This document shows, piece after piece, positions 1 through 64,000 of a stretch of 64,000 nucleotides of DNA. Source of the DNA: an uncultured Acidimicrobiaceae bacterium. GTDB taxonomy: Bacteria; Actinomycetota; Acidimicrobiia; Acidimicrobiales; SZUA-35. The notes below the pieces were generated by a model. It was not told the DNA's origin. It saw only the letters and a list, made by a program, of their open reading frames with translations, and did not search any database. The stretch covers positions 1 through 64,000 of the forward strand of contig CAMYLA010000010.1 in assembly GCA_947259095.1 (NCBI GenBank), given 5' to 3'. Made by a program: the position numbers and the translations under genes. The number at the start of each line of letters is the position of its first letter. Within the stretch, counting starts at the first letter, position 1.

Positions 1-72
1 CTGCTGCTGCTGCGCCAGTTGGCCGGCCCGGCGGCGGCCAATCGGGCCGCCACGCGACTCGGCATCCGCTGA
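1..72 (+). CDS. C-terminal fragment of an unidentified protein
   Basis: The first 24 codons of the window are open in frame 1 and end at a TGA at 70-72. The encoded tail is Leu/Ala/Arg-rich (it ends NRAATRLGIR). It lies 64 nt upstream of hemB on the same strand, so it may be the end of another haem-pathway gene such as hemD, but the fragment is too short to identify. The start lies outside the window. Confidence 0.5.
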   Translation: MLLLRQLAGPAAANRAATRLGIR

Positions 73-136
73 GAGGAATCGATCGCTCCGGCGGCCTGAG
101 GCCACTACCTCATACCCCGCCAACTACCCTGGCGGC

Positions 137-1120
137 GTGACTTTTCCCCAGCGTCGGCTCCGTCGTCTCCGTACCACCTCGGCCATGCGCCGTCTGGTGG
201 CCGAGACCAGGCTCTCGATCGACGATCTGGTGGCGCCCCTCTTCGTCAGGGAGGGAATCGACGCCCCGGTCCCGATCGAGTCGTTGCCAGGGGTGGTGCA
301 ACACAGCCAGGACTCCCTGAGGGCCGAGGTTGCCGGGCTCGTCGAGCTCGGCATCCCGGCCCTCATCCTGTTCGGCATCCCCCTCAGCAAGGATGCCGAG
401 GGCTCCGAGGCCTGGAATCCCGATGGCGTTGTCCAGGTGGCATTGCGGAACCTCCGCCAGGAGTTCGGCGACGCCATCGTGTTGATGTCGGACCTGTGCG
501 TCGACGAGTACACCGACCACGGCCACTGTGGGATCGTCGACGAAGACGGTCGGGTCGACAACGACGCCACGCTGGAGCTCTACGCCGACGCCGCGGTGGC
601 CCAGGCCGAGGCCGGGTCCGATATCGTTGCCCCGTCGGGGATGATGGACGGCCAGGTGATGGCCATTCGAGACGCCCTCGACGAGGCCGAGTTCGACACC
701 ACCTCGATCCTGGCCTACTCGGCCAAGTACGCCAGCTCGTTCTACGGCCCGTTTCGGGATGCGGTGGATGTCACCATCGCCGACGGCGGCGATCGTAAGG
801 GATACCAGCAGGATTGGCGCAACGGTCGTGAGGCCCTGGAGGAGATCCGGTTCGACCTGTCCGAAGGGGCCGACATGGTCATGGTCAAGCCGGCGCTGGC
901 CTACCTCGACATCATCACCAGGGCCAGGATGGAGGTCGACGTGCCGCTGGCCGGCTATCACGTGAGCGGCGAATACGCCATGCTCAAAGCGGCGGCCCAA
1001 AACGGCTGGATCGACGGTGACGCTGCGGCCCTGGAAACCCTCACCGCCATCAAACGGGCCGGGGCCGACTTCATCCTCACCTACCTGGCGGCCGAGGTGG
1101 CCGAGGCGCTCGGTCGGTGA
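137..1120 (+). CDS. hemB: Delta-aminolevulinic acid dehydratase (porphobilinogen synthase)
   Basis: HemB condenses two 5-aminolevulinate molecules to porphobilinogen in the cytoplasm, the first common step of tetrapyrrole synthesis. The 327-residue length is typical of the family. The two Schiff-base lysines are visible in AYSAKYASSFYG (K about 197) and MVMVKPALAY (K about 251). The metal-site segment reads DLCVDEYTDHGHCG, so the three positions that are Cys-Cys-Cys in classical zinc enzymes are Cys-Asp-Cys here. The GTG start at 137 is preferred to the ATG at 185 because the family N-terminus (FPxxRLRRLRxT) begins just after it. The haem it supports is used by the cytochromes in the second half of the window. 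Identification is very secure. Confidence 0.96.
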   Translation: MTFPQRRLRRLRTTSAMRRLVAETRLSIDDLVAPLFVREGIDAPVPIESLPGVVQHSQDSLRAEVAGLVELGIPALILFGIPLSKDAEGSEAWNPDGVVQVALRNLRQEFGDAIVLMSDLCVDEYTDHGHCGIVDEDGRVDNDATLELYADAAVAQAEAGSDIVAPSGMMDGQVMAIRDALDEAEFDTTSILAYSAKYASSFYGPFRDAVDVTIADGGDRKGYQQDWRNGREALEEIRFDLSEGADMVMVKPALAYLDIITRARMEVDVPLAGYHVSGEYAMLKAAAQNGWIDGDAAALETLTAIKRAGADFILTYLAAEVAEALGR

Positions 1121-1194
1121 CCGCCGGGGGCATCGATCGCCGATGCCGGCCCCCGATTGGGCGCGGTGGGGTCGGTCACCGCTACAACTGACGG

Positions 1195-3135
1195 ATGCGC
1201 CGGCGCCTCGATGCCGCAGAGCTCGCCGACGCCGCCGCCACGGCCGCGCTGGTCATCGTGCTCCTCACCGCCGGGCGCCTGCTGGCGGCCGGGACCCTGT
1301 TCCAGGTGCTGGGCACCGTGGTGTTCGCAGTGCTGGCCGCCCGCCGCCGGGTCCGGGCGGTGGCCGTGGCCACGGTGGCGACGATGACGATGGCGGTCCT
1401 GCTGGGTGGGATCGGGCCGATCACCCAGGCCTTCGTGGCCGGCCTGTTCGGGGCTTGCGGCGGTGTGGCGCTGCGGCGCCGATCTGGGACGGTGGGCGCC
1501 GTGGGGCTGACGGTGGCCATCGGTTGGCCGGTTGTGAGTGCGGTGACCCTGGGGTTTCTGGCCGTGTTCGCCGACGCCCGCCGGCTCAGCTTCGAGAACG
1601 GCCGCAACCAGTGGCTCGGATCGGCCAGGCTGCTGGAATGGGTCGGAGCCGATGGCATCGCCGCGTCCGGGACCGATTTCGTGGACTGGTCGATCGCGCA
1701 CTGGTGGCTGATGGTGCCGCTCCTGCAGCTTGGCGTCTCGGTCGGCTACGCGCTGCTGGTGCGCCGCCTCGGTGGCGCGGTGCTGCGCCGGGTCGACGAT
1801 GCGCTGGGGCCGGCCTGGCATCCTCCCAACGTGCTGGTCGGCGACGCCGCCCCGCTCCCGCTGGCCTTCGCCGCGGGGGTGGAGCGGGGCAACGGCGACG
1901 GTGCCGGCCGGGCGCTCGACATCGAGGGGCGCATCGGGCCTGGCGACCGGGTGGCGTTGCTGGGGTCGAACGGCTCGGGCAAGACCACACTCATCGAGTC
2001 GATGGCCGGCCTTGCCGGGGCGGCCGACATCGCTCGGTGCGGTCCACCCGGTCTCGGGGTGATCGGCGGGACCGCCCTGATCGGCCAGGCGCCGGAGACC
2101 CAGGTGGTGGGACTGCGGGTGATCGACGACCTGCGTTGGGGATTGGACGGCGCCGACCCGGCAACGCTGCAGCGGCATCTCGATTCGGTGGGGCTTGGCG
2201 GACGGGACGAGCAGCCGACCAGCCAGCTCTCCGGCGGAGAGCTGCAGCGCCTGGCCATCGCCGCCGCCATGGCCCGTCATCCCCGCCTGCTGTTGTCAGA
2301 CGAGTCGACCGCCATGCTCGACCCGAGTGGTCGGGTGGCGGTGCTCGACCTCCTGGCCGGCATCGATCCCGAGACGGCGCTGGTCCACTCGACCCACCAC
2401 GTCGACGAGGTCGACCGCCTGGAACGATCCGTCCGGCTGACCGGCGAGGTCGCAGGCTCGCGCACCTGGAGCGCACGGCCGAGCTCGACGACGGAGCGGC
2501 TGCTGGCGGTCCGCGAGGTCGGCTTCGTCCACGATCTGGGCTCCCCCTGGGCCCAGCGGGCCCTGGCGGGCGTCTCCTTCGAGTTGCATCGGGGCGGATT
2601 GGGGGTGGTCCGGGGGGTGAACGGCAGTGGCAAGACCACGCTGGTGCGGCTGCTGGCCGGCCTGCAACGACCGACCGAGGGTGAGATCCTGCTTGGCGAT
2701 GCAGCTCTTGGCGGGCCGACCCCCCGCATCGGGGTGGCCTTCCAGCACGCCCGCCTCCAGCTGCTGCGGCCCACCGTCGCCGCCGAGGTCCGCTCGTCGG
2801 CCGGCACCGACGCCCCGGAGGTCATCGCCGGCGCCCTCACGCTGGCCGGACTCGACCCCGAGGTGGACGGCAGGAAACGCGTTGCCGAGCTCAGCGGCGG
2901 CCAGCAGCGCCGTCTGCTGCTGGCCGGGCTGGCAGCCCGGCGTTGCGACGTCGTGATTCTCGACGAGCCGCTGGCCGGCCTGGATCAGTCCGGTCGGGGT
3001 CGGCTCACGGCGATGGTGGACGGCTTCCTGCGCCAGGGCCGCGGCGTGGTCGTCGTCTCCCACGATCCGGCCTGGGCCCTCGATCGGGCCGACGTCTTGA
3101 TCGATCTCGATCCACCGGAACGGGGCTCGCCGTGA
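1195..3135 (+). CDS. Fused ECF-type transporter: membrane domain plus two ABC ATPase domains
   Basis: A 646-residue three-part protein. Residues about 10-200 contain several hydrophobic segments, like an ECF substrate-binding (S) component. Residues about 220-425 are a first CbiO/EcfA-type ATPase (Walker A GSNGSGKTT near 257-265, signature LSGGELQR, Walker B LLLSDEST, His in HSTHHVDEV). Residues about 440-646 are a second ATPase (GVNGSGKTT, LSGGQQRR, VILDEPLAG, VVVVSHD). All catalytic motifs look intact in both. The next gene, overlapping by 4 nt, encodes the EcfT-like transmembrane partner, so the two genes could form a complete vitamin/metal-type importer. Tandem EcfA fusions are common; an S-like domain fused ahead of both is less so. 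The substrate cannot be read from the sequence; the S-domain assignment is inference from hydrophobicity and context. Confidence 0.85.
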   Translation: MRRRLDAAELADAAATAALVIVLLTAGRLLAAGTLFQVLGTVVFAVLAARRRVRAVAVATVATMTMAVLLGGIGPITQAFVAGLFGACGGVALRRRSGTVGAVGLTVAIGWPVVSAVTLGFLAVFADARRLSFENGRNQWLGSARLLEWVGADGIAASGTDFVDWSIAHWWLMVPLLQLGVSVGYALLVRRLGGAVLRRVDDALGPAWHPPNVLVGDAAPLPLAFAAGVERGNGDGAGRALDIEGRIGPGDRVALLGSNGSGKTTLIESMAGLAGAADIARCGPPGLGVIGGTALIGQAPETQVVGLRVIDDLRWGLDGADPATLQRHLDSVGLGGRDEQPTSQLSGGELQRLAIAAAMARHPRLLLSDESTAMLDPSGRVAVLDLLAGIDPETALVHSTHHVDEVDRLERSVRLTGEVAGSRTWSARPSSTTERLLAVREVGFVHDLGSPWAQRALAGVSFELHRGGLGVVRGVNGSGKTTLVRLLAGLQRPTEGEILLGDAALGGPTPRIGVAFQHARLQLLRPTVAAEVRSSAGTDAPEVIAGALTLAGLDPEVDGRKRVAELSGGQQRRLLLAGLAARRCDVVILDEPLAGLDQSGRGRLTAMVDGFLRQGRGVVVVSHDPAWALDRADVLIDLDPPERGSP

Positions 3136-3902
3136 GGACCCTGCAGTTGCGGCATCTCGATGTCGCCTCGCCGGTCCATCGCATGGGGGCCGAAGCCAAG
3201 ATCGTCGGCCTGGCCTGCCTCAGCACCGCCGTGGCCTTCAACCCGGCCTGGCCGGCCCTGGCCATCGGCTGGGGGTTCGCAGCCGTGGTCTTCCTGGCCG
3301 CTCGGCTCCCGATCGCGGTGCTGGCCCCGCCAAATCGGGCCGTGCTGGTGCCGCTCGGCATTGCCGCCGTGCTCTCGCTGCTCTCCGGTGGGGATCCCCG
3401 GATCGCCGGCCTCGAGCTCGGTGGCATGGTGGAGTTCGCCCAGTTCGTGGTCTTCGGATTTCTCCTCATCGCCCTCGCCGCGCTGTTGGCCTGGACGACA
3501 TCACTCACCGACGTGGCACTCGGCCTCGGCCGATTGCTCGGCCCGCTGCGTCACCTTCGGTTGCCGGCCGACGAGGTGGCAACCGCAGTGGTCCTGGCCG
3601 TGCGGGCACTCCCGACCGTACGGGCCGAGTTCGCCACCGTGGCCGATGCCCGCCGCACCCGTCCGGTCGCCCCGAACGGGGCCGGGGGGCGACGGGGCAA
3701 CGCCACGCTCAACGATGCCATCGACTTCGGCGCCGCGGTGGTCGTCGGCACCCACCGCCGGGCCCACGATCTCGGTCGGGCCATGGTGGCCCGCAACTCC
3801 ACCAGGGCCCCGGCGTCTGACCGGCCGCCCGTCCATCTTCGCGACGTCGTCGGGGTTCTGCTTGCCATCGCCGTCGGGGCGGTGATCCTCCGGCTGGGGT
3901 GA
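3132..3902 (+). CDS. ECF transporter transmembrane (T) component, CbiQ/EcfT family
   Basis: A 256-residue membrane protein starting at a GTG that overlaps the stop of the upstream ATPase gene (GTGA), implying translational coupling. Hydrophobic segments lie in the first half, followed by the conserved cytoplasmic region containing AVRALPTVRAEFATVADARR, the helix that normally contacts the ATPases, and a last membrane helix near the C-terminus (VGVLLAIAVGAVIL). In ECF importers the T component transmits ATPase motion to the S component. The open frame extends upstream to 2943, but that part is an out-of-frame shadow of the ATPase gene. The family call is good; the transported substrate is unknown. 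Confidence 0.85.
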   Translation: MRTLQLRHLDVASPVHRMGAEAKIVGLACLSTAVAFNPAWPALAIGWGFAAVVFLAARLPIAVLAPPNRAVLVPLGIAAVLSLLSGGDPRIAGLELGGMVEFAQFVVFGFLLIALAALLAWTTSLTDVALGLGRLLGPLRHLRLPADEVATAVVLAVRALPTVRAEFATVADARRTRPVAPNGAGGRRGNATLNDAIDFGAAVVVGTHRRAHDLGRAMVARNSTRAPASDRPPVHLRDVVGVLLAIAVGAVILRLG

Positions 3903-3944
3903 GCGGCGCCGCCGCCGGCCCGGATCGGCGCTCAGGCTCGGCGG

Positions 3945-4763
3945 TCAGCGGACGGGTCGATCGCCCTTCACGGTGAACCGGTAGCCGCGGCGGGTGTGGG
4001 GGTGGTAGTCGTACACCGCATTGTGCATGACGGCCCGGTTGTCCCACATGGCCATCGAGTTTGGCTGCCACTGGAATCGAACCTGGAACGCCGGGTGCTC
4101 ACAATGGGCGAACAGGAAGTCGAGGGTGGCCCGGCTCTCGGCCTTCGACATGCCTTCGATCGACATCGTGAAACCCTGGTTCACGAACAGGGCCTTGCGG
4201 CCGGTTTCGGGGTGGGTCCGGACCACCGGGTGCACGTTCTCGGGGTGCTCGGCGATGTTCAGGCCGAACTCGCCACCATGGCGGGCCGCGGTGCTGTGGC
4301 GGGCGTCGAGGGGATCGATGAACCGCTTCCAGTGATCCGACAGGGCATCGTAGGCGGCGTACATGCTGCAGAAGAGGGTGTCGCCACCGCACGGCGGCAC
4401 CTCGACCAGCCGGAGGATCGAGGCGCTCGGCGGCTCGGCGTCGGCGCTGACATCGGTGTGCCAACCCTCGCCGGCGGCCTTGCGGGTCTCGGCGGTGGTC
4501 CGTATGGCCAGCGCTTCGGGGTAGCCGTCCGGGCCGGGGATCGTGGGGTGGGTGTAGAGCTCACCGAAGTTCCGGGCGAACTCCCGGTGCTGTTCGAGAT
4601 CGATGTCCTGGTCCCGGAAGAACAGCACTTGGTGGTCAAGCCACGCCGCCCGCAGATCGGCAACCAACCCATCGGGCAACGGCTGGGACAGGTCAACGCC
4701 CGACACCGTGGCGCCGATGTGGGGGGTGACGGGGGTGAGCTCCAGGGTCGAGGTGGCGGCCAT
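3945..4763 (-). CDS. TauD/TfdA-family 2-oxoglutarate-dependent dioxygenase
   Basis: A 272-residue cytoplasmic non-haem iron dioxygenase. The facial triad is visible as GWHTDVS (His and Asp) and the distal His in RAVMHNAVYDYHP, followed by the 2-oxoglutarate-binding Arg region RRGYRFTVKG. The N-terminus (LTPHIGATVSGVDLSQPL-like) is the usual TauD start. I take ATG 4763 rather than the TTG two codons upstream. Family members hydroxylate taurine, alkylsulfonates, 2,4-D, sulfate esters or related small acids; the substrate here is unknown. It lies 78 nt downstream of a same-strand GMC oxidoreductase gene, so both may act on the same compound. Confidence 0.9.
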   Translation of the reverse strand: MAATSTLELTPVTPHIGATVSGVDLSQPLPDGLVADLRAAWLDHQVLFFRDQDIDLEQHREFARNFGELYTHPTIPGPDGYPEALAIRTTAETRKAAGEGWHTDVSADAEPPSASILRLVEVPPCGGDTLFCSMYAAYDALSDHWKRFIDPLDARHSTAARHGGEFGLNIAEHPENVHPVVRTHPETGRKALFVNQGFTMSIEGMSKAESRATLDFLFAHCEHPAFQVRFQWQPNSMAMWDNRAVMHNAVYDYHPHTRRGYRFTVKGDRPVR

Positions 4764-4841
4764 GGCCAAAACCCTAAGCCCCCGGCGCCGAGGACGACAG
4801 TCCGAGGGCGACGCGGTCGAGGGCGACGCGGCCGAGGATGG

Positions 4842-6494
4842 TCAGGGCCGAGCCCGGTGCTCGGCGGCCAGGGTGTCACCCAACCGCAGGGCCAGGGCGA
4901 CGATGGTCAGCGTCGGGTTGACATAGCCCCCGACCGGGAACACCGAACTGCCGACAACGTACAGGTTCGGGCAGGTGTGGACCCGGCAATCGGCGTCGAC
5001 AACGCCGTCCGACGGGCTGACGCTCATCCGGGTGGTCCCGAGATGGTGGGCGATGCTGGTCGGGGTCAGCAGTTCGTCGAGGTTTCCGGCCCTGGGACGG
5101 TAGCTTCCGATGTCGGCCTTCTCGACCCGTTCGGCGATCAGTTGCTGGAAGGCGAGCACCGAGGCCCGGGTCTGGTCGCCGAGCAGCCAGTGAACCCTGG
5201 GGATCGGGGTGCCGAACCGGTCGACCGCATCGGAGAGCGTGACCCGGCTGTCTCGCAGCGGGGTCTGCTCGCACTGGAGGACGACCTCCAGCTCGCTGAA
5301 GCCGAGCCCGGTCGGATCCTGCGACCAGCCACCACGGCCGAAGCCCGGCAGCAGCGACTGCTTCTTGACCAGCATCATGTTCAACGCCCAGGGCAGCCCC
5401 CGGATCCCCGGCGGGATCTTCCGCAGTGCCCGGGCCAGTTCGCCGGGGTTCGAGCCGTAGTACTTGGGATTGGCACGCAGGTACTTCATGTTGTCGACCG
5501 ACTCGACGATGGCCCGAGCCGGGCGGGGAAAGAGGGCGGCGGCGATCTCCACCGACCGGTTCGCCTCACACCATGGCTTGGCGGTGACGACGTGGCCGTG
5601 CCTCAGGCCCCCGTCGTGGTCGACGAGGTCGAAGAAGGTGAAGTCACGTAGGCTCTCGGGATCTTCCGGCAGGATGTCGCCGATCGAGTAGAGCGGGTGA
5701 TCCATGAAGTAGCGGCCGACGTTGTCGTTCTCGTTGCCGACACCGCCCCGTTCCCGCTCCGAGGCCAGCAACAGCCGGGCGTTCTCGATCCCACCGCCGG
5801 CCAAGACCACGGTGTCGGCCCGCAGCTCGTGTGACCGGCCGTTTTCGTCGGCGTAGGTCAGCCCGGTGATCGGCTTTGACGACGATTCCTGGTGGAGTCG
5901 GGTCACGTTGGCCCCCTCGACGACCCGGATCCGGGGGTCGGTCTGCACCGTGGCCTTGATCTGGACCAGGAGCCGGTCGCGGGGGCCGAACCGGAACCCC
6001 CGGGGGTTCACCACATCGTCGCCGAGCCACTCGATCTGCCCGGCGTCGTCTCCGGCCTCGTCGTAGTCGAAGTCGCCCTGACCCAGCAGCTCATGGGCCT
6101 GGCGATTCCACCGGTCCAGTTCGGCGCCGTCGATCGGCCAACCAGACCCGTCGATCCAGGGGCGGTCACCAAGGGCCTGATCGGTCAGGGTTCCGTAGCG
6201 GACACCGAACGTCCAGTCTCCGTCATGTTGTCCGAGTTTCACCGACCACTGATTGGCGTTGCCGCCGAGCTGGCGAAACCGGGTGCCGACCGGGTCCAGG
6301 GCGTGAATCGGGTCGCCGGTCACCTCGGCCCGATTCAGGTCGGCCGCCTGCTTTTCCGGCGGACCGCTCTCGAGCACCACCACATCCAGGCGGTGCTCGG
6401 CCAGCCGTTGGGCCAGGGCGAGGCCCGCCGGCCCGCCACCGACGATGCAGACCTCGGTGCTGGTCGTTGAGGGGTTTGGATCTGCGCTCGTCAT
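4842..6494 (-). CDS. GMC-family FAD-dependent oxidoreductase
   Basis: A 550-residue glucose-methanol-choline type flavoprotein. The N-terminal FAD-binding motif is EVCIVGGGPAGLALAQRLAE, with the ribose-binding Glu in VVVLESGPP. The C-terminal GMC domain contains SIAHHLGTTRMS and a final block ending VGGYVNPTLTIVALALRL; the His and Asn in these blocks are the expected active-site pair. Such enzymes oxidise primary or secondary alcohols, sugars or sterols. GGAGAGAA precedes the ATG at a suitable spacing. It is divergent from the large transporter at 6806 and runs into the dioxygenase gene. The substrate is not deducible. Confidence 0.9.
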   Translation of the reverse strand: MTSADPNPSTTSTEVCIVGGGPAGLALAQRLAEHRLDVVVLESGPPEKQAADLNRAEVTGDPIHALDPVGTRFRQLGGNANQWSVKLGQHDGDWTFGVRYGTLTDQALGDRPWIDGSGWPIDGAELDRWNRQAHELLGQGDFDYDEAGDDAGQIEWLGDDVVNPRGFRFGPRDRLLVQIKATVQTDPRIRVVEGANVTRLHQESSSKPITGLTYADENGRSHELRADTVVLAGGGIENARLLLASERERGGVGNENDNVGRYFMDHPLYSIGDILPEDPESLRDFTFFDLVDHDGGLRHGHVVTAKPWCEANRSVEIAAALFPRPARAIVESVDNMKYLRANPKYYGSNPGELARALRKIPPGIRGLPWALNMMLVKKQSLLPGFGRGGWSQDPTGLGFSELEVVLQCEQTPLRDSRVTLSDAVDRFGTPIPRVHWLLGDQTRASVLAFQQLIAERVEKADIGSYRPRAGNLDELLTPTSIAHHLGTTRMSVSPSDGVVDADCRVHTCPNLYVVGSSVFPVGGYVNPTLTIVALALRLGDTLAAEHRARP

Positions 6495-6805
6495 TGGGGC
6501 TTCTCTCCGGAGATCTCGATCAGGACGCTCGGCGGCCCGGCGCCGGTTCCCTCACACGGCGGCGGTCCGCGGTTGGCGGACAACTGGCCGCCAGCGGCGG
6601 CAAGGATGATGTTCAGCCAACAATAACGTGGCCGTTCCCGATGGCGGTCAATGGTGTCAGGCATTGTCGACGGATTGCCATCAGCCTCGGTAGCGCCGAA
6701 CTCTTCGAGCCCGTTACGATCCGGTTGCCCGCCCGGTTCTTCAGCTCGCTTCGAGCGATGATGACGGCACCGCCACCCGGCTGAACGGTCAGGAACCAAT
6801 AAGTG
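6495..6805. other. Divergent intergenic region between GMC oxidoreductase and SLC12-like transporter
   Basis: About 310 nt without a convincing gene. It must hold the promoters of two divergent transcripts. An inverted repeat TGGCGG...CCGCCA (arms 6574-6579 and 6588-6593, 8-nt spacer) could be an operator. No riboswitch or tRNA was recognised, and no confident -10/-35 pair could be assigned. Confidence 0.4.
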
Positions 6806-9403
6806 ATGAATCGCACTGCTGGCGCGACGAGGAACGGCCACAAGGCCGTCGAAGACGTCGACGAATCGGGGAAGCTGGGAACGCTTGGCGGGGTCTTCAC
6901 CCCCAGCGTGCTGACGATCCTGGGACTGGTCCTGTTCCTTCGCCTCGGCTACGTGACCGGGAACGTCGGTCTGATCAAGATGTTGATCATCCTGGGACTG
7001 GCGACCACCGTCTCGCTTCTCACCACGATTTCCCTTGCCGCCATCGCCACCAACCTCAAGGTCGGCGGTGGCGGCGTCTACTTCCTCATATCGAGAACCC
7101 TCGGCCCGGCCTTCGGCGGGGCCATCGGACTGGTGCTGTACCTGGCCATGGCGGTGTCGGTGGCCTTCTACGCCATCGGCCTCGGGGAGGCGGTGTCGTC
7201 GGTCATCGAAACCGACAACGCCAATGCGCCCAGACTGATCGCCGCGGTCACGATCGTGGCCTTGCTTGGGTTGACGTTGCTCGGCGCCGATGTGGCAACC
7301 CGGCTCCAGTACGTGGTCCTGGCCTGCCTGATCGTGGCCATCGGGGCCTATTTTGTGGGGGCGGTCGGCGTGATCGACTTCGACCGACTCTCGGGCAACA
7401 TCTCGGCGCCGCCCGGCGGTGAGTCGTTCTGGATCAGCTTCGCCATCTTCTTCCCCGCCATCACCGGGTTCACCCAGGGTGTCGCCATGTCAGGGGACCT
7501 GAAGACGCCGTCACGCAGCATCAGCATCGGGACCTTCGGCGCCATCGGCGTGTCGACGCTGATCTACCTGCTGGTCATCTTCACCTTCGTCCTGGCCGTC
7601 CCCCTCGACGAACTGCGGACCGACACCGCCATCATGCGTCGGCTGGCCCCGGCGCCGTGGCTCATCGATCTCGGTGTGATCGCCGCCACCCTGTCGTCGG
7701 CCATCGCCTCGATGATGGGCGCGCCCCGGACCCTGCAAAAGCTGGCCGCCGATCGCCTGATCGCACCGTTGCGGCCGTTCGCCATCGGATCGGGGCCCGC
7801 CAACAACCCCCGCCGAGGGGTGGCGCTCACCGCCGCCATCGCCCTGGTCACCGTGGCCCTGGGAGACCTCGACGTCGTCGCCCCGGTCATCTCGATGTTC
7901 TTCCTCGCCAGCTACGGCATGATCAACTACGCCACCTACTCCGAGGCCAGGGCCGCCAGCACGTCGTTCCGGCCCCGGTTCCGGTACTTCGACTGGCGGC
8001 TCAGCCTGCTCGGCACCCTGGCCTGCGTCGGGGTGATCCTGGCCATCGACCCCCTGGCCGGGGCGCTGGCCGGCGCCGCCGTCTTCGGGCTCTACCGGTA
8101 CCTGCGGCGCTCGGTCCAACAGGCCCGGTGGGCCGACAGCACCCGCGGCTTCCACACCTCTGAGGTCCGCAGCCACCTCAAGCAGATGGCGGCCTTCGAC
8201 GACGCCAGCCGGGACTGGCGGCCATGCACGGTGGCGTTTGTCCCCCGGGACCCGCAACGCCGCAGTGCCCTGACCACCGTCGCCACCTGGTTCGAGGGCG
8301 GAGCCGGCTTCACCACGGCGGCCAGGATCATCGTGGGCCGTGGTGCCTTCGTCCGCAAGCAGGCGGCCCGGGTCGATCTCGAGCTGCAGCGGGAGCTGGA
8401 TGCCGACGGAGACCGGGCCTACGGCAGGGTGCTGGTGGCCGAGAACATCGAGTCCGGGGTGGCGGCCATGCTCCAGGGGCACGGGATCGGGGCCCTGCGG
8501 GCCAACCTGGCACTGTTCAGCTGGTACGACCTCACCGACCCCGAACGATCGAATCCCACCACCACCTCGACCATGGTCCGGACCGGTATCAGGTTCAACT
8601 GCAACGTCGGCATCGTCCACGCCCCCCAGCCGGCCTGGGAGGCGCTGGACCAGGGGAGCCGGCAGGTGATCTCGGTGTGGTGGTCGGACCGTCGGACCGG
8701 GCAACTGCTCACCATCCTGGCCTGGATGTGCACCAGAACCCCGATGTGGAAGAAGGCGACCATCGAGGTCTGGGTGGCCGCCGACGGTGGCGACGGGGTG
8801 GACACCGTCACCGAACTCCTGGACGACGGCCGGATCCGGGCCGCGGTTCGAGGGGTGGCCGGCAACGACGACTTCGTGGCCAAGATGTCCGGGGCGAGCC
8901 TGGCACTGGCCCCGGTGCGGATCAGGCACGGCCAGGCGCTCGGTCCCGGGGACGTGCCGATCGATCAGCTGGTGGAGGATTTGGGGGTCGTCGTCTTCGC
9001 CCACGCCTCGTCGGTGGTCGAACTGGACGCCCAACCCGACGAGGGCGGGACGGCGGTGCTGGCCGACGCCCACGACCGGGCAACGGAGCTGACCGAACGG
9101 GCCCGGGAGCTGAGTGTGCGGGCGGGGCAGCTGATGGTCGAAGCCGAACTGGCCAAGATGGAGGTCGGCTACGACCCGGGTGCGGGCGATCAGCCGCCGG
9201 TGGGGATCGAGGAGGCGGCGGTGGCGGCGCACCGGACCTACATCGACGCCCGGGCCAGAGCCGAAGAAGCGTGGCGGGTGGTCCGTGAGCTCGACCCGAC
9301 CGCATCGAGCGAGAAGCTCGACCCCGAGCTGTGGGTCGGCGCCAACGGCGACCAGCTCTCCCACCTGGCCAGGACCAAGGCCGACCGGCAGTCAACCAGC
9401 TGA
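6806..9403 (+). CDS. APC-superfamily permease resembling SLC12 cation-chloride cotransporters
   Basis: An 865-residue membrane protein. The N-terminal half (residues about 25-435) has some 12 hydrophobic segments and the SLC12-like opening LGTLGGVFTPSVLTILGLVL followed by LFLRLGYVTGN and the glycine-rich NLKVGGGGVYFLISR. The C-terminal half (about 440-865) is hydrophilic, as in Na-K-Cl/K-Cl cotransporters and their bacterial relatives, and ends in an Ala/Glu-rich helical region. The ATG at 6806 directly follows an in-frame GTG at 6803; either could be used. It may transport ions or amino acids; bacterial members are poorly characterised. It appears monocistronic, converging on the acyltransferase gene. 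Confidence 0.82.
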   Translation: MNRTAGATRNGHKAVEDVDESGKLGTLGGVFTPSVLTILGLVLFLRLGYVTGNVGLIKMLIILGLATTVSLLTTISLAAIATNLKVGGGGVYFLISRTLGPAFGGAIGLVLYLAMAVSVAFYAIGLGEAVSSVIETDNANAPRLIAAVTIVALLGLTLLGADVATRLQYVVLACLIVAIGAYFVGAVGVIDFDRLSGNISAPPGGESFWISFAIFFPAITGFTQGVAMSGDLKTPSRSISIGTFGAIGVSTLIYLLVIFTFVLAVPLDELRTDTAIMRRLAPAPWLIDLGVIAATLSSAIASMMGAPRTLQKLAADRLIAPLRPFAIGSGPANNPRRGVALTAAIALVTVALGDLDVVAPVISMFFLASYGMINYATYSEARAASTSFRPRFRYFDWRLSLLGTLACVGVILAIDPLAGALAGAAVFGLYRYLRRSVQQARWADSTRGFHTSEVRSHLKQMAAFDDASRDWRPCTVAFVPRDPQRRSALTTVATWFEGGAGFTTAARIIVGRGAFVRKQAARVDLELQRELDADGDRAYGRVLVAENIESGVAAMLQGHGIGALRANLALFSWYDLTDPERSNPTTTSTMVRTGIRFNCNVGIVHAPQPAWEALDQGSRQVISVWWSDRRTGQLLTILAWMCTRTPMWKKATIEVWVAADGGDGVDTVTELLDDGRIRAAVRGVAGNDDFVAKMSGASLALAPVRIRHGQALGPGDVPIDQLVEDLGVVVFAHASSVVELDAQPDEGGTAVLADAHDRATELTERARELSVRAGQLMVEAELAKMEVGYDPGAGDQPPVGIEEAAVAAHRTYIDARARAEEAWRVVRELDPTASSEKLDPELWVGANGDQLSHLARTKADRQSTS

Positions 9404-9434
9404 GGCCGCCGCCCGGATCGACACCCGATCGACC

Positions 9435-10571
9435 TCAGCCACCCCGATCGATGCTCGACCGACCGAAGCGGTGCTTCTGGCGCAGCGCCGGTGTCTCCAG
9501 CAGCCGCCAGGAGATGGTGGCGGCCAGGATCGAGAGGCCGATGCCGATGAAGACCTGGAGCAGCACCGGGAGGCCACCGGCCTCACGTGAGGTGGCCCAC
9601 AGCACCGGTTCGTGCCAGAGGTAGAGGGCGTAGGACACCTTGCCCAACAGCCGGAGCGGCCCGAAGTTCAGCCAGGCTGACCCGGCCCACCGGCCATCGA
9701 GGCAACCGACCACCACCAGACCGGTGGCCGCGGCCACCACGGTGAAGCCGCCGTTGTAGAGCACCGAGCTCTGTGGCGTTGCCACGATCATGGCGATGGC
9801 GACCACCGCGGCGCCGAGCCAGGCCAGCCCGATCGGCCGGCTCGGGAGCTTGCCGTGGAACCAGAGCACCGCCACCAGTGCACCGACGAGCAGCTGATCG
9901 ATCCGAGCGTCGGTTCTGATGTAGACCAGCACCCAGTCATCGGCGCGGGACCACAGCACCATCCGCCACAACATCGAGGCCACGATCGCCATCGCGATCA
10001 GCGACGCCGCGACCTCGAATCGCTTGCGCCTCACGAACAGCAGCACGACGGTCGGCCACACCAGGTAGAACTGTTCCTCGACGGCCAACGACCACAGGTG
10101 GCCGAGCCCCGGCACGTTGGTGCCATCGACGATACGCCACCAGTTGGAAACGAATCCCAGCGCCGCCACCACCGCCGCGATCTCTTCCCGGCCGAGCACA
10201 CCGGCGTAGGCGGCGTAGAGGAGGTAGGCCCCGAGCATGCCGAGCAGCGCCGGGAACAGACGGACGGTTCGTCGCCAGTAGAAGCCCCGGAGGGAGATCG
10301 AGTCGTGTCGCCGGTCCTCGATCAACAGCAGGGCGGTGATGAGGAAGCCGCTCACCACGAAGAACACGTCGACGCCGAGAAAACCGCCCCGAGGGGTGGG
10401 GAAGGTGTCCTGGATGATGTAGAACCGGGTGTGGTAGATGAGCACCGTGGCGATGGCGATGCCTCGGATCCCGTCCAACGCTGCGATGTGGGGTAGCGAG
10501 TCCCGAACACTGGTCCGCCGGGCGGTGTCCGGTACCGCAAGTTTGATGTTGTCGGCGTCCATCGCCGCCAT
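9435..10571 (-). CDS. Acyltransferase family 3 membrane protein (OafA/YrhL type)
   Basis: A 378-residue polytopic membrane protein with the family signature near the N-terminus (IAALDGIRGIAIATVLIYHT, the His being the presumed catalytic residue) and the GVDVFFVVSGFLIT block, followed by about ten hydrophobic segments. Family members O-acylate cell-surface glycans, lipids or antibiotics. It lacks the C-terminal SGNH domain found in some relatives. It is transcribed toward the permease gene 3' end; its neighbours do not reveal a substrate. A second member of the family is at 38645-39952. Confidence 0.9.
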   Translation of the reverse strand: MAAMDADNIKLAVPDTARRTSVRDSLPHIAALDGIRGIAIATVLIYHTRFYIIQDTFPTPRGGFLGVDVFFVVSGFLITALLLIEDRRHDSISLRGFYWRRTVRLFPALLGMLGAYLLYAAYAGVLGREEIAAVVAALGFVSNWWRIVDGTNVPGLGHLWSLAVEEQFYLVWPTVVLLFVRRKRFEVAASLIAMAIVASMLWRMVLWSRADDWVLVYIRTDARIDQLLVGALVAVLWFHGKLPSRPIGLAWLGAAVVAIAMIVATPQSSVLYNGGFTVVAAATGLVVVGCLDGRWAGSAWLNFGPLRLLGKVSYALYLWHEPVLWATSREAGGLPVLLQVFIGIGLSILAATISWRLLETPALRQKHRFGRSSIDRGG

Positions 10572-10653
10572 CTTGTCCCCGATCAGCTCGCCGCCACGTT
10601 CCGAACTCTACGGGGCCGCCATCGGACCACATGGATCGACAGTAGGTTTTTGG

Positions 10654-11898
10654 TCACACCCTCTCCCGTTCGGTGGCCGGGGCGTCGGCCGGCCCGGTGA
10701 GGCGATCCCAGAGCCGGCGGGCGATCACCACGTTCTGGATCTCGGTCGTGCCGTCGATGTAGCCGGTCAGCTTGGCCGCAGCCAGGTGGCGGGGCAGCGG
10801 ATTGGCGACCTGGCCCGCCTGGTCCGACCGGCCGCCGGCCTGATCAGCAGGGGCCGGGAACCGGCGGCGGTAGCCGGCCGCTCCCATGACCTGCATACAG
10901 TCGGCGATCCGCTCCTGGGCCGTGCGGGCGGCGAACTTCTTGGCGTGGGCCGCCATGATCGTTGCATCCTCACCGTCCTGCAGTTGTCTGGCTGCCCGGT
11001 AGGTCAGCAGCCTCGTCGCCTCCAGATCGGTGGCCACGTCGGCCAGCATCCACTGCACTCCCTGCTTGTCGGCAACGGCCGAGCCGAACACCGGGCGGTT
11101 GGCGGTGTAGTCGAGGGCCACCTCCAGCGACCGGCGGAGGATGCCACAACACATCGCCCCCACCAGTACCCGGGCCAGGTCGATGCCGATCATGGCTGCG
11201 GCGAAGGCCTGCCCGACCGGGATCAGCGTGGCGGCGGCCGGGACCCGCACATCGTCGAATCGGAAACCGCCGGTGCCCATGGCGTGGCCGCCGAGGAGCT
11301 CGTACGGCTCGCTGCGGGTCACCCCCGGCAGTTCGGGATCGACCACGATCGACACGATCCCCCGGTGCCCGGCCACGGGATCGGTCTGGGCGTAGACGTT
11401 CAGCGCGCCGGCGTGGCTGCCGTTGGTGACCCAGGCCTTCTCGCCGTTGATGACCCACTCGTCACCGTCCCGGGCGGCCGAACAGGTGATGGCGGCGGCG
11501 TCGGACCCGACGCCGGGCTCGGTCAGCAGGAACGCCCCCAGCACTTCGCCTGCCACCAACCGGGGCAGCAGGTGGTCGATCAGGTGGTCGTTGCCGCTGG
11601 TTGCCACCGCCCGGGCCATGTTGTTGTGGACCACCACGCTGAAGGCGGCGGCCAGGTCGGCGGCGGCAAGCTCCTCCAGCACCCGGGCCACCGCGACCGG
11701 GCCGACCCCTCGGCCTCCGAGTTCGGTCGGCACCAGCATGGCGGTGAGCCCGGCTCCCGACAGACCGGCGAAGGCCTCGGCGGCGAAGCGCCGCTCCCGC
11801 TCCCACCGCTCGGCCCTGGGTTCTATCTCGGCTGCGGCGAAGGAGATGGCGTCGTCGACGATCGCCTGCTCGGCCGGGGACACATCTGCATCGGTCAT
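10654..11898 (-). CDS. Acyl-CoA dehydrogenase
   Basis: A 414-residue FAD enzyme of the acyl-CoA dehydrogenase family, which introduces a trans-2 double bond into acyl-CoA esters. The FAD/substrate-binding segments LLTEPGVGSDAAAI and GEKAWVTNGSHA are clear, as is the C-terminal QVMGAAGYRRRFP-like region with IQNVVIARRL, which is where the flavin-contacting helix lies. It is divergent from the thioesterase/enoyl-CoA hydratase operon (start codons 96 nt apart), consistent with a shared fatty or aromatic acyl-CoA catabolic role. Chain-length or substrate preference cannot be read from the sequence. Confidence 0.92.
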   Translation of the reverse strand: MTDADVSPAEQAIVDDAISFAAAEIEPRAERWERERRFAAEAFAGLSGAGLTAMLVPTELGGRGVGPVAVARVLEELAAADLAAAFSVVVHNNMARAVATSGNDHLIDHLLPRLVAGEVLGAFLLTEPGVGSDAAAITCSAARDGDEWVINGEKAWVTNGSHAGALNVYAQTDPVAGHRGIVSIVVDPELPGVTRSEPYELLGGHAMGTGGFRFDDVRVPAAATLIPVGQAFAAAMIGIDLARVLVGAMCCGILRRSLEVALDYTANRPVFGSAVADKQGVQWMLADVATDLEATRLLTYRAARQLQDGEDATIMAAHAKKFAARTAQERIADCMQVMGAAGYRRRFPAPADQAGGRSDQAGQVANPLPRHLAAAKLTGYIDGTTEIQNVVIARRLWDRLTGPADAPATERERV

Positions 11899-11993
11899 GG
11901 CCAGAGCGTAGGGCCGCGTCGGCCGAGGCTCGAAACGGGACCGGCGTCGGACCCGAAGCTGCAGGATCGCCGGCCGTTCCCTACGGTGGTGGG

Positions 11994-12488
11994 GTGAATG
12001 GTGACGGGAGAAGCGAGGCTGCGGCCGACGAGGGATACGACCGGCCGTGGGCGGTGACCGAGCCGGGTCGGCTGGTCGGCAAGGGCCACGGCGCCGGTGA
12101 TGTGCTCGAGGCGTGGGACTGGTCGGTGGTGGAGAGCTCCCCCGGCATCCTGGTGGTGTCGTGCCACCTGCCGGAGCAGTTGAAGAACCCCAAGGGGCAG
12201 CTGTTCGGGGGCTTCACCGCCACCTACGTCGACTTCATCTCGATCCACACCGTGCACACGCTCGACCCCGACCGGGACCCCACCTCGGCCAACCACTTCC
12301 TCAGCACCATCAACATGCGGTGCGACTACTTCGAGCCGATCGTGGGGCCGACCTTCTCGGTCCGGGGTGAGCTGATCAACCAGCGGGGATTGACCAGCCT
12401 GGTCTCGACGAGCTTCCTCGATGGTGACACGATGTTGGCCCATGCCATCACCACCTTGCGGCGAGCCCCGGAAATGAGCCAGACATGA
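11994..12488 (+). CDS. PaaI/YbgC-like hotdog-fold acyl-CoA thioesterase
   Basis: A 164-residue protein starting at GTG 11994. The core KNPKGQLFGGFTATYVDFIS resembles the hotdog-fold motif in which a conserved N/H-x-x-G-x-x-F/H-G-G segment precedes the catalytic Asp, followed by TINMRCDYFEPIVGPTFSV, typical of the PaaI/MaoC-like thioesterase strand. Such enzymes hydrolyse acyl-CoA or phenylacyl-CoA. It overlaps the downstream enoyl-CoA hydratase gene by 4 nt (ATGA), so the two are translationally coupled. Confidence 0.85.
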   Translation: MNGDGRSEAAADEGYDRPWAVTEPGRLVGKGHGAGDVLEAWDWSVVESSPGILVVSCHLPEQLKNPKGQLFGGFTATYVDFISIHTVHTLDPDRDPTSANHFLSTINMRCDYFEPIVGPTFSVRGELINQRGLTSLVSTSFLDGDTMLAHAITTLRRAPEMSQT

Positions 12489-13246
12489 CCAGCGAACTCG
12501 ACCTCGACCTCGTCATGGTCGATCGACCGATGGACCGGGTGGCGACGGTGACGCTGAACCGGCCGGACCGGCGCAACGCCCTCACCGGACCGTTGGCCGG
12601 TCACCTGGCCAAGGCCATCGAAACCCTGAACGACGACGACGCGGTGTCGGTCATCGTGATCCGGGGCGCCGGCGGGGCCTTCTGCTCCGGTCTGGACCTC
12701 AAGGAGTTCAATCTCGATCCCCAACCGGACTGGGTGGCCGAGTTCGGCGAGACGTGGCAGCGGGTCCATCGGGCCCTGTTCGACTCCGACCGGATCGTGA
12801 TCGGGGCGCTGGAACGGGCCGCGGTCAACGGGGGAGCGGCCCTGGCCCTGGCCTGCGATTTCCTGGTGGCGGGGGAAACCGCCTTCCTCCAGGTGGGCGA
12901 GATCCAGCAGGGCATGGCGGCCCCGATGAACATGGCCTGGCTGCGGTTGCGATTCGACGAGGCCCTGGCGGGACGGGTCGCCCTGCTCGGCGACCGCATC
13001 GCCGGGCCCGAACTGGCAAGGCTGGGCATCGCCCATCAGTCGGTGCACGACACCGAGGTCCTGACCGCGGCAGACGAGCTGGCAGCTCGGCTGGCCAAGC
13101 ACGACCCGGCCGGGGTCGCCAGGATCAAGGCCTCGTTGCGGCGAACCGGCACGACCGACACGGCCGAGCAGTGGTTCGCCAGGGCCTTGGCCGCCGATCC
13201 GCTCAGCGGGCGGAGAATGAAGCCCCGAGCTGCGGAGGACGCCTGA
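12485..13246 (+). CDS. Enoyl-CoA hydratase/isomerase family (crotonase)
   Basis: A 253-residue crotonase-fold protein. The oxyanion-hole region IVIRGAGGAFCSGLDLKEFN and the second Gly-containing loop AAVNGGAALALACDFLVAGE are present. The usual catalytic Glu positions lie in FLQVGEIQQGMAAP. This fold covers hydratases, isomerases and other CoA chemistries, so the exact reaction is open. It is coupled to the upstream thioesterase and followed by the SnoaL-like gene after 1 nt, forming a compact three-gene operon. Confidence 0.9.
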   Translation: MTSELDLDLVMVDRPMDRVATVTLNRPDRRNALTGPLAGHLAKAIETLNDDDAVSVIVIRGAGGAFCSGLDLKEFNLDPQPDWVAEFGETWQRVHRALFDSDRIVIGALERAAVNGGAALALACDFLVAGETAFLQVGEIQQGMAAPMNMAWLRLRFDEALAGRVALLGDRIAGPELARLGIAHQSVHDTEVLTAADELAARLAKHDPAGVARIKASLRRTGTTDTAEQWFARALAADPLSGRRMKPRAAEDA

Positions 13247-13247
13247 C

Positions 13248-13652
13248 ATGACCGAACCGTCGACCACGTCATCTCTGGAGTCGGTGATGGCGGACTTCAA
13301 GCGGGGCTTCGCCAAGGTGGACCGGGAGGCCCTGGCCCGGGCGGTGACAGAGGACTTCCAATGGCAGCTGCACTGGCACCGCTCGGCCGGCGACGAGCCG
13401 ACCGGTCGGGTGCTCCGAGGTCTCGACGAGGTCATGGCGGAGATCGAACGTCGCCGTGACACCTGGAGTGAGCTGCGGTACGTCGACATGGAGGAGCGCT
13501 ACACCGACGATCTGATCGTGCAGACCTTCGTGGTGAGCGGGGTCGACGGCTCGGGCCGTCGGTTCCACAACGCCGCAGTCGACCTGTACCCGATCCGGGA
13601 CGGCCGGATCGCGGCCAAGCAGACCTACTGGAAGCAGCACGGCGCGTTCTGA
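13248..13652 (+). CDS. SnoaL-like / NTF2-fold small protein
   Basis: A 134-residue protein of the NTF2-like superfamily: an N-terminal helix (VMADFKRGFAKVDREALARA) leads to FQWQLHWHRS, then strands including RRFHNAAVDLYPIRDGRIAAKQTYWKQ, a pattern common in SnoaL-like isomerases/hydrolases and ketosteroid isomerase relatives. It starts 2 nt after the enoyl-CoA hydratase stop and is the last gene of the operon. The function is probably enzymatic on an intermediate of the same pathway, but no specific catalytic set can be assigned. Confidence 0.8.
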   Translation: MTEPSTTSSLESVMADFKRGFAKVDREALARAVTEDFQWQLHWHRSAGDEPTGRVLRGLDEVMAEIERRRDTWSELRYVDMEERYTDDLIVQTFVVSGVDGSGRRFHNAAVDLYPIRDGRIAAKQTYWKQHGAF

Positions 13653-13693
13653 GCCGCCCGTCGCCTCCTGCTGTTCGACAACCGGCGGTGTCT

Positions 13694-14326
13694 TCACGGC
13701 CGCCCGGCCCCCGCCGGTCGCGGTTCGGGCCGGCGTCGACCGACCCGCTGGAGGCTACGCCCAGCCGGTTGGGCCATACGAGGGTGGGTGCGGCGGCGAC
13801 TGGTGCGTTCTGCCAACAATCGATACATCGTCAAGAACACAACCATGGCTGCGGCGAGTGTGTTGGCGGCCCGGTACGCGGGATGGGTGGCGTCGGTGCC
13901 GGCGGTGATGCCATGGACGGTGGCGAGCCAGAACAACAGGTAGCCGGCGAAGTGGATCCTGAGCCAGATCCTGCGAGGCAGGCGTTTCATGGCCAGCGAC
14001 GTGACTTCCACCGTCACCAGGAGGTAGAAGGAGACGACGCCGAGGGCAACCGGCAGTGGTCTCCAATTCGAGACGAAGGGGACGAGCAGGTCGGCGGGCC
14101 CGAACTCGACGTAGCTGTCGGCAACGAGGGTGACGAGGTGAAGAGCGGTGAACGACAGGGCGAGACCGCCGAGGTGGCGGTGCAGGTCGAGGAGCCATCT
14201 CGGCGTCGGGTGACCCTTGAGCAGGCGGGTGCTGAACAGCAGGCCCCAGACCATCGAGGCGGTGAGCAGCGCCCAGGCCACGATGCCGGAGGATCGGGCC
14301 AGGTACCACCAGAACTGGGAGTTCAT
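13694..14326 (-). CDS. Ferric-reductase-like transmembrane haem protein
   Basis: A 210-residue membrane protein with about six hydrophobic helices and histidine pairs typical of ferric-reductase-like (FRD) domains: LDLHRHLGGLALSFTALHLV and RIHFAGYLLFWLATVHGI, which would ligate two haems. The ATG at 14326 overlaps the apbE stop by 4 nt (ATGA); the longer frame upstream is a shadow of apbE. It carries no NAD(P)H/FAD reductase domain, so it probably passes electrons across the membrane with a flavoprotein partner. It is the last gene of the minus-strand chain headed by the two-component system. Confidence 0.85.
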   Translation of the reverse strand: MNSQFWWYLARSSGIVAWALLTASMVWGLLFSTRLLKGHPTPRWLLDLHRHLGGLALSFTALHLVTLVADSYVEFGPADLLVPFVSNWRPLPVALGVVSFYLLVTVEVTSLAMKRLPRRIWLRIHFAGYLLFWLATVHGITAGTDATHPAYRAANTLAAAMVVFLTMYRLLAERTSRRRTHPRMAQPAGRSLQRVGRRRPEPRPAGAGRP

Positions 14327-15234
14327 CGCAAGGTCCGTTCCAGATCGGGAGTGGCGTGGCACCGCCCGGCGGTGTCGACGATCACCGCCGAGGCGTTGAC
14401 CAGCTGATCGAGTCCGGCCGATACGCCGGCGGTGAAGACGGCCTTGGTCAGCGCTTCGGCCCACCATCCCTCACCGGCGACGACGGTGACGGCGGCGACG
14501 TCGTTGTCGACAGGTAGGCCGGTCGCGGGGTCCAGCAGGTGGTGGAGACACGCTCGGTCCCGGTTGATCCAGGCCCGTTCGAGGCGGCTGGTGGTTGCCA
14601 CCGCACCGGCTGGTATCTCGAGGCGGAGCAGTTCGCGGCCGGCATCGAACGGGTCGGCAACGCTGATGGGCCAGCCGCCGGTCCCGGTTGGAGACAGACC
14701 GGCGACCCGGAGGTCGCCGCCGAGGTTGACCATGACGCCGGCGGCGCCCCGCCCGAGCAGCTCCTCGGTGACGAGGTCGGCGGCCAGACCCTTGCCGATG
14801 CCGCCGGGGTCGATTGCGGTGCCGACCGGCAGGCTGACCGCTTGCAGTTCGGGGTTGAGGCCGATCAGCCCAGCCGATGTCCCTCGCCGGCGGAGATGTC
14901 GGGTCGGTGGTTGGTCGATGGCGGTGAACGTGCGGTCGTAACCGAGCCCGGCGAGCTCGTGAAGCAGTGTCGGGTCGTACCGGCCACCGGTTCGCTCCCA
15001 GGCCGTCACTGCGGTCTCGACCAGTCGGTAGGTGTCGGTCGAGACCATCACCGGGCGGCCGGCGGCCTTGTTGAGTCTGGACAGCTCACTGTCCGAGGAG
15101 AATCTGGTCCATCTGGCTTCGAGTTCGGCGAGGCGTTCTCTGGCCCACCCGAGGTGATCGTCGCCGTCGCCGTCGCCGACGACCACGAGATGGGCGATCG
15201 AGCCCATGGTGGAGAATGTCGTTTCAGCTTGCAT
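14323..15234 (-). CDS. apbE: FAD:protein FMN transferase (ApbE family)
   Basis: A 303-residue ApbE homologue, which attaches FMN covalently to Thr/Ser of target proteins outside the membrane. Family blocks are visible: TTFSTMGSIAHLVVV, RFSSDSELSRLNKAAGRPV, TGGRYDPTLLHELAGLGYDR, IDPGGIGKGLAADLV, MVNLGGDLRV, and HHLLDPATGLPV followed by VTVVAGEGWWAEALTKA. The ATG at 15234 is chosen because it sits at the conserved N-terminus and slightly overlaps the upstream small gene; the longer frame to 15297 adds an Arg/Pro-rich stretch out of family. No obvious lipobox. Gene order with a ferric-reductase-like protein indicates a flavinylation-linked electron-transfer system. Confidence 0.9.
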   Translation of the reverse strand: MQAETTFSTMGSIAHLVVVGDGDGDDHLGWARERLAELEARWTRFSSDSELSRLNKAAGRPVMVSTDTYRLVETAVTAWERTGGRYDPTLLHELAGLGYDRTFTAIDQPPTRHLRRRGTSAGLIGLNPELQAVSLPVGTAIDPGGIGKGLAADLVTEELLGRGAAGVMVNLGGDLRVAGLSPTGTGGWPISVADPFDAGRELLRLEIPAGAVATTSRLERAWINRDRACLHHLLDPATGLPVDNDVAAVTVVAGEGWWAEALTKAVFTAGVSAGLDQLVNASAVIVDTAGRCHATPDLERTLR

Positions 15235-15529
15235 GGCTGGTGGTGATGGCGGTCCGATCCGTCGCCACCGACGCCGGCCCGGCCGGGATCGGGACACCGC
15301 GTTCGGTGATCGTGGCCATCGTGGGGGTCGGCGGTGTGGTCGAGGGTGGCGACGGGACCGCTGCCGGTGAGGCCATTGCCGAGGCGAGCCCGAGGGTGGC
15401 GGCTGCGCTCAGCCCGGTCACCAGGATGCGGCTGGCCGCCGCCGGGTGGCCTCGACGACCGGTGGGCGTCCGGGCCCTCGATCTCCTGCCGGTCCCGGCC
15501 GCCGTCGGCGACGAGGACGGCTCAGTCAT
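15224..15529 (-). CDS. Small single-TM, Pro/Thr-rich protein of the flavinylation cluster
   Basis: A 101-residue protein: a basic cytoplasmic N-terminus (TGRRSRARTPTGRRG), one membrane helix (RILVTGLSAAATLGLASAMA) and a Pro/Ser/Thr-rich outer tail. The ATG at 15529 overlaps the end of the upstream Asp-rich gene by 8 nt, and its own stop overlaps the apbE start by 11 nt, so it is embedded in a coupled operon, which supports reality. No flavinylation motif (S/T-G-A-T/S after an upstream Asp) is visible. Small one-TM proteins are seen beside ferric reductase/ApbE genes in actinobacteria; the function is unknown. Confidence 0.6.
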   Translation of the reverse strand: MTEPSSSPTAAGTGRRSRARTPTGRRGHPAAASRILVTGLSAAATLGLASAMASPAAVPSPPSTTPPTPTMATITERGVPIPAGPASVATDRTAITTSHAS

Positions 15530-15653
15530 CGTCCTCGTATCCCTCGTACTCGTCGGAGTCGTGGCTGTCGTCGTCATACCCGTCGGAGTCGTGGCTGTCG
15601 TCGTACTCGTCGTACTCGTCGTACTCGTCGTCGTCGTACTCGTCGTCGCCGGT
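15522..15653 (-). repeat. Low-complexity repeat encoding the acidic tail
   Basis: Imperfect tandem units, mainly GAC/GAG/TAC codon patterns of 9 nt (the plus strand shows repeated tcgtactcg), encode the Asp/Glu/Tyr tail of the secreted protein. Two longer blocks (DDSHDSD) are also duplicated, which suggests expansion by slippage while keeping frame. Confidence 0.75.
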
Positions 15654-15902
15654 GCTGGCGACCATGCTGGCCGATGAGGTGGTCACGGGGCTCTCATCAC
15701 TGGGTTTGACCGTGACCCGGGGTGCCGTCGATGAGGTGGTCGATGAGGTGTCGGGGACGACGACGGCGGTGGGGGTGAGGGTGCCGACGCCGTCGGTCGG
15801 GCTCTCGTCGAGGATTCCGCCGTTGAGGGCCATGGCGGCACTGCCACCGACCATGGTGGCTGCCACCGCAGCTGAGGTGAGCAGGGCTTTTGAGGGTTTC
15901 AT
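15522..15902 (-). CDS. Secreted Asp/Tyr-rich low-complexity protein
   Basis: A 126-residue protein with a Sec-type signal (KALLTSAAVAATMVGGSAAMA, probable cleavage after AMA near residue 25), a Thr/Ser/Val middle part, and a C-terminal segment of about 42 residues made of Asp-Glu-Tyr and Asp-Ser-His repeats (DDEYDEYDEYDD, DDSHDSDGYDDD). AAGGAAGAG precedes the ATG at good spacing. It is the first gene after the histidine kinase and is coupled to the next gene. The acidic tail could bind Fe, Ca or other cations at the cell surface; that is inference. I recognise no domain and no FMN_bind fold. Confidence 0.7.
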   Translation of the reverse strand: MKPSKALLTSAAVAATMVGGSAAMALNGGILDESPTDGVGTLTPTAVVVPDTSSTTSSTAPRVTVKPSDESPVTTSSASMVASTGDDEYDDDEYDEYDEYDDSHDSDGYDDDSHDSDEYEGYEDDD

Positions 15903-15986
15903 GGCTCTCTTCCTTGACGCGGTTCCGGGGATCCCGGATGTGCCTTCAACGTACGGCGGCCCATGCCAGCGGGATCCCAGCCGATG

Positions 15987-16002
15987 GTTAGGGCAGAGTT
16001 AA
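15987..16002 (-). promoter_or_regulatory. Candidate OmpR-family operator (TTAAC-N6-CTAAC direct repeat)
   Basis: On the minus strand the sequence reads TTAACTCTGCCCTAAC: two near-identical pentamers 11 nt apart, the spacing used by OmpR/MtrA-type response regulators. It overlaps the last codons of the histidine kinase and lies about 85 nt upstream of the Asp-rich gene start, so the regulator encoded just upstream might activate an internal promoter here. This rests on pattern and position only. Confidence 0.35.
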
Positions 16003-17415
16003 GGTCTCCACCGACCCGCCATTGCGGTCAGGGTCCTGCTGCGGCGGTGCCAGCGGGAGTCGGACGGTTGCGTCGAGACCACCATCGGGATGGTTCTCGA
16101 GCGACGCTCGGCCGCCGCTGGTGGTGGCCAGCTCGGCGACGATGGCCAGGCCGAGGCCGGATCCCTTGCCACGGGCGCCGGGGGCTCGCCAGAATCGGTC
16201 GAAGGCCCGTTGCCGGGCCTCGGGGCTGAGCCCCTGGCCTTGATCGATGACATGGATCGTCAGGTCACCGCCGGTCCGTTCGGTGCTGAGACCGATGGTG
16301 GTGTCCGGTGGCGAGGCGGCGATCGCATTGGAGATGAAGTTGTCCAGGATCTGTTCCAGAGCTCCGGGCACGGCCCGCACCGGCGCCGATCCGGTGGTGT
16401 CGGCCACGAGCACGACGTCGCCGGCTGCGGCCTGCGGGGCCCAGAGCGCCAACCGATCATCGATCACCGCCGACGCGTCGACCACCGCCCGCTCGGCCGG
16501 TTGGTCATCGGCCCGTGCCAGGGTCAGGAGGCCATCGACCAGTCGGGCCAGACGGTCGGTTTCGGCGATGGCGGCCGCGAGCTCGACCTGCTCGGCCGGT
16601 TCCAGCGCCGGTTCGAGGTTCTCCAACCGAAGGCGGAGGGCGGTGAGCGGGGTGCGGAGTTGGTGCGACGCATCGGCCACGAACGCCCGTTGGGCCGCCA
16701 GGAGCTCCTCCAGTGTGGCCGCGGTCTGGTTGAACGTCGACGCCAGCTCCCGGAGCTCGGGAGCGCCGACATCGGTGGGAGCCCGTCTCGTCAGGTCACC
16801 CTCGGCGATGGCGGTCGCGGCGTCCCGCACCGCCCGGACCGGTTCGGTCACGCTGCGGGCCAGGAACCAACCGACGGACGCCACCGTCGCCACCACCATC
16901 GCCGACAGTGCCGCAAGCCGATACCAGGTCTGGTCGATGCGGCGGTCGAGGGTCGAGGTCGGGTAGCTGATGCGGACCGCGCCATGGACGGTCCCTCCCG
17001 ATGCCACCGGAACGGCCACGTACATCAGCTCGTAGCCCAGGGTTTCGCTGAACCGGGTGCCGTCGCTGCGCTGACCGTCGAGGGCTTCGATGATTTCCGG
17101 CCGGCTTGAGAAATCGCGGATCGTGTCGGCGTCGGTGTCATAGACGCCGAGGCCGTCGTTGTTCACCACCACGATCCGGCCGTCGCCGGTGCCGTACCCG
17201 GCCAGCAGCGGGTCGAGCACAGGGTCGAGCACCGGGCTGGTGCCCGCCTCGAGGGCGTCCTCGGCCAGGCTGGCGACGACCGTCGCGTCTCGCTCGATGT
17301 CGAAGCGGAGCCGGTCACGTTCCCGGGAGGCGAAGGTCTGGCCCAGTGGGATGACGAGGACGGCGAGGCCCACGACGGCGATCGTGAGGTAGGTGAGGAG
17401 GAGCCTTCGGGTCAC
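15988..17415 (-). CDS. Membrane sensor histidine kinase
   Basis: A 475-residue two-component kinase: TM1 near the N-terminus (LLLTYLTIAVVGLAVLVIPL), an extracytoplasmic sensor of about 130 residues, TM2 (LAALSAMVVATVASVGWFLA), HAMP linker, and catalytic core with H-box FVADASHQLRTPLTALR, N-box DNFISNAIAAS, and G-boxes DQGQGLS and GKGSGLGLAIV. The GTG start at 17415 overlaps the response regulator stop by 4 nt. Partner of the regulator just upstream. The input signal is unknown; context suggests envelope redox, iron or flavin status. Confidence 0.92.
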   Translation of the reverse strand: MTRRLLLTYLTIAVVGLAVLVIPLGQTFASRERDRLRFDIERDATVVASLAEDALEAGTSPVLDPVLDPLLAGYGTGDGRIVVVNNDGLGVYDTDADTIRDFSSRPEIIEALDGQRSDGTRFSETLGYELMYVAVPVASGGTVHGAVRISYPTSTLDRRIDQTWYRLAALSAMVVATVASVGWFLARSVTEPVRAVRDAATAIAEGDLTRRAPTDVGAPELRELASTFNQTAATLEELLAAQRAFVADASHQLRTPLTALRLRLENLEPALEPAEQVELAAAIAETDRLARLVDGLLTLARADDQPAERAVVDASAVIDDRLALWAPQAAAGDVVLVADTTGSAPVRAVPGALEQILDNFISNAIAASPPDTTIGLSTERTGGDLTIHVIDQGQGLSPEARQRAFDRFWRAPGARGKGSGLGLAIVAELATTSGGRASLENHPDGGLDATVRLPLAPPQQDPDRNGGSVETLTLP

Positions 17416-18155
17416 GGTGTGGGATCGAGTCGGAAGCCGACGCCGCGGATGTTGGTGATCCAATCCGGGCGGCCGAGTTTCTTTCGTAGACCGGCGATGT
17501 GGACGTCGAGGGTCTTCGTCGAGCCCCACCAGTGCTCGTCCCACACCGCTTCCATTATCCGCTCCCTCGAGAACACCGCCCCCGGGTCGCCGGCCAGGAG
17601 CGCCAGCAGGTCGAACTCCTTGGGGGTGAGATCGAGCTCATCCCCACCGAGGTGGACCCGTCTGGTCCGGGTATCGACCTCCAGCGGCCCGATCACCACC
17701 GTGGACGCAGGATCGGATCGGTCGTCGCCCGCCGCGGTCACGCGGCGTTGGACCGCCCGGATACGAGCCACCAGCTCCCGCAGACCGAACGGCTTGACAA
17801 CGTAGTCGTCGGCGCCCATCTCCAACAGCAGGACCCGGTCGAGCTCCTCCCCCCGGGCGGTGACCACGATGATGGGCACGGTCGTGCGAGCCCGCAGCCG
17901 GCGGGCCACCTCGGCGCCATCGAGATCGGGAAGACCGAGGTCGAGGAGGACGAAGTCGGCCCGCTCGGCGTCCAGTGCGTCCTGGCCGGTTGCCACCCAG
18001 TCAACGGCGAAACCCTCTCGCCGGAGGCCGGCGATCATGGGCTCGGCGATGGACTCGTCATCCTCGACCAGGAGAATCCGAACCGCGGTGTTGCGACCGC
18101 GATCGTCGAGCTCGTCCGTTGCGTTCTTGTTCCTGCCGTCACCAGATGAAGCCAC
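17412..18155 (-). CDS. OmpR-family response regulator
   Basis: A 247-residue protein: receiver domain with the acidic pair in ILLVEDDESI, phospho-acceptor Asp in FVLLDLGLPDLDG, the conserved Thr (VTARGEE) and Lys (DDYVVKPFG), then a winged-helix DNA-binding domain (LTPKEFDLLALL ... TLDVHIAGLRKKL). The ATG at 18155 adds about 24 residues before the receiver core; no nearer ATG/GTG exists. It begins 6 nt after the CoA-transferase stop, so it may be read from that operon or from a promoter inside it. It probably controls the flavinylation cluster downstream. Confidence 0.92.
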   Translation of the reverse strand: MASSGDGRNKNATDELDDRGRNTAVRILLVEDDESIAEPMIAGLRREGFAVDWVATGQDALDAERADFVLLDLGLPDLDGAEVARRLRARTTVPIIVVTARGEELDRVLLLEMGADDYVVKPFGLRELVARIRAVQRRVTAAGDDRSDPASTVVIGPLEVDTRTRRVHLGGDELDLTPKEFDLLALLAGDPGAVFSRERIMEAVWDEHWWGSTKTLDVHIAGLRKKLGRPDWITNIRGVGFRLDPTP

Positions 18156-18161
18156 GGTGGC

Positions 18162-19511
18162 TCAACCGTCCTCGATGATCACCGCGGCCGCCGCCAGCTC
18201 GTCGATGCGACGATCGCTCAGGCCGGCCTCGACCAACACGTCCCTGGTGTCGGCGCCCAAGACCGGCGACGGGCCTCGGATCCCCGATGCCGCCTTCTCG
18301 AACGACACCGGCATGCCGGCGGTGGTGTACGGCCCGAAGACCGGGTGGTCCAACTCGACGACGTAGTCGTTGGCCAGCACCTGGGGGTCGGCCATCGCCT
18401 CGTACGGCAGGTTGTACGGCCCGCAGGGGTAGCCGGCCGCCTCGAGGATGGTTGTCCACTCGGCGGTGGTCTTCTGGAGGAACAGCGCCTCGGCCTGTTC
18501 GACGATGGCCTGGAACTCGGCGGTCGATGGGTCCGACACATCCGGCACCGGGAGCTTCGTGATGTTGTGGAACTTGAGCCACAGGCCACGGCTCAACCCG
18601 GCCACCGAGAGCAACCCGTCTGCGGTCTTGTAGTGCCGGAAGTAGAGCCGGAAGGCCCCTTGGCCGGCCTGGATGCGATCCTCGTACATCTCCCGCTGTT
18701 GGTCGAAGTCCACCCCGGCCTCCCGGAGCACGGCCAGGTCGGCTGCGAACTCGGCGATCGGTTCGGCATCGAGGGTTGGGAAAAAGGCCATGTTGGCCAG
18801 GCCGAGGCTCATGGCGGTGCCGAGCAGGGAGGCGTCCACCCGCTGGCCCTCCCCGGTGCGGTCCCGGTGCAGCAGCCCGGCCATGACGGCGAAGGCGGCG
18901 GCGATCCCGGTCGCGAAGTCGTGGATGGCCGGCCTGGTCGGGAGCGGCACGCCGTTTCGTGACCGGTTCATGATGAACCCGACCCCGCTGCGGCCCTGGA
19001 CCAGCACGTCGTAGCCGCCCTGATCGGCATCGGGGCCGTGCGGACCGAGCGCGGTGTGGGTCAGGTGAACCAGGGTGGGGTTGACCGTCCTGGCATGGTC
19101 CCAGCCGATGTTGTAGCGGGCCAGGTCGCTGCGCTTGAACGCCACCAGCGCCACATCGGCCCAGCGGAACAGGGCATCGACAACCTCGTTGGCACCGGTT
19201 GCGTTCAGATCGATGGCGATGCTCCGCTTGCCGGGGTTGATGACCGCATAGGCCCTGGCCTCGTTCGGGCCGAGCGACGCCAGGCCCCGCATGGCGTCAC
19301 CGCCGGGCGGTTCCACCTTGACGACGTCGGCCCCCAGTCCGGCCAGCAACCGGCCGCAGTGGGGAATGGCGGCGTTCTGTGACAACTCGAGCACCTTGAG
19401 CCCGTCGAGGATGCCGCCCGGCCCCGCCGGCGGTTCGGCGTCGTGTTGGTCCGGTCGGTCGGAGTCCGGTCGGTCGGAGTCCGGTCGATCAGGGTCCGGT
19501 CGGTCGGTCAT
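18162..19511 (-). CDS. CaiB/BaiF-family (class III) CoA transferase
   Basis: A 449-residue protein that would move CoA between carboxylic acids. The family core starts at GLKVLELSQNAAIPHCGRLL, with GADVVKVEPPGGD, then the catalytic Asp in IHDFATGIAAAFAVMAG and TGEGQRVDASLLGTAM. Residues 2-20 are an unusual Asp-Arg-Pro-Asp repeat encoded by a tandem repeat and lie outside the conserved fold. It overlaps the upstream acyl-CoA dehydrogenase stop by 4 nt, indicating one operon with two dehydrogenases for CoA-dependent catabolism of an unidentified acid. Confidence 0.9.
   Translation of the reverse strand: MTDRPDPDRPDSDRPDSDRPDQHDAEPPAGPGGILDGLKVLELSQNAAIPHCGRLLAGLGADVVKVEPPGGDAMRGLASLGPNEARAYAVINPGKRSIAIDLNATGANEVVDALFRWADVALVAFKRSDLARYNIGWDHARTVNPTLVHLTHTALGPHGPDADQGGYDVLVQGRSGVGFIMNRSRNGVPLPTRPAIHDFATGIAAAFAVMAGLLHRDRTGEGQRVDASLLGTAMSLGLANMAFFPTLDAEPIAEFAADLAVLREAGVDFDQQREMYEDRIQAGQGAFRLYFRHYKTADGLLSVAGLSRGLWLKFHNITKLPVPDVSDPSTAEFQAIVEQAEALFLQKTTAEWTTILEAAGYPCGPYNLPYEAMADPQVLANDYVVELDHPVFGPYTTAGMPVSFEKAASGIRGPSPVLGADTRDVLVEAGLSDRRIDELAAAAVIIEDG
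19451..19510 (-). repeat. 15-bp tandem repeat in the CoA transferase 5' end
   Basis: Four units of ccggtcggtcggagt (plus-strand spelling; the last two diverged) encode the N-terminal DRPDS repeats of the CoA transferase. The unit length is a multiple of three, so copy-number change would alter only the tail length, not the frame. Confidence 0.85.
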
Positions 19512-20737
19512 CGCCGGCCCTCATCGGTGGCCGCTCGGTGGCGAAGTTCCCGGCGGGCGATGGCCATCAGATGGACCTCGTCCGGTCCGTCTGCGATCCG
19601 CAACGATCGCAGCGATGCGTACCATCGGGCCAGCGGGGTGTCGTCGGACACCCCGGCCGCCCCGAAGACCTGGATGGCCCGATCGATCACCGTGGTGGCG
19701 GTTCGCATCACCTGAACCTTGATCAGCGACATCTGGGGGGCCGACGCCTTGTCGCCCTCGGTGTCCATCAGCCAGGCGGTTCGCAGCGTCATCAGTCGGG
19801 CCGCCTCGATTTCGATCCTGGCCTCGGCGATCCAGTCCATCACGTTGGCCCTGGTCGACACCGGCGCGCCGAAGGTCGACCTGGTCGGCGCCCGCTCGCA
19901 CATCAGTCGCAACGCCTCCTCGGCGATACCGATCATCCGCATGCAGTGCTGGACCCTGGCCGGACCGAGCCGGGCCTGGCCGATGGCGAACCCGCCGCCG
20001 ACCTGGCCCAACACGCTGTCGGCAGGCAGGGTCACATCGTGCAGTTCCAACTCGACATGGCCGTCGGGGTCGGTGTAGCCGAACTTCGGCAGGTCACGGA
20101 CGACCTTCAGGCCCGGGGCGTCGATGGGGACGATGAACTGGGTGTGGCGGCCGTGGGGTCCGCTGTCGGGGTCGGTGTTGGCCACCGTCATCAGGTAGCT
20201 GCACTGCGGATGGAGCACGCCGCTGATGTACCACTTGCGGCCGTTCAGCAGCCACTGCCCGGTCTCCTCGTCGCCGTGGAGGGTGGCGGTGGTTGCGATG
20301 TTGCCGGCGTCGCTGGAGGCCACCGCCGGTTCGGTCATGGCGAAAGCCGATTTGGTCAGCCCGTCGAGTTGGGGTTGGAGCCAGCGCTCCTTCTGGGCCG
20401 GGCTGGCGTAGATGAGCATGGCGTCGGCATTGATGTTGGACGGAGGATCGCAGTTGGTCGCCTCCTGGGCCAGGGGGTGGGGGCCCATCATCTCGGCCAG
20501 CGGGGCGTAGTCGACGAAGCTCAACCCCTTGCCGTGGTCGGGATGGCGGACACACAGATTCCACAGCCCGTCGCTGCGAGCCCTCGCCTTCAGTTGCTCC
20601 ATGACCTCCGGCTGGCGGTCCGGGGCCGCGGCCCGGGCCGTGTGGTAGGCGTCGACCGCCGGTTCGACGTGGTCGGCGATGAAGCCGGCCAGGCGCTCGG
20701 CGTAGTCCTGTGAGCGGGCTGAGGTGGCGAATTCCAT
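19508..20737 (-). CDS. Acyl-CoA dehydrogenase
   Basis: A 409-residue acyl-CoA dehydrogenase. Visible family segments include FAMTEPAVASSDAGNI, LLNGRKWYISG, and the C-terminal dimer/FAD-contact region IQVFGAAGVSDDTPLARWYA. Of the long-chain-like subgroup seen with CaiB genes. It is the middle gene of a three-gene operon: 13 nt after the stop of the next dehydrogenase and overlapping the CoA transferase start by 4 nt. The substrate is unknown. Confidence 0.92.
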   Translation of the reverse strand: MEFATSARSQDYAERLAGFIADHVEPAVDAYHTARAAAPDRQPEVMEQLKARARSDGLWNLCVRHPDHGKGLSFVDYAPLAEMMGPHPLAQEATNCDPPSNINADAMLIYASPAQKERWLQPQLDGLTKSAFAMTEPAVASSDAGNIATTATLHGDEETGQWLLNGRKWYISGVLHPQCSYLMTVANTDPDSGPHGRHTQFIVPIDAPGLKVVRDLPKFGYTDPDGHVELELHDVTLPADSVLGQVGGGFAIGQARLGPARVQHCMRMIGIAEEALRLMCERAPTRSTFGAPVSTRANVMDWIAEARIEIEAARLMTLRTAWLMDTEGDKASAPQMSLIKVQVMRTATTVIDRAIQVFGAAGVSDDTPLARWYASLRSLRIADGPDEVHLMAIARRELRHRAATDEGRR

Positions 20738-20750
20738 GTCGGTCGGCCCC

Positions 20751-21953
20751 TCAGTTCTTCAGCAGCTCACGGAACGGGGTGTCGCGGTCCGTCCCCGGCT
20801 CCCGGGGCAGACCGAGGGCCCGCTCGCCGAGGGTGTTACGTTGGATCTCGTCGGTGCCACCACCCAGGCTCATGCCCCGGCAGTTGAGGATGTGATAGGC
20901 GAAGTAGTCGGCGTCGGCGTTGGCCTCGACGCTCAAGTCGGGATGCCAGGCCGGCGAGGCGGGGAAGGCCAACCTGGCCGCCAGGTCGGCCGCGGCCCGA
21001 CCCTGCCTGGTCCGCCACAGCTTACCGATCGAGGGGTGCATGCCTTGGCGGGCCCCCAGCCAGCTGACCACCTTCTCGCCGGAATACAGTCGGGCCAGCT
21101 CCTGGCGGACCAACGGATCGCCATCACGGCCGCAGGCCCTGGCCAGTTCGATCAGCTGGGCCACCGGAATGGGGGTCCGGCCGGCCTTGGACCGTTGGGT
21201 TGCCGAGCCGCCCATCGATGCCGTGCCGGTGTTGACCCGCTCGTGGGCCAACAGGGCCACCGCCGTGGTCCAGCCGCCGTTGACCTCGCCGACCACCCAG
21301 TGCTTGGGAATGCGGGCCTCGTCGATGAAGATCTCGTTGAACTCGGCCTCGCCGGTCATCTGCACCAGCGGCCGGACGGTCACCCCGTCCTGTTCCACCG
21401 GGAGCACGAACATGGTGATGCCCCGATGCTTGGGGGCGTCCGGATCGGTCCTGGCAAGCAGGATGGCCAGCTGGCTGTGTTGGGCGCCGGAGGTCCAGAC
21501 CTTCTGGCCGGTCACGATCCACTCGTCGCCGTCCAGCACGGCCCGGGTCGACAACGACGCCAGGTCGGAACCGGAGCCCGGTTCGGAGTACATCTGGCAC
21601 CAGAGCTCCTCCCCCCGCAGCCCGGGAACGATGAACCGCTCCTTCAGGTCGTCGTCGGCGTAGTCCCGGATGGTCGGCATGGCCATGCCGACCCCGATTC
21701 CGAAGGTGGCGTCCTCCCGGGGAACCAGGCCCCGGCTCTCGTCCCGGTACACCTGCAGGTACTCGGGGCCCAGCCCTCGGCCGCCGTGCTCGACCGGATA
21801 GTCGATGGCGGCCAGGCCGTGATCGAACAGCGCGGCCCGCCACGCCTTGGCCCGGGGAATCGTGCCATGCACACCATCGAGGGTCGACGGGAGGACCTCT
21901 TCGAAGAAGCTACGGACCTCGCCTCGGAAGTCTTCGATGGTCGGAGTCGTCAT
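20751..21953 (-). CDS. Acyl-CoA dehydrogenase
   Basis: A 400-residue acyl-CoA dehydrogenase. MYSEPGSGSDLASL, IVTGQKVWTSGAQ and the C-terminal GMSLGGGTDEIQRNTLGERAL, a sequence common in actinobacterial dehydrogenases acting on bulky or steroid-like acyl-CoA, are all present. I place the start at ATG 21953 (MTTPTIEDFRGEV) because the upstream extension to 22016 is not family-like. It is the first gene of the operon leading into a second dehydrogenase and the CaiB transferase; pairing of adjacent dehydrogenases could mean a heteromeric enzyme. Confidence 0.92.
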   Translation of the reverse strand: MTTPTIEDFRGEVRSFFEEVLPSTLDGVHGTIPRAKAWRAALFDHGLAAIDYPVEHGGRGLGPEYLQVYRDESRGLVPREDATFGIGVGMAMPTIRDYADDDLKERFIVPGLRGEELWCQMYSEPGSGSDLASLSTRAVLDGDEWIVTGQKVWTSGAQHSQLAILLARTDPDAPKHRGITMFVLPVEQDGVTVRPLVQMTGEAEFNEIFIDEARIPKHWVVGEVNGGWTTAVALLAHERVNTGTASMGGSATQRSKAGRTPIPVAQLIELARACGRDGDPLVRQELARLYSGEKVVSWLGARQGMHPSIGKLWRTRQGRAAADLAARLAFPASPAWHPDLSVEANADADYFAYHILNCRGMSLGGGTDEIQRNTLGERALGLPREPGTDRDTPFRELLKN

Positions 21954-22132
21954 CGCCCGACCGTACCGCTGTTGGTCGGCGGCCCGCCAGGTCATCGGTG
22001 CGGCGCCGCGGCACAACCAAAACGACCGGTGGGAGGCCCATCGCCGCCGGTTCGGGACCTAGGTCTCTCCAATCGCTGTGCTCGATGCCTGATGATGGAG
22101 GTTGATTCGATTCGTTGGACCGAGGGACCGCG

Positions 22133-23041
22133 ATGACCACGACAACCCACACCCGGCCGGCTCCGACCGCCGGGGAGGCAGCAGACAACCGCTCGGTTTG
22201 GCTTGGTGGGGGACTCGCCGCTCTGGCCGTCGGTCTGGCCGCCAACTCGATGCTCGGGCCGTTCGTTGCCGACCGCCTCGACTATCCCGTGTCGGCGACA
22301 ATGCGGAATCAGACCATCGGCCTCGATGCCGCCGGCCTGGTCGTGGTCGCTCCGGTCACCCTGCTCATCGCCATCCTCGCCAGCCGGGGCCACCGGGCGG
22401 CGCCGGTGCTGGCGCTGGGGCCGACGAGCTACGTGGCCTACATGTTCGTGCAGTACATCGCCGGACCGGACCACCTGAACCACCCCCGGGTCCTCATCCT
22501 GCAGCTGGCCCTGTTCAGCGGCGGTTGGCTGCTGGCCGCGCTGGCCTGGTCCATCGCCCGATCCCGGCAAGCGGCCCAACCGGTCCTCTCCCGCCACCAC
22601 GGCGTGGTGTCGCTGGTGCTCGGCCTGTTCGTGCTGTTGCGCTACCTCCCGGGGCTGTGGGGGAGCCTGAGCGCCGAGCCGGTGCCGGACCAGGCTGCCC
22701 TCGACCCGGCGATGTACTGGCTGATCGTGTTGCTCGATCTCGGGGTCTACCTGCCGATCGCAGTGCTGGCCGCGGTCGGTCTCCGGCGGGAACGGGTCTG
22801 GGCGACGACCCTGCACCGGGGTGCGGTCGGCTGGTTCGTGCTGGTCAGCATTGCGGTGGCCGTGATGTCGGCCGCCATGTTGGCCAACGACGATCCCAAT
22901 GCCTCCACCGGCCAGTTGGTGTTGTTCGTGGTGACCGGTATCGCCGTCGCCGGCTACGCCTACGTCATCAACCGACCCCTGTTCGACCCGATCGAACCCG
23001 TGGCGTCGGCGTCGATCGGGGATCGATCGCCCGACCGTTGA
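22133..23041 (+). CDS. Polytopic membrane protein of unknown function
   Basis: A 302-residue protein with about seven to eight hydrophobic segments and no motif I recognise. GAGGGA sits 5 nt before ATG 22133; an in-frame TTG at 22115 is less likely. It is divergent from the acyl-CoA dehydrogenase operon and is followed after 4 nt by the remnant ABC ATPase gene, so it was probably transcribed together with that transporter. Confidence 0.7.
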   Translation: MTTTTHTRPAPTAGEAADNRSVWLGGGLAALAVGLAANSMLGPFVADRLDYPVSATMRNQTIGLDAAGLVVVAPVTLLIAILASRGHRAAPVLALGPTSYVAYMFVQYIAGPDHLNHPRVLILQLALFSGGWLLAALAWSIARSRQAAQPVLSRHHGVVSLVLGLFVLLRYLPGLWGSLSAEPVPDQAALDPAMYWLIVLLDLGVYLPIAVLAAVGLRRERVWATTLHRGAVGWFVLVSIAVAVMSAAMLANDDPNASTGQLVLFVVTGIAVAGYAYVINRPLFDPIEPVASASIGDRSPDR

Positions 23042-23045
23042 CCGC

Positions 23046-23585
23046 ATGAGCAACCTCCGAGTTCACGACCCGAAAGCAGGGCAAACGCCGACCACTTCGA
23101 GCTCCCGCCCGTCCTATCCGGTGGAGATCGAGCATGTCACCGAGAGCTACGGCACCGACACCGTGGTGGATGACCTGTCCTTTACCGTCCGGCCGGGTCG
23201 GGTGACCGGTTTCCTGGGGCCGAACGGTTCCGGCAAGTCGACGACCATGAAGATCCTGCTCGACCTGGCCGGCGCCGATCGCGGTGGGGCCACGATCGGC
23301 GGTCAACGGTACCGGGACCTGGCGGACCCGGTCCGAACCCCTTCCCCCGACAGGCTGGAGGCGGTGCTCGGCGATGGGGGCGCCGTGACCACCAGAGGCG
23401 ATGACAACTCCCTCGTCGTGCGGGGCCTGTCGATGGGCGAAATCGGCGAACGGGCGTTCAAGGCCGGGATCGCCCTCCACGAACTGTCGACGAATTCGGG
23501 ATCGCTGGAGGATCGCTTCCTCCGTTGGACCGCCCAGACCGGCGCAGGACCAACCGAGGCCGACCAGGAGGTCAGCAAGCCATGA
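23046..23585 (+). pseudogene. ABC-2 exporter ATPase with internal in-frame deletion
   Basis: A 179-residue frame. The start is a normal DrrA-like ATPase beginning with an intact Walker A (FLGPNGSGKSTTMKIL) and GGQRYRDLADPVRT. Then the sequence jumps to a typical C-terminal regulatory tail (PSPDRLEAVLGDGGAV ... GIALHELSTNSGSLEDRFLR). The Q-loop, LSGGQ signature, Walker B and His loop, about 130 residues in relatives, are missing. The protein cannot hydrolyse ATP in the normal way. The deletion keeps frame. It overlaps the permease gene by 4 nt. Either a decaying gene or an assembly collapse between short similar sequences. Confidence 0.75.
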
Positions 23586-24195
23586 CATGGTTCAGATTGC
23601 TTCGATCCGAGCTGCGTAAGTTGACCAGCACCAGAATGCCGCTGGCCTTTCTCGCCGTGCTGGCGGTGATCGCGGCCATCAACGCTTTTGCGGTGATCGC
23701 CGGCACGGACATGGATGGCAGCAAGGCGTTCATTTCCACCGCCGCCGACCAGCAGTCGCTGATGGCGTTCGCAGCCAACGCGATGATAATCGCCGGACTG
23801 TTCGGCGCCATCGCCGTGGCCCGCGAGTACGGCCACGGAACCGTGGTTCCCACCTTCCTGGTCTCGCCCCGCCGGTACCGGGCCTGGTTCGGGTCCTGGC
23901 CGCCTCGGCGTTCGCCGGTGCGGCCGGGGCGGTGCTCGGGGCCGGGATCGGGGCGTTGATCCGAAACACCGGCGGCGCAGTCACCGGGGCGGTTTTGGCG
24001 CTGATCGTCGCGCCGCCCCTGCTGGTGCAGTTGGCCAGTGAGACCGCATCCTGGATTCCCAACTCGTTGGCAAACGTCTTGTCCGGGGTCAGCGATGAGG
24101 TGAGCCCGCTGGCCGCCACTGCCGCCATCGCGGCATGGGCCGCGGTGCCGGCCGTGATGGGCCTGCTGGCCGTGGAGCGACGCGATGTCGTCTGA
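23582..24195 (+). pseudogene. ABC-2 exporter permease, broken by internal deletion and frame change
   Basis: From ATG 23582 the frame encodes a normal ABC-2 permease N-terminus (LRSELRKLTSTRMPLAFLAV, then GLFGAIAVAREYGHGTVVPT and LVSPRRYRA). Around 23875-23890 the sequence continues in a different frame, where LVRVLAASAFAGAAGAVLGA and GIGALIRNTGGAVTGAV follow and run to the stop at 24195. The original frame ends at 23959. In relatives several dozen residues lie between the two blocks, so an out-of-frame deletion best explains it. The upstream ATPase has suffered a similar loss. Confidence 0.75.
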
Positions 24196-24709
24196 GCCGA
24201 CGGGAGGAGGCCCACCGGGTGGTACTGCCCCGGTGACCGACCCGGTCCCCGTGCTGACCCGCGGCTCGCCGAAACCCGATCGCCGGCCGGTGGCGGTCCG
24301 TCGGTTCGGCTATGTGGTGGCCATCGTGGTCAACGCCGTGATGTGGTACCTGGCCCACCAGCTGCCCGATTGGGAATGGGCCCGGTTCCTCACCTCCGAC
24401 TTCGACCGGATCCTGCCCTGGATCGACGTGAGCTTCGGGGCGACCATCGCCACCAACATCCTGTTCCTGGCCTACGACCCACGATGGTTCAGATCGATCG
24501 GCAGCATCATCACCTCCGCCATCAGCCTCGGCCTGGCCATCCGCACCTTGCAGGTTTTCCCCTTCGACTTCTCGACCTACGACGTCGATTGGTCGTGGCT
24601 GGCAAGGCTGGTCACCATCGTGGCCATCGTCGGTACGATCATCGGCCTCATCGCAGAGGCGGTCAGGTTGGTCCGAACCATCGTCTTTGGTGTCATCGCG
24701 GCCGAATGA
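24185..24709 (+). CDS. Four-TM membrane protein of unknown function
   Basis: A 174-residue protein with a hydrophilic N-terminus (about 38 residues) and about four hydrophobic segments, including YVVAIVVNAVMWYLAHQLP and LVTIVAIVGTIIGLIAEAV. Its ATG lies 11 nt inside the end of the permease remnant. It is followed by strong hairpins that look like a terminator. No recognised domain. Confidence 0.7.
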   Translation: MSSEPTGGGPPGGTAPVTDPVPVLTRGSPKPDRRPVAVRRFGYVVAIVVNAVMWYLAHQLPDWEWARFLTSDFDRILPWIDVSFGATIATNILFLAYDPRWFRSIGSIITSAISLGLAIRTLQVFPFDFSTYDVDWSWLARLVTIVAIVGTIIGLIAEAVRLVRTIVFGVIAAE

Positions 24710-24730
24710 CGCGTTCGGTACGAGCAGCCC

Positions 24731-24774
24731 CGAGTTTGGCCAGCGGCCAAACTCGCAGGAACCCGAAGGGTTCC
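24731..24774. terminator. Twin hairpins between convergent genes
   Basis: Hairpin 1: CGAGTTTGGCC (24731-24741), loop AGC, GGCCAAACTCG (24745-24755), a perfect 11-bp stem. Hairpin 2: GGAACCC, loop GAA, GGGTTCC (24758-24774), a 7-bp stem. They fill the 67-nt gap between two convergent genes and would work in both directions. There is no long T tract, as is common in high-GC actinobacteria. Confidence 0.75.
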
Positions 24775-24776
24775 CG

Positions 24777-27071
24777 CTATTGCTCGGCCAGTTGGTTGTC
24801 GAACTCGATCTCGGCCGCCCTGGCCAGATCCTGGCGGTCGTCGGCCAGCTCGTACTCCACCCAGTGCAGCGTGCCCTCGAAGGGAAACGGGCCCCGGTAG
24901 TCGCCGGTGACGGTCGGCCCGGCGTCACGGCCGAGGTCCATGCCGTACATGGCCTGGCGGTATGGCAGGGTCTCGACCGGCCCCGATCCGATCTCGACCG
25001 GCCCGTCACCGGGGGCATCGGCGACGTCGACCAACAGCGTGGCGACCCCGGTGTGTTCGCCGTTTTTGTGGTAGCGCACGATCAGATCGGCCCGCCCTTC
25101 CGGCAGGGTCGTGGTCGAGGCGACGTCGAACATGGTGCCGGCCCGGTTGTAGACGAAGTGCAGCCGATCCTCGTTCACGTGGAAGCTGTAGCCGCCGGTC
25201 CTGGCCCCGCTGGCGACCAGGACCCCGTTCTGGCCCGGGACCCGGTCGACCCTGGCCCGGATCTCGAACGAACGATTGCGGACGTCTGGCACCTTGGTCC
25301 GCTCCAGGTGGGGTGCGGTTGGCAGGAACCGCTGGGTGTTGCCCGGTGGCTGCGAGCCGGGGCGGCGGATGATCAACAGCTCCGCTCCGGCCCGGTCGTC
25401 CAACGGCAACACGTTGTACTTGCCGGCCTCGACCCACCACCGGTCCACCAGCTCCCGCAGCTTCTCCGGCCGTTCCGCCGACAGGTCGACACACTCGGAG
25501 AAGTCCTCGTCGGTGTGGTACAGCGCCCAGTGGTCGTTCTCGAATGGGACGCCCCGCTCGTGCATCGTGACCGCCTTCCAGCCCTCGTGCCAGATCGCCC
25601 GGTGGCCGAGCATCTCGTAGTACTGGGTCTGCTTGCGGGTAGGTTCGTTCGGCCCGTCGAAGGTGTAGCGCAGGCTCCGGCCCTCGATCGGTTGCTGGGG
25701 GATGCCGTTGTAGACGTCCGGGGCCTCGACGCCGATGCAGTCGAGCACGGTTGGCAGGATGTCGCTCACATGGTGGTACTGGTCCCGAAGCCCACCGGCG
25801 TCGCCGATGCCGTTCGGCCAGTGCACGATCAGCGGATCCCGGATACCCCCTTCGTAGGTGTTCTGCTTGTAGAACCGCAGCGGCGTGTTCCCGGCCTGGG
25901 CCCAACCCCAGGGGTAGTTGTTGTAGAGGTTCGGCCCGCCGATCTCGTCGACCCGATCGACCATGTCCTCGATCGAGGATCGCATCATGTTGAAGTAGGC
26001 CAGCTCGTTCAAGCTGCCGTGCTTGCCGCCCTCCTGGCTGGCCCCGTTGTCGGACAGCAGCACCACCATGGTGTCGTCGAGCACGTCGATCTGTTCCAGG
26101 AAATCGATCAGCCGGCCGATCTGGTCATCGGTGTGGTCGAGGAAGCCGGCGAAAACCTCCTGCATCCTGGCGTAGAGCCGGCGCTTGTCGTCGCTGAGCT
26201 CGTCCCACGGTTCGACCCCGGGGTTGCGGGGCGACAGTTCGGTCTCCGGTGGGACCACCCCGGTCGCCTTCTGCTTGTCGAACCACCGCTGGCGGGTCAC
26301 GTCCCAGCCGTCGTCGTAGCGGCCGCGGTACTTCTCGACATAGGCCGGCGGCGCCTGGTGCGGCGAGTGGGTGGCCCCGAACGCCAGGTAGGCGAAGAAG
26401 CGGTTGCCGGGTGAGGAACCCTGGTGGGCGGTGATCATGGCGATGGCCTGATCGACCAGGTCCTCCGACACGTGATAGTCGTCTGATCCGTCCTGCTGGC
26501 CGTCGGCGGGTCGTGGCTCGATCGGGTGATTGTCGACGGTCAGTTCCGGTGAGAACTGATCGGTGGCCCCGCCCATGAACCCGTAGTAGCGGTCGAAGCC
26601 CCGCCGCAGCGGCCAGTTGTCCATCGGCCCGGCCGGCGAGCAATCCTCCAGGGTGGCCAGGTGCCACTTACCGAGGGCGAAGGTGCCGTAGCCGTGCTCC
26701 CGGAGGATCTCGGCCATCGTGGCCGCGGTCGGGGCGATCACCCCTCGACAGTTGGAGAAGCCGCTGTCCACGTTGGAGATGAACCGCATGCCGACCGAGT
26801 GGTGGTTCCGCCCGGTCAGCAGGCAGGCCCTGGTCGGTGAGCACAGGGCGGTGGTGTGGAAGTTGGTGTAGCGGAGGCCGCCGGCGGCCAGTCGGTCGAT
26901 GTTGGCGGTTTCGATGTCGGAACCGAAACAGCCGAGCTGGGCGAACCCGGTGTCGTCGAGCACGATCACCACCACGTTCGGTGCCCCTGCGGGAGGCTGT
27001 TTCGGCGGATCCCAGGCCGGCGTCGATTCGGCGGCGGTGATGGCAACCGTTGGTTGGTTGGTGCTGCTCAT
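24777..27071 (-). CDS. Arylsulfatase (sulfatase family, formylglycine type)
   Basis: A 764-residue enzyme hydrolysing sulfate esters. The formylglycine motif CSPTR is at Cys 77 (LCSPTRACLLTG), with metal-binding VLDDTGFAQLG near the N-terminus, GTFALGKWHLA, and LLSDNGASQEGGKHGSLNE. The C-terminal 170 residues form a beta-rich LamG/concanavalin-like extension (GGYSFHVNEDRLHFVYN), as in the roughly 780-residue actinobacterial AtsA/AtsB type. ATG 27071 is preceded by GAGAGGA; the longer frame to 27098 lacks support. No signal peptide is seen, so it is probably cytoplasmic. Divergent from the peptide importer. Confidence 0.92.
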   Translation of the reverse strand: MSSTNQPTVAITAAESTPAWDPPKQPPAGAPNVVVIVLDDTGFAQLGCFGSDIETANIDRLAAGGLRYTNFHTTALCSPTRACLLTGRNHHSVGMRFISNVDSGFSNCRGVIAPTAATMAEILREHGYGTFALGKWHLATLEDCSPAGPMDNWPLRRGFDRYYGFMGGATDQFSPELTVDNHPIEPRPADGQQDGSDDYHVSEDLVDQAIAMITAHQGSSPGNRFFAYLAFGATHSPHQAPPAYVEKYRGRYDDGWDVTRQRWFDKQKATGVVPPETELSPRNPGVEPWDELSDDKRRLYARMQEVFAGFLDHTDDQIGRLIDFLEQIDVLDDTMVVLLSDNGASQEGGKHGSLNELAYFNMMRSSIEDMVDRVDEIGGPNLYNNYPWGWAQAGNTPLRFYKQNTYEGGIRDPLIVHWPNGIGDAGGLRDQYHHVSDILPTVLDCIGVEAPDVYNGIPQQPIEGRSLRYTFDGPNEPTRKQTQYYEMLGHRAIWHEGWKAVTMHERGVPFENDHWALYHTDEDFSECVDLSAERPEKLRELVDRWWVEAGKYNVLPLDDRAGAELLIIRRPGSQPPGNTQRFLPTAPHLERTKVPDVRNRSFEIRARVDRVPGQNGVLVASGARTGGYSFHVNEDRLHFVYNRAGTMFDVASTTTLPEGRADLIVRYHKNGEHTGVATLLVDVADAPGDGPVEIGSGPVETLPYRQAMYGMDLGRDAGPTVTGDYRGPFPFEGTLHWVEYELADDRQDLARAAEIEFDNQLAEQ

Positions 27072-27248
27072 CGCAGGTCCTCTCGGTCGATCATCCACGC
27101 ATGCTTCCCCGTTGTCGGCGGCCGGTCAAGATGATCGTCGTGTGTCGCCTCATTTGCCATCGCCGAGAGGACGACCTACTTTTTCGTCACTGCCCGTCCC
27201 CCGGGTACGGGGTCGGCGCAGCAAGATCCACAAGGGGAGAACTTCGGA

Positions 27249-28901
27249 ATGTCAACATCGATACGGTGGCGCCTGCTCGGCGTCCTTTTGAGCCTCGTAC
27301 TGATCGGAGCGGCCTGCGGCAGCGACGACGACAGCACCGCCAGCGACGACGAGGAGACGAGTACCGAGACAACGGCCGCGGCCGGCATCTCGACCACCCA
27401 GGGCGACTCGGGCGACGGAGCCGACGAGGAGGCGCCGGCCGAGGAGTCTGCGGCCGCGTCCGGCACGCTTCGCTACGTCGAGTTCTCACCGGTCACCACC
27501 TTCGATCCGGCAAAAGCACAGACCGCCCAGGCGGCCTACCTCTACCCGGTCTACGACACCTTGACCAGGCAGAACAACGACTTCGGCCTCGAGCCGGCGT
27601 TGGCAACGTCATGGGAGGCCCCGTCACCGGACACCTGGGTGTTCCAGCTCCGCGACGATGTGGTCTTCCACGACGGCGAGGCCCTCGATGCGGCGGCCGT
27701 CGTGGCCAATATCGAGTACCACGCCGGCACCGAGGGGAACCCCAACGGCGCCACCTGGGCCGGCTTCGCCGGCGCCGAGGCCACCGGCGACTACGAGGTC
27801 ACCGTCACCTTCAGCGTTCCCCAGCCCCAGTTCCCCATCGAGATGTCGATGGTCATGGGCATGGTCATCAGCCCGGCCGCCATCGCCGCCGAAACCGATC
27901 TCACCCGAGATCCGCAGGGTTCCGGCCCCTGGGTCTGGCAGGACGGTGAGTCCGAGGCCGGGGTGACCGAGGTCTTCACCCTGTTCGACGGTTACTGGAA
28001 TCCGGCCGACCAGGGCGTCGAGCGGATCGAGGTCACCTCGGTGCCAGACAACACCGCCCGGCTGAACGCACTGCTGACCGGCGAGACCGACATCATGGCC
28101 ACCATCCGTGATGCCCAGATCGACCAGGCGGTCGACGGTGGCAACGAGATCCTGTCGGTCCCCAACTATTTCCCCTATCTTGGGGTGTTCGGCCGGGGCG
28201 ACGGTGCGGTCGACGGTGAGCTGCTCCAGCTCGAACTGATCCGTCAGGCGGTGGCCTACTCCATCGACCGCGAGGCCTACAACGAGGCCATCCACGCCGG
28301 CAAGGGTGACAGCAAGGGCGGCATCTACCCGTCGGCCTTCGACGAGTGGCACGTGCCATCGCTGGACGACACCTTCCAGTACGATCCGGACAAGGCCAAG
28401 GAACTGCTGACCGAGGCGGGCTTCCCCGACGGGATCACCCTCCAGACGCCGATCATGCCGGCCATCCAGCCCCACGTCGAGTTGGTGACCCAGATGCTGG
28501 GGGCGAGCGGGATCACCCTCGAGCAGACCCAGATCAACAACGGTGAGCTCGGGCCTCGGATGCGGTCCGGAGAGTTCGGCATCGGCTGGGGCCGGGAGCT
28601 GCTCTACCATCCGGCCAATACCTATCCGAAGTACACCGCCGAGGCCGGGGTGTGGAACCCGTTCGGGCTGACCGACCTCAAGGACCTCGACGACACGCTG
28701 TCCGAGGCCGCCGCCGCTTCTGAGCTGGCGACCCAGCAGGAGCTGTACGCCGAGGTCAGCACCGAGCTGATCAACCGCAACGTCATCATCCCCCTGGCCC
28801 ACGGTTCGCAGAACGCAGCCTGGACCCCGAGCGTCACCGGCGTGGTGATGGGTCTCAACATGCAGGCGCCGATGCCGTACGGCGTCCGGGTCGAGGGCTG
28901 A
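27249..28901 (+). CDS. Extracellular solute-binding lipoprotein, family 5 (oligopeptide/nickel ABC importer)
   Basis: A 550-residue lipoprotein: signal with lipobox LIGAAC (Cys 23) followed by an acidic Ser/Thr linker, then a family-5 fold (LRYVEFSPVTTFDPAKAQTA ... LATSWEAPSPDTWVFQLRDD ... DVVFHDGEALDAAAV). AAGGGGAGAA precedes the ATG. It captures peptides, glycans or metal chelates outside the membrane and delivers them to the permeases encoded downstream. A perfect hairpin separates it from those genes, which usually lets the binding protein be made in excess. Confidence 0.93.
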   Translation: MSTSIRWRLLGVLLSLVLIGAACGSDDDSTASDDEETSTETTAAAGISTTQGDSGDGADEEAPAEESAAASGTLRYVEFSPVTTFDPAKAQTAQAAYLYPVYDTLTRQNNDFGLEPALATSWEAPSPDTWVFQLRDDVVFHDGEALDAAAVVANIEYHAGTEGNPNGATWAGFAGAEATGDYEVTVTFSVPQPQFPIEMSMVMGMVISPAAIAAETDLTRDPQGSGPWVWQDGESEAGVTEVFTLFDGYWNPADQGVERIEVTSVPDNTARLNALLTGETDIMATIRDAQIDQAVDGGNEILSVPNYFPYLGVFGRGDGAVDGELLQLELIRQAVAYSIDREAYNEAIHAGKGDSKGGIYPSAFDEWHVPSLDDTFQYDPDKAKELLTEAGFPDGITLQTPIMPAIQPHVELVTQMLGASGITLEQTQINNGELGPRMRSGEFGIGWGRELLYHPANTYPKYTAEAGVWNPFGLTDLKDLDDTLSEAAAASELATQQELYAEVSTELINRNVIIPLAHGSQNAAWTPSVTGVVMGLNMQAPMPYGVRVEG

Positions 28902-28914
28902 CCGTCCCTGCAAT

Positions 28915-28949
28915 GTGGGGCCCTGGCGCCACAAGCGCCAGGGCCCCAC
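28915..28949. other. Perfect 15-bp intercistronic hairpin
   Basis: GTGGGGCCCTGGCGC (28915-28929), loop CACAA, and the exact reverse complement at 28935-28949. It sits between the binding-protein gene and the first permease gene, with no T run after it. In ABC importers such structures protect the upstream mRNA from 3' decay or partially terminate transcription, raising binding-protein levels. Confidence 0.85.
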
Positions 28950-28969
28950 CCCCAAACTGAGGAGTTCAC

Positions 28970-29914
28970 GTGCTTCGGCTACTGGTCACCCGGCTGCTGG
29001 CGGCGATACCGCTCATGTTCCTGGTCGGGACCATCGTGTTCTTCCTGCAACAGCTCAACCCGGTCGACCCGACCGCGGCCCTGCTCGGCGACGACACCTC
29101 CGATGCCGCCGTCGAGGCGGCCCGGGAGGATCTGGGCCTCAACGAACCGGTGCTGACCCAATACACCACATGGCTCGGCGATGCGGTTCGGGGTGATCTC
29201 GGCAAATCGTGGTTCAACGGTGAGGACGTCACCACCCTGCTGGTTCGCAGGGCCAAGGTGACGTTCTCGATCGTGCTCGGTTCGATTCTGGTGGCGCTGG
29301 TCCTCGGCGTGTCCCTGGGGATCGCCGCCGCCCTCAAGGCCGGGCGGTGGCAGGACCGTCTGGTCACCGTGGTGTCGTCGTTGGGCATCGCGGTGCCCAA
29401 TTTCTGGGTCGCCATCATCCTGGCCGCCATCTTCGCGGTGAACCTCGGCTGGTTTCCCGCGCTCTGGAGTGTCTCCCGAACATCGACCGTGACCGGTTGG
29501 ATCTACACCATCATCCTGCCCTGCCTGGCCCTGGGGACGGCCTCGTCCGCCGCCATCGCCCGTCAGACCCGCTCGGCGATGATCGGTGTGCTCCAGCAGG
29601 ACTACATCAGAACCGCGCTGGCCAAGGGGCTGCCGGTTCGGCGGGTGATCTATCGCCATGCGCTTCGCAACGCCGCCATTCCCATCGTCACCCTCATCGG
29701 GTTCCAGCTGTCGGCGCTGATCGGTGGGTCGATCTTCGTCGAGTTCATCTTCAACATCCCCGGCCTCGGCACCATCGGGGTGGAATCGGTACAGCGGAAC
29801 AACGCCCCGATCACGCTCGGCTTCGTGATGATCACCACCTTGGTCGTGGTGATCGCCAACATCTTCCTCGATTTGAGTTACGCCTGGCTCAATCCCAAAG
29901 TGCGGAGGGCGTAG
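28970..29914 (+). CDS. ABC importer permease, DppB/OppB type
   Basis: A 314-residue inner-membrane permease of the binding-protein-dependent family, with six hydrophobic segments. The EAA loop is visible as YIRTALAKGLPVRRVIYRHA followed by LRNAAIPIVTLIG. GTG start at 28970 preceded by GAGGAG. It pairs with the DppC-like domain of the next gene, 3 nt downstream. Confidence 0.93.
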   Translation: MLRLLVTRLLAAIPLMFLVGTIVFFLQQLNPVDPTAALLGDDTSDAAVEAAREDLGLNEPVLTQYTTWLGDAVRGDLGKSWFNGEDVTTLLVRRAKVTFSIVLGSILVALVLGVSLGIAAALKAGRWQDRLVTVVSSLGIAVPNFWVAIILAAIFAVNLGWFPALWSVSRTSTVTGWIYTIILPCLALGTASSAAIARQTRSAMIGVLQQDYIRTALAKGLPVRRVIYRHALRNAAIPIVTLIGFQLSALIGGSIFVEFIFNIPGLGTIGVESVQRNNAPITLGFVMITTLVVVIANIFLDLSYAWLNPKVRRA

Positions 29915-29917
29915 ACG

Positions 29918-32065
29918 ATGTCGGATTTCCGGGCCGGGGAGGATCTGATCGCCGCCGAAAGCCTCATGGGCGCCGGCGTCGAGGCCGAAGACGGGGGTTC
30001 GACGGCCGATGAGAGCACGGTCCGGGGCAGCAGATTCTGGGGCCGGTTCCGGCGAAACAAGCTGGCGATCGCCGCCGGGGGGTTTCTGCTGCTGGAGCTG
30101 TTCCTGCTGCTGATCGCCCCGCTGATCACCAACCATGACCCCAATCAGGCAACAAACTTCGCCGACTTCCTGCGGGCCCCCAGTTCGGAGTACTGGCTCG
30201 GCACCGACTCGGTCGGCCGCGACATCTACGCCCGCATCATCTACGGGACCCGGTTCGCCTTCACCGCCGGTGCGGTCGCCGTGTTGACCGCGCTGGCCAT
30301 CGGGGTGCCACTCGGACTGACCATCGGCTTCTTCCGAGGCTGGACCGACCGCATCGTGATGCGGTTCGTCGAAGCGATCGTTGCCATCCCCGCAGTGGTG
30401 TTGGCGATATCGATCATCGCCGTCACCGGCCCGGGTCTGGTCACCGCCATGTTCGCCATCGGCATCGTCTACTCGATGATCATCACCCGGCTGACACGGG
30501 CCGAGGTGTTCGCAGCCAGGGAGGAACTCTACGTCGACGGCGCCAGGGCGGCCGGGTCGTCCGACCGTCGGATCATGTTCCGCCACATCCTGCCAAACAT
30601 CGCGCCGGTGTTGATCGTCCAGACCACGCTGCTGTTCGCCACCGCGGTCCTGGCCGAGGCGGCCCTCAGCTTCCTCGGCCTGGGGGCCAGCACCAACGAG
30701 GCCAGTTGGGGCCGCATGCTCCGCAGCGCCCAGGAGTCGATCGATCAGTCGATCTGGCCCGCCTTCCCGCCCGGTATCGCCATCTTCGTCACCGTGGTCG
30801 CGTTCAACGTGCTCGGCGACGGCCTGCGGGACGCCTTCGGTCGGGAGGCAAGGGGAGGCCGGGTCGGCGTCGGCGATGTGGAGCGGGCCGACGCATCGGT
30901 CATGCCCGACGACGAGTCGTCCATTGCCCCGGACGACGGGGCGGGCACTGCGCCGCAGAGCGAGCCGGGCACCGGGCCGGACGACGGATCGGCGCTGCTG
31001 TCGGTCCGAGACCTGTCGATTCGTTTCCCCCGGCCCGGCACCACCGAGGACGTCAGCGTTGTCCGCGACGTCAATGTCGACATCGGTCGGGGCCAGGTCA
31101 TGGCCCTGGTCGGCGAGTCCGGCTCCGGCAAGTCGATCTCGGCCCTGTCCCTGCTCGGTCTGGTGCCGGACCCCGGCCGGGCCTCGGCGTCGTCGATACG
31201 CCTCGACGGCCGGGAGTTGGTCGGGCTCGGGTTCGACGAACTTCGTTCGGTCAGGGGCAAGGAGATCGGCTTGATCTCTCAGGAGCCATCGGCTGCGCTC
31301 AACCCGGCGTACACCGTTGGCCGCCAGATCGCCGAGCCGCTCATCTACCACCTCGGCATGAGCAAGGCCGAAGCCCGGCAGCGGGCCATCGAGCTCATGA
31401 CCAGGGTCGGCATCCCCGACCCCGAGACCAGGATCGACAGCTTCCCCCACCAATTCTCCGGCGGCATGGCCCAACGGGTGGTGATCGCCATGGCGCTGTC
31501 GTGCAACCCGAAGTTGTTGATCGCCGACGAGCCGACCACCGCCCTCGATGTGACCGTTCAGGGCCAGGTGCTGGACCTGATCGGCGAGCTGAGCCGGGAG
31601 CTGGGGGTCAGCGTGCTGCTGATCACCCACGACCTCGGCGTGGTGGCCGACCTGGCCAGTGACGTGGCGGTCATGTACGCCGGCGAGATCGTGGAGTCCG
31701 GCAAGCTGGTCGAGGTGTTCCACGATCCCCAGCATCCCTACACCGAGGGCTTGATCAAGGCCATCCCCCGCAACGAGCGGCGAAGCGGCAGCCTGCCCAC
31801 CATCAGTGGCGTGGTGCCGCCGCCATGGGAGTGGCCCGACGGCTGCCACTTCGCCCCCCGCTGCCCCTATGTGACAGACGAGTGCCGCAGCGGCCGGATC
31901 GAACTGCGACCGGCCGGGCTGTCCCTCACCCGCTGCCTCCGGGCCGACGAGCTCGATCTGGTCGGCGTCGGCCACAGCCCAGCCGTGGTCGACAGCGCAG
32001 CCCCGAGCAACCGCGCTGCGGCAGCGGCACTCGACACCACAGCCACCGGCGAGGAGCAGAGCTGA
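29918..32065 (+). CDS. Fused ABC importer permease (DppC type) and ATPase (DppD type)
   Basis: A 715-residue fusion. Residues about 35-310 are a DppC permease (LGTDSVGRDIYARIIYGTRF; EAA loop EELYVDGARAAGSSDRRIMF). Residues about 311-360 are an acidic, Gly/Pro-rich linker. Residues about 363-690 are an oligopeptide-type ATPase: Walker A GESGSGKS near 400, signature FSGGMAQR, Walker B LLIADEPTTALD, His loop ITHDLGVV, and the C-terminal Cys-containing Opp motif (CHFAPRCPYVTDEC). The fusion fixes one permease to one ATPase; fusions of this kind are known in actinobacteria. Confidence 0.93.
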   Translation: MSDFRAGEDLIAAESLMGAGVEAEDGGSTADESTVRGSRFWGRFRRNKLAIAAGGFLLLELFLLLIAPLITNHDPNQATNFADFLRAPSSEYWLGTDSVGRDIYARIIYGTRFAFTAGAVAVLTALAIGVPLGLTIGFFRGWTDRIVMRFVEAIVAIPAVVLAISIIAVTGPGLVTAMFAIGIVYSMIITRLTRAEVFAAREELYVDGARAAGSSDRRIMFRHILPNIAPVLIVQTTLLFATAVLAEAALSFLGLGASTNEASWGRMLRSAQESIDQSIWPAFPPGIAIFVTVVAFNVLGDGLRDAFGREARGGRVGVGDVERADASVMPDDESSIAPDDGAGTAPQSEPGTGPDDGSALLSVRDLSIRFPRPGTTEDVSVVRDVNVDIGRGQVMALVGESGSGKSISALSLLGLVPDPGRASASSIRLDGRELVGLGFDELRSVRGKEIGLISQEPSAALNPAYTVGRQIAEPLIYHLGMSKAEARQRAIELMTRVGIPDPETRIDSFPHQFSGGMAQRVVIAMALSCNPKLLIADEPTTALDVTVQGQVLDLIGELSRELGVSVLLITHDLGVVADLASDVAVMYAGEIVESGKLVEVFHDPQHPYTEGLIKAIPRNERRSGSLPTISGVVPPPWEWPDGCHFAPRCPYVTDECRSGRIELRPAGLSLTRCLRADELDLVGVGHSPAVVDSAAPSNRAAAAALDTTATGEEQS

Positions 32066-33111
32066 TGTCCGAGCCGTTGCTGGAGATCGACGATCTGACC
32101 ATCACCTTCCCCGGTGGCAAGGGACAGTGGCCCTGGCAACGCCAGCCAGACGTCCGGGCGGTGCAGCAGGCCAGCCTCAGCATCGACCCCGGTGAGACGG
32201 TCGGCCTGGTCGGAGAATCCGGGTCTGGCAAGACCACCATCGGCCGAGCGGTGCTCCGGTTCATCCAGCCGGCGAGCGGCACGATTCGTCTCGGCGAGTT
32301 CGATGTGACCGGTTTCGGTCGCACCGTGCCATCGCCGTATCGACGGGCGGTGCAGGTGGTCTTCCAGGATCCGGTCGGCTCCCTGAACCCGTCCATGGTG
32401 GTGGGAGACATCATCGGTGAGCCACTGCAGATCCACTTCGGTATGGATGCGTCGGCCCGGGAGCAGCGGGCCGGCGATCTGTTGGAGCAGGTCGGGTTGG
32501 AGCGGCACCACCTGGAGCGGTACCCCTACGAGTTCTCCGGCGGGCAACGGCAGCGCATCGCGGTGGCGAGGGCGCTGGCCACCGAGCCCCGGCTGCTGGT
32601 ACTCGACGAGCCGGTTTCCGCTCTCGACACCTCGACCCAGAGCCAGGTCATCAATCTGCTCGATCAACTCCAGCGCGAAACCGGTGTCGCCTATCTGTTC
32701 ATCGCCCACGATCTGGCCGTGGTCCGCCATATCTCGGATCGGATCGCGGTGATGTACCACAGCCGGATCGTCGAGCAGGGCGAGAGCGACCTGCTCTGTG
32801 AGGAACCCCGGCACCCCTATACCGATCTGTTGCTGGCCTCGATCCCCGACCCGGACCCGGTCATCCAGCCCGGCAAGAGCCAGCGCCGGCGGGAGCTGAC
32901 CGTCGGCGGCGAGCTCGGGGCGACCGGCAACGCACCGGAGCAGGGGTGCCCGTTCGCCAACCGTTGCGCCCACGTGATGGACGTCTGCCACGACCAGTTC
33001 CCCGAGCCGTTCCCGTTTGAGAGCGGGGGCGAGGTGCGATGTCATCTCCACACCACCGGGCCGAAACTCGAGGGTCGGCCGCTGCGGGCCCTGGCCACAC
33101 CGACCGGCTGA
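32065..33111 (+). CDS. ABC importer ATPase, DppF/OppF type
   Basis: A 348-residue ATPase starting at ATG 32065, which overlaps the previous stop by 1 nt (TGATG). Walker A GESGSGKTTIGRAV, signature FSGGQRQR, Walker B LLVLDEPVSALD, His loop IAHDLAVV, and the C-terminal peptide-transporter motif with CPFANRCAHVMDVC. It completes a full importer: lipoprotein, two permease domains and two ATPase domains. Last gene of this operon. Confidence 0.94.
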   Translation: MSEPLLEIDDLTITFPGGKGQWPWQRQPDVRAVQQASLSIDPGETVGLVGESGSGKTTIGRAVLRFIQPASGTIRLGEFDVTGFGRTVPSPYRRAVQVVFQDPVGSLNPSMVVGDIIGEPLQIHFGMDASAREQRAGDLLEQVGLERHHLERYPYEFSGGQRQRIAVARALATEPRLLVLDEPVSALDTSTQSQVINLLDQLQRETGVAYLFIAHDLAVVRHISDRIAVMYHSRIVEQGESDLLCEEPRHPYTDLLLASIPDPDPVIQPGKSQRRRELTVGGELGATGNAPEQGCPFANRCAHVMDVCHDQFPEPFPFESGGEVRCHLHTTGPKLEGRPLRALATPTG

Positions 33112-33143
33112 GGCGGGGCCCGCAGCCCGGTACCAACCGGCGA

Positions 33144-33575
33144 TCAGCGCCCGTGATGGATGTATTCGTGCATGACCTGGGTCTCGTCCTCCAGCTCCGA
33201 GACCCGGTGCTTCACGACGTCGCCGATGCTGATCAGCCCGGACAGCTCGCCGTCGATGTCGACCGGGAGATGGCGGATACGTTTCTCGGTCATCATGTCC
33301 ATCAGCCCGTCGATCTGATCACCGGGGGCGCAGGTGAAGACCTTCCTGGTCATGATCTCGGCCACCGGGAGCTCCAGCAGGCCGTCGGTCACCCCAAGGG
33401 CCCGCACGATGTCCCGCTCCGAGACGATCCCGTCGATGCTGCGGCCGTTCTCACTCACCACCAGCGCGCCGAATCCGTGTTCTCGAAGGATCTCAACCGC
33501 CCTGCCGACGGTCTCCATCGATTTCACCGTCGCCGTCTTTGTCCCCTTGCGTTCGAGTATGTCTGTGACTCGCAT
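33144..33575 (-). CDS. CBS-domain pair protein
   Basis: A 143-residue protein with two CBS domains (first about 8-65, including FGALVVSENG and GIVSERDIVRAL; second about 75-130, including RKVFTCAPGD and IRHLPVDIDGELSGLISIGD). Such stand-alone pairs bind adenine nucleotides and act as energy sensors. ATG 33575 is preceded by AAGGGGAA; the longer frame to 33632 has no such site. Convergent with the importer operon; partner unknown. Confidence 0.9.
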   Translation of the reverse strand: MRVTDILERKGTKTATVKSMETVGRAVEILREHGFGALVVSENGRSIDGIVSERDIVRALGVTDGLLELPVAEIMTRKVFTCAPGDQIDGLMDMMTEKRIRHLPVDIDGELSGLISIGDVVKHRVSELEDETQVMHEYIHHGR

Positions 33576-33671
33576 GGTTGTTCCCCTTCGTTGCCGGTCT
33601 TCGCTACGCCAATTTGATCTCCAGTTTTCCACATGAACCGGGACGTGTCTCCCGGATCTTTTGACGACCGG

Positions 33672-34574
33672 CTAGGGGGCCGGGTCGACCATCTGTTGGC
33701 CGAGGCCGAACATGGTCGGGTTGTCGGCCGACGTGGTCATGATGGCGAGCCCGATCGACAGGGCCCAGGCCTCGGCCCTGGCCCACATGGCGTCGTCGAC
33801 GGCCCGCAGCGGGCTCTCGGCGGCCTGGCGGAACGCCTCCCTGGCCGCCCCGTCGAACATCGAGAACCCCACCGCCAGGTCGACGGCCGGATCGCCGCTG
33901 GTGACGTCGCCGAAGTCGATGACCGCCTCCAGCCGGCCGTCGTTGGCCAACACGTTCATGGGGTGGAGGTCGCCGTGCAGCCACAGCGGCTTGCCCTGCC
34001 ATGGTGGCTGGGCCAGGGCCCACTCCCATCGGGCCAGGGTCTGACCGGTGTCCAGGTGATCGGCCAGCTGGTCGATCCGTTGTCTTGTCACCTCGTCACG
34101 GCCGGCCAGGGGGCCGCCTCGGAAGGGGTTTGGCGGGGCTGCGGGAGGCGCCGGCTGGTGGAGGACGGCCAGGAACCGGCCGATGGACTTGGCGGCGGCC
34201 TCCGCATCGTCGAGGGTCTGGAGGCCGACCGGCGACCCTTCGAACCACGGCAGCACGCTCCAGGCCCAGGGGTAGTCCCCGCCGGGGCCACCGACCCGAA
34301 CCGGAACGGGGGTGGCGAGGGGCAACCTCGGCCCCAGCACCGGGAGCCACCGTTGCTCGTTGACCACCAGTTCGGCGGCCTGGGCCCGGCGGGGGAGGCG
34401 AACGGTCAGTTCGGATCCGAGCCGGAACAGCACATTGTCCCAGCCGTAGGCCAGTTCGGTCAGCGGCAGCTCGGCCAGGTCGGGATGCTGCTCACCGAGC
34501 AGGCGTTGTACCAGATCGATCGACAGGTCGATTTCGGCAGCCGGCATGTTGACGCCGGGAAGGGTGTTCGACAT
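33672..34574 (-). CDS. Aminoglycoside-phosphotransferase-like small-molecule kinase
   Basis: A 300-residue protein of the APH/ChoK kinase-like superfamily. The catalytic loop is LWLHGDLHPMNVL, the metal-binding loop VIDFGDVTSGDPAVDLA; the N-lobe contains LAYGWDNVLFRLG. Members phosphorylate antibiotics, sugars, homoserine or other small hydroxyl compounds, so resistance should not be assumed. Probably cytoplasmic and monocistronic. Confidence 0.85.
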   Translation of the reverse strand: MSNTLPGVNMPAAEIDLSIDLVQRLLGEQHPDLAELPLTELAYGWDNVLFRLGSELTVRLPRRAQAAELVVNEQRWLPVLGPRLPLATPVPVRVGGPGGDYPWAWSVLPWFEGSPVGLQTLDDAEAAAKSIGRFLAVLHQPAPPAAPPNPFRGGPLAGRDEVTRQRIDQLADHLDTGQTLARWEWALAQPPWQGKPLWLHGDLHPMNVLANDGRLEAVIDFGDVTSGDPAVDLAVGFSMFDGAAREAFRQAAESPLRAVDDAMWARAEAWALSIGLAIMTTSADNPTMFGLGQQMVDPAP

Positions 34575-34718
34575 CAGCTCAACGGTAGGGCCGCCGGCCG
34601 GCCGTGGCTGGGAGCCTCGTCGATTGGCGTTCTGCGGTGGGACGCAGGCGTTGCCGGCATCACCGGCAACGCCCGCTCTCCTGGTTGGTGTTCGGGGCCC
34701 TCGGGCATGGGCCGGCGG

Positions 34719-34925
34719 TCAGCGGGCGTGGACCAGCGAACCGGCGACGCCGTGCCTGAGGCGCCTGGCCATGCGCAACGGGCCCCAGTGCCATGCCGGG
34801 GCCAGCCGGGGGACCCGGCGTGGTCGGCGACGGGATGGTCGGGCGACACCGGCCAGTTCCCGTTCGAGGTCGCTGCGGTGTTGGCGGGCCACCAGCCGAT
34901 CGAAGTACGGGTGGGATGGATACAT
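34719..34925 (-). CDS. Small basic protein of unknown function (68 aa)
   Basis: A 68-residue protein, MYPSHPYFDRLVARQHRSDL at its start, Arg/His/Pro-rich after that, ending in SLVHAR. No transmembrane segment and no recognised domain. The reason for calling it is an exceptionally strong ribosome site, GGAAGGAGGAGGT (34926-34938, minus strand), immediately before the ATG. It is transcribed from about 185 nt of leader behind the secreted metalloprotease-like gene. Confidence 0.7.
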   Translation of the reverse strand: MYPSHPYFDRLVARQHRSDLERELAGVARPSRRRPRRVPRLAPAWHWGPLRMARRLRHGVAGSLVHAR

Positions 34926-34938
34926 ACCTCCTCCTTCC
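34926..34938 (-). promoter_or_regulatory. Extended Shine-Dalgarno of the 68-aa gene
   Basis: GGAAGGAGGAGGT lies directly 5' of the ATG on the minus strand and matches the 16S 3' end over more positions than any other start in the window. It decides the call of the small gene and predicts high translation. Confidence 0.8.
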
Positions 34939-35110
34939 TAGCGTGTTGGAGGTTGGGGTGAGCTGCCGGTCCCGGGGAGGTCCGAAGACCACCATCGAAA
35001 CCGGCTCCCAGAAGACGGTCGCCTCCCCACCGCTGATACATATCTCTCCGGTTGTGAGATGCTGCCCGGCGATGCCGGCCCGCCCGGCCGACCGTGCGGC
35101 CGGCCGCAGG

Positions 35111-37228
35111 TTACGGGATGGTGCCGGTCGACTTGATGAACTCGACCGATTCGCTGAAGCCCACCATCGCCGTGCCCCGGGGTGTGCCGGACGCCAGCAG
35201 GCCGACCCAGTAGGCCAGGCCACCCGCATCCGGCTGGCGCTGGAGCACGTTGGTGTAGACCAGGTGGACGAACTGCTCGTTGCTGAGGGCGCCGTAGCGG
35301 GCCTGGAACTCCGGCGATCGGGCGAACTCGGTTGCGATCGCCTCCAGCGACACCCCGGCACCGGCCTGGCCGGCCCAGTAGGCCAACCCCTGCGCGTCGG
35401 GGGCTCGAAGGAAGAAGGCGGCGTACAGCCGGTTGATACGGGCCTCGTTCGAGCCGGTCGGGCTGGCCGTTCCGGTCCGGGTCACGTACTCGTCCGACTC
35501 GGCGAACCCGATCATGACCTCGCCCCTGGATCGTCCCCCGGAGAGCTGGCCGATCCAGTAGGCCCGACCCTCGGGGTCGGCCAGCCGGTTGAGCACGTTG
35601 GCGTAGACCAGGTCGACGAAGGCCTCGTTGCTCATCGACCCGTAGCGGTTCTGGAATTCGGCACTGGCGGCGAAGGCACTGGAGATGTCGACCAGGGACG
35701 TCCAGTGGGCCCGCTGATCGAGCCAGTAGCCGAAGCCGGATTCGTCGGCCAGCCGCAGGAAATAGGCCTGGTAGAGCCGGTTGATCTGGCCGTCGAGCGG
35801 CAGATCCCGGATGTAGCTCGGCCACTCCGACGGGTCGGCCGGCCCGCCGGACGACGGCAGCTGGACCGAGGAGGCAGACGCCGCACCGGCGCCGTTCTGG
35901 GCGATCGGGATGACCTTGATGGCATAGGACATGCCGGGGCTGAGGGAGTGGACCGTCGCCGTGGTCGCCGTGCCGGGGGCGGTCACGCTCGATTGCAGGG
36001 TCGTGCCGTCCCGCCACGCCTCGATGACGTAGCTGTCGGGGGCCAGCCCGGCCTGACCCAGATCCAATGACCATGACACCACCGCCGAGGTCAGTGACGG
36101 GCCCACCGATGTGATGGCCGGCGTGGCGGCGGGAACCGTGGTCGGCCAGCCGGTGCGGGCCATCACTCCCAGGACCGGGGCGTCCAGCACCCTGGCGGTC
36201 TCGCCGCCGCTCAACATCGGCGTCATCAGGGCGCCGGGCGATCCCGCCGGATAGGCCGATTCATCGAAGTGGGAGAAGCTGCTGCCCTGGCTCCACGATG
36301 ACGGGGCGAACAGTTCGTAGGTCAGCTCGGCGCTGATGTGGGTGTGGACGTCGGTCGACAGCAACGCCGCCGCCTTGTCCGGTGCCGAGACGATCGGGTT
36401 GCCGTTGTGGACTGCGGCGTTGTCGTAGGTGTACGGCGGTGAGTTCAGCGTCGGCGACGACTGGCCGGACGGGATCGTCGCCGATCCGAGGAACCCGAGG
36501 CCGTGGCCGATCTCGTGGAGCACCACGCTGTAGAGATCGATCTTGGCCCCCGGAGGGGTGCCGGTCGTCCCGAGGTACCAGCGGTTGGCGGCCAGCAGCT
36601 CGGCGTTGAGCACCACCTGGATCTCCGGCCGGCTCGGACCGTTGGCGTCGGTCCCGAGGAGGGTGTTGGCCAGCGCCGCCGGGTGCAGCGAGTTGCCTGG
36701 CAGGCCGCCGCCGTAGAACATCCCGTCCGGTCCGGCGTAGCCGAGCAGGGATGGGTTCCCGAGATTGGACCAGAAGACCTCGATCACGATCGGCCCGCCG
36801 GGGTTGGTCACCAGCACCGAATCCCATTGGTTCACCGCGGCGTCGACGACGGCCCTGACCGGGGTCGGGGCCGGGTACCCGGGGTTGTAGCTGGCGGCGA
36901 TGCCGCCGTAGGACGCGGCGTAGTTGTTCGGTGGCAGTCCGATCATCGACGCCTCGATGGCGGCCGAACGGATCTTCAGTTCCTCGACGTGGGCCTCCAT
37001 GTCCTCCTGGGCGTCCGGGGGGAGGAGACCGTCGGGGTCGGGGGCCAGCATCGGCGCCGGCTCGACCACGATCGGTGATGGCCCCTCGGTCAGGGGCGGG
37101 GCAGCCGATCCCGGTTCGGTGGCACCACCGATCCCGGCCGTGGCCACATCGGCCCCGGCCACACCAACCGGCCCGACCGCAATCAGGCACAGCACGAATA
37201 CGAACACCGCAACAGCTCTGTCTCTCAA
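35111..37228 (-). CDS. Secreted HExxH metalloprotease-like protein with Fn3 and DUF4214 domains
   Basis: A 705-residue exported protein. If started at TTG 37228, its N-terminus is a classic signal peptide (RDRAVAVFVFVLCLIAVGPV ... GVAGA); the frame extends to 37300 but then the signal would be buried. A zinc site LHEIGHGLGFLGS lies near residue 243; the HExxHxxG pattern suggests a metzincin-like protease. A fibronectin-III-like region (SVGPSLTSAVVSW ... GMSYAIKV) follows, then DUF4214 repeats (RLYQAYFLRLADESGFGYW, RLYAAFFLRAPDAQGLAYW, each with a VDLVYANVLNRL / VHLVYTNVLQRQ block). DUF4214 occurs in S-layer and adhesion proteins. Probably cell-surface. Confidence 0.82.
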   Translation of the reverse strand: MRDRAVAVFVFVLCLIAVGPVGVAGADVATAGIGGATEPGSAAPPLTEGPSPIVVEPAPMLAPDPDGLLPPDAQEDMEAHVEELKIRSAAIEASMIGLPPNNYAASYGGIAASYNPGYPAPTPVRAVVDAAVNQWDSVLVTNPGGPIVIEVFWSNLGNPSLLGYAGPDGMFYGGGLPGNSLHPAALANTLLGTDANGPSRPEIQVVLNAELLAANRWYLGTTGTPPGAKIDLYSVVLHEIGHGLGFLGSATIPSGQSSPTLNSPPYTYDNAAVHNGNPIVSAPDKAAALLSTDVHTHISAELTYELFAPSSWSQGSSFSHFDESAYPAGSPGALMTPMLSGGETARVLDAPVLGVMARTGWPTTVPAATPAITSVGPSLTSAVVSWSLDLGQAGLAPDSYVIEAWRDGTTLQSSVTAPGTATTATVHSLSPGMSYAIKVIPIAQNGAGAASASSVQLPSSGGPADPSEWPSYIRDLPLDGQINRLYQAYFLRLADESGFGYWLDQRAHWTSLVDISSAFAASAEFQNRYGSMSNEAFVDLVYANVLNRLADPEGRAYWIGQLSGGRSRGEVMIGFAESDEYVTRTGTASPTGSNEARINRLYAAFFLRAPDAQGLAYWAGQAGAGVSLEAIATEFARSPEFQARYGALSNEQFVHLVYTNVLQRQPDAGGLAYWVGLLASGTPRGTAMVGFSESVEFIKSTGTIP

Positions 37229-37300
37229 CCCCTGTCCTTCCCGTCCCGAGGTAGTGAGGTGATCGGCGCGGCCAGTGGTCCGCTGTAGTCCGGCTGCCAC

Positions 37301-37622
37301 GTTGTTGCAGCATCATGGCGAGTGGCTGCGGTTGGCCTCTGGCCGCCCCCTCCCACAGGGGCCGGTGGTCCGTTCGGCCCAGGCGCTCCTGTGACGGTTC
37401 CGTGTCAGCTGCCGACAAGTCCGATGGGCGTGAGCGGCAACGCCGACGGGAGCCGTAGGCCAAGGGCGAATCGCTCGATGGGAACGTACCGACGCTCGGA
37501 TCGGTCGAAGCCGGCACCCCATCCTGAGCCGGGACCGATGTCGAAGCGACCGCGCTCAGCTTGATCGTCGGTCCCCAATCTTGGCGATTCGCCACGGTTG
37601 GCCAGGGCTTAGTCTGCGACGC
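37301..37622. other. Divergent intergenic region containing repeat copy A
   Basis: No convincing gene. It separates the minus-strand metalloprotease-like gene from the plus-strand membrane gene and must hold both promoters. The only marked element is the 62-bp repeat at 37394-37455. Confidence 0.5.
37394..37455 (+). repeat. 62-bp direct repeat, copy A
   Basis: Starts ACGGTTCCGTGTCAGCTGCC, which is identical in both copies. It aligns without gaps to 40011-40072, with 52 of 62 positions the same by my count. Contains the short hairpin CGGCAACGCCG at 37435-37445. Same orientation as copy B. Confidence 0.8.
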
Positions 37623-38645
37623 ATGACGGGAACGGCGGCGGTGCGACAATCGGATTGGCTACGGAGCAGGGAGTTCGACCTCGGCTTCATCGGGGGCACC
37701 GCGGCGCTGGCCGTGGTCGCCGGGGCGATCGTGGTCGCCCGCCCCGAGCTGTTCGGATTGGTGCTCGTACTCGACCTGTGGCTCCTCGGGTATCACCATG
37801 TGATCTCGACCTTCACCCGCTTCCTCGCCGATCGGGCGACCCTGCGCCACCACATCGATCTGCTGACCTGGTGGCCCATCGCCATCATCGGACTGGTTGC
37901 GGCTCTGGGGTTCGGCATCGGACCGTGGACGCTGGTCACGATCTACCTGTACTGGCAGTGGTTCCACTACCTCCGCCAGAGCTGGGGGGTGGCGCGGGCC
38001 TACGAGCGCCGCTCCGGCGTGTCGCTCCCCGAATCGCCGGCGCTGTTCACGGCCATGTTCCATGCCCTACCGCTGTGGGGAATCCTGCACCGCTCCCACC
38101 AGAGCCCCGACGAGTTCCTCGGAGTGCGCGTGTGGACGGTCCCGGTGCCTGCCGCGGTGGTCTGGGCCGCCGGCGTGGCGGCGATGGCCCTCGTCGCACT
38201 CGGGGTGCACACCCGGTACCAGGCGTGGCGACGCGACGAGCTGCCGGTCGCCCACACGCTGCTGCTCATCAGCCACCTGGTCGTGTTCCTGTCGGGCTAC
38301 ATCCTGATCGACGACATCGATGCCGGTTGGCTGACCATCAACATCTGGCACAACGCCCAGTACATCGCCTTCGTATGGCACGTCAACAACCGCCAGGCAT
38401 CCGCTGCGATCCGGCCCGGCCTCGTCCAGCGCCTCAGCGGGAACGGGCGGGTGCTGCCCTACCTCCTGGTCTGCCTCACCGCATCGACCGCCGCCTACGC
38501 CTTCCTCGGTTTGACGTTGGCCGCGGCGGCGACGCCCGTGATCGCCTATCAGGCCATCAACTTCCATCATTACGTCGTCGACGGCAGCATCTGGAAGGCC
38601 CGGCGGCCGGTCCCGCCCGTGGTGTCGTCGATGGGGGCGAGCTGA
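37623..38645 (+). CDS. Histidine-rich polytopic membrane protein
   Basis: A 340-residue membrane protein with about nine hydrophobic segments. Histidines cluster in conserved-looking contexts: YHH (58-59), LRHHID (76-77), FHYLRQSWG (115), WHNAQY (243), and NFHHYVVDGSIWK (315-316). Such spacing recalls membrane diiron or haem enzymes, but I do not recognise the family, and the function is open. ATG 37623 is used; the frame to 37581 has no ribosome site. It overlaps the acyltransferase gene by 1 nt (TGATG), so the two are co-translated and probably act together. Confidence 0.75.
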   Translation: MTGTAAVRQSDWLRSREFDLGFIGGTAALAVVAGAIVVARPELFGLVLVLDLWLLGYHHVISTFTRFLADRATLRHHIDLLTWWPIAIIGLVAALGFGIGPWTLVTIYLYWQWFHYLRQSWGVARAYERRSGVSLPESPALFTAMFHALPLWGILHRSHQSPDEFLGVRVWTVPVPAAVVWAAGVAAMALVALGVHTRYQAWRRDELPVAHTLLLISHLVVFLSGYILIDDIDAGWLTINIWHNAQYIAFVWHVNNRQASAAIRPGLVQRLSGNGRVLPYLLVCLTASTAAYAFLGLTLAAAATPVIAYQAINFHHYVVDGSIWKARRPVPPVVSSMGAS

Positions 38646-39952
38646 TGGTCGCCACCGGGCCGCGATGGTGGGACTGGTTCCGGATGCGTCGGGCCGAGCG
38701 CGCCATCGCCGAGCTCGACGGCCTTCGGGCCGTCGCCATCCTCCTGGTTGTGGCCCGCCACGGTGTCAACCCGTTCTGGTCCACCGGTGACGGGCTCGTC
38801 CCGGTCCTCGGCTGGGACCTCGGCATCCCACTCAGCAACGGCTGGATGGGTGTCGACCTGTTCTTCGTCCTGTCGGGCTTCCTCATCACCCACCAGGTGC
38901 TGACCCGCTACGGCGACGGGTTCGCCGGTTCCGACATCGGGGACTACGTCCGGCGGCGACTGCTGCGGATCGTGCCCGCGTACCTGGCGACGATCGCCAT
39001 CGCGGTCTCGGGAATAATCCCCTTCGCCGAGATCGAGCCGGATCATCTGCCGATCCGCATCGGTTACCACCTGCTCTTCCTCCAGGACTACCTGCGGTCC
39101 GACATCGTCGTCGCGCTCTGGTCGCTGGGGGTGGAGGAGAAGTTCTATCTCCTGGCTCCCCTGGTCCTGCTCGGGGTGCTGTCGCTTCCCTCGGGGCCCC
39201 GACGGTACGGGTCGCTGGTGGCCCTGGCGCTGGCCCCGATCCTGTTCCGGGTCCTCACCGCCAGGGCCAACCCCGACATCATCGACTACCCGACCTACTT
39301 CCGGGTCTACCGGAGCCCGTTCCATGTGACGTACGACGGGCTGGCCGTCGGGGTGCTCGTCGCCTTCCTCCACCGGGATCGCGACCTGCTGGCCAAGCGG
39401 GGTCGGGCCGTCGCCAGGCCGCTCCTCCTCTTGGGGTGCGCCACGTTCGGGCTGCTGCTGCTCGGCCGACCCCACCTCGACGCCATCGGGTGGTTCGACC
39501 GGATCGGCCTCCAGGCGGCACTGGCCTGGTCCGCCGGGGCCATGGTCGGCGGGCTCGTACTGGGCGGTGGATCGAGCCGGCTGCTGACCTCCCGCCCGAT
39601 GTTCGTGATCTCCAGACTCTCCTATGCCTGGTACCTTCTCCACCTCCTCTTCGTCCCCTTGGCCCTGCGGGTCACCGATGCCGTCGTCGGGACCGGGCCC
39701 GCCGGGGTGGGTGCGCCGTTGCCGGCCCGGCTGTCGGTCTTCGTCCCGGTCTACGTGTTGACCTCGCTCCTGGCCGCGGTGGTGCTCCACTACGTGATCG
39801 AGAGGCCGTTCGTCGAGTTGCGGGATCGTCGTCCGGCGGCGCCGGACCGAGCGACCACCGACTGCCCCGTGGACGAGGCTCCGGCGACCCGCGCCGCGCC
39901 GCCCCGGCGGCCCACGGTTCGACCCTCGCCGTCGCTACCGTCGGCGCGCTGA
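38645..39952 (+). CDS. Acyltransferase family 3 membrane protein
   Basis: A 435-residue OafA/YrhL-type acyltransferase. The family hallmarks are AELDGLRAVAILLVVARHGV (catalytic His), GVDLFFVLSGFLITHQVL and LWSLGVEEKFYLLAP, with about ten membrane helices and a Pro/Arg-rich cytoplasmic tail. It would acylate a surface glycan or lipid. The in-frame sequence upstream of 38645 is a shadow of the previous gene. Coupled to the His-rich membrane protein; the pair is bracketed by the two 62-bp repeats. Confidence 0.9.
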   Translation: MVATGPRWWDWFRMRRAERAIAELDGLRAVAILLVVARHGVNPFWSTGDGLVPVLGWDLGIPLSNGWMGVDLFFVLSGFLITHQVLTRYGDGFAGSDIGDYVRRRLLRIVPAYLATIAIAVSGIIPFAEIEPDHLPIRIGYHLLFLQDYLRSDIVVALWSLGVEEKFYLLAPLVLLGVLSLPSGPRRYGSLVALALAPILFRVLTARANPDIIDYPTYFRVYRSPFHVTYDGLAVGVLVAFLHRDRDLLAKRGRAVARPLLLLGCATFGLLLLGRPHLDAIGWFDRIGLQAALAWSAGAMVGGLVLGGGSSRLLTSRPMFVISRLSYAWYLLHLLFVPLALRVTDAVVGTGPAGVGAPLPARLSVFVPVYVLTSLLAAVVLHYVIERPFVELRDRRPAAPDRATTDCPVDEAPATRAAPPRRPTVRPSPSLPSAR

Positions 39953-40378
39953 TCGTCAGCGCCGGCGGCCGGGAGCGGCTCGCTGCCCCGGTCCCAGCGG
40001 ACGTTCCGTTACGGTTCCGTGTCAGCTGCCAACAACTCGGATCAGCAGGGACGGCAACGCCGACAGGAGCCGCAATCGACCGACTGCGGCCGCCGAACCG
40101 GCCCCGTCGGCCGTGCGGGCCTGCGGTCCGGTGGCCCCCTTCCCGTCCACCGGTCAGCGGCATCCGCCGGCCGGAACGGGGGTTGGCTCGGGGCCGCGGC
40201 GGTCGATCAAAGAACGTCCAGTGGAGAGCGTTGGGAACCGGCGACCCGCCGCCGAGGCGACCGCCGACGGGCCGGCAGCCTCGTCGAAGATCGGCTGACC
40301 CTCTCGGCCTCGGACGGGTCCGGTCTCTCATATCGGTCCGAGCGGCTCGATTCCTGGAGCTGCGACCCGGCGGAGGGG
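39953..40378. other. Intergenic region between convergent genes, containing repeat copy B
   Basis: About 425 nt between two convergent genes, unusually long for this window. Apart from repeat copy B (40011-40072) I see no gene; open frames here are GC-rich shadows with no ribosome site or family similarity. Confidence 0.5.
40011..40072 (+). repeat. 62-bp direct repeat, copy B
   Basis: Gapless match to 37394-37455 (first 20 positions identical, ends conserved, centre diverged). Located just beyond the 3' end of the acyltransferase gene, so copies A and B flank the two-gene module 37623-39952. Confidence 0.8.
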
Positions 40379-41227
40379 TCAGCCTGCGGCGGCCTGGTCT
40401 GCGCCCGCTTCGCCGACCGGGGGCCCGGGACAAGGATTGACCTCGGGATCCGGCGAGCCTTCACCGGTTGCCCCCGGGGTCCAATCCGGGTTGGCGCAGG
40501 CCAGCAGCAGGTCGAGGTCGATCGGGGCCGAATCGCCGGCCTCGATGCCCTCCCGCATGTGTTCGATCCATTCCTGGTAGGCGGCCGAGCTTGTGTCCTC
40601 CTCGGACAGGATGGCCCGCTCGTGGTAGATCACCAGCTCCAGTTCGAGCTGGGTGAGGCTGGCCAGCTGGGACGGCATCGGCCCTCGTCCTCTGGCGCCG
40701 GACACCCGGGTGCCGTCATCACGAGGTGCGCCGTATTCCTCACCGAGGATTTCCACCGAGCCCCTGGCCACATGGGCCATCATGTCGATCGGTTCGGGGA
40801 ACGTGGCCAGAACCTCGCCGCCCGAGAGCTGGTAACCGACCCCGCCACCACCGTTGCCGCCATGGCAGCCGGCGCAGGAACCGTACAGTGCGGCCGCTTC
40901 GACGAGGAGCTCGTCCTCGGTGTCGGGCTGCTGCATCGTGCCGGCGAAACTGAAGGCCCAGATCGGCAGTGCGGCGATGATCGGCAGCACCCACACCGGG
41001 ATGCGCTTGCGGCTCTGGGCCGCAGCCACGTAGGCGGGGACGGGCTTCGGCGGCTCCGGCTCGGGATCGAGATTCGGGAGATCGGCGGCCGGGACCGCCG
41101 CCGGTGCTGCGGCCGTCTCGGCGGCCACCGGTGCCGATGTTGCCTCGGGCTCGGCGGGGGCGTCTCCGGACTTGCCGGACTTCGCCGCCTTGCTCCGCTT
41201 CAGTAGATGTTCCGGGATCTCGGTCAA
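40379..41227 (-). CDS. Membrane-anchored monohaem cytochrome c
   Basis: A 282-residue protein with a cytoplasmic Ala/Pro-rich N-terminus, one membrane helix (IPVWVLPIIAALPIWAFSFA) and a periplasm-side cytochrome c domain with CAGCH near residue 117 and Met ligands available (PMPSQL). The TTG at 41227 is chosen because GGAGGA precedes it and because it makes the protein begin TEIPEHLLKRSKAAK, the same motif that starts the cytochrome subunit-IV protein at 43488. It is divergent from the bc-type operon and probably delivers electrons to or from it. Confidence 0.85.
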   Translation of the reverse strand: MTEIPEHLLKRSKAAKSGKSGDAPAEPEATSAPVAAETAAAPAAVPAADLPNLDPEPEPPKPVPAYVAAAQSRKRIPVWVLPIIAALPIWAFSFAGTMQQPDTEDELLVEAAALYGSCAGCHGGNGGGGVGYQLSGGEVLATFPEPIDMMAHVARGSVEILGEEYGAPRDDGTRVSGARGRGPMPSQLASLTQLELELVIYHERAILSEEDTSSAAYQEWIEHMREGIEAGDSAPIDLDLLLACANPDWTPGATGEGSPDPEVNPCPGPPVGEAGADQAAAG

Positions 41228-41381
41228 CGGTCCTCCGGGAGCGTGATCGACCTTGTTGCTGTTTCTGGCGTTCTGGCCTGGATCCCATTCGTAACAGAGA
41301 ACCGTGCCGGGTGAAACACTATGCGGCGCAAAGGCTAGCGAGCCAGTCGAGGAGTGCGGTCGCTCGTCACGCGTTCTTCTT

Positions 41382-41435
41382 GCGACCCCCACCCGGGCCG
41401 GTCCGGCAACGCTGCGCCGGCCGTGGGGGGTTCGC
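41382..41435. other. Long imperfect stem-loop
   Basis: GCGACCCCCAC (41382-41392) can pair with GTGGGGGGTTCGC (41423-41435), with inner GGCCGG/CCGGCC arms and a 15-nt loop. No T tract on either side. It could be a leader structure of either divergent transcript. Confidence 0.5.
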
Positions 41436-41579
41436 CGACAAGCTGTTGGTGCAAGGGGAGCGGCGGGTTAAGGTCTGGGAGGCGTCTGCGCTACGGTTCG
41501 GTTCTTGGCCGTCCATGCCGACGGCTCGGGATGGATGTTCGGTTACGGTTGCGTCCTTCCTGAAAGCAACGACTACATT

Positions 41580-41595
41580 TGTGCACAGGTTCACA
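41580..41595. promoter_or_regulatory. Candidate CRP/GlxR-type operator
   Basis: TGTGCACAGGTTCACA fits the TGTGA-N6-TCACA palindrome with one mismatch. It lies about 139 nt before the first gene of the bc-type operon. Actinobacterial Crp/GlxR proteins are known to control respiratory operons, but the match is by eye only. Confidence 0.4.
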
Positions 41596-41733
41596 AGGTC
41601 TCCGAATCCGGCCACAGAGGTCGGCCCGGTATGCCGGCGGTTCACCACCGGTGGTCCACCGTGGAACCGACGTACTACAGTCCCAGCCCGGCCCGTTCCG
41701 GGTCCCGATCCAACCCGAGGAGCAAGCAAACCA

Positions 41734-42189
41734 GTGGCTGCCCTGTTGACATCGATCGTGGTTGCAGTGCTCATGTCGGTCGGTATTTTCGCCTACGCCA
41801 AACGCCGGCCCGTCGGTACCTCGGTCACGTGGGGTGAGGCGATGGTCGGTGCGGTCTATGTGTTTTTCCTCGGCTTCCTGGCCTACGGCGTCATTCCCCA
41901 CCAGTGGCTCACGCTGGCTGAGAACGAGTGGGGCTTCCGAGCCGACCGAATCGTCGTCGGACCGGGCGAGATCCTCAAGCCGATCTCCTTGGGAGGTTGG
42001 TTCCCGTTCGAGATCAGCTACCGGGCGATCTCCGACACCATCGCGGTGCTGTTCTACGTGGTCTTCCTCGGCGCCATGATCTGGATGTGGGCCCGGTGGC
42101 AGAACCGCGGTGTACGAGCAGACGCCAGGGAGAAGACCGCACTGGCCCAGACCAGCTCCTTCGGCAGGCCGCTGATCAAGCAGGGCTGA
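41734..42189 (+). CDS. Small membrane protein of the bc-type operon, unknown function
   Basis: A 151-residue protein with three hydrophobic segments (LLTSIVVAVLMSVGIFAYA; MVGAVYVFFLGFLAYGVIP; TIAVLFYVVFLGAMIWMWA) and conserved-looking middle VGPGEILKPISLGGWFPFEI. The GTG start at 41734 follows GAGGAG; upstream in-frame sequence is not hydrophobic and is not used. It is the first gene of the operon, 1 nt before the ferredoxin gene. I recognise no family; its context suggests an accessory or quinone-site subunit of the complex. Confidence 0.75.
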   Translation: MAALLTSIVVAVLMSVGIFAYAKRRPVGTSVTWGEAMVGAVYVFFLGFLAYGVIPHQWLTLAENEWGFRADRIVVGPGEILKPISLGGWFPFEISYRAISDTIAVLFYVVFLGAMIWMWARWQNRGVRADAREKTALAQTSSFGRPLIKQG

Positions 42190-42190
42190 C

Positions 42191-42607
42191 ATGACGACGA
42201 CCGACGCCAATCCACCGCTCCCGGAATTCCGGACCGACTACCTCCTGATGGAGGTCGACGCCGACTATCTGGCCAGGGCGGTCAAGCCGAAACAGTTCAT
42301 CCACATCGACCAGTCCGAGTGCATCGCCTGCGAAGGCTGTGTCGACATCTGCCCGTGGAAATGCATCCACATGCAGACCGTGGATTGTGTCGAGGAGAGC
42401 TACGGGATCGCAAAACCCGGCGACGATCCCAATGATGCCTTCATCTTCACCATCGACGACGACGTCTGCACCCGCTGTGCCCTCTGCGTCGACCGATGCC
42501 CCACCGGCGTGATAATCCTGGGCAAGATCGGCGAGCCGAGCCCGACCGGTGACATCCACCAGCGAATGACCTCCTACGGTTACGGGTACGGCATGCGCCT
42601 CGCCTAG
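42191..42607 (+). CDS. 2x[4Fe-4S] ferredoxin-like protein of the bc-type operon
   Basis: A 138-residue protein with two cluster motifs: CIACEGCVDICPWKC (about 45-59) and CTRCALCVDRCPTG (about 94-107), separated by an insert of about 35 residues. The N-terminal extension contains LLMEVDADYLARAV. It probably sits on the cytoplasmic face, between the small membrane protein and cytochrome b gene. A dedicated ferredoxin in a bc-type operon is unusual and could feed or drain electrons at the quinone level. Confidence 0.88.
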   Translation: MTTTDANPPLPEFRTDYLLMEVDADYLARAVKPKQFIHIDQSECIACEGCVDICPWKCIHMQTVDCVEESYGIAKPGDDPNDAFIFTIDDDVCTRCALCVDRCPTGVIILGKIGEPSPTGDIHQRMTSYGYGYGMRLA

Positions 42608-42683
42608 TGGGCGCACCCACCCGGGACACCGAAACACCCTTCCGAAATCGAACAACCGGCAAAATCAGGACAAGACCCCCTCC

Positions 42684-43475
42684 ATGGCAAAGTCGATTCA
42701 AGATCAACAAACGTTCGGCGAGAAGCTGCAGAACCAAATCAGTCAGCTGAACGGCAGCGTGCAGGGCTCCCAGGCCTGGAATTCGATATTCCGGCCCGGC
42801 TCGGTGTTTCGCAAGGGCTACACCGACAGCCCCCGCAACCGCTCCTACGTGATCATGAACAGTGTGCTCTATCACCTCCACCCGGTGAAGGTGAAGCGCC
42901 ATGCGGTGAAGGTCAGCTACACGCTGTGCCTCGGTGGTCTGAGCTTCTTCCTGTTCATCCTCCTGACGGTGACCGGCATCTTCCTGATGTTCTTCTACAC
43001 GCCGTCTGCGGCCCAGGCCTGGGATGACATCGAGGCCTTGCAGACCCAGATCGCCTTCGGTCTGCTGGTCAGGAACATGCACAGATGGGGGGCGCACCTG
43101 ATGGTGATCTCCGTCTTCCTCCACATGGCCAGGGTCTTCTACCATGGCGCCTACAAGGCACCTCGGGAGTTCAACTGGGTGATCGGCGTCATCCTCCTGA
43201 CGCTGACCCTGCTGTTGTCCTTCACCGGCTACCTACTCCCCTGGGACCAGCTGGCACTATGGGCGGTCACCGTTGGTACGAACATGATGGGCTTCACGCC
43301 GGTGTTCGGTACCCAGGTGAAGTTCGTCCTGCTCGGTGGCAGCGTGATCGGCACCAGTACGTTGCTCCGCTGGTACGTCTTACACGTACTTTTTGTTCCG
43401 TTTGTTACCGTCATCTTCATGGCCATCCACTTCTGGCGGGTCCGCAAAGACGGCGGCATCTCTGGTCCCCTCTAA
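42684..43475 (+). CDS. Cytochrome b6-like subunit (N-terminal cytochrome b)
   Basis: A 263-residue membrane protein with four helices and two haem-ligand pairs: His 133/147 (RNMHRWGAH ... FLHMARVF) and His 234/249 (VLHVLFVP ... MAIHFWRV). The 13- and 14-residue gaps between ligands are the b6-type pattern; in mitochondrial-type cytochrome b both gaps are 13. Length and the split from the next gene also fit a b6/subunit-IV architecture. The 50-residue N-terminal part before the first helix is longer than in plastid b6. No strong ribosome site is visible. Confidence 0.92.
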   Translation: MAKSIQDQQTFGEKLQNQISQLNGSVQGSQAWNSIFRPGSVFRKGYTDSPRNRSYVIMNSVLYHLHPVKVKRHAVKVSYTLCLGGLSFFLFILLTVTGIFLMFFYTPSAAQAWDDIEALQTQIAFGLLVRNMHRWGAHLMVISVFLHMARVFYHGAYKAPREFNWVIGVILLTLTLLLSFTGYLLPWDQLALWAVTVGTNMMGFTPVFGTQVKFVLLGGSVIGTSTLLRWYVLHVLFVPFVTVIFMAIHFWRVRKDGGISGPL

Positions 43476-43487
43476 GGATTTCCACTC

Positions 43488-44276
43488 ATGACTGAAATTC
43501 CGGAGCATCTCCGAAAGCGAGCCGCAGAGGCCCGCAAGAAGGCTGAAGGCGGCGGTGGAGCCGCCGATGCCGCACCGACCGAGAGCCCAGCCGCCGGCGG
43601 GGGTGCCAGTGCCGGTTCGGGGGCCGCCAGCAAGATCCCCGAACACCTGTTGCAGCGGTCGAAGTCGGCCAAGCAACGGGAAGGAGAGCAGGCTTCGGCA
43701 TCCACTGCGGTGGCCCCGGCGGCCGCCGCGGTTGCAACCGCAACCGCCCCGCAGCCGATGGCAACCATGACCGGCCCGGCCGGTCACACCCAGCGGCTTC
43801 TCACCGTGGTCAAGTCCGGCTCGATCCAGGACATCAAGGCCCAACCGCTCGACAAGGTCCACACCTGGCCCCACCTGATCGTGGTCGAGTTCGGTGCCGC
43901 CCTGGCGGTCACCGCATTCCTCACCTTCTTCTCGATCTTCGTCAACGCTCCGCTGCTGCGGCTGGCCGATGTGAACGCAACCCCCAACCCGTCGAAGGCC
44001 CCGTGGTACTTCCTCGGTCTGCAGGAGCTGTTGACGATGTTCCACCCGATGGTGGCGGGCGTCACCATCCCCGGCATCGGCCTCTTCGCCCTGATGCTGG
44101 CCCCCTACATCGACAAGAATCCCAGCAACAAGCCCGAGCGCCGCAAGTTCGCAGTGTCGCTCTTCACCCTCTTCATGATGTTCTGGGCGGTCCTTGTCAT
44201 CATCGGTTCGTTCTTCCGAGGTCCAGGGTTCAACTTCGTGTTCCCCTGGGTCGAGGGCATCTTCTTCGATCTCTAG
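43488..44276 (+). CDS. Cytochrome b/b6 subunit-IV-like protein with repeated IPEHL motif
   Basis: A 262-residue protein. The C-terminal half (about 110-262) has three helices and the quinone-site signature PSKAPWYFLGLQELL, a PEWY variant (here APWY), as in b6f subunit IV. The N-terminal 100 residues are a hydrophilic Ala/Gly-rich extension that begins MTEIPEHLRKRAAEARKK and contains a second copy, KIPEHLLQRSKSAK, near residue 50. The extension is not part of normal subunit IV and shares its motif with the cytochrome c at 40379-41227. Confidence 0.9.
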   Translation: MTEIPEHLRKRAAEARKKAEGGGGAADAAPTESPAAGGGASAGSGAASKIPEHLLQRSKSAKQREGEQASASTAVAPAAAAVATATAPQPMATMTGPAGHTQRLLTVVKSGSIQDIKAQPLDKVHTWPHLIVVEFGAALAVTAFLTFFSIFVNAPLLRLADVNATPNPSKAPWYFLGLQELLTMFHPMVAGVTIPGIGLFALMLAPYIDKNPSNKPERRKFAVSLFTLFMMFWAVLVIIGSFFRGPGFNFVFPWVEGIFFDL

Positions 44277-44407
44277 GAAACCCCAGTGATTGAGTTCTTC
44301 AACAAATCGTCAAGTATCCGGGGGGTTCGGCTTCCGTCCGAACCCACTGTGACCCGGAGATTTGCCGTGCGGCGCCTTGCGCCGAGCACTAGAACAGGAG
44401 CAAGCAC
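44277..44407. other. Intercistronic region with two hairpins
   Basis: A 131-nt gap in an otherwise tight operon. Hairpin 1: GGGTTCGG/CCGAACCC (44323-44345, 7-nt loop). Hairpin 2: CGGCGC/GCGCCG (44370-44384). AGGAG near 44396 serves the next gene. It may be a processing or partial termination site that sets subunit stoichiometry. Confidence 0.6.
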
Positions 44408-45283
44408 ATGATCGTGTTGATCGGTATCGCCATCATCGCTCTGCTGGCATTGATAGTTGTCGCAACGTCATTCCGGACGCGCGACACCCACACCGCCATC
44501 GGGCAGCTCTCGGGTGAAACCGTGAAGCGAGACCGTTCTCGGGTTGCGGCCGGGGTGAACGCCGAGGCCGAGGCCGACGCCGAACAGGAGACGGGGTCCG
44601 CCGTCGAGGCTGCGGCCCGGGCCGACCGCTCCGGTGAACTGGTCTCAGCAGGCGCCACCCCGCCCGTCGTCTACGTCCCGCCGGATCCCGAAACGCTTGG
44701 CGTCTCCCGCCGCCAGTTCCTGAACCGCGGCATCGTCGCCATGTTCGGCCTCGGCCTGGCGTCGTTCGGTGCTGCGGCCCTGGCCCAGCTGTGGCCGAGG
44801 CCGACCGAAGGCTTCGGCGCCAGGATCAACATCGGCAAGATCCCCGACATCAAGGATTCCATCACCGCCGGTGGCGGCTTCTTCTACTTCCCGGCCGGGC
44901 GCATGTGGCTCACCGACTACCCGGCCAATGCGTTGGCCAAGGCCCAGAGCACGTACAGCTTCTATCCCCAGGTTGCCCCCGGTCTCGAGAACGGCGTTGT
45001 GGCCCTGTTCCAGACCTGCCCCCACCTCGGCTGTCGGGTCCCCGATTGCCAGACATCCCAGTGGTTCGAGTGCCCCTGCCACGGTTCGCAGTACAACCAG
45101 GTCGGGGAGAAGAAGGGCGGCCCGGCCCCCCGGGGCATGGATCGGTTCCCGATGCAGGTGACCGCCGGCGGCGATCTCGTCGTCGACACGGGCAACGTGA
45201 TCCAGGGCCCGCCGATTGGTGTGAATACAACAGGACAGGAAGCTGAAGGTCCGAACTGCCTTGGAGCGGGTGGCGGTCACTGA
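44408..45283 (+). CDS. Rieske [2Fe-2S] protein
   Basis: A 291-residue Rieske subunit of the quinol:cytochrome c reductase. Cluster motifs TCPHLGCRVP and CPCHGSQYNQVG are complete, with both Cys/His pairs. The N-terminus has one membrane helix at once after the start, then an acidic linker, and a second hydrophobic stretch preceded by SRRQFLNRG (Tat-like), as in multi-helix actinobacterial Rieske proteins. Coupled by 1 nt (TGATG) to the dihaem cytochrome c gene. Confidence 0.93.
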   Translation: MIVLIGIAIIALLALIVVATSFRTRDTHTAIGQLSGETVKRDRSRVAAGVNAEAEADAEQETGSAVEAAARADRSGELVSAGATPPVVYVPPDPETLGVSRRQFLNRGIVAMFGLGLASFGAAALAQLWPRPTEGFGARINIGKIPDIKDSITAGGGFFYFPAGRMWLTDYPANALAKAQSTYSFYPQVAPGLENGVVALFQTCPHLGCRVPDCQTSQWFECPCHGSQYNQVGEKKGGPAPRGMDRFPMQVTAGGDLVVDTGNVIQGPPIGVNTTGQEAEGPNCLGAGGGH

Positions 45284-46869
45284 TGCTTGGCACATACATG
45301 TTGGCGGCCGATTTCAGAGCCATCGGCCTCACGGTCGCGGCGGTGGTTTTTCTTGGGTTTATCGCTGTCTTTATCCTCAATATGGTTCGGGCCAGGCCCG
45401 AGCTGGGCTCGGAGATCGAGCTGGCGGCCAACCGCAAGGAATACCTGCCGGACGAGGAACTCGAAGGTGAGAAACTCGATCGCTCGTTGAGCTTCGCCCT
45501 GGTGTTGCTCACGTTGCTGGCGATCACGCTGCCCTTCTACTGGATCGCAGAGCCCGGCCGGCAGGATGGTGCGGTCGACGCCTACAACCTGTCGTTCGAG
45601 GTTCGGGGCGAGGAGAGCTACCTCGTCGGCGCCCAGTGTGTGAACTGTCACGCCGCAGGCGGCGTCGGCGGTGTCGCCCCCTACGTGCTGCAGGACGCCG
45701 ACGGCCAGTTCATCGCCAACGCGGCGTGGGCCGCTCCGGCACTGAACAACGTCCTGCTCCGCTACAGCGAAGACGAGGTCCGCTATGTGCTGAACTTCGG
45801 TCGGCCCGGTTCGCCGATGGCGGCCTGGGGTACCCCCGGCGGTGGTCCGTTGACCTCCCAGCAGATCGACAACATCATCGTCTACCTGCGGACGCTCCAG
45901 AACCAGAGCCTCGACCCGCTCGACATCGCACTGGCAGGGACCGACAACGCACAGGACGAGGAGAGTCTGGCTGCCTTGGCCGATGCGCAGGAGGTCACGG
46001 CCAGCATCGAAGACGAGGTGGCGCGGTCGCTCGAGGCCGGAGAATACGACTCGGTCGGTGAGGCGGTGTTCAATCTGGGCCTGCAGAGCGGCTTCGGTGC
46101 CGGTGCCTACTCCTGTGGGCGCTGTCACACCGCCGGCTGGTCCTTGGGGATCGACATCGCACCCGACGTGCTGACCGAGGGTGTGGCCGGTTGCGGTGGC
46201 GGCAATCCTTCCGGCATCGGATTCAACCTCTGCGGAGGCTCGGTCAAGAACCGATTCCCCGATGACTCCTGGCTCCGGCCCGACGGCAGCTGGTACACGG
46301 TCGCCCAACTCGACACCGCCGGCGTGACCGAACCGATCGAAGGCAACCCTGCCGGCTACGACGGCAGCTACGTCGAGGCCATGGACGGCTCCCAGGTCAC
46401 CCTGGACGACAGCGGTCAGCCGGTCACCGGCGCCGGCGAGCCCTACCTGGTCCTCGGTCCTGGCGAAGGGCCGGGCGGCGAGGAGCAGGCCGGCGATCTG
46501 GCGTCATGCGGCTTCGTGTCCGGGTTGTGGGAGCCGTCGGCCGGCGGCCAGGCCTACCCGTTCGATCCGGCCATCGCAATCGAGCAGGATGACAGCGGCG
46601 ACTTCATCGATCCCGAGCCGATCACCTTGGCCGATGTCGGTGGCGACGCCCTCACCCTGGAGGACAACCGGATCGTGGCCGACTGCACGGTGGTCGAGAT
46701 GCCGCCTCGCACCAGCGTCGCCCACTACAACTTCATCTTCAACGGGGCCAATGCGGGTGAAGGCTACGGGGAAGGTGGCCTGAGCGCCGCCGGGATGATG
46801 CCCGGCTTCGGTCAGATGCTCCCTCCGGACTTGATCCAAGCGGTGGTCGACTACGAGCGGGGGCTGTGA
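45283..46869 (+). CDS. Dihaem cytochrome c of the bc-type complex
   Basis: A 528-residue protein with two membrane helices near the N-terminus (residues about 13-35 and 70-90) and two haem-binding sites, CVNCH near residue 119 and CGRCH near residue 278. A long C-terminal part without recognised motif follows, rich in Gly/Asp/Glu. Fits a membrane-bound cytochrome cc subunit, as in actinobacterial QcrC, but is larger and with atypical order. It overlaps the Rieske and the following gene by 1 nt each. Confidence 0.88.
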   Translation: MLGTYMLAADFRAIGLTVAAVVFLGFIAVFILNMVRARPELGSEIELAANRKEYLPDEELEGEKLDRSLSFALVLLTLLAITLPFYWIAEPGRQDGAVDAYNLSFEVRGEESYLVGAQCVNCHAAGGVGGVAPYVLQDADGQFIANAAWAAPALNNVLLRYSEDEVRYVLNFGRPGSPMAAWGTPGGGPLTSQQIDNIIVYLRTLQNQSLDPLDIALAGTDNAQDEESLAALADAQEVTASIEDEVARSLEAGEYDSVGEAVFNLGLQSGFGAGAYSCGRCHTAGWSLGIDIAPDVLTEGVAGCGGGNPSGIGFNLCGGSVKNRFPDDSWLRPDGSWYTVAQLDTAGVTEPIEGNPAGYDGSYVEAMDGSQVTLDDSGQPVTGAGEPYLVLGPGEGPGGEEQAGDLASCGFVSGLWEPSAGGQAYPFDPAIAIEQDDSGDFIDPEPITLADVGGDALTLEDNRIVADCTVVEMPPRTSVAHYNFIFNGANAGEGYGEGGLSAAGMMPGFGQMLPPDLIQAVVDYERGL

Positions 46870-47783
46870 TGCAAGCTGTGATCCACCAAATCGCATTCAT
46901 CGACGGCATCGGCTTCGATCCCTTCTTCCGTGGCCTGCTCAGCGTGCTCGTCGGCGTGGTGGTGCTGATTGGTGGCACCTATCTTTTGATCGCCACCAAC
47001 ACCGGCGCCCGATCGGGCATGCTCATCGCCTGCGCCGGTCTGTTCGGCTGGATGTTCCTGATGGGGATCATCTGGACCGTCTACGGCATCGGCTGGCGAG
47101 GCGACCGCCCCACTTGGGAACTGGTGGAGATCAACTTCGACGACGGGCCTGACCGTGATGACGGTCTGCTGTTCTCGGAGGTCGAGGAGGCCCAGGGGCT
47201 GGCCGGGGTCGACGTGTCGGTGGAGGCAGATGACCCGGACCAAGCCCAGGAGCTGGCGCTGGAAAAGGCATCCGAGACCGACCTCAACGGCTGGCGGTAC
47301 CTGCCGACGTCCGACAGTGAGCGGGGCGAGGCCCAGGCCTCGGCCGACGAGTATCTGGTCGAGGAGGGCGTCTTCGAGGCCGGGGATTACTTGCCGCTAC
47401 AGTTCGGCGGCTTCGTCACCGGTGGCAAGCCGGTGCTGGTCGAGGACGCCAACCAGCTGGAGCGGGTCTGGCATTTCTTCGACGAAACCTTCCTCCACCC
47501 CACCTTCAGTGAGGAGCTGATGGTCATCCAGGTCCAGGAGGTCGTTGCCGAACCGAGCTTCCCCGGCCAGCCTCCGCCGGTGGCCGAGGTCGATTCCGAG
47601 GCCGCCCTGGTATCGGTCATCATGGCCCGCGACCGGGGCGGTCCGATCCCCAGCATCATCGGCGGGCTGCGGTTCACCCCTCTCATGTTCACCTTGGCCA
47701 CCGGGCTGTTGTTCGCGGTGTTCGCCTGGGCCCTGCACGCCCGAGATCGGCGCCAGGACGAGATCCTGGCTGCAGCCGCCTGA
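46869..47783 (+). CDS. Membrane protein of the bc-type operon, unknown function
   Basis: A 304-residue protein with about two N-terminal helices (LLSVLVGVVVLIGGTYLLIA; MLIACAGLFGWMFLMGII), an acidic soluble segment of about 170 residues, and a C-terminal helix (LMFTLATGLLFAVFAWAL). The ATG at 46869 overlaps the previous stop (TGATG); a GTG one codon earlier is possible. It is the last gene before nuoA. No family recognised; the soluble part may interact with a neighbouring complex. Confidence 0.75.
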   Translation: MQAVIHQIAFIDGIGFDPFFRGLLSVLVGVVVLIGGTYLLIATNTGARSGMLIACAGLFGWMFLMGIIWTVYGIGWRGDRPTWELVEINFDDGPDRDDGLLFSEVEEAQGLAGVDVSVEADDPDQAQELALEKASETDLNGWRYLPTSDSERGEAQASADEYLVEEGVFEAGDYLPLQFGGFVTGGKPVLVEDANQLERVWHFFDETFLHPTFSEELMVIQVQEVVAEPSFPGQPPPVAEVDSEAALVSVIMARDRGGPIPSIIGGLRFTPLMFTLATGLLFAVFAWALHARDRRQDEILAAAA

Positions 47784-47887
47784 GCGATGATGCAAGCCGA
47801 ACCAAGCGCCTGCAGATCGGCCACGGCGCACTAACGTAGGCAGCAGAACGAACCCGTCACAATCGAATTCAGCAGAGGAGGGACATC

Positions 47888-48415
47888 ATGGCTCAGTACC
47901 TACCGGTTCTGGCCCTGTTGATCCTGGCTGCGCTGTTCGCCGCATTGAGCTTCGTCGCTTCGAAGCTGCTGGCGCCGCGCAACCCAACAGTGGAAAAGTA
48001 CGCGCCGTACGAGTGCGGGATCATTCCCGGGCGGGAGCCACCTGAGCGCTTTCCCGTCCGGTTCTACCTGATCGCCATGCTGTTCGTCATCTTCGACATC
48101 GAGATCGTCTTCCTCTATCCGTGGGCCATCGCCAATGAACGGTTGGGGCTGGCCGGTCTGGTCTCGATCCTCATCTTCTCCGCCCTCGTCTTCGAATCGT
48201 TCGTCTACCTGATCGCCAAGGGCGCCTTGGACTGGGGCCCGTTGCAGGTCTCCCGTCGCCAGGACGTTTTTCGCTCGTCTGAGCGAACCTCCACCTCCAC
48301 GGTCCGCCGGGTCGGCCTCGAAGGCCGGCTGGAAGAGGTTCGTTCCACCGCAACGGCCGACCGTACGCCGGAGCAGCCGACCGGTGCCCCGCCGAAGACC
48401 GGGGTGGCCGCATGA
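47888..48415 (+). CDS. nuoA: NADH-quinone oxidoreductase subunit A
   Basis: A 175-residue membrane subunit of complex I. Family segments: [36 protein letters not shown]. About 119-130 residues is usual; here a hydrophilic C-terminal tail of about 50 residues (Arg/Ser/Thr-rich) follows the third helix. AGAGGAGGG precedes the ATG. It opens the nuo operon, 104 nt after the bc-type operon, which may hold its own promoter. Confidence 0.95.
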
Positions 48416-48479
48416 CCTTCTCCTCCGGTTGCCCCGCCGGGCCGGTTCCCGGCCCACAGGCGTCGGCGAGGGGCCTGCG

Positions 48480-49067
48480 ATGAACCTGATCCGCAGTGTC
48501 CAGGACGACGGCATCGAGGGCCTCGACCACAACGTGCTCACCGCCCCGCTCGAGAAGCTGGTGAACTGGTCGAGGGCCCGGTCGTCATGGCCGGCCACGT
48601 TCGGTCTGGCCTGTTGCGCCATCGAGATGATGGCGACCGGCGGCTCCCACTACGACCTGGCCCGGCTCGGCATGGAGGTCTTTCGGGCCTCGCCCCGCCA
48701 GGCCGACGTGATGATCGTCGCCGGCCGGGTGAGCCAGAAGATGGCTCCGGTCCTCCGCCAGATCTACGACCAGATGATGGAACCGAAATGGGTCATCTCG
48801 ATGGGTGTCTGCGCATCGAGCGGCGGCATGTTCAACAACTATGCGATCGTCCAGGGTGTCGACCAGATCGTCCCGGTCGACGTCTACGCTCCCGGCTGCC
48901 CGCCCGGCCCGGAGACGTTGCTCCACGCCATCACCACCCTGCACACCCAGATCGAGTCTGGCGAACTGCTCCGGCGCCGGGCCGAAACCGGGGCCGGCGC
49001 CAACATCGTGATCGAACAGCGCGATGGGCAGGGTGAGCCGAAGCTGCTGACGCTGGGGAGGGACTAG
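48480..49067 (+). CDS. nuoB: NADH-quinone oxidoreductase subunit B
   Basis: A 195-residue subunit that carries the N2 [4Fe-4S] cluster, the last carrier before quinone. Cysteines are in [22 protein letters not shown] and [13 protein letters not shown] 48480 is chosen over the upstream frame (to 48384), which overlaps nuoA and is not conserved. GAGGGG lies before it. Its TAG overlaps the nuoC GTG by 1 nt. Confidence 0.97.
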
Positions 49068-49624
49068 TGGCGGATCTCACCGAAACCGGTCCCGAGACCG
49101 AAGACGAAGCGGCCGAAGGTGATGGGCTCGGACCGGAGGCGGAGGCCGGCACGGAAGCCGTGTTCGGTTGCCCGGTCGCCTACTCCCGCGATCAGCGGGT
49201 CATACACGTCGACCGGTCGGCCTGGTTCGAGGTGGCGTCCCAGCTCCTGGCCGACGGCTGGAACATGTGCGTCGACGTCACCGCCGTCGACTACCTCGGC
49301 TTCGCCGGCAGGCGGGACCTCCCCCCCGGCATCACCGCCCAGCGGTTCGAGGTCGTCGCCTCGTTCATCTCCCACGGCAAACGGGATCGCATCCGGGCCC
49401 GGGCCCAGGTCCCCGCCGACGACCCAACCATCGACTCGCTCTATCAGCTCTACCCCGGCACCGACTATCTCGAGCGCGAGGCGTTCGACCTGTTCGGCAT
49501 CACCTTCGTCGGTCATCCCGACCCGTCCCGGATCCTGATGCCGGAAAACTGGGACGGCCACCCGCTGCGCAAGGATTACGCAATCGGCGCCATCCCCGTT
49601 CAATTCAAGGCACCCAGCGAATGA
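49067..49624 (+). CDS. nuoC: NADH-quinone oxidoreductase subunit C
   Basis: A 185-residue peripheral-arm subunit (30-kDa type). The signature YPGTDYLEREAFDLFGITFV and GHPDPSRILMPENWDGHPLRKDY is complete. GTG start overlaps the nuoB stop. The N-terminal 35 residues are acidic and not conserved. Separate from nuoD, unlike the NuoCD fusion of enterobacteria. Confidence 0.95.
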   Translation: MADLTETGPETEDEAAEGDGLGPEAEAGTEAVFGCPVAYSRDQRVIHVDRSAWFEVASQLLADGWNMCVDVTAVDYLGFAGRRDLPPGITAQRFEVVASFISHGKRDRIRARAQVPADDPTIDSLYQLYPGTDYLEREAFDLFGITFVGHPDPSRILMPENWDGHPLRKDYAIGAIPVQFKAPSE

Positions 49625-49640
49625 GGCCATCCACTCGATC

Positions 49641-50969
49641 ATGACCGTCACCGAACAGCCAACCGAATCCTCGCCTGAGGAAACCGGGCCCGAGGGCCGG
49701 CCCATCGGACAGGTTCATCTTCTGACCCGACGGGGTTCGGTCCTGCGGATGTCGGAGGTCGAGGCGGCGGAGATCGCCGAGGGCGAGCCGCTGTCCGACG
49801 AGAACGACCAGACCATGCTGATGAACATGGGCCCACAGCACCCGTCGACCCACGGGGTGCTCCGGCTCATGCTGGAGCTCGACGGCGAGACGGTGATCCG
49901 ATCGAAGCCGATCATCGGGTATCTCCATACCGGTATGGAGAAGACCGGCGAGGCCCTCACCTACCTCCAGGGACCGACCAACGTCACCCGCATGGACTAT
50001 GCCTCGCCGCTGTTCAACGAGCTGGTGTTCTCCCTGGCGGTCGAGGAGCTGATCGGGATCGAGATCCCGGCCAGGGCCACCTGGATCCGCATGCTGATGA
50101 CCGAGATGAATCGCATCTCGTCCCACCTGTTGTTCATGGCGACAAACGGGATGGATCTCGGCGCGGTTTCGATGATGATCTACGGCTGGCGGGAACGTGA
50201 GCAGGTGCTGCGGTTCTTCCAGAAGGTCACCGGGCTGCGGATGAACCACAACTACATCCGTCCCGGGGGTGTCGCCGCCGACCTGCCGGACGGTTGGCGG
50301 GACGACGTGCTCCAGCTCATGGACATGCTGCCGCCCCGGCTCGAGGAGTACGACATCCTGATGACCGGTCAGCCGATCTGGCGGGATCGGCTGCAGGGCG
50401 TCGGCGTCATCTCCTCGGAGGAGGCGATCGCCCTGTCGGCCACCGGACCGATTCTCCGCTCCACCGGTATCGCCTGGGATCTGCGGCGGGACATGCCGTA
50501 TCTGGCCTACCCCGAGGTGGAGTTCGACGTGGTGGTCGGCTCATACGGCGACTCGTTCGACCGCTACGCCATCCGGCTCAACGAGATCCGGGAGTCGATG
50601 AAGATCGTCCACCAGATCCTCGACAAGATGCCGAGCGGCGACTATCGGGCTCAGGACACCAAGATCACCCCGCCGCCCCGGGCCAGGATCGACGAGTCGA
50701 TGGAGGCGTTGATCCACCACTTCAAGATCTTCACCGAGGGGTTCAAGGTCCCCGAGGGCGAGGTCTACGTCGCAGTGGAGTCGCCTCGAGGTGAGCTCGG
50801 CTGCTACATCGTGTCCGATGGCGGCCCCAAGCCGTACCGGATGCACATCAGGGGCCCGAGTTTCGTCAACCTGCAAACCATGCCTCACATGATGGGCGGT
50901 AGCCTGATCGCCGATGCGGTCGCCATTATCTCCAGCGTCGATCCGATCCTGGGCGAGGTCGACCGGTGA
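49641..50969 (+). CDS. nuoD: NADH-quinone oxidoreductase subunit D
   Basis: A 442-residue 49-kDa subunit that, with NuoB, forms the quinone-reduction site. Characteristic blocks: MNMGPQHPSTHGVLRLMLEL (with the quinone-site His), YLHTGMEKTGE, MNRISSHLLFMATNGMDLG and ESPRGELGCYIVSDG. Length is slightly above the usual because of an extra 55-residue N-terminus before MLMNMGPQHPST. Confidence 0.96.
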   Translation: MTVTEQPTESSPEETGPEGRPIGQVHLLTRRGSVLRMSEVEAAEIAEGEPLSDENDQTMLMNMGPQHPSTHGVLRLMLELDGETVIRSKPIIGYLHTGMEKTGEALTYLQGPTNVTRMDYASPLFNELVFSLAVEELIGIEIPARATWIRMLMTEMNRISSHLLFMATNGMDLGAVSMMIYGWREREQVLRFFQKVTGLRMNHNYIRPGGVAADLPDGWRDDVLQLMDMLPPRLEEYDILMTGQPIWRDRLQGVGVISSEEAIALSATGPILRSTGIAWDLRRDMPYLAYPEVEFDVVVGSYGDSFDRYAIRLNEIRESMKIVHQILDKMPSGDYRAQDTKITPPPRARIDESMEALIHHFKIFTEGFKVPEGEVYVAVESPRGELGCYIVSDGGPKPYRMHIRGPSFVNLQTMPHMMGGSLIADAVAIISSVDPILGEVDR

Positions 50970-51047
50970 CGCCTCTCGCTGCGCTCAGCAACCAGGTTCC
51001 GGCTTCGTCAGAACTTGCGACAGCGGTTTCCAACAGGAGGTGGGTGG

Positions 51048-51680
51048 ATGTCTAGATTGACGGCGGCCAACGTGCTGCTGGCCCGGGAGATGATCGGCCG
51101 CTACCCCAAGCCGAAGTCGGCGCTGATCCCGTTGCTCCACGTGGCCCAACAGCAGGACGGCTACGTCTCCAAGGACGCCATGGAGCACCTGGCCGAGCTG
51201 GTCGGCATCACGCCGGCCGAGGTTCTCGGCACCTGTTCGTTCTATGAGATGTTCAAGCTGGAGCCGGTCGGCCGGTACATGATCAACATCTGCACCAACA
51301 TCTCGTGCCAGTTGAACGGCGGCGAGGAACTCCTCCACCATGCCGAGGAACGGCTCGGGATCAAGCCCGGAGGCACCACCGAGGACGGTCAGTTCACCCT
51401 GGAAGACGTCGAGTGCATCGCGGCGTGCACCGAGGCACCGTGCCTCCAGGTCAACTACCGCTACGAGTACCGGCTCGACAACGACGGCTTCGACCGCCTG
51501 GTCGATGATCTGAGCGCCGGTGCCAGGCCTGATGTGCCATCCCATGGCACCTTGAGCCGGGTCCGCCAGCACATCAATCCCGAACAGATGGCGGGCATCG
51601 AGCGGCCGGAACTGGCAAAGACCCCGGTCTGGTTCGCCGACCGCCAGCCCACAGACAGCGGCGCCGGAGGGGCTTCGTGA
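51048..51680 (+). CDS. nuoE: NADH-quinone oxidoreductase subunit E
   Basis: A 210-residue 24-kDa subunit with the N1a [2Fe-2S] cluster: CTNISC and CIAACTEAPC, preceded by ALIPLLHVAQQQDGYVS. ATG 51048 is chosen because AGGAGG (51035-51040) is 7 nt upstream. The C-terminal 45 residues (ending with Gly/Ala) extend beyond the thioredoxin-like fold. Confidence 0.95.
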   Translation: MSRLTAANVLLAREMIGRYPKPKSALIPLLHVAQQQDGYVSKDAMEHLAELVGITPAEVLGTCSFYEMFKLEPVGRYMINICTNISCQLNGGEELLHHAEERLGIKPGGTTEDGQFTLEDVECIAACTEAPCLQVNYRYEYRLDNDGFDRLVDDLSAGARPDVPSHGTLSRVRQHINPEQMAGIERPELAKTPVWFADRQPTDSGAGGAS

Positions 51681-51756
51681 TGGCGACCTTCTGCGCCTGC
51701 CACCTCCGCCCCGGGCGACGACCAGCCCCCTGGAAACGACAGCGAGGCCTCCGATA

Positions 51757-53277
51757 GTGGCGACAAACGACTACGTCCCGCACGCAACCGGATACGTCGA
51801 CAACGAGGGCCCCAAGATCGTGACCAGCCGGTTCCTCGATCCGCAGAGCCACACCTTCGATCGGGCCGAAGCCACCGGTTGCTACGAGTCACTGCGGGCC
51901 GTGTTGGCCATGGACCCGGCCGACGCCGCAGCCCAGGTCAAAGAGGCGGTCCTGCTCGGCCGGGGTGGCGCCGGCTTCCCCGCCGGGGTCAAGTGGGGAT
52001 TCATGCCGCCGGTCTGGCCCCGCTACCTGGTGGTCAACGGCGACGAATCGGAGCCGGGCACCTACAAGGACCGGCTGCTGATGGAGCGCGACCCCCATCA
52101 GCTCATCGAGGGCTGCATGATCACCTGCTACGCCCTGGGCCTCAACACCTGCTTCCTCTACGTCCGGGGTGAGATGGCCCTGGCCCAGGAGCGTCTCGCT
52201 CAGGCCTTGAATGACGCCTACGCCGCCGGCTACGTCGGCAAGAACGTGATGGGCACCGACGTCGGCATCGACATCGTGCTCCACTGGGGTGCCGGGGCCT
52301 ACATCGTCGGCGAGGAGACCGCCCTGATCGAGAGCCTCGAAGGCAACCGGGGCATGCCTCGGCTGAAGCCGCCGTTCTTCCCCGCGGCCAAGGGCCTCTA
52401 CATGAAGCCGACGATCGTCAACAACGTCGAGACCCTGGCCAACCTGCCCTGGATCTTCAAGCACGGAAGCGACGCCTACAAGAAGTACGGCTCGGAGCGT
52501 TCCCCCGGCACCCGGATGCTGGCCATCAGCGGGCACGTCAACCGGCCAGGGGTCTACGAGGTGGAACAGGGGGTCGTCACCTTCCGGGACCTGTTCTACG
52601 GCGACAACTTCTGCCAGGGCATCAAGGACGGCAACGAGCTCAAGGCCTTCATCCCCGGTGGCGGGTCTGCGCCGTGGTTCTTCCCCGAGCAACTCGACCT
52701 CAAGCTCGAAGCGGCCGAGGTCGGTGCCGCCGGCTCGATGCTCGGCTCCGGAGCCCTCATGGTGATGGACGAAACCACCGACGCGGTCAAGGCCTGCCTT
52801 CGGGTGGTTCGGTTCTACGCCCGTGAATCCTGCGGCAAGTGCACCCCCTGCCGGGAAGGAACCACCTGGGAGGAACAGATCCTGCAACGCATCCTCGACG
52901 GCAGCGGTCGGCCCTCCGACATCGATCTGTTGCTCGACGTCGGCTCCCAGATCAGCCCCGGCGACTATCCGGCGGCGGCCTTCGAGGAGAAGGGTCTGAC
53001 CGCGGTGCCGTTTCCCCCGAAGCAGACCACCATCTGCCCCCTCGGCCCGTCGTCGGTGGCGCCCATCGTCTCGGCCATCCGTCGCTTCCGCCACGAGTTC
53101 GAAGCGAAGATCGCCTCCGCCGGAAACGGCTCGGACGGCACCGATTCGCACGGCACCGATTCGGACGGCACCGATTCGGACGGCACCGATTCGCACGGCA
53201 CCGATTCGGACGGCACCGATTCGGGTGTGGGAGACGACGTCGCCCACGCCGAGGCAGTCGTCGGCGGTGCCCCATGA
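51757..53277 (+). CDS. nuoF: NADH-quinone oxidoreductase subunit F
   Basis: A 506-residue 51-kDa subunit: NADH/FMN site (GRGGAGFPAGVKWGFMPP, VNGDESEPGTYKDRLLMERD, GAGAYIVGEETALIESLEG) and N3 [4Fe-4S] Cys in ESCGKCTPCREGT with the fourth Cys in TTICPLGPSSV. GTG start. The C-terminal extension after residue 455 carries six GTDSD/H-type repeats encoded by a 15-bp tandem repeat. Overlaps nuoG by 4 nt. Confidence 0.96.
   Translation: MATNDYVPHATGYVDNEGPKIVTSRFLDPQSHTFDRAEATGCYESLRAVLAMDPADAAAQVKEAVLLGRGGAGFPAGVKWGFMPPVWPRYLVVNGDESEPGTYKDRLLMERDPHQLIEGCMITCYALGLNTCFLYVRGEMALAQERLAQALNDAYAAGYVGKNVMGTDVGIDIVLHWGAGAYIVGEETALIESLEGNRGMPRLKPPFFPAAKGLYMKPTIVNNVETLANLPWIFKHGSDAYKKYGSERSPGTRMLAISGHVNRPGVYEVEQGVVTFRDLFYGDNFCQGIKDGNELKAFIPGGGSAPWFFPEQLDLKLEAAEVGAAGSMLGSGALMVMDETTDAVKACLRVVRFYARESCGKCTPCREGTTWEEQILQRILDGSGRPSDIDLLLDVGSQISPGDYPAAAFEEKGLTAVPFPPKQTTICPLGPSSVAPIVSAIRRFRHEFEAKIASAGNGSDGTDSHGTDSDGTDSDGTDSHGTDSDGTDSGVGDDVAHAEAVVGGAP
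53137..53226 (+). repeat. 15-bp tandem repeat in the nuoF 3' end
   Basis: Six units of ggcaccgattcg plus gac or cac, encoding GTDSD/GTDSH. Frame-preserving, positioned in the NuoF tail outside the conserved fold. Confidence 0.9.
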
Positions 53278-55757
53278 CCGCCACCGAGTCGGGGTCGGCC
53301 GAGGCGACCACCGGGGTCCCGTTCACGCTCAACGGCACCGACCTGGAGGCCGAGGACGGCGAGTTGCTGATCGAGGCCTGCGAGCGCAACGGCGTCCACA
53401 TCCCCAGATTCTGCTACCACAATCGAATGAGGCCGGTCGGCATGTGCCGGATGTGCCTGGTCGAGGTCGACACCGGCCGGGGACCGTCGCTGCAGCCAAG
53501 CTGCATGCTGCCGGTCACCCCGGAAATGAAGGTGGAGACCGAGTCCGAGGCCACCAAGCAGGCCCAGGACGGCGTGCTCGAGTTCCTGTTGACCAACCAC
53601 CCGCTGGACTGCCCGGTCTGCGACAAGGGTGGTGAGTGCCCCCTGCAGGACAACGCCTATGCCTTCGGGCCGGGCGAGAGCCGTTTTGTCGAGGAGAAGC
53701 GGCACTACGAAAAGCCCATCCCCATCAGCGACCTGGTCCACCTGGATCGGGAGCGCTGCATCCTGTGCGACCGCTGCACCCGTTTCGCCTCCGAAGTGGC
53801 CGGCGACCCCCTGATCCACTTCATCGATCGGGGTTCGTCGACCCAGGTCAACACCTTCCCCGACCACCCGTTCTCCTCCTACTTCAGCGGCAACACGGTC
53901 CAGATCTGCCCGGTCGGCGCCCTCACCGCCGCCCCCTATCGGTTCAAGGCCCGGCCCTGGGATCTCGACGCCGTCGAGTCCACCGCCACCGTCGATGCCA
54001 GCGGCGCCCGGGTGGTGCTGCAGTCCTCCCAGAACCGGGTGGTTCGGATGCTCGGCGTCGACAGCGACGCGGTGAACTGGAGCTGGTTGTCGGACAAGGA
54101 CCGATTCAGCTACGAGGCCGCCAACAGCGAGAACCGGATCACCGAGCCGATGGTCCGCAGCGGGGACGGCTTCCGTCCCACCCGCTGGACCGACGCCGCC
54201 AGGGCGGCAGCCCGAGCGATGCGGATCGACCCCGACCGGGTCGCCGTCATCGGCGGGGCTCGGCTCAGCCTGGAGAGCCAGTACGCCTGGGCCAAGCTGG
54301 TCAAGGGTGTGGTCGGGACCGATCACGTCGATGCCCAGCTGGGCGACGGCCTCCCCGCTGCCCTGGCCCTCGGCCTGCCCCGGGCCACCATCGACGAGGT
54401 CTGCCGGCCGGGCGGGATCATCGTGTTGATGGCCGCCGACCCCAAGGAGGAGCTGGCGACGCTGTACCTCCGCATCCGCCATGCGGTGGTCGAGGACGGC
54501 GCAACGCTGATCGAGATCACCCCCCGCGAGACCAGCCTCTCCGACCTGGCGGCGATCAGCCTGCGATCGAGCCCCGGCACCGTTGGTCAGGTGCTCGCCG
54601 CCATCGCAGAGGAGCGGCTTGACGACGCCGTCGGCTCGGTCGATTCGCTGCAGCTGCGCCGGACCAGGTCGATGTTGACCGGCAACCGGCCGGTCTCGGT
54701 GGTCTACGGCCGATCGAACCTCGCCGAATCGGCCCGCTACACCGCCGATGCGGTCGGCGGCCTGCGGCGGATCTGCCCCGATGCGGTGTATCTGCCGGCG
54801 TTGCGGCGGAGCAACATCAACGGCGCCCTGGAGATGGGGCTGACCCCCGGGTTCCTCCCCGGTGGTGTGCGAAACCGTGAGCCGTTCGTGGATCACTGGG
54901 CCAGTACCCCGGATTTTGAAGGCAAGGACACCGACGGCATCCTCCGGGCCGCGGTGGCGGGCGAGATCGACACCCTGGTGCTCCTCGGCGCCGACCCGAT
55001 CGACGACTTCCCCGATTCCCACCTGGCCCGAGAGGCCTTCGAACACATCGACACGGTCATCGCCGTCGATTCGTTCAAGACCGCCTCCTCTTCGCGGGCG
55101 GACATCTTCCTCCCGGTCGCCATGTACGGCGAGGCCGACGGCACCTTCTGCAACGCCGAGGCCCGGCTGAGTCCGCTGTCGGCCAAGGTCACCGCCCCGG
55201 GGCTGGCCCGGCCGGACTGGATGATCGCCGCCGAACTGTCGGCGGCCATCGGCCCCGACCTCGGCTTCGACTCGTTGGACGGCCTCCGGGCCGAGATGAG
55301 CGCCATCGTCCCGTCGTTGGTCGCCGTCGATTGGTCCGCCCTGGCCACGGCCGACGACGGTCCGCTGCTTCGCTCCGAGCGCAACTGGGACCTCGAGTTC
55401 GGCGATGCTGCGTCAGCGCCCCCCTCATCGAGCTACGGTCTCCGGTTGGTGGTGGATCGAAAGCTCTGGGACATGGGAACGATGGTGCAGAACTCGCCTT
55501 CGCTGGCGGGCCTGCCCCAGCGGGCAGAACTCCACCTCTCACCCTCCGATGTGCACCTGATGGACGTGGTCGACAACGACTTCGTGACCATCGACCAGGG
55601 TGACATCTCCTTCGACCTGCCGTTCGTCATCGACCCCACCGTCGCCCCCCGTACCGCCTGGCTGCCGGCCAGGCTCCCCGGGTTCGACGTTCGGGAGCTG
55701 CTGTCGGCCGGCCGTTCGATCACCAACATCCGGGTCCGGGGCCCGGAAAGCACATGA
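53274..55757 (+). CDS. nuoG: NADH-quinone oxidoreductase subunit G
   Basis: An 827-residue 75-kDa subunit: [2Fe-2S] (CYHNRMRPVGMCRMCLVEV and the fourth Cys in QPSCMLPV), His-ligated [4Fe-4S] (NHPLDCPVCDKGGECPLQD), [4Fe-4S] (RCILCDRCTRF with CPVGALT), then a molybdopterin-like domain of about 580 residues that lacks an extra CxxCxxxC (N7) site. ATG 53274 overlaps the nuoF stop (ATGA); the longer frame to 52839 is a nuoF shadow. Confidence 0.96.
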   Translation: MTATESGSAEATTGVPFTLNGTDLEAEDGELLIEACERNGVHIPRFCYHNRMRPVGMCRMCLVEVDTGRGPSLQPSCMLPVTPEMKVETESEATKQAQDGVLEFLLTNHPLDCPVCDKGGECPLQDNAYAFGPGESRFVEEKRHYEKPIPISDLVHLDRERCILCDRCTRFASEVAGDPLIHFIDRGSSTQVNTFPDHPFSSYFSGNTVQICPVGALTAAPYRFKARPWDLDAVESTATVDASGARVVLQSSQNRVVRMLGVDSDAVNWSWLSDKDRFSYEAANSENRITEPMVRSGDGFRPTRWTDAARAAARAMRIDPDRVAVIGGARLSLESQYAWAKLVKGVVGTDHVDAQLGDGLPAALALGLPRATIDEVCRPGGIIVLMAADPKEELATLYLRIRHAVVEDGATLIEITPRETSLSDLAAISLRSSPGTVGQVLAAIAEERLDDAVGSVDSLQLRRTRSMLTGNRPVSVVYGRSNLAESARYTADAVGGLRRICPDAVYLPALRRSNINGALEMGLTPGFLPGGVRNREPFVDHWASTPDFEGKDTDGILRAAVAGEIDTLVLLGADPIDDFPDSHLAREAFEHIDTVIAVDSFKTASSSRADIFLPVAMYGEADGTFCNAEARLSPLSAKVTAPGLARPDWMIAAELSAAIGPDLGFDSLDGLRAEMSAIVPSLVAVDWSALATADDGPLLRSERNWDLEFGDAASAPPSSSYGLRLVVDRKLWDMGTMVQNSPSLAGLPQRAELHLSPSDVHLMDVVDNDFVTIDQGDISFDLPFVIDPTVAPRTAWLPARLPGFDVRELLSAGRSITNIRVRGPEST

Positions 55758-57121
55758 CCGGCGATCCGTACCTCGCAGACGGCGTCGACTTCGGCGACGT
55801 GCTCCTGGCGGTCGGCAAGGCGGCGCTGGCGTTCGTGGTGCTGCTGGTGGCGGTCATGCTGATGGTCTGGTTCGAGCGAAAGGTGGTCGGCCGGTTGCAG
55901 AACCGCCTCGGCCCGAACGTCGCCGGCCCGTTCGGCCTGTTCCAGACCCTGGCCGACGGGATCAAGCTGTTCTTCAAAGAAGACATCATCCCCACCCGGG
56001 CCGACCGGTTCGTGTTCCAGCTCGCCCCCTACCTGTCGCTGGTGCCGGCGTTCCTGACCTTCTCCATCATCCCCATCGCCGGTGATTTCTCCGACGGGCA
56101 GAATGGTGCGGTCACGATGTTCGGTCGGGAGACCTACCTCCAGGTCGCCGACCTCCCGGTCGGGATCCTGTTCTTCCTGGCCATGAGCTCCCTGGCCGTC
56201 TACGGGATCATGCTGGCCGGTTGGTCGTCCGGTTCGAAGTACCCGCTGCTCGGCTCGGTCCGGGCCTCGGCCCAGGCCATCTCCTACGAGGCGGCCCTCG
56301 GGTTGTCCCTGGCGTCGGTGCTGTTGGTCACCGGTGCGTTGAGCACCAACAGCATCGTCCAGGTCCAGGCCGCCGGCGGGTTCGGGGGATTCGTCCCCAA
56401 CTGGAACATCATCGTGACCGGCTTTGTTCCGTTCGTGGTGTTCCTGCTGGCCGGCACGGCCGAACTGAACCGGCCGCCATTCGATCTGGTGGAGGCCGAA
56501 CAGGAGATCGTCGGCGGTTTCCACACCGAGTACTCCTCGATCCGCTTCGCCCTGTTCTTCCTGGCCGAATTCATGAACACGGTCACCATGTCGGCCATCA
56601 TCGTCACCCTGTTCTTCGGCGGACCGGCCGGACCGAATCTGGGATTCCTGCCCGGATGGCTCTGGGGTTTCGTCTGGTTCTTCTCGAAGCTGCTGGTGTT
56701 CCTGTTCACCTTCGTCTGGTTCCGGGCCACCCTGCCACGGCTTCGCTACGACCAGCTGATGGACCTCGGGTGGAAGCTGCTGATTCCGCTGGCCCTCGGT
56801 TGGCTCCTGTTGCTGGCCGGCATCCGCCTTGCCAGGAGCGGCCAGATCGACTTCGGCGGATCGGACTTCGCCAACGTGGCGCTGGTGATGTCGATCGGTG
56901 TTGCCGGGCTTGTGGCCGGGGCGGCGCTGTTGTCGCTGGCGATCCGCGCCGCCAGGAACGAGCGGCTCAAGGCCAGCGGGCTGGAAGCGGTACCGGTTGG
57001 TGAAACGGCCATGGCCGTCGTCACCGCCCGGGTGCCCGATCCGCCCCAACCGTCGGAGCCGAGCGATTCCTCCGATTCCACCGATTCCACCGATTCCACC
57101 ATGGTGGCGGGGAAGGTCTAG
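55754..57121 (+). CDS. nuoH: NADH-quinone oxidoreductase subunit H
   Basis: A 455-residue membrane subunit that closes the quinone tunnel. Signatures: WFERKVVGRLQNRLGPNVAG, LADGIKLFFKEDIIP, NRPPFDLVEAEQEIVGGFHTEYSS, and FVWFRATLPRLRYDQLM. The last 60 residues are hydrophilic and end with a Ser/Asp repeat (DSSDSTDSTDST). Overlaps nuoG by 4 nt. Confidence 0.96.
   Translation: MTGDPYLADGVDFGDVLLAVGKAALAFVVLLVAVMLMVWFERKVVGRLQNRLGPNVAGPFGLFQTLADGIKLFFKEDIIPTRADRFVFQLAPYLSLVPAFLTFSIIPIAGDFSDGQNGAVTMFGRETYLQVADLPVGILFFLAMSSLAVYGIMLAGWSSGSKYPLLGSVRASAQAISYEAALGLSLASVLLVTGALSTNSIVQVQAAGGFGGFVPNWNIIVTGFVPFVVFLLAGTAELNRPPFDLVEAEQEIVGGFHTEYSSIRFALFFLAEFMNTVTMSAIIVTLFFGGPAGPNLGFLPGWLWGFVWFFSKLLVFLFTFVWFRATLPRLRYDQLMDLGWKLLIPLALGWLLLLAGIRLARSGQIDFGGSDFANVALVMSIGVAGLVAGAALLSLAIRAARNERLKASGLEAVPVGETAMAVVTARVPDPPQPSEPSDSSDSTDSTDSTMVAGKV
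57065..57100 (+). repeat. 9-bp tandem repeat in the nuoH 3' end
   Basis: Four units of gattccacc (first unit gattcctcc) encode the DS(S/T) tail of NuoH. Frame-preserving. Confidence 0.85.
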
Positions 57122-57124
57122 CTC

Positions 57125-57787
57125 ATGGGATACCTGGAAGGCTTCGCCGTCACACTGAAGAAGGTGGCCGAAGGTGTCACCACCCGTTCCTACCGGGCCG
57201 GCAAGGGCGGCAAGAGCGATATCAAGGCCCCGAAGCCCGAGCGGCTGCATGGTCGCCACGTCCTGAACCGCTACGAGGACGGCATGGAGAAGTGCATCGG
57301 CTGCGAGCTCTGCGCCGGTGTCTGCCCCGCCAACTGCATTTACGTCCGGGGGGCCGAGAATCCGCCCGAGGACCCCAAGTCACCGGGTGAGCGCTTCGGC
57401 TACGTCTACGAGATCAACTACCTCCGCTGCATCCACTGCGACCTCTGCGTCGAGGCCTGTCCCACCGAGGCCATCACCGAAACCAAACTGTTCGAGTTCT
57501 CGTTCACCAACCGCGACGACGCCATCTACACCAAGGACGAGTTGCTGGTCGACGACGACGGTCTGCCGAACCAGCTCCCCTGGGAGGACTGGCGTCCCGG
57601 CGAGGACGAGCACACCTCCGGCTGGATGCGTGCCACCTCCCCGTCGGGCAAGGCCGGGTACGAGGGTGTCGTCGGCTGGTCTGGCGAGCTCGGCTACGGG
57701 GTCAGGGCACCGGAGCTCGGCCAGAGCGAGGTCTCCGACGATCACCACGAGGAGTCGGCCGCCGACGAGCACGGTGGGGGCCGCTGA
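57125..57787 (+). CDS. nuoI: NADH-quinone oxidoreductase subunit I
   Basis: A 220-residue 23-kDa subunit carrying N6a and N6b [4Fe-4S] clusters: KCIGCELCAGVCPANC and RCIHCDLCVEACPTEA. Starts 3 nt after nuoH. The C-terminal part (about 60 residues) is acidic and His-rich near the end (SDDHHEESAADEHGGG), longer than in many bacteria. Confidence 0.96.
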   Translation: MGYLEGFAVTLKKVAEGVTTRSYRAGKGGKSDIKAPKPERLHGRHVLNRYEDGMEKCIGCELCAGVCPANCIYVRGAENPPEDPKSPGERFGYVYEINYLRCIHCDLCVEACPTEAITETKLFEFSFTNRDDAIYTKDELLVDDDGLPNQLPWEDWRPGEDEHTSGWMRATSPSGKAGYEGVVGWSGELGYGVRAPELGQSEVSDDHHEESAADEHGGGR

Positions 57788-58374
57788 TGGTCGATGCGAT
57801 CGTGTTCATCGTGGCCGGAGCCATCATTCTCGGCGGGGCCATCGGCGTCATCGCCAGCAGCCACCCGGTCCGGGCCGCACTGTCGTTGATCGCCTCGTTC
57901 TTCGGGGTGGCGGTGCTGTTCATCCTCCAGGAGGCCCACTTCCTGGCCCTGGTCCAGGTCGTGGTCTACGCCGGGGCGATCGTGGTTCTGTTCCTGTTCG
58001 TGATCATGCTGCTGGGCGTCGACAGTTCCGACGATCTGAAATTCGAACCGCTTGCCGGGCAACGAGCCGCTGCGGTGCTGATGGGTGGGCTCATCCTGGC
58101 GCTGGTGCTTGGTGGTTTGTTCCTCTCCGGGCCCGGCGGCGATGACGGCGCAGTGGCCCTGACCGGCCAGCAGAGTCGAGTCGGATCGTTGGAGTTGTCG
58201 GAGTCGCAAGCCGATGTTGATCTACTGGCCGATGATCTGTTCAGCCGGAACGCGCTGGCCTTCCAGGCCACTGCACTGCTCTTGACCATCGCAACCGTTG
58301 GTTCGGTGGTGCTGGTCCGCAACCGGGGCGCCGAAGACCTGGTTGTCGACGAGCCGGGTACGGCCACCAACTAG
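57787..58374 (+). CDS. nuoJ: NADH-quinone oxidoreductase subunit J
   Basis: A 195-residue membrane subunit with five helices. The conserved segment LVQVVVYAGAIVVLFLFVIMLL contains the pi-bulge region. ATG 57787 overlaps the nuoI stop (TGATG). Confidence 0.95.
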   Translation: MVDAIVFIVAGAIILGGAIGVIASSHPVRAALSLIASFFGVAVLFILQEAHFLALVQVVVYAGAIVVLFLFVIMLLGVDSSDDLKFEPLAGQRAAAVLMGGLILALVLGGLFLSGPGGDDGAVALTGQQSRVGSLELSESQADVDLLADDLFSRNALAFQATALLLTIATVGSVVLVRNRGAEDLVVDEPGTATN

Positions 58375-58444
58375 GCCGATCGAAAGTTTTTTGGGAGATG
58401 GGTGAAGGGGTCATGTCACGAGTGGAGTCGAACGGGGTGTTCGG

Positions 58445-58750
58445 ATGGAAGTAACCGAAACCTGGTATCTGGTCCTGAGCGCCTTGCTGTTCAGCGTCGG
58501 ACTGGTCGGTCTGCTGGTCCGCCGCAACCCTCTGGTCATGTTCATGTGCATCGAGCTGATGCTGAACGCGGTGAACATCACCTTCGTCGCCTTCTCCACC
58601 GCCCTCGATGACATCGCAGGCCGGACCGCGGTGTTCTTCGTGCTGGTGGTGGCGGCGGCCGAGGTCGTGGTCGGTTTGTCGCTCCTGGTGGCGCTGATGC
58701 GCCGCCGACCGTCGTTGTCCGTCGATGACCTGACCGCCCTGAGAGGCTGA
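58445..58750 (+). CDS. nuoK: NADH-quinone oxidoreductase subunit K
   Basis: A 101-residue, three-helix membrane subunit. Conserved acids are in MFMCIELMLNAVNITFVAF (Glu of helix 2) and VAAAEVVVGLSLLVAL. A 70-nt spacer after nuoJ; only a weak GGGG ribosome site is present. Confidence 0.95.
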   Translation: MEVTETWYLVLSALLFSVGLVGLLVRRNPLVMFMCIELMLNAVNITFVAFSTALDDIAGRTAVFFVLVVAAAEVVVGLSLLVALMRRRPSLSVDDLTALRG

Positions 58751-58754
58751 GCCG

Positions 58755-61148
58755 ATGATCGAAGCTGCCTGGCTCATCCCTGCTTTCCCGGTCGCCGGAT
58801 TCATTCTGTTGATGCTGTTCGGTCGCCGTCTCGGCGAGCCATTCGCCGGCTGGCTGGCAACGCTGGCCAGCGCAGGTGCCTTCGTCTCCACCGTCGTGGT
58901 GTTCTTCGGTTTGGCCGGTCTCGAGGGCGAGGAGCGGTTCTACATTCAGACGCTGTTCTCCTGGATCGCATCCGGCTCGTTCACCGTCGACGTCGGCCTG
59001 CTGGTCGATCCGCTGTCGGTCACGATGTGCCTGTTCATCACCGGCGTCGGCACGCTGATCCACCTCTACTCGATCGGCTACATGCACGGTGATCCGAACT
59101 TCTCCAAGTTCTTCATCTACCTGAACATGTTCATCGCCTCGATGATCCTGCTGGTCATGGGCGACAACCTGCTGCTGACCTTCCTCGGGTGGGAGGGCGT
59201 CGGCGCCTGTTCGTATCTGCTGATCTCGTTCTGGTTCAGCGACAAGGCCAACGCCACCGCAGGCAAGAAGGCCTTCGTCACCAACCGGGTCGGCGACTTC
59301 GGCTACATGCTGGCCACCTTCTTCATCTTCGTCGGGCTTGGCTCGATCAACTACGACGACATCCTCACCCGATCCGGTGAACTGAGCACCAGGACCGCCA
59401 CGTTCGCCGTCGTCCTGTTCCTGTTGGCGGCGGCCGGGAAGTCGGCCCAGCTGCCGCTCTACGTCTGGTTGCCGGACGCCATGGCCGGCCCCACCCCGGT
59501 CTCGGCGCTGATCCACGCCGCAACGATGGTCACCTCGGGTGTGTTCCTGTTGACCAGGCTCAATCCCGTCCTGGCCGAGGCCGAAACGTGGACGCTCGGC
59601 CTCATCGCCTGGGTCGGAGCGCTGACCGCCCTGTTCGCAGCCACGATTGCGGTGGCCCAGACCGACATCAAGAAGGTGCTGGCCTATTCCACGGTGTCCC
59701 AGCTGGGCTACCTGTTCCTGGCGGTCGGTGTCGGGGCCTACGTTCCCGCCATCTTTCACATGATCACCCACGCCTTCTTCAAGGCACTGCTGTTCCTCGG
59801 GTCGGGTTCGGTGATCCACGGCCTGCACGACGAGCAGGACATGCGGCGGATGGGTGGCCTGCAGAAGTTCATGCCCGTCACCGCCTTCACCTTCATCGTC
59901 GGCTGGTTGGCCATCGCCGGCGTGCCGCCGTTCAGCGGGTTCTGGTCGAAGGACGAGATCCTGCTCTACGCCTGGAACGCCGACAACCTCGGCGGCAAGG
60001 GTTTGTGGGTCATCGGTCTGGTGACCGCACTGCTGACCGCCTTCTACATGACCCGCCAGGTCATCCTGACCTTCTTCGGTCGGACCCGCTACTACGATCC
60101 GACCCGGAACGAGATCGCCGAGGCGCTGCGGCGCCGGGTGGCCGACGTCGATGAGGGTGTGATCGTGGCGTCTGAGGTCGAGACGAAGGCCCGGGGGGCC
60201 GCCGACAAGGCCAGCGCCGACATCGAGAAGCGGCGGAACGCCCTGACCAAGGCCGAGTCGACACTGGCGAAGGCCACGACCGCAGTCGACGCCTCCACCC
60301 CGGACGCCGACGGCGGCTCGTCCAAGGATGACCACGACAAGCTGGTCAAGGCCCTCGACAAAGCGACCAAGGCGGTGCCGAAGGCCGAAGCGGCCGTGGT
60401 GAAGGCGGAGGAGAAGGCCAGCTCCGAGTCGGCCAAGGTCGACGACGCCTCCAAGGAGCTGGTCGCGGCCCGGGCCAGGGTCGTCGAGGTTGAGAACCAG
60501 GTCCGGTCGACTCCTCGACCGCCCCAATGGGTGACGGCCAAAACCGAACCGGTCGAGCTCGGCGAACTCGCTGAGCATCTGCCGGACAGCTATCGACACC
60601 GCCAGGACACCGAGCCCCACGAGTCACCGCTGACGATGACGCTGCCGCTGATCGCCCTGGCCTTTCTGGCCACCGTCGGCGGGGCGTTGAACCTCCCGTT
60701 CACCAGCGACCTGCATTTCCTCGAGCATTGGCTCGAGCCGTCGCTGTTCGGCCACGAGAGCGAGTTGACCGCCACCACCGGGACCAAGTGGTTGTTGGCC
60801 ATCGTGGCCATCGCCGTCGGGCTGGCGGCCATTGCCGCCGCGATCACCGTCTACCTCCGGGGACGGGTCGATCCGGCCAGGATCGAACTCCGGTCGCTGG
60901 CCCACGCCTGGTATGTCGACGAGACCTACGCCAACTTCATGGGCGGTCCGGGTCGCCGACTGTTCGAGGCCATGGCCTGGTTCGACCGCAACGTGATCGA
61001 CGGGACGGTTCGCCTGGTCGGGAAGGGTTCGGAGTCGATCGGGAGCAACCTTCGGGTGCTCCAGCCGGGATTCGTCAGAAGCTACGCCCTGGGGATCGGA
61101 TTGGGATCGGTGCTGGTCATGGCCTGGTTCGTCGGGAGGTTGTTCTGA
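58755..61148 (+). CDS. nuoL: NADH-quinone oxidoreductase subunit L with a long hydrophilic insertion
   Basis: A 797-residue proton-pumping subunit, versus about 610-660 in most bacteria. Standard features: FLGWEGVGACSYLLISFWF, a pumping Lys region GKSAQLPLYVWLPDAMAGPTPVSAL, IHAATMVTSGVFLL, then KALLFLGSGSVIHGLHDEQD. Between ILTFFGRTRYY and PHESPLTMTLPL (residues about 448-620) lies an approximately 170-residue Ala/Lys/Glu/Asp-rich insertion with heptad-like coiled-coil character. Where most NuoL have 20-30 residues. The insertion should face the cytoplasm. The lateral C-terminal helix follows. Confidence 0.95.
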   Translation: MIEAAWLIPAFPVAGFILLMLFGRRLGEPFAGWLATLASAGAFVSTVVVFFGLAGLEGEERFYIQTLFSWIASGSFTVDVGLLVDPLSVTMCLFITGVGTLIHLYSIGYMHGDPNFSKFFIYLNMFIASMILLVMGDNLLLTFLGWEGVGACSYLLISFWFSDKANATAGKKAFVTNRVGDFGYMLATFFIFVGLGSINYDDILTRSGELSTRTATFAVVLFLLAAAGKSAQLPLYVWLPDAMAGPTPVSALIHAATMVTSGVFLLTRLNPVLAEAETWTLGLIAWVGALTALFAATIAVAQTDIKKVLAYSTVSQLGYLFLAVGVGAYVPAIFHMITHAFFKALLFLGSGSVIHGLHDEQDMRRMGGLQKFMPVTAFTFIVGWLAIAGVPPFSGFWSKDEILLYAWNADNLGGKGLWVIGLVTALLTAFYMTRQVILTFFGRTRYYDPTRNEIAEALRRRVADVDEGVIVASEVETKARGAADKASADIEKRRNALTKAESTLAKATTAVDASTPDADGGSSKDDHDKLVKALDKATKAVPKAEAAVVKAEEKASSESAKVDDASKELVAARARVVEVENQVRSTPRPPQWVTAKTEPVELGELAEHLPDSYRHRQDTEPHESPLTMTLPLIALAFLATVGGALNLPFTSDLHFLEHWLEPSLFGHESELTATTGTKWLLAIVAIAVGLAAIAAAITVYLRGRVDPARIELRSLAHAWYVDETYANFMGGPGRRLFEAMAWFDRNVIDGTVRLVGKGSESIGSNLRVLQPGFVRSYALGIGLGSVLVMAWFVGRLF

Positions 61149-62809
61149 TGGTTGCGACCACCACGATCGCCACGCTGCTGGCCGCCGAAGGCGGGAGCTA
61201 CTCCCTGCTGCCGGGGCTGATCGCGGTCCCGGTGCTCACCGCGGTGCTGATCGCTCTGTTGCCCGCCAGTCGGGCCGACTACACCAAGCTGGCGGCCCTT
61301 GTCGGGTCGACGATCACCGGGGCCATGACGATCTACCTGCTGTGGAACTTCGATGCCGCCGACGGTGGCTTCCAGTTCGTGACCCAGCGGGACTGGGTCC
61401 CCGGCCTCGGCCTGAGTTGGTTCCTGGCCGTCGACGGGATCTCGCTGTTCCTGGTGGTGCTGACCGGCATCTTGTTCCCGATCGCCATCCTCACCACCGA
61501 CCCGCACCACGACGCCAAGCCGTACTACCTGTGGCTCATGATGCTGATGGCCGGGTCGCTCGGCGCCTTCATGGCCCTGGATCTCCTGCTGTTCTTCCTG
61601 TTCTTCGAGGTTGTGCTGGTCCCGATGTACTTCCTCATCGGAGGGTGGGGCCACGGCGACCGGGTCTACGCCGCGATGAAGTTCTTCCTCTACACGATGG
61701 CGGCCTCGGCCCTCATGCTGGTCGGCATCGTCAGCCTGGTGCTGTTGGCCTCTGGCGACACCGGTGGCCCGACGTTCGACGTGACCGTCCTGGCCGAGAA
61801 CCAGCAACTGAGCCGGGTGGCCTCGTTCCTGGTCTTCGGATCGTTCGCCCTCGCCTTTGCGGTGAAGGTACCGATGTTCCCAGTCCACACCTGGCTCCCC
61901 GATGCCCACACCGAAGCACCGACCGCCGGTTCGGTCATCCTGGCCGGGGTGATGCTGAAGCTCGGCACCTATGGTCTGCTCCGGTTCGGCCTCTACCTGT
62001 TCCCCGAGGTGGTCCGCGACCTGGCCCCGCTGTTCCTCACCCTTGGCGTCGTCGGCATCGTCTACGGCGCCGCGGTGGCCACGATGCAAAAGGACCTCAA
62101 GCGCCTGGTTGCCTATTCCTCGGTGGCCCATATGGGTTTCATCGTGCTCGGCATCTTTGCCTTCAACTCCCAGGGTCTGCAGGGTTCGGTCATCCAGATG
62201 GTCAACCACGGCATCTCCACCGGGGCGCTGTTCATCCTGGTCGGCTGGATCTACGATCGCCGTCACACCAGGGAGATCGCCGCGCTCGGTGGTCTGCAGC
62301 GTTCGGCGCCGATGATGGCCGGGGTCTTCACCCTGGTCATGCTGTCGAGCATCGGGCTCCCCGGCCTCAACGGGTTCGTCGGCGAGTTCCTGATCCTGCT
62401 CGGTGCGTTCTCCTCGGCCCGGTGGTGGGCCGTGGTTGCGGTCACCGGCGTGATCCTGGCCGCCCTCTACCTGTTGTGGGCCTACCAGCGCAGCTTCCAC
62501 GGCCCGGCCGAGGGTGAGAACGCCACGATGGAGGACCTCCGGTTGTCGGAGTTGCTCGGCATCATGCCGCTGTTGGTGTTGATCGTGTTCCTCGGGATCT
62601 ATCCCAAGCCGGTCCTGGAGCGGATCGAACCGGCGGTCAACGAGCTGATCGCCCACATGGAGTCGAAGGACCCGGACTTCCAGGAGGACGAACCGGTGCC
62701 GACCGTCCGGGCCGGTACCCCGGGTCTGGTCCAGGCCGCGGAGGAGGCCCACGAAGAGGGCCAAGCCGAGTCCGATGGGGAGTCGAGCGAAGAGGAGGCG
62801 GGCGAATGA
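61148..62809 (+). CDS. nuoM: NADH-quinone oxidoreductase subunit M
   Basis: A 553-residue antiporter-like subunit. Conserved Glu and Lys regions: FFLFFEVVLVPMYFLIG, FAVKVPMFPVHTWLPDAHTEAP, KRLVAYSSVAHMGFIVLGI. Starts at ATG 61148, overlapping the nuoL stop; upstream in-frame sequence is a shadow. The C-terminal 45 residues form an acidic, Glu/Ser-rich tail (SDGESSEEEAGE). Confidence 0.96.
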   Translation: MVATTTIATLLAAEGGSYSLLPGLIAVPVLTAVLIALLPASRADYTKLAALVGSTITGAMTIYLLWNFDAADGGFQFVTQRDWVPGLGLSWFLAVDGISLFLVVLTGILFPIAILTTDPHHDAKPYYLWLMMLMAGSLGAFMALDLLLFFLFFEVVLVPMYFLIGGWGHGDRVYAAMKFFLYTMAASALMLVGIVSLVLLASGDTGGPTFDVTVLAENQQLSRVASFLVFGSFALAFAVKVPMFPVHTWLPDAHTEAPTAGSVILAGVMLKLGTYGLLRFGLYLFPEVVRDLAPLFLTLGVVGIVYGAAVATMQKDLKRLVAYSSVAHMGFIVLGIFAFNSQGLQGSVIQMVNHGISTGALFILVGWIYDRRHTREIAALGGLQRSAPMMAGVFTLVMLSSIGLPGLNGFVGEFLILLGAFSSARWWAVVAVTGVILAALYLLWAYQRSFHGPAEGENATMEDLRLSELLGIMPLLVLIVFLGIYPKPVLERIEPAVNELIAHMESKDPDFQEDEPVPTVRAGTPGLVQAAEEAHEEGQAESDGESSEEEAGE

Positions 62810-64000
62810 CCGTCGTTGCCGGAACAACGCTGGCCCAGGTCGACCCGACAACCGTCCAGGTGCCGGACGTCGCCTGGTCGTTGCTTGCCCCGTTCATCGT
62901 CTTGGCCGTCGGCGGCATCCTGCTCATCACCGTGACCTCGATCGTGCCGGTCCTGCGGGGTCGGGGCTTTCCCGCTGCGGCCACCATCATCATCGCCGCG
63001 GTGGCGGCCGGGTTCCTGGTCCCGATCTGGAACCGGGTCGAGGACGACGGCGCCCAATCGGTGGTCGGAGGCGCCCTGTCGATCGACCAGTTCACGATCT
63101 TCGTCTGGGGGGTCATCTGCGTTTCGGTCTTCCTGGTGGCGGCCCTGCTCGACGCCTACCTGCGCCGGGAGCAGCTCGACGGCCCAGAATGGTACGTGCT
63201 GATGCTGATGTCGGCCTCCGGCGGTCTGCTCCTGGCCTCGGCCCAGGACCTGATCCTGGCTTTCCTCGGGCTGGAGATCCTGTCGATTGCGGTCTACGTG
63301 CTGGCGGCGTTGCATCTGCGCCGGTCCGACTCCCAGGAGGCGGCGTTCAAGTACTTCGTACTCGGGGCCCTGTCCTCGGCGCTGTTTCTCTACGGCATCG
63401 CCCTGGTCTATGGCGCCACCGGCTCCACCTCCCTGCCGGTCATCGCCGGCGCCCGGAGCGACAATCTCGCCGGGTTGAATCCGCTCGAGGACTCGTCGTT
63501 GATGCTGGTCGGCATGGCGATGGTGCTCATCGGGTTCGGCTTCAAGGTCTCGGCGGTGCCGTTCCACATGTGGACACCCGACGTCTACCAGGGGTCGCCG
63601 ACCCCGGTGGCGGCATTCATGGCCTCGGCGGTCAAGGTTGCGGGCTTCGCCGGCCTGGTCAGGGTCTTCTGGCAGGGCTTCGGCTTCTACTTCGAGGACT
63701 GGCGGCCGATCATCATCGTGCTCTCGGCGGCGAGCCTGCTGGTCGGCTCGTTCCTGGCGCTGGCCCAGACCAATGTGAAGCGGATGCTGGCCTATTCGTC
63801 GATCGCCCACGCCGGGTTCATGCTGGCCGCGGTGCAGGCGTTGGCGGTCGAGGACATCGTCGACTCGATCCTGGCCGGCGAGGCGCTGCTGTTCTACATG
63901 CTGGCCTACACCATCATGGTCGCCGGCACCTTCGGCGTGATGACGCTGGTTGGGGGCCGGGGCGACGGCGCCCACAGTCTCGATGACTATGTCGGCCTGT
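62806..64000 (+). CDS. nuoN: NADH-quinone oxidoreductase subunit N (5' part)
   Basis: 398 codons of the last antiporter-like subunit, open to the window end. ATG 62806 overlaps the nuoM stop by 4 nt. Visible: LAFLGLEILSIAVYVLAAL, FGFKVSAVPFHMWTPDVYQG, PTPVAAFMASAVKVAGF, KRMLAYSSIAHAGFMLAA. The C-terminal end is outside the window. Confidence 0.95.
   Translation, partial: MTVVAGTTLAQVDPTTVQVPDVAWSLLAPFIVLAVGGILLITVTSIVPVLRGRGFPAAATIIIAAVAAGFLVPIWNRVEDDGAQSVVGGALSIDQFTIFVWGVICVSVFLVAALLDAYLRREQLDGPEWYVLMLMSASGGLLLASAQDLILAFLGLEILSIAVYVLAALHLRRSDSQEAAFKYFVLGALSSALFLYGIALVYGATGSTSLPVIAGARSDNLAGLNPLEDSSLMLVGMAMVLIGFGFKVSAVPFHMWTPDVYQGSPTPVAAFMASAVKVAGFAGLVRVFWQGFGFYFEDWRPIIIVLSAASLLVGSFLALAQTNVKRMLAYSSIAHAGFMLAAVQALAVEDIVDSILAGEALLFYMLAYTIMVAGTFGVMTLVGGRGDGAHSLDDYVGL

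Follow-up and report, generated by a model that had tools for sequence, protein, structure and literature searches.

An operon for a bc-type respiratory complex that carries its own ferredoxin raises the question of what this ferredoxin does there. Such an operon was found in the window, that is, the whole stretch of 64,000 nucleotides that was analysed from an uncultured Acidimicrobiaceae bacterium (contig CAMYLA010000010.1). As stated in a preliminary description of this DNA, the ferredoxin lies between a small membrane protein and the cytochrome b6-like gene, and a further membrane protein ends the operon (Table 1); the cysteine motifs, the b6 histidine spacing, the split cytochrome b, the Rieske protein and the dihaem cytochrome c are likewise all present. 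The tight overlaps described there apply to part of the operon: the small membrane protein and the ferredoxin genes are 1 bp apart, and the cytochrome c gene overlaps both the Rieske gene and the last gene, but gaps of 76 bp and 131 bp lie between ferredoxin and b6 and between subunit IV and Rieske, respectively.

Table 1. Positions in the window of the operon, its genes and the divergent neighbouring gene
Feature	Position	Strand	Remarks
Seven-gene operon (small membrane protein, ferredoxin, b6, subunit IV, Rieske, dihaem cytochrome c, second membrane protein)	41734-47783		
Single-haem c protein, divergent from operon	40379..41392	-	CAGCH; Pfam Cytochrom_C E 0.0039, below cut-off
Small membrane protein	41734..42189	+	GTG start 41734
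2x[4Fe-4S] dicluster ferredoxin	42191..42607	+	Pfam Fer4, E 4.6e-11
Cytochrome b6-type cytochrome b (b6)	42684..43475	+	Pfam PF00033, E 1.2e-45
Subunit IV-like protein	43488..44276	+	Pfam PF00032, E 5.7e-8
Rieske [2Fe-2S] protein	44408..45283	+	CPHLGC/CPCHGS; Pfam PF00355, E 1.3e-9
Membrane-anchored dihaem cytochrome c	45283..46869	+	Two CxxCH; Pfam Cytochrome_CBB3, E 5.4e-8
Last operon gene, membrane protein of unknown family	46866..47783	+	Pfam: no family at E<=1

Actinobacterial qcrCAB shares with this operon a respiratory role, a Rieske protein and a dihaem c protein. It differs in having one long QcrB, the order C-A-B and no known ferredoxin, whereas here cytochrome b is split and the order is b6-IV-Rieske-c. 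PF00033 and PF00032 match separate genes, both of which were found in 62/62 loci, and NF050120 reached 121.6 bits against a cut-off of 500, short of a single long QcrB. The qcr C-A-B order itself was seen in two ferredoxin-negative genomes (G014 and G059). With cytochrome b6f (PetB/PetD/PetC), the operon has in common the split into b6 and subunit IV, the b6 histidine spacing, an equivalent of Cys35 and the Rieske protein; it differs from b6f by its dihaem c, its own bacterial-type 2[4Fe-4S] ferredoxin and the two membrane proteins of unknown family. No cytochrome f family was recognised among the Pfam and NCBIfam matches of the window's eight proteins, and the dihaem c stands in its place. 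The b6 protein also scored 303.4 bits with the NCBIfam family ExtP (NF040969, b-type cytochrome of a selenite/tellurite operon; cut-off 290), which is probably over-broad here; ExtQ (NF040970) gave 50.1 bits and did not reach its cut-off of 150. A full-text search of the open-licence PMC literature, assessed by titles and the beginnings of abstracts, revealed no bc operon with such a ferredoxin.

The gene arrangement is more than chance, since its order is conserved both within the class and outside it. The ferredoxin adjoins b6 in 39/40 class loci, in 20/20 loci outside the class (order rechecked by domain position, some frames overlapping) and in all 79 testable named-contig loci from the best 80 of 515 relatives, the contigs of which are partly shared. 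At least 11 of these 80 loci apparently repeat earlier ones (L095/L073, L105/L078, L106/L077, L110/L076, L111/L080, L112/L091, L113/L090, L129/L087, L130/L086, L156/L069 and L167/L071), and the 140 loci in which conserved residues were counted are therefore not all distinct. Homologues of the ferredoxin and the small membrane protein are thus not mostly found away from cytochrome b genes, and this fixed adjacency supports the earlier assignment of the ferredoxin to the cytochrome complex. The best 80 relatives carry actinobacterial labels, save one Acidobacteria (L113) and four named just 'bacterium'. L113 is apparently the same as L090 (G207:C2), which is placed in Actinomycetota, and two others are labelled Bifidobacterium breve, probably misnamed. 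The operon's carriers form a large actinobacterial group, very probably made up of the Acidimicrobiia together with Nitriliruptoria and others. Two cultured members, Salsipaludibacter albus AS10 (L124) and Acidimicrobiaceae bacterium BS4 (L125), have it in their genomes. In this broad group the seven-gene bc operon nearly always includes its own ferredoxin.

The ferredoxin has the two CxxCxxCxxxCP motifs of a dicluster ferredoxin and a ninth cysteine; the eight cluster cysteines are kept in 140/140 loci (not all distinct). Its C-terminal tail, GYxYG(x)R, is kept in 28 aligned class sequences and missing from the outside-class rows of alignment A4. An AlphaFold2 single-chain model was of unusable quality (pLDDT 55.7), and one single-sequence query (L092) found no relatives in viral contigs. 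The ferredoxin profile matched at most 164 of 198 class genomes, an upper figure because six weak matches (E 1.6e-11 to 5.8e-14; G061, G096, G111, G116, G151 and G163) are probably other ferredoxins. A lone ferredoxin copy with no b6 beside it (L041), the sole such case among the loci looked at, and a locus with a frame break in the ferredoxin (L058) were left out of the profiles.

For the cytochrome b part, the best PDB match of the b6 family profile was cytochrome b6 (6rqf, 181 bits). The four haem histidines (133, 147, 234 and 249) are kept with b6 spacing in 139-140 of 140 loci, with one gap. Cys82 aligns with Cys35 of the 6rqf chain, the haem-ci position, and a cysteine is found there in 140/140 loci (not all distinct), from which we infer that b6 carries haem ci. 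Subunit IV has an N-terminal extension of about 120 residues with two IPEHL motifs. Its Glu134, conserved in 124/125 sequences with one gap, adjoins the position that pairs with subunit IV Phe40 in a weak match of 23 bits. A glutamate ligand gives haem cN a low potential, according to a study of anammox complexes (PMC12954380). The Rieske ligands are kept in 116/117 sequences, again with one gap, and homologous frames of the dihaem c have two CxxCH motifs in 53/58 cases and one in 5.

The small membrane protein, whose homologues in alignment A3 begin at the same start, has three predicted helices (2-24, 33-64 and 96-138; AlphaFold2, pLDDT 86) and a C-terminal tail S-x-[FY]-G-R-P. It had no match among PDB sequences at E<=1 and none in a fold search at E<=0.001, and neither it nor the last membrane protein reached a Pfam or NCBIfam cut-off. 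Both were proposed as subunits at the outset and probably are, as they are constant operon members: the small membrane protein is present in 62/62 b6 loci and the last protein, the size of which differs strongly between orders, in 58/62, with all four misses at contig edges. The divergent single-haem c protein has an N-terminal IPEHL motif, as in subunit IV, adjoins the small membrane protein in those of the 40 class loci that belong to the window's order, and is probably an accessory of the same system in that order.

Two kinds of related operon serve as a comparison. Three genomes of three families have the operon without the ferredoxin, with the small membrane protein and b6 retained. The ferredoxin is thus not needed for the core and seems to be an accessory that, though dedicated, can be dispensed with. 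The same three genomes also retain the haem-ci cysteine and the tail of the small membrane protein, and haem ci and the small membrane protein must therefore have ferredoxin-independent roles. In addition, the class has a second b6 cluster at seven loci (L173-L179), where the ferredoxin's place beside b6 is taken by a GltD-like NAD(P)/FAD protein with a dicluster ferredoxin domain at its end (domain scan on two of the seven). The haem-ci cysteine is missing from this NAD(P)-linked type in 7/7. The window's operon genes include no NAD(P)/FAD oxidoreductase subunit, and the b6 profile has one match in the window genome at E<=1e-10.

Rieske/cytochrome b complexes of the anammox bacterium Kuenenia (Kuste4569-4574 and Kustd1480-1485; PMC12954380) are alike in having a b6-like cytochrome b, a subunit IV-like protein, a Rieske protein and multihaem c proteins. 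Their models also place iron-sulphur clusters at the negative side, in a path that leads away from the membrane part (PMC12954380). They differ in that these clusters sit in an NAD(P) oxidoreductase and that six to eight haems are found in the c proteins (PMC12954380), whereas the window's operon has just a free-standing dicluster ferredoxin. L173-L179 look closer to the anammox type than the window's operon.

The search for an electron donor centred on TIGR03710, which we take to be the alpha subunit of 2-oxoacid:acceptor oxidoreductase ('KorA'). It was found in 174/198 class genomes at E<=1e-40, the window genome included. Of the 20 genomes listed as TIGR03710-negative, 15 contain the ferredoxin (some of them <90% complete), and TIGR03710 is present in all three ferredoxin-free b6 genomes. 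Because it does not track the ferredoxin, it was rejected as a marker and names no donor. Ten conserved neighbour clusters were tested, of which eight gave a family; these included genes of haem synthesis and of the assembly of cytochrome c, and no obvious ferredoxin-reducing enzyme. Distances of ferredoxin and b6 correlated with r 0.89 over 58 loci (L041, L058 and the ferredoxin-free loci left out), which is weak evidence, as the common history of related genomes alone would give it. A nuoB control yielded r 0.21 with the ferredoxin and 0.08 with b6, and is not a fair comparison with only 21 loci.

Entry of electrons at the quinone side, suggested from the beginning, is plausible, as b6 with its haem-ci cysteine adjoins a dedicated ferredoxin. 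The complex would be the respiratory complex III of the group and oxidise a quinol, presumably menaquinol, at the Qp site. The first electron would pass via Rieske to the dihaem c and the second via the two b haems in the direction of haem ci and Qn. The ferredoxin would bind at the cytoplasmic face, probably on a surface of b6, subunit IV and the small membrane protein. Soluble enzymes that reduce ferredoxin, or flavin enzymes, may then supply it with low-potential electrons, which would flow on through haem ci to menaquinone. To our knowledge, textbook respiratory chains have no such additional entry point for electrons from inside the cell. In favour count the adjacency of ferredoxin and b6, the eight cluster cysteines, Cys82 and Glu134, the NAD(P)/FAD-dicluster protein at the ferredoxin's place, and the single b6 match together with TIGR03710 in the window genome. 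Against it count the ferredoxin-free genomes, the failure of TIGR03710 to track the ferredoxin, the lack of an obvious ferredoxin-reducing enzyme among the eight neighbour clusters with a family and the cysteine missing throughout the NAD(P)-linked type. On balance, the chances appear about even for this reading, in which a b6f-like enzyme passes electrons from menaquinol to cytochrome c and takes in others from ferredoxin on the cytoplasmic side, close to haem ci and Qn.

Alternatively, the ferredoxin might be a structural, assembly or redox-sensing subunit on b6/subunit IV that assists in building or switching the complex, with no net transfer of electrons between the cytosol and quinone. 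Its constant membership and its conserved non-cluster segments, including the C-terminal tail, would fit; however, the eight invariant cluster ligands would be needless in a purely structural protein, the complex occurs without it in three genomes, and a redox enzyme takes its place in the sister cluster, which makes this reading unlikely. Flow might also run the other way, with quinol bifurcation sending one electron down the low-potential chain and from haem ci to the ferredoxin, which would thereby be reduced. This would be like the NAD(P)H generation proposed for the anammox complexes, for which the Rieske potential is decisive. The architecture of those complexes (PMC12954380), like that of the class's NAD(P)-linked b6 clusters, resembles the present one. 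Starting from a menaquinol pool, such flow would nevertheless have to go uphill and oppose the membrane field, and it is judged quite unlikely.

A ferredoxin that is merely co-transcribed and shuttles for another enzyme, for example in haem or cytochrome c maturation, is very unlikely: the haem synthesis genes and those for assembling cytochrome c are indeed conserved neighbours, but at varying distances, while the order small membrane protein-ferredoxin-b6 stays fixed within as well as beyond the class and, of the loci looked at, only L041 has the ferredoxin without an adjoining b6. Finally, a connection to the adjacent nuo complex had been put forward, by which the complex would dock on Nuo and the ferredoxin relay electrons between complexes I and III. 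nuoA is the 3' neighbour of the operon in the window, and 14/40 class loci have it downstream and co-oriented; yet in 8/40 it is divergent upstream, it does not appear within the stretch fetched for the remaining 18, and none of the 20 loci retrieved from outside the class showed it. This adjacency is thus lineage-specific and leaves the link unsupported, and docking on Nuo is extremely improbable.

Returning to the ferredoxin inlet, the role of haem ci and electron transfer from ferredoxin to b6f-type complexes at this haem are a long-standing question of photosynthesis, and ferredoxin-driven cyclic flow via haem ci is an old hypothesis for b6f. In the operon, a b6 of the haem-ci type and a ferredoxin of its own occur together in a respiratory context, and the ferredoxin-free and NAD(P)-linked relatives offer natural controls. 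Gene-by-gene annotation would give an ordinary bc complex and a stray ferredoxin and miss the link. It can tentatively be proposed that one complex III acts both as menaquinol:cytochrome c and as ferredoxin:menaquinone oxidoreductase, its bound ferredoxin delivering electrons from the cytosol by way of haem ci, and that the class also has a sister complex fed by NAD(P)H. If true, this would be a respiratory, non-photosynthetic counterpart of the ferredoxin-driven cyclic flow suspected for b6f. The operon also suggests how ferredoxin could be reoxidised in this large group, most of which is uncultured.

The gene set claimed in the preliminary description, namely a ferredoxin, a split cytochrome b, a Rieske protein, a dihaem cytochrome c, and two membrane proteins, was found on the plus strand, and nuoA starts about 100 bp past the last gene of the operon. 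The genome (6.4 Mb, 229 contigs, completeness 96%, contamination 7%) contains a single match to the b6 profile (E ≤ 1e-10), and therefore, within this profile search, the b6-type protein of the operon seems to be the sole complex III cytochrome b of the genome. The same protein exceeds the NCBIfam cut-off for ExtP, a cytochrome of selenite/tellurite operons (303.4 versus 290 bits), a label that is likely an over-annotation. Elsewhere in the window, a large protein encoded on the minus strand (35111-37300) carries one fibronectin III and three DUF4214 stretches, and its HEIGHGLGF stretch is metalloprotease-like.

Features of the operon and its surroundings in the window
Feature	Position	Strand	Family support
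Single-haem c protein, divergent from operon	40379-41392	-	
IPEHL(L)xR motif, N-terminal part of divergent c protein	41196-41221	-	
Small membrane protein	41734-42189	+	no Pfam/NCBIfam family at cut-off
Dicluster ferredoxin	42191-42607	+	Pfam and NCBIfam
b6-type cytochrome b	42684-43475	+	Pfam and NCBIfam
Subunit IV-like protein	43488-44276	+	Pfam and NCBIfam
IPEHL(L)xR motif, N-terminal part of subunit IV, first copy	43497-43519	+	
IPEHL(L)xR motif, N-terminal part of subunit IV, second copy	43635-43657	+	
Rieske protein	44408-45283	+	Pfam and NCBIfam
Dihaem cytochrome c	45283-46869	+	Pfam and NCBIfam
Last membrane protein	46866-47783	+	no Pfam/NCBIfam family at cut-off

Relatives of the ferredoxin were identified in 164 of 198 genomes of the class, very probably Acidimicrobiia (E ≤ 1e-10), including six weak matches that are probably other ferredoxins, and in 112 of 396 genomes of a phylum sample (E ≤ 1e-20). 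Gene order was surveyed, as the preliminary description had suggested, in loci that were our own selection within each search and not all matches. The b6 gene directly followed the ferredoxin in 39 of 40 class loci, and the order from the small membrane protein to the last membrane protein, confirmed by domain position, recurred in 20/20 loci from 12 families outside the class. Among the best 80 of 515 relatives in the titled collection, at least 11 of whose contigs, judging by their length, duplicate contigs counted earlier, b6 lay after the ferredoxin in 79/79 testable loci and the small membrane protein before it in 78/78; the taxa included Acidimicrobiaceae, Ilumatobacteraceae, Microthrixaceae, Nitriliruptoraceae, Euzebyaceae, and Egibacteraceae. 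The class Nitriliruptoria includes Nitriliruptoraceae as well as Salsipaludibacter. Because of these adjacency counts in all three sets, the ferredoxin homologues are not mostly located away from cytochrome b. The sole exception among the 40 (L041, 8974-9405) is a lone second ferredoxin copy in genome G107, with no operon around; it is 99.3% identical to the first over 433 bp, covers just the gene, and is either a recent copy or an assembly artefact. In another locus (L058, 8751-9162), the ferredoxin frame is broken in its second half by assembly error or decay.

When class loci, the 20 outside loci, and three ferredoxin-free loci were pooled, 56 of 62 b6 loci showed the complete order; three of the remaining six lie at contig edges and three lack the ferredoxin. 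The small membrane protein was present in 62/62 and the last membrane protein in 58/62, the misses being contig-edge loci. Structure prediction gave three helices for the small membrane protein with good confidence, and this model matched no known fold. In some class loci outside the window's order (L049-L054), the last membrane protein is shortened to about 105-127 residues, with the middle domain lost and the helices kept. Across the entire genome, a loose DNA pattern for the IPEHL(L)xR motif hit the three tabulated sites and two others, against none for the reversed control, and the motif occurred in 31/62 subunit IV frames of other loci. It is possibly a shared cytoplasmic-side docking motif of subunit IV and the c protein.

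The cofactor residues are strongly conserved. Cys82 of b6 aligns in a PDB alignment with Cys35 of cytochrome b6, the covalent ligand of haem ci (cn). A cysteine at this position was found in 140/140 loci of a partly redundant set, the haem histidines in 139 to 140 of 140 with one gap, and the eight cluster cysteines of the ferredoxin in 140/140 sequences (a ninth in 139/140). Glu134 of subunit IV, kept in 124/125 with one gap, adjoins the residue aligned with Phe40 of the 1q90 subunit IV, a weak match of 23 bits, and may be the glutamate ligand of haem cN. According to PMC12954380, a glutamate ligand confers a low potential on this haem.

The ferredoxin is not always retained. In the window's order, 17 of 18 listed ferredoxin-negative genomes yielded no cytochrome b matches other than low-scoring ones of canonical appearance, whose best E values ranged from 4e-29 to 5e-39; in two of these genomes (G059 and G014) the locus has the c-Rieske-b order of qcrCAB. 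Three genomes from three families (G114, G018, and G036) encode a high-scoring b6 with the small membrane protein directly in front; gaps of 66, 90, and 186 bp between matched parts are too short for the ferredoxin, and no strong ferredoxin match was found elsewhere in these genomes. L180 and L182 keep all six other operon genes, whereas L181, at a contig end, shows only the small membrane protein, b6, and a portion of subunit IV. All three keep the haem-ci cysteine and the tail of the small membrane protein. From these three operons, we infer that the complex can exist without the ferredoxin, all three genomes being multi-contig assemblies in which assembly error is possible. The loci represent natural ferredoxin-free operons and possible controls.

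A connection of the ferredoxin to the adjacent nuo complex, also proposed in the preliminary description, found no support: nuoA was downstream in the same direction in 14/40 class loci, divergent upstream in 8/40, not seen within the fetched stretch in 18/40, and not found in the 20 fetched loci outside the class. The adjacency is a local trait. TIGR03710, a 2-oxoacid:acceptor oxidoreductase family, was sought as candidate electron donor and occurred in 174/198 class genomes (E ≤ 1e-40), including that of the window and all three genomes with a ferredoxin-free b6; the ferredoxin was present in 15 of 20 listed TIGR03710-negative genomes. Ten conserved neighbour clusters were tested, and the eight assigned a family (FAD_binding_3 oxidoreductase, two of haem synthesis, three of cytochrome c assembly, an ABC transporter, and a thioredoxin-like family) included no obvious ferredoxin-reducing enzyme.

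A second b6 type, found within the class at seven loci (L173-L179), scored 288 to 308 bits, compared with 484 to 497 in the main type, and had the haem-ci cysteine in 0/7. Directly before b6 lies an open frame, 595 to 753 codons long, for a protein that has GltD-like NAD(P)/FAD domains and ends in a dicluster ferredoxin domain (two of the seven proteins scanned with NCBIfam and one with Pfam, the other five judged from translations); subunit IV, Rieske, and c protein follow downstream. Further clusters of the class (L176 4261-7264, L184, L185, L186, and L187) contain lower-scoring b6-like types, some within a longer frame. In PMC12954380, the anammox complexes Kuste4569-4574 and Kustd1480-1485 are modelled with an NAD(P) oxidoreductase arm whose iron-sulphur clusters lead to the membrane part, and the second b6 type resembles them in its architecture. 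By position and domain type, this parallel suggests that the ferredoxin of the main complex would stand where an arm of this kind has its last iron-sulphur module.

In the Q cycle established for this family, quinol is oxidised at the Qp site, one electron passing to the Rieske and c proteins and the other over two b haems to Qn. The ferredoxin would add a cytoplasmic inlet: a soluble low-potential donor would reduce it, and it would hand the electrons on to haem ci and menaquinone. This direction of flow would be expected because ferredoxins are usually more negative than menaquinone.
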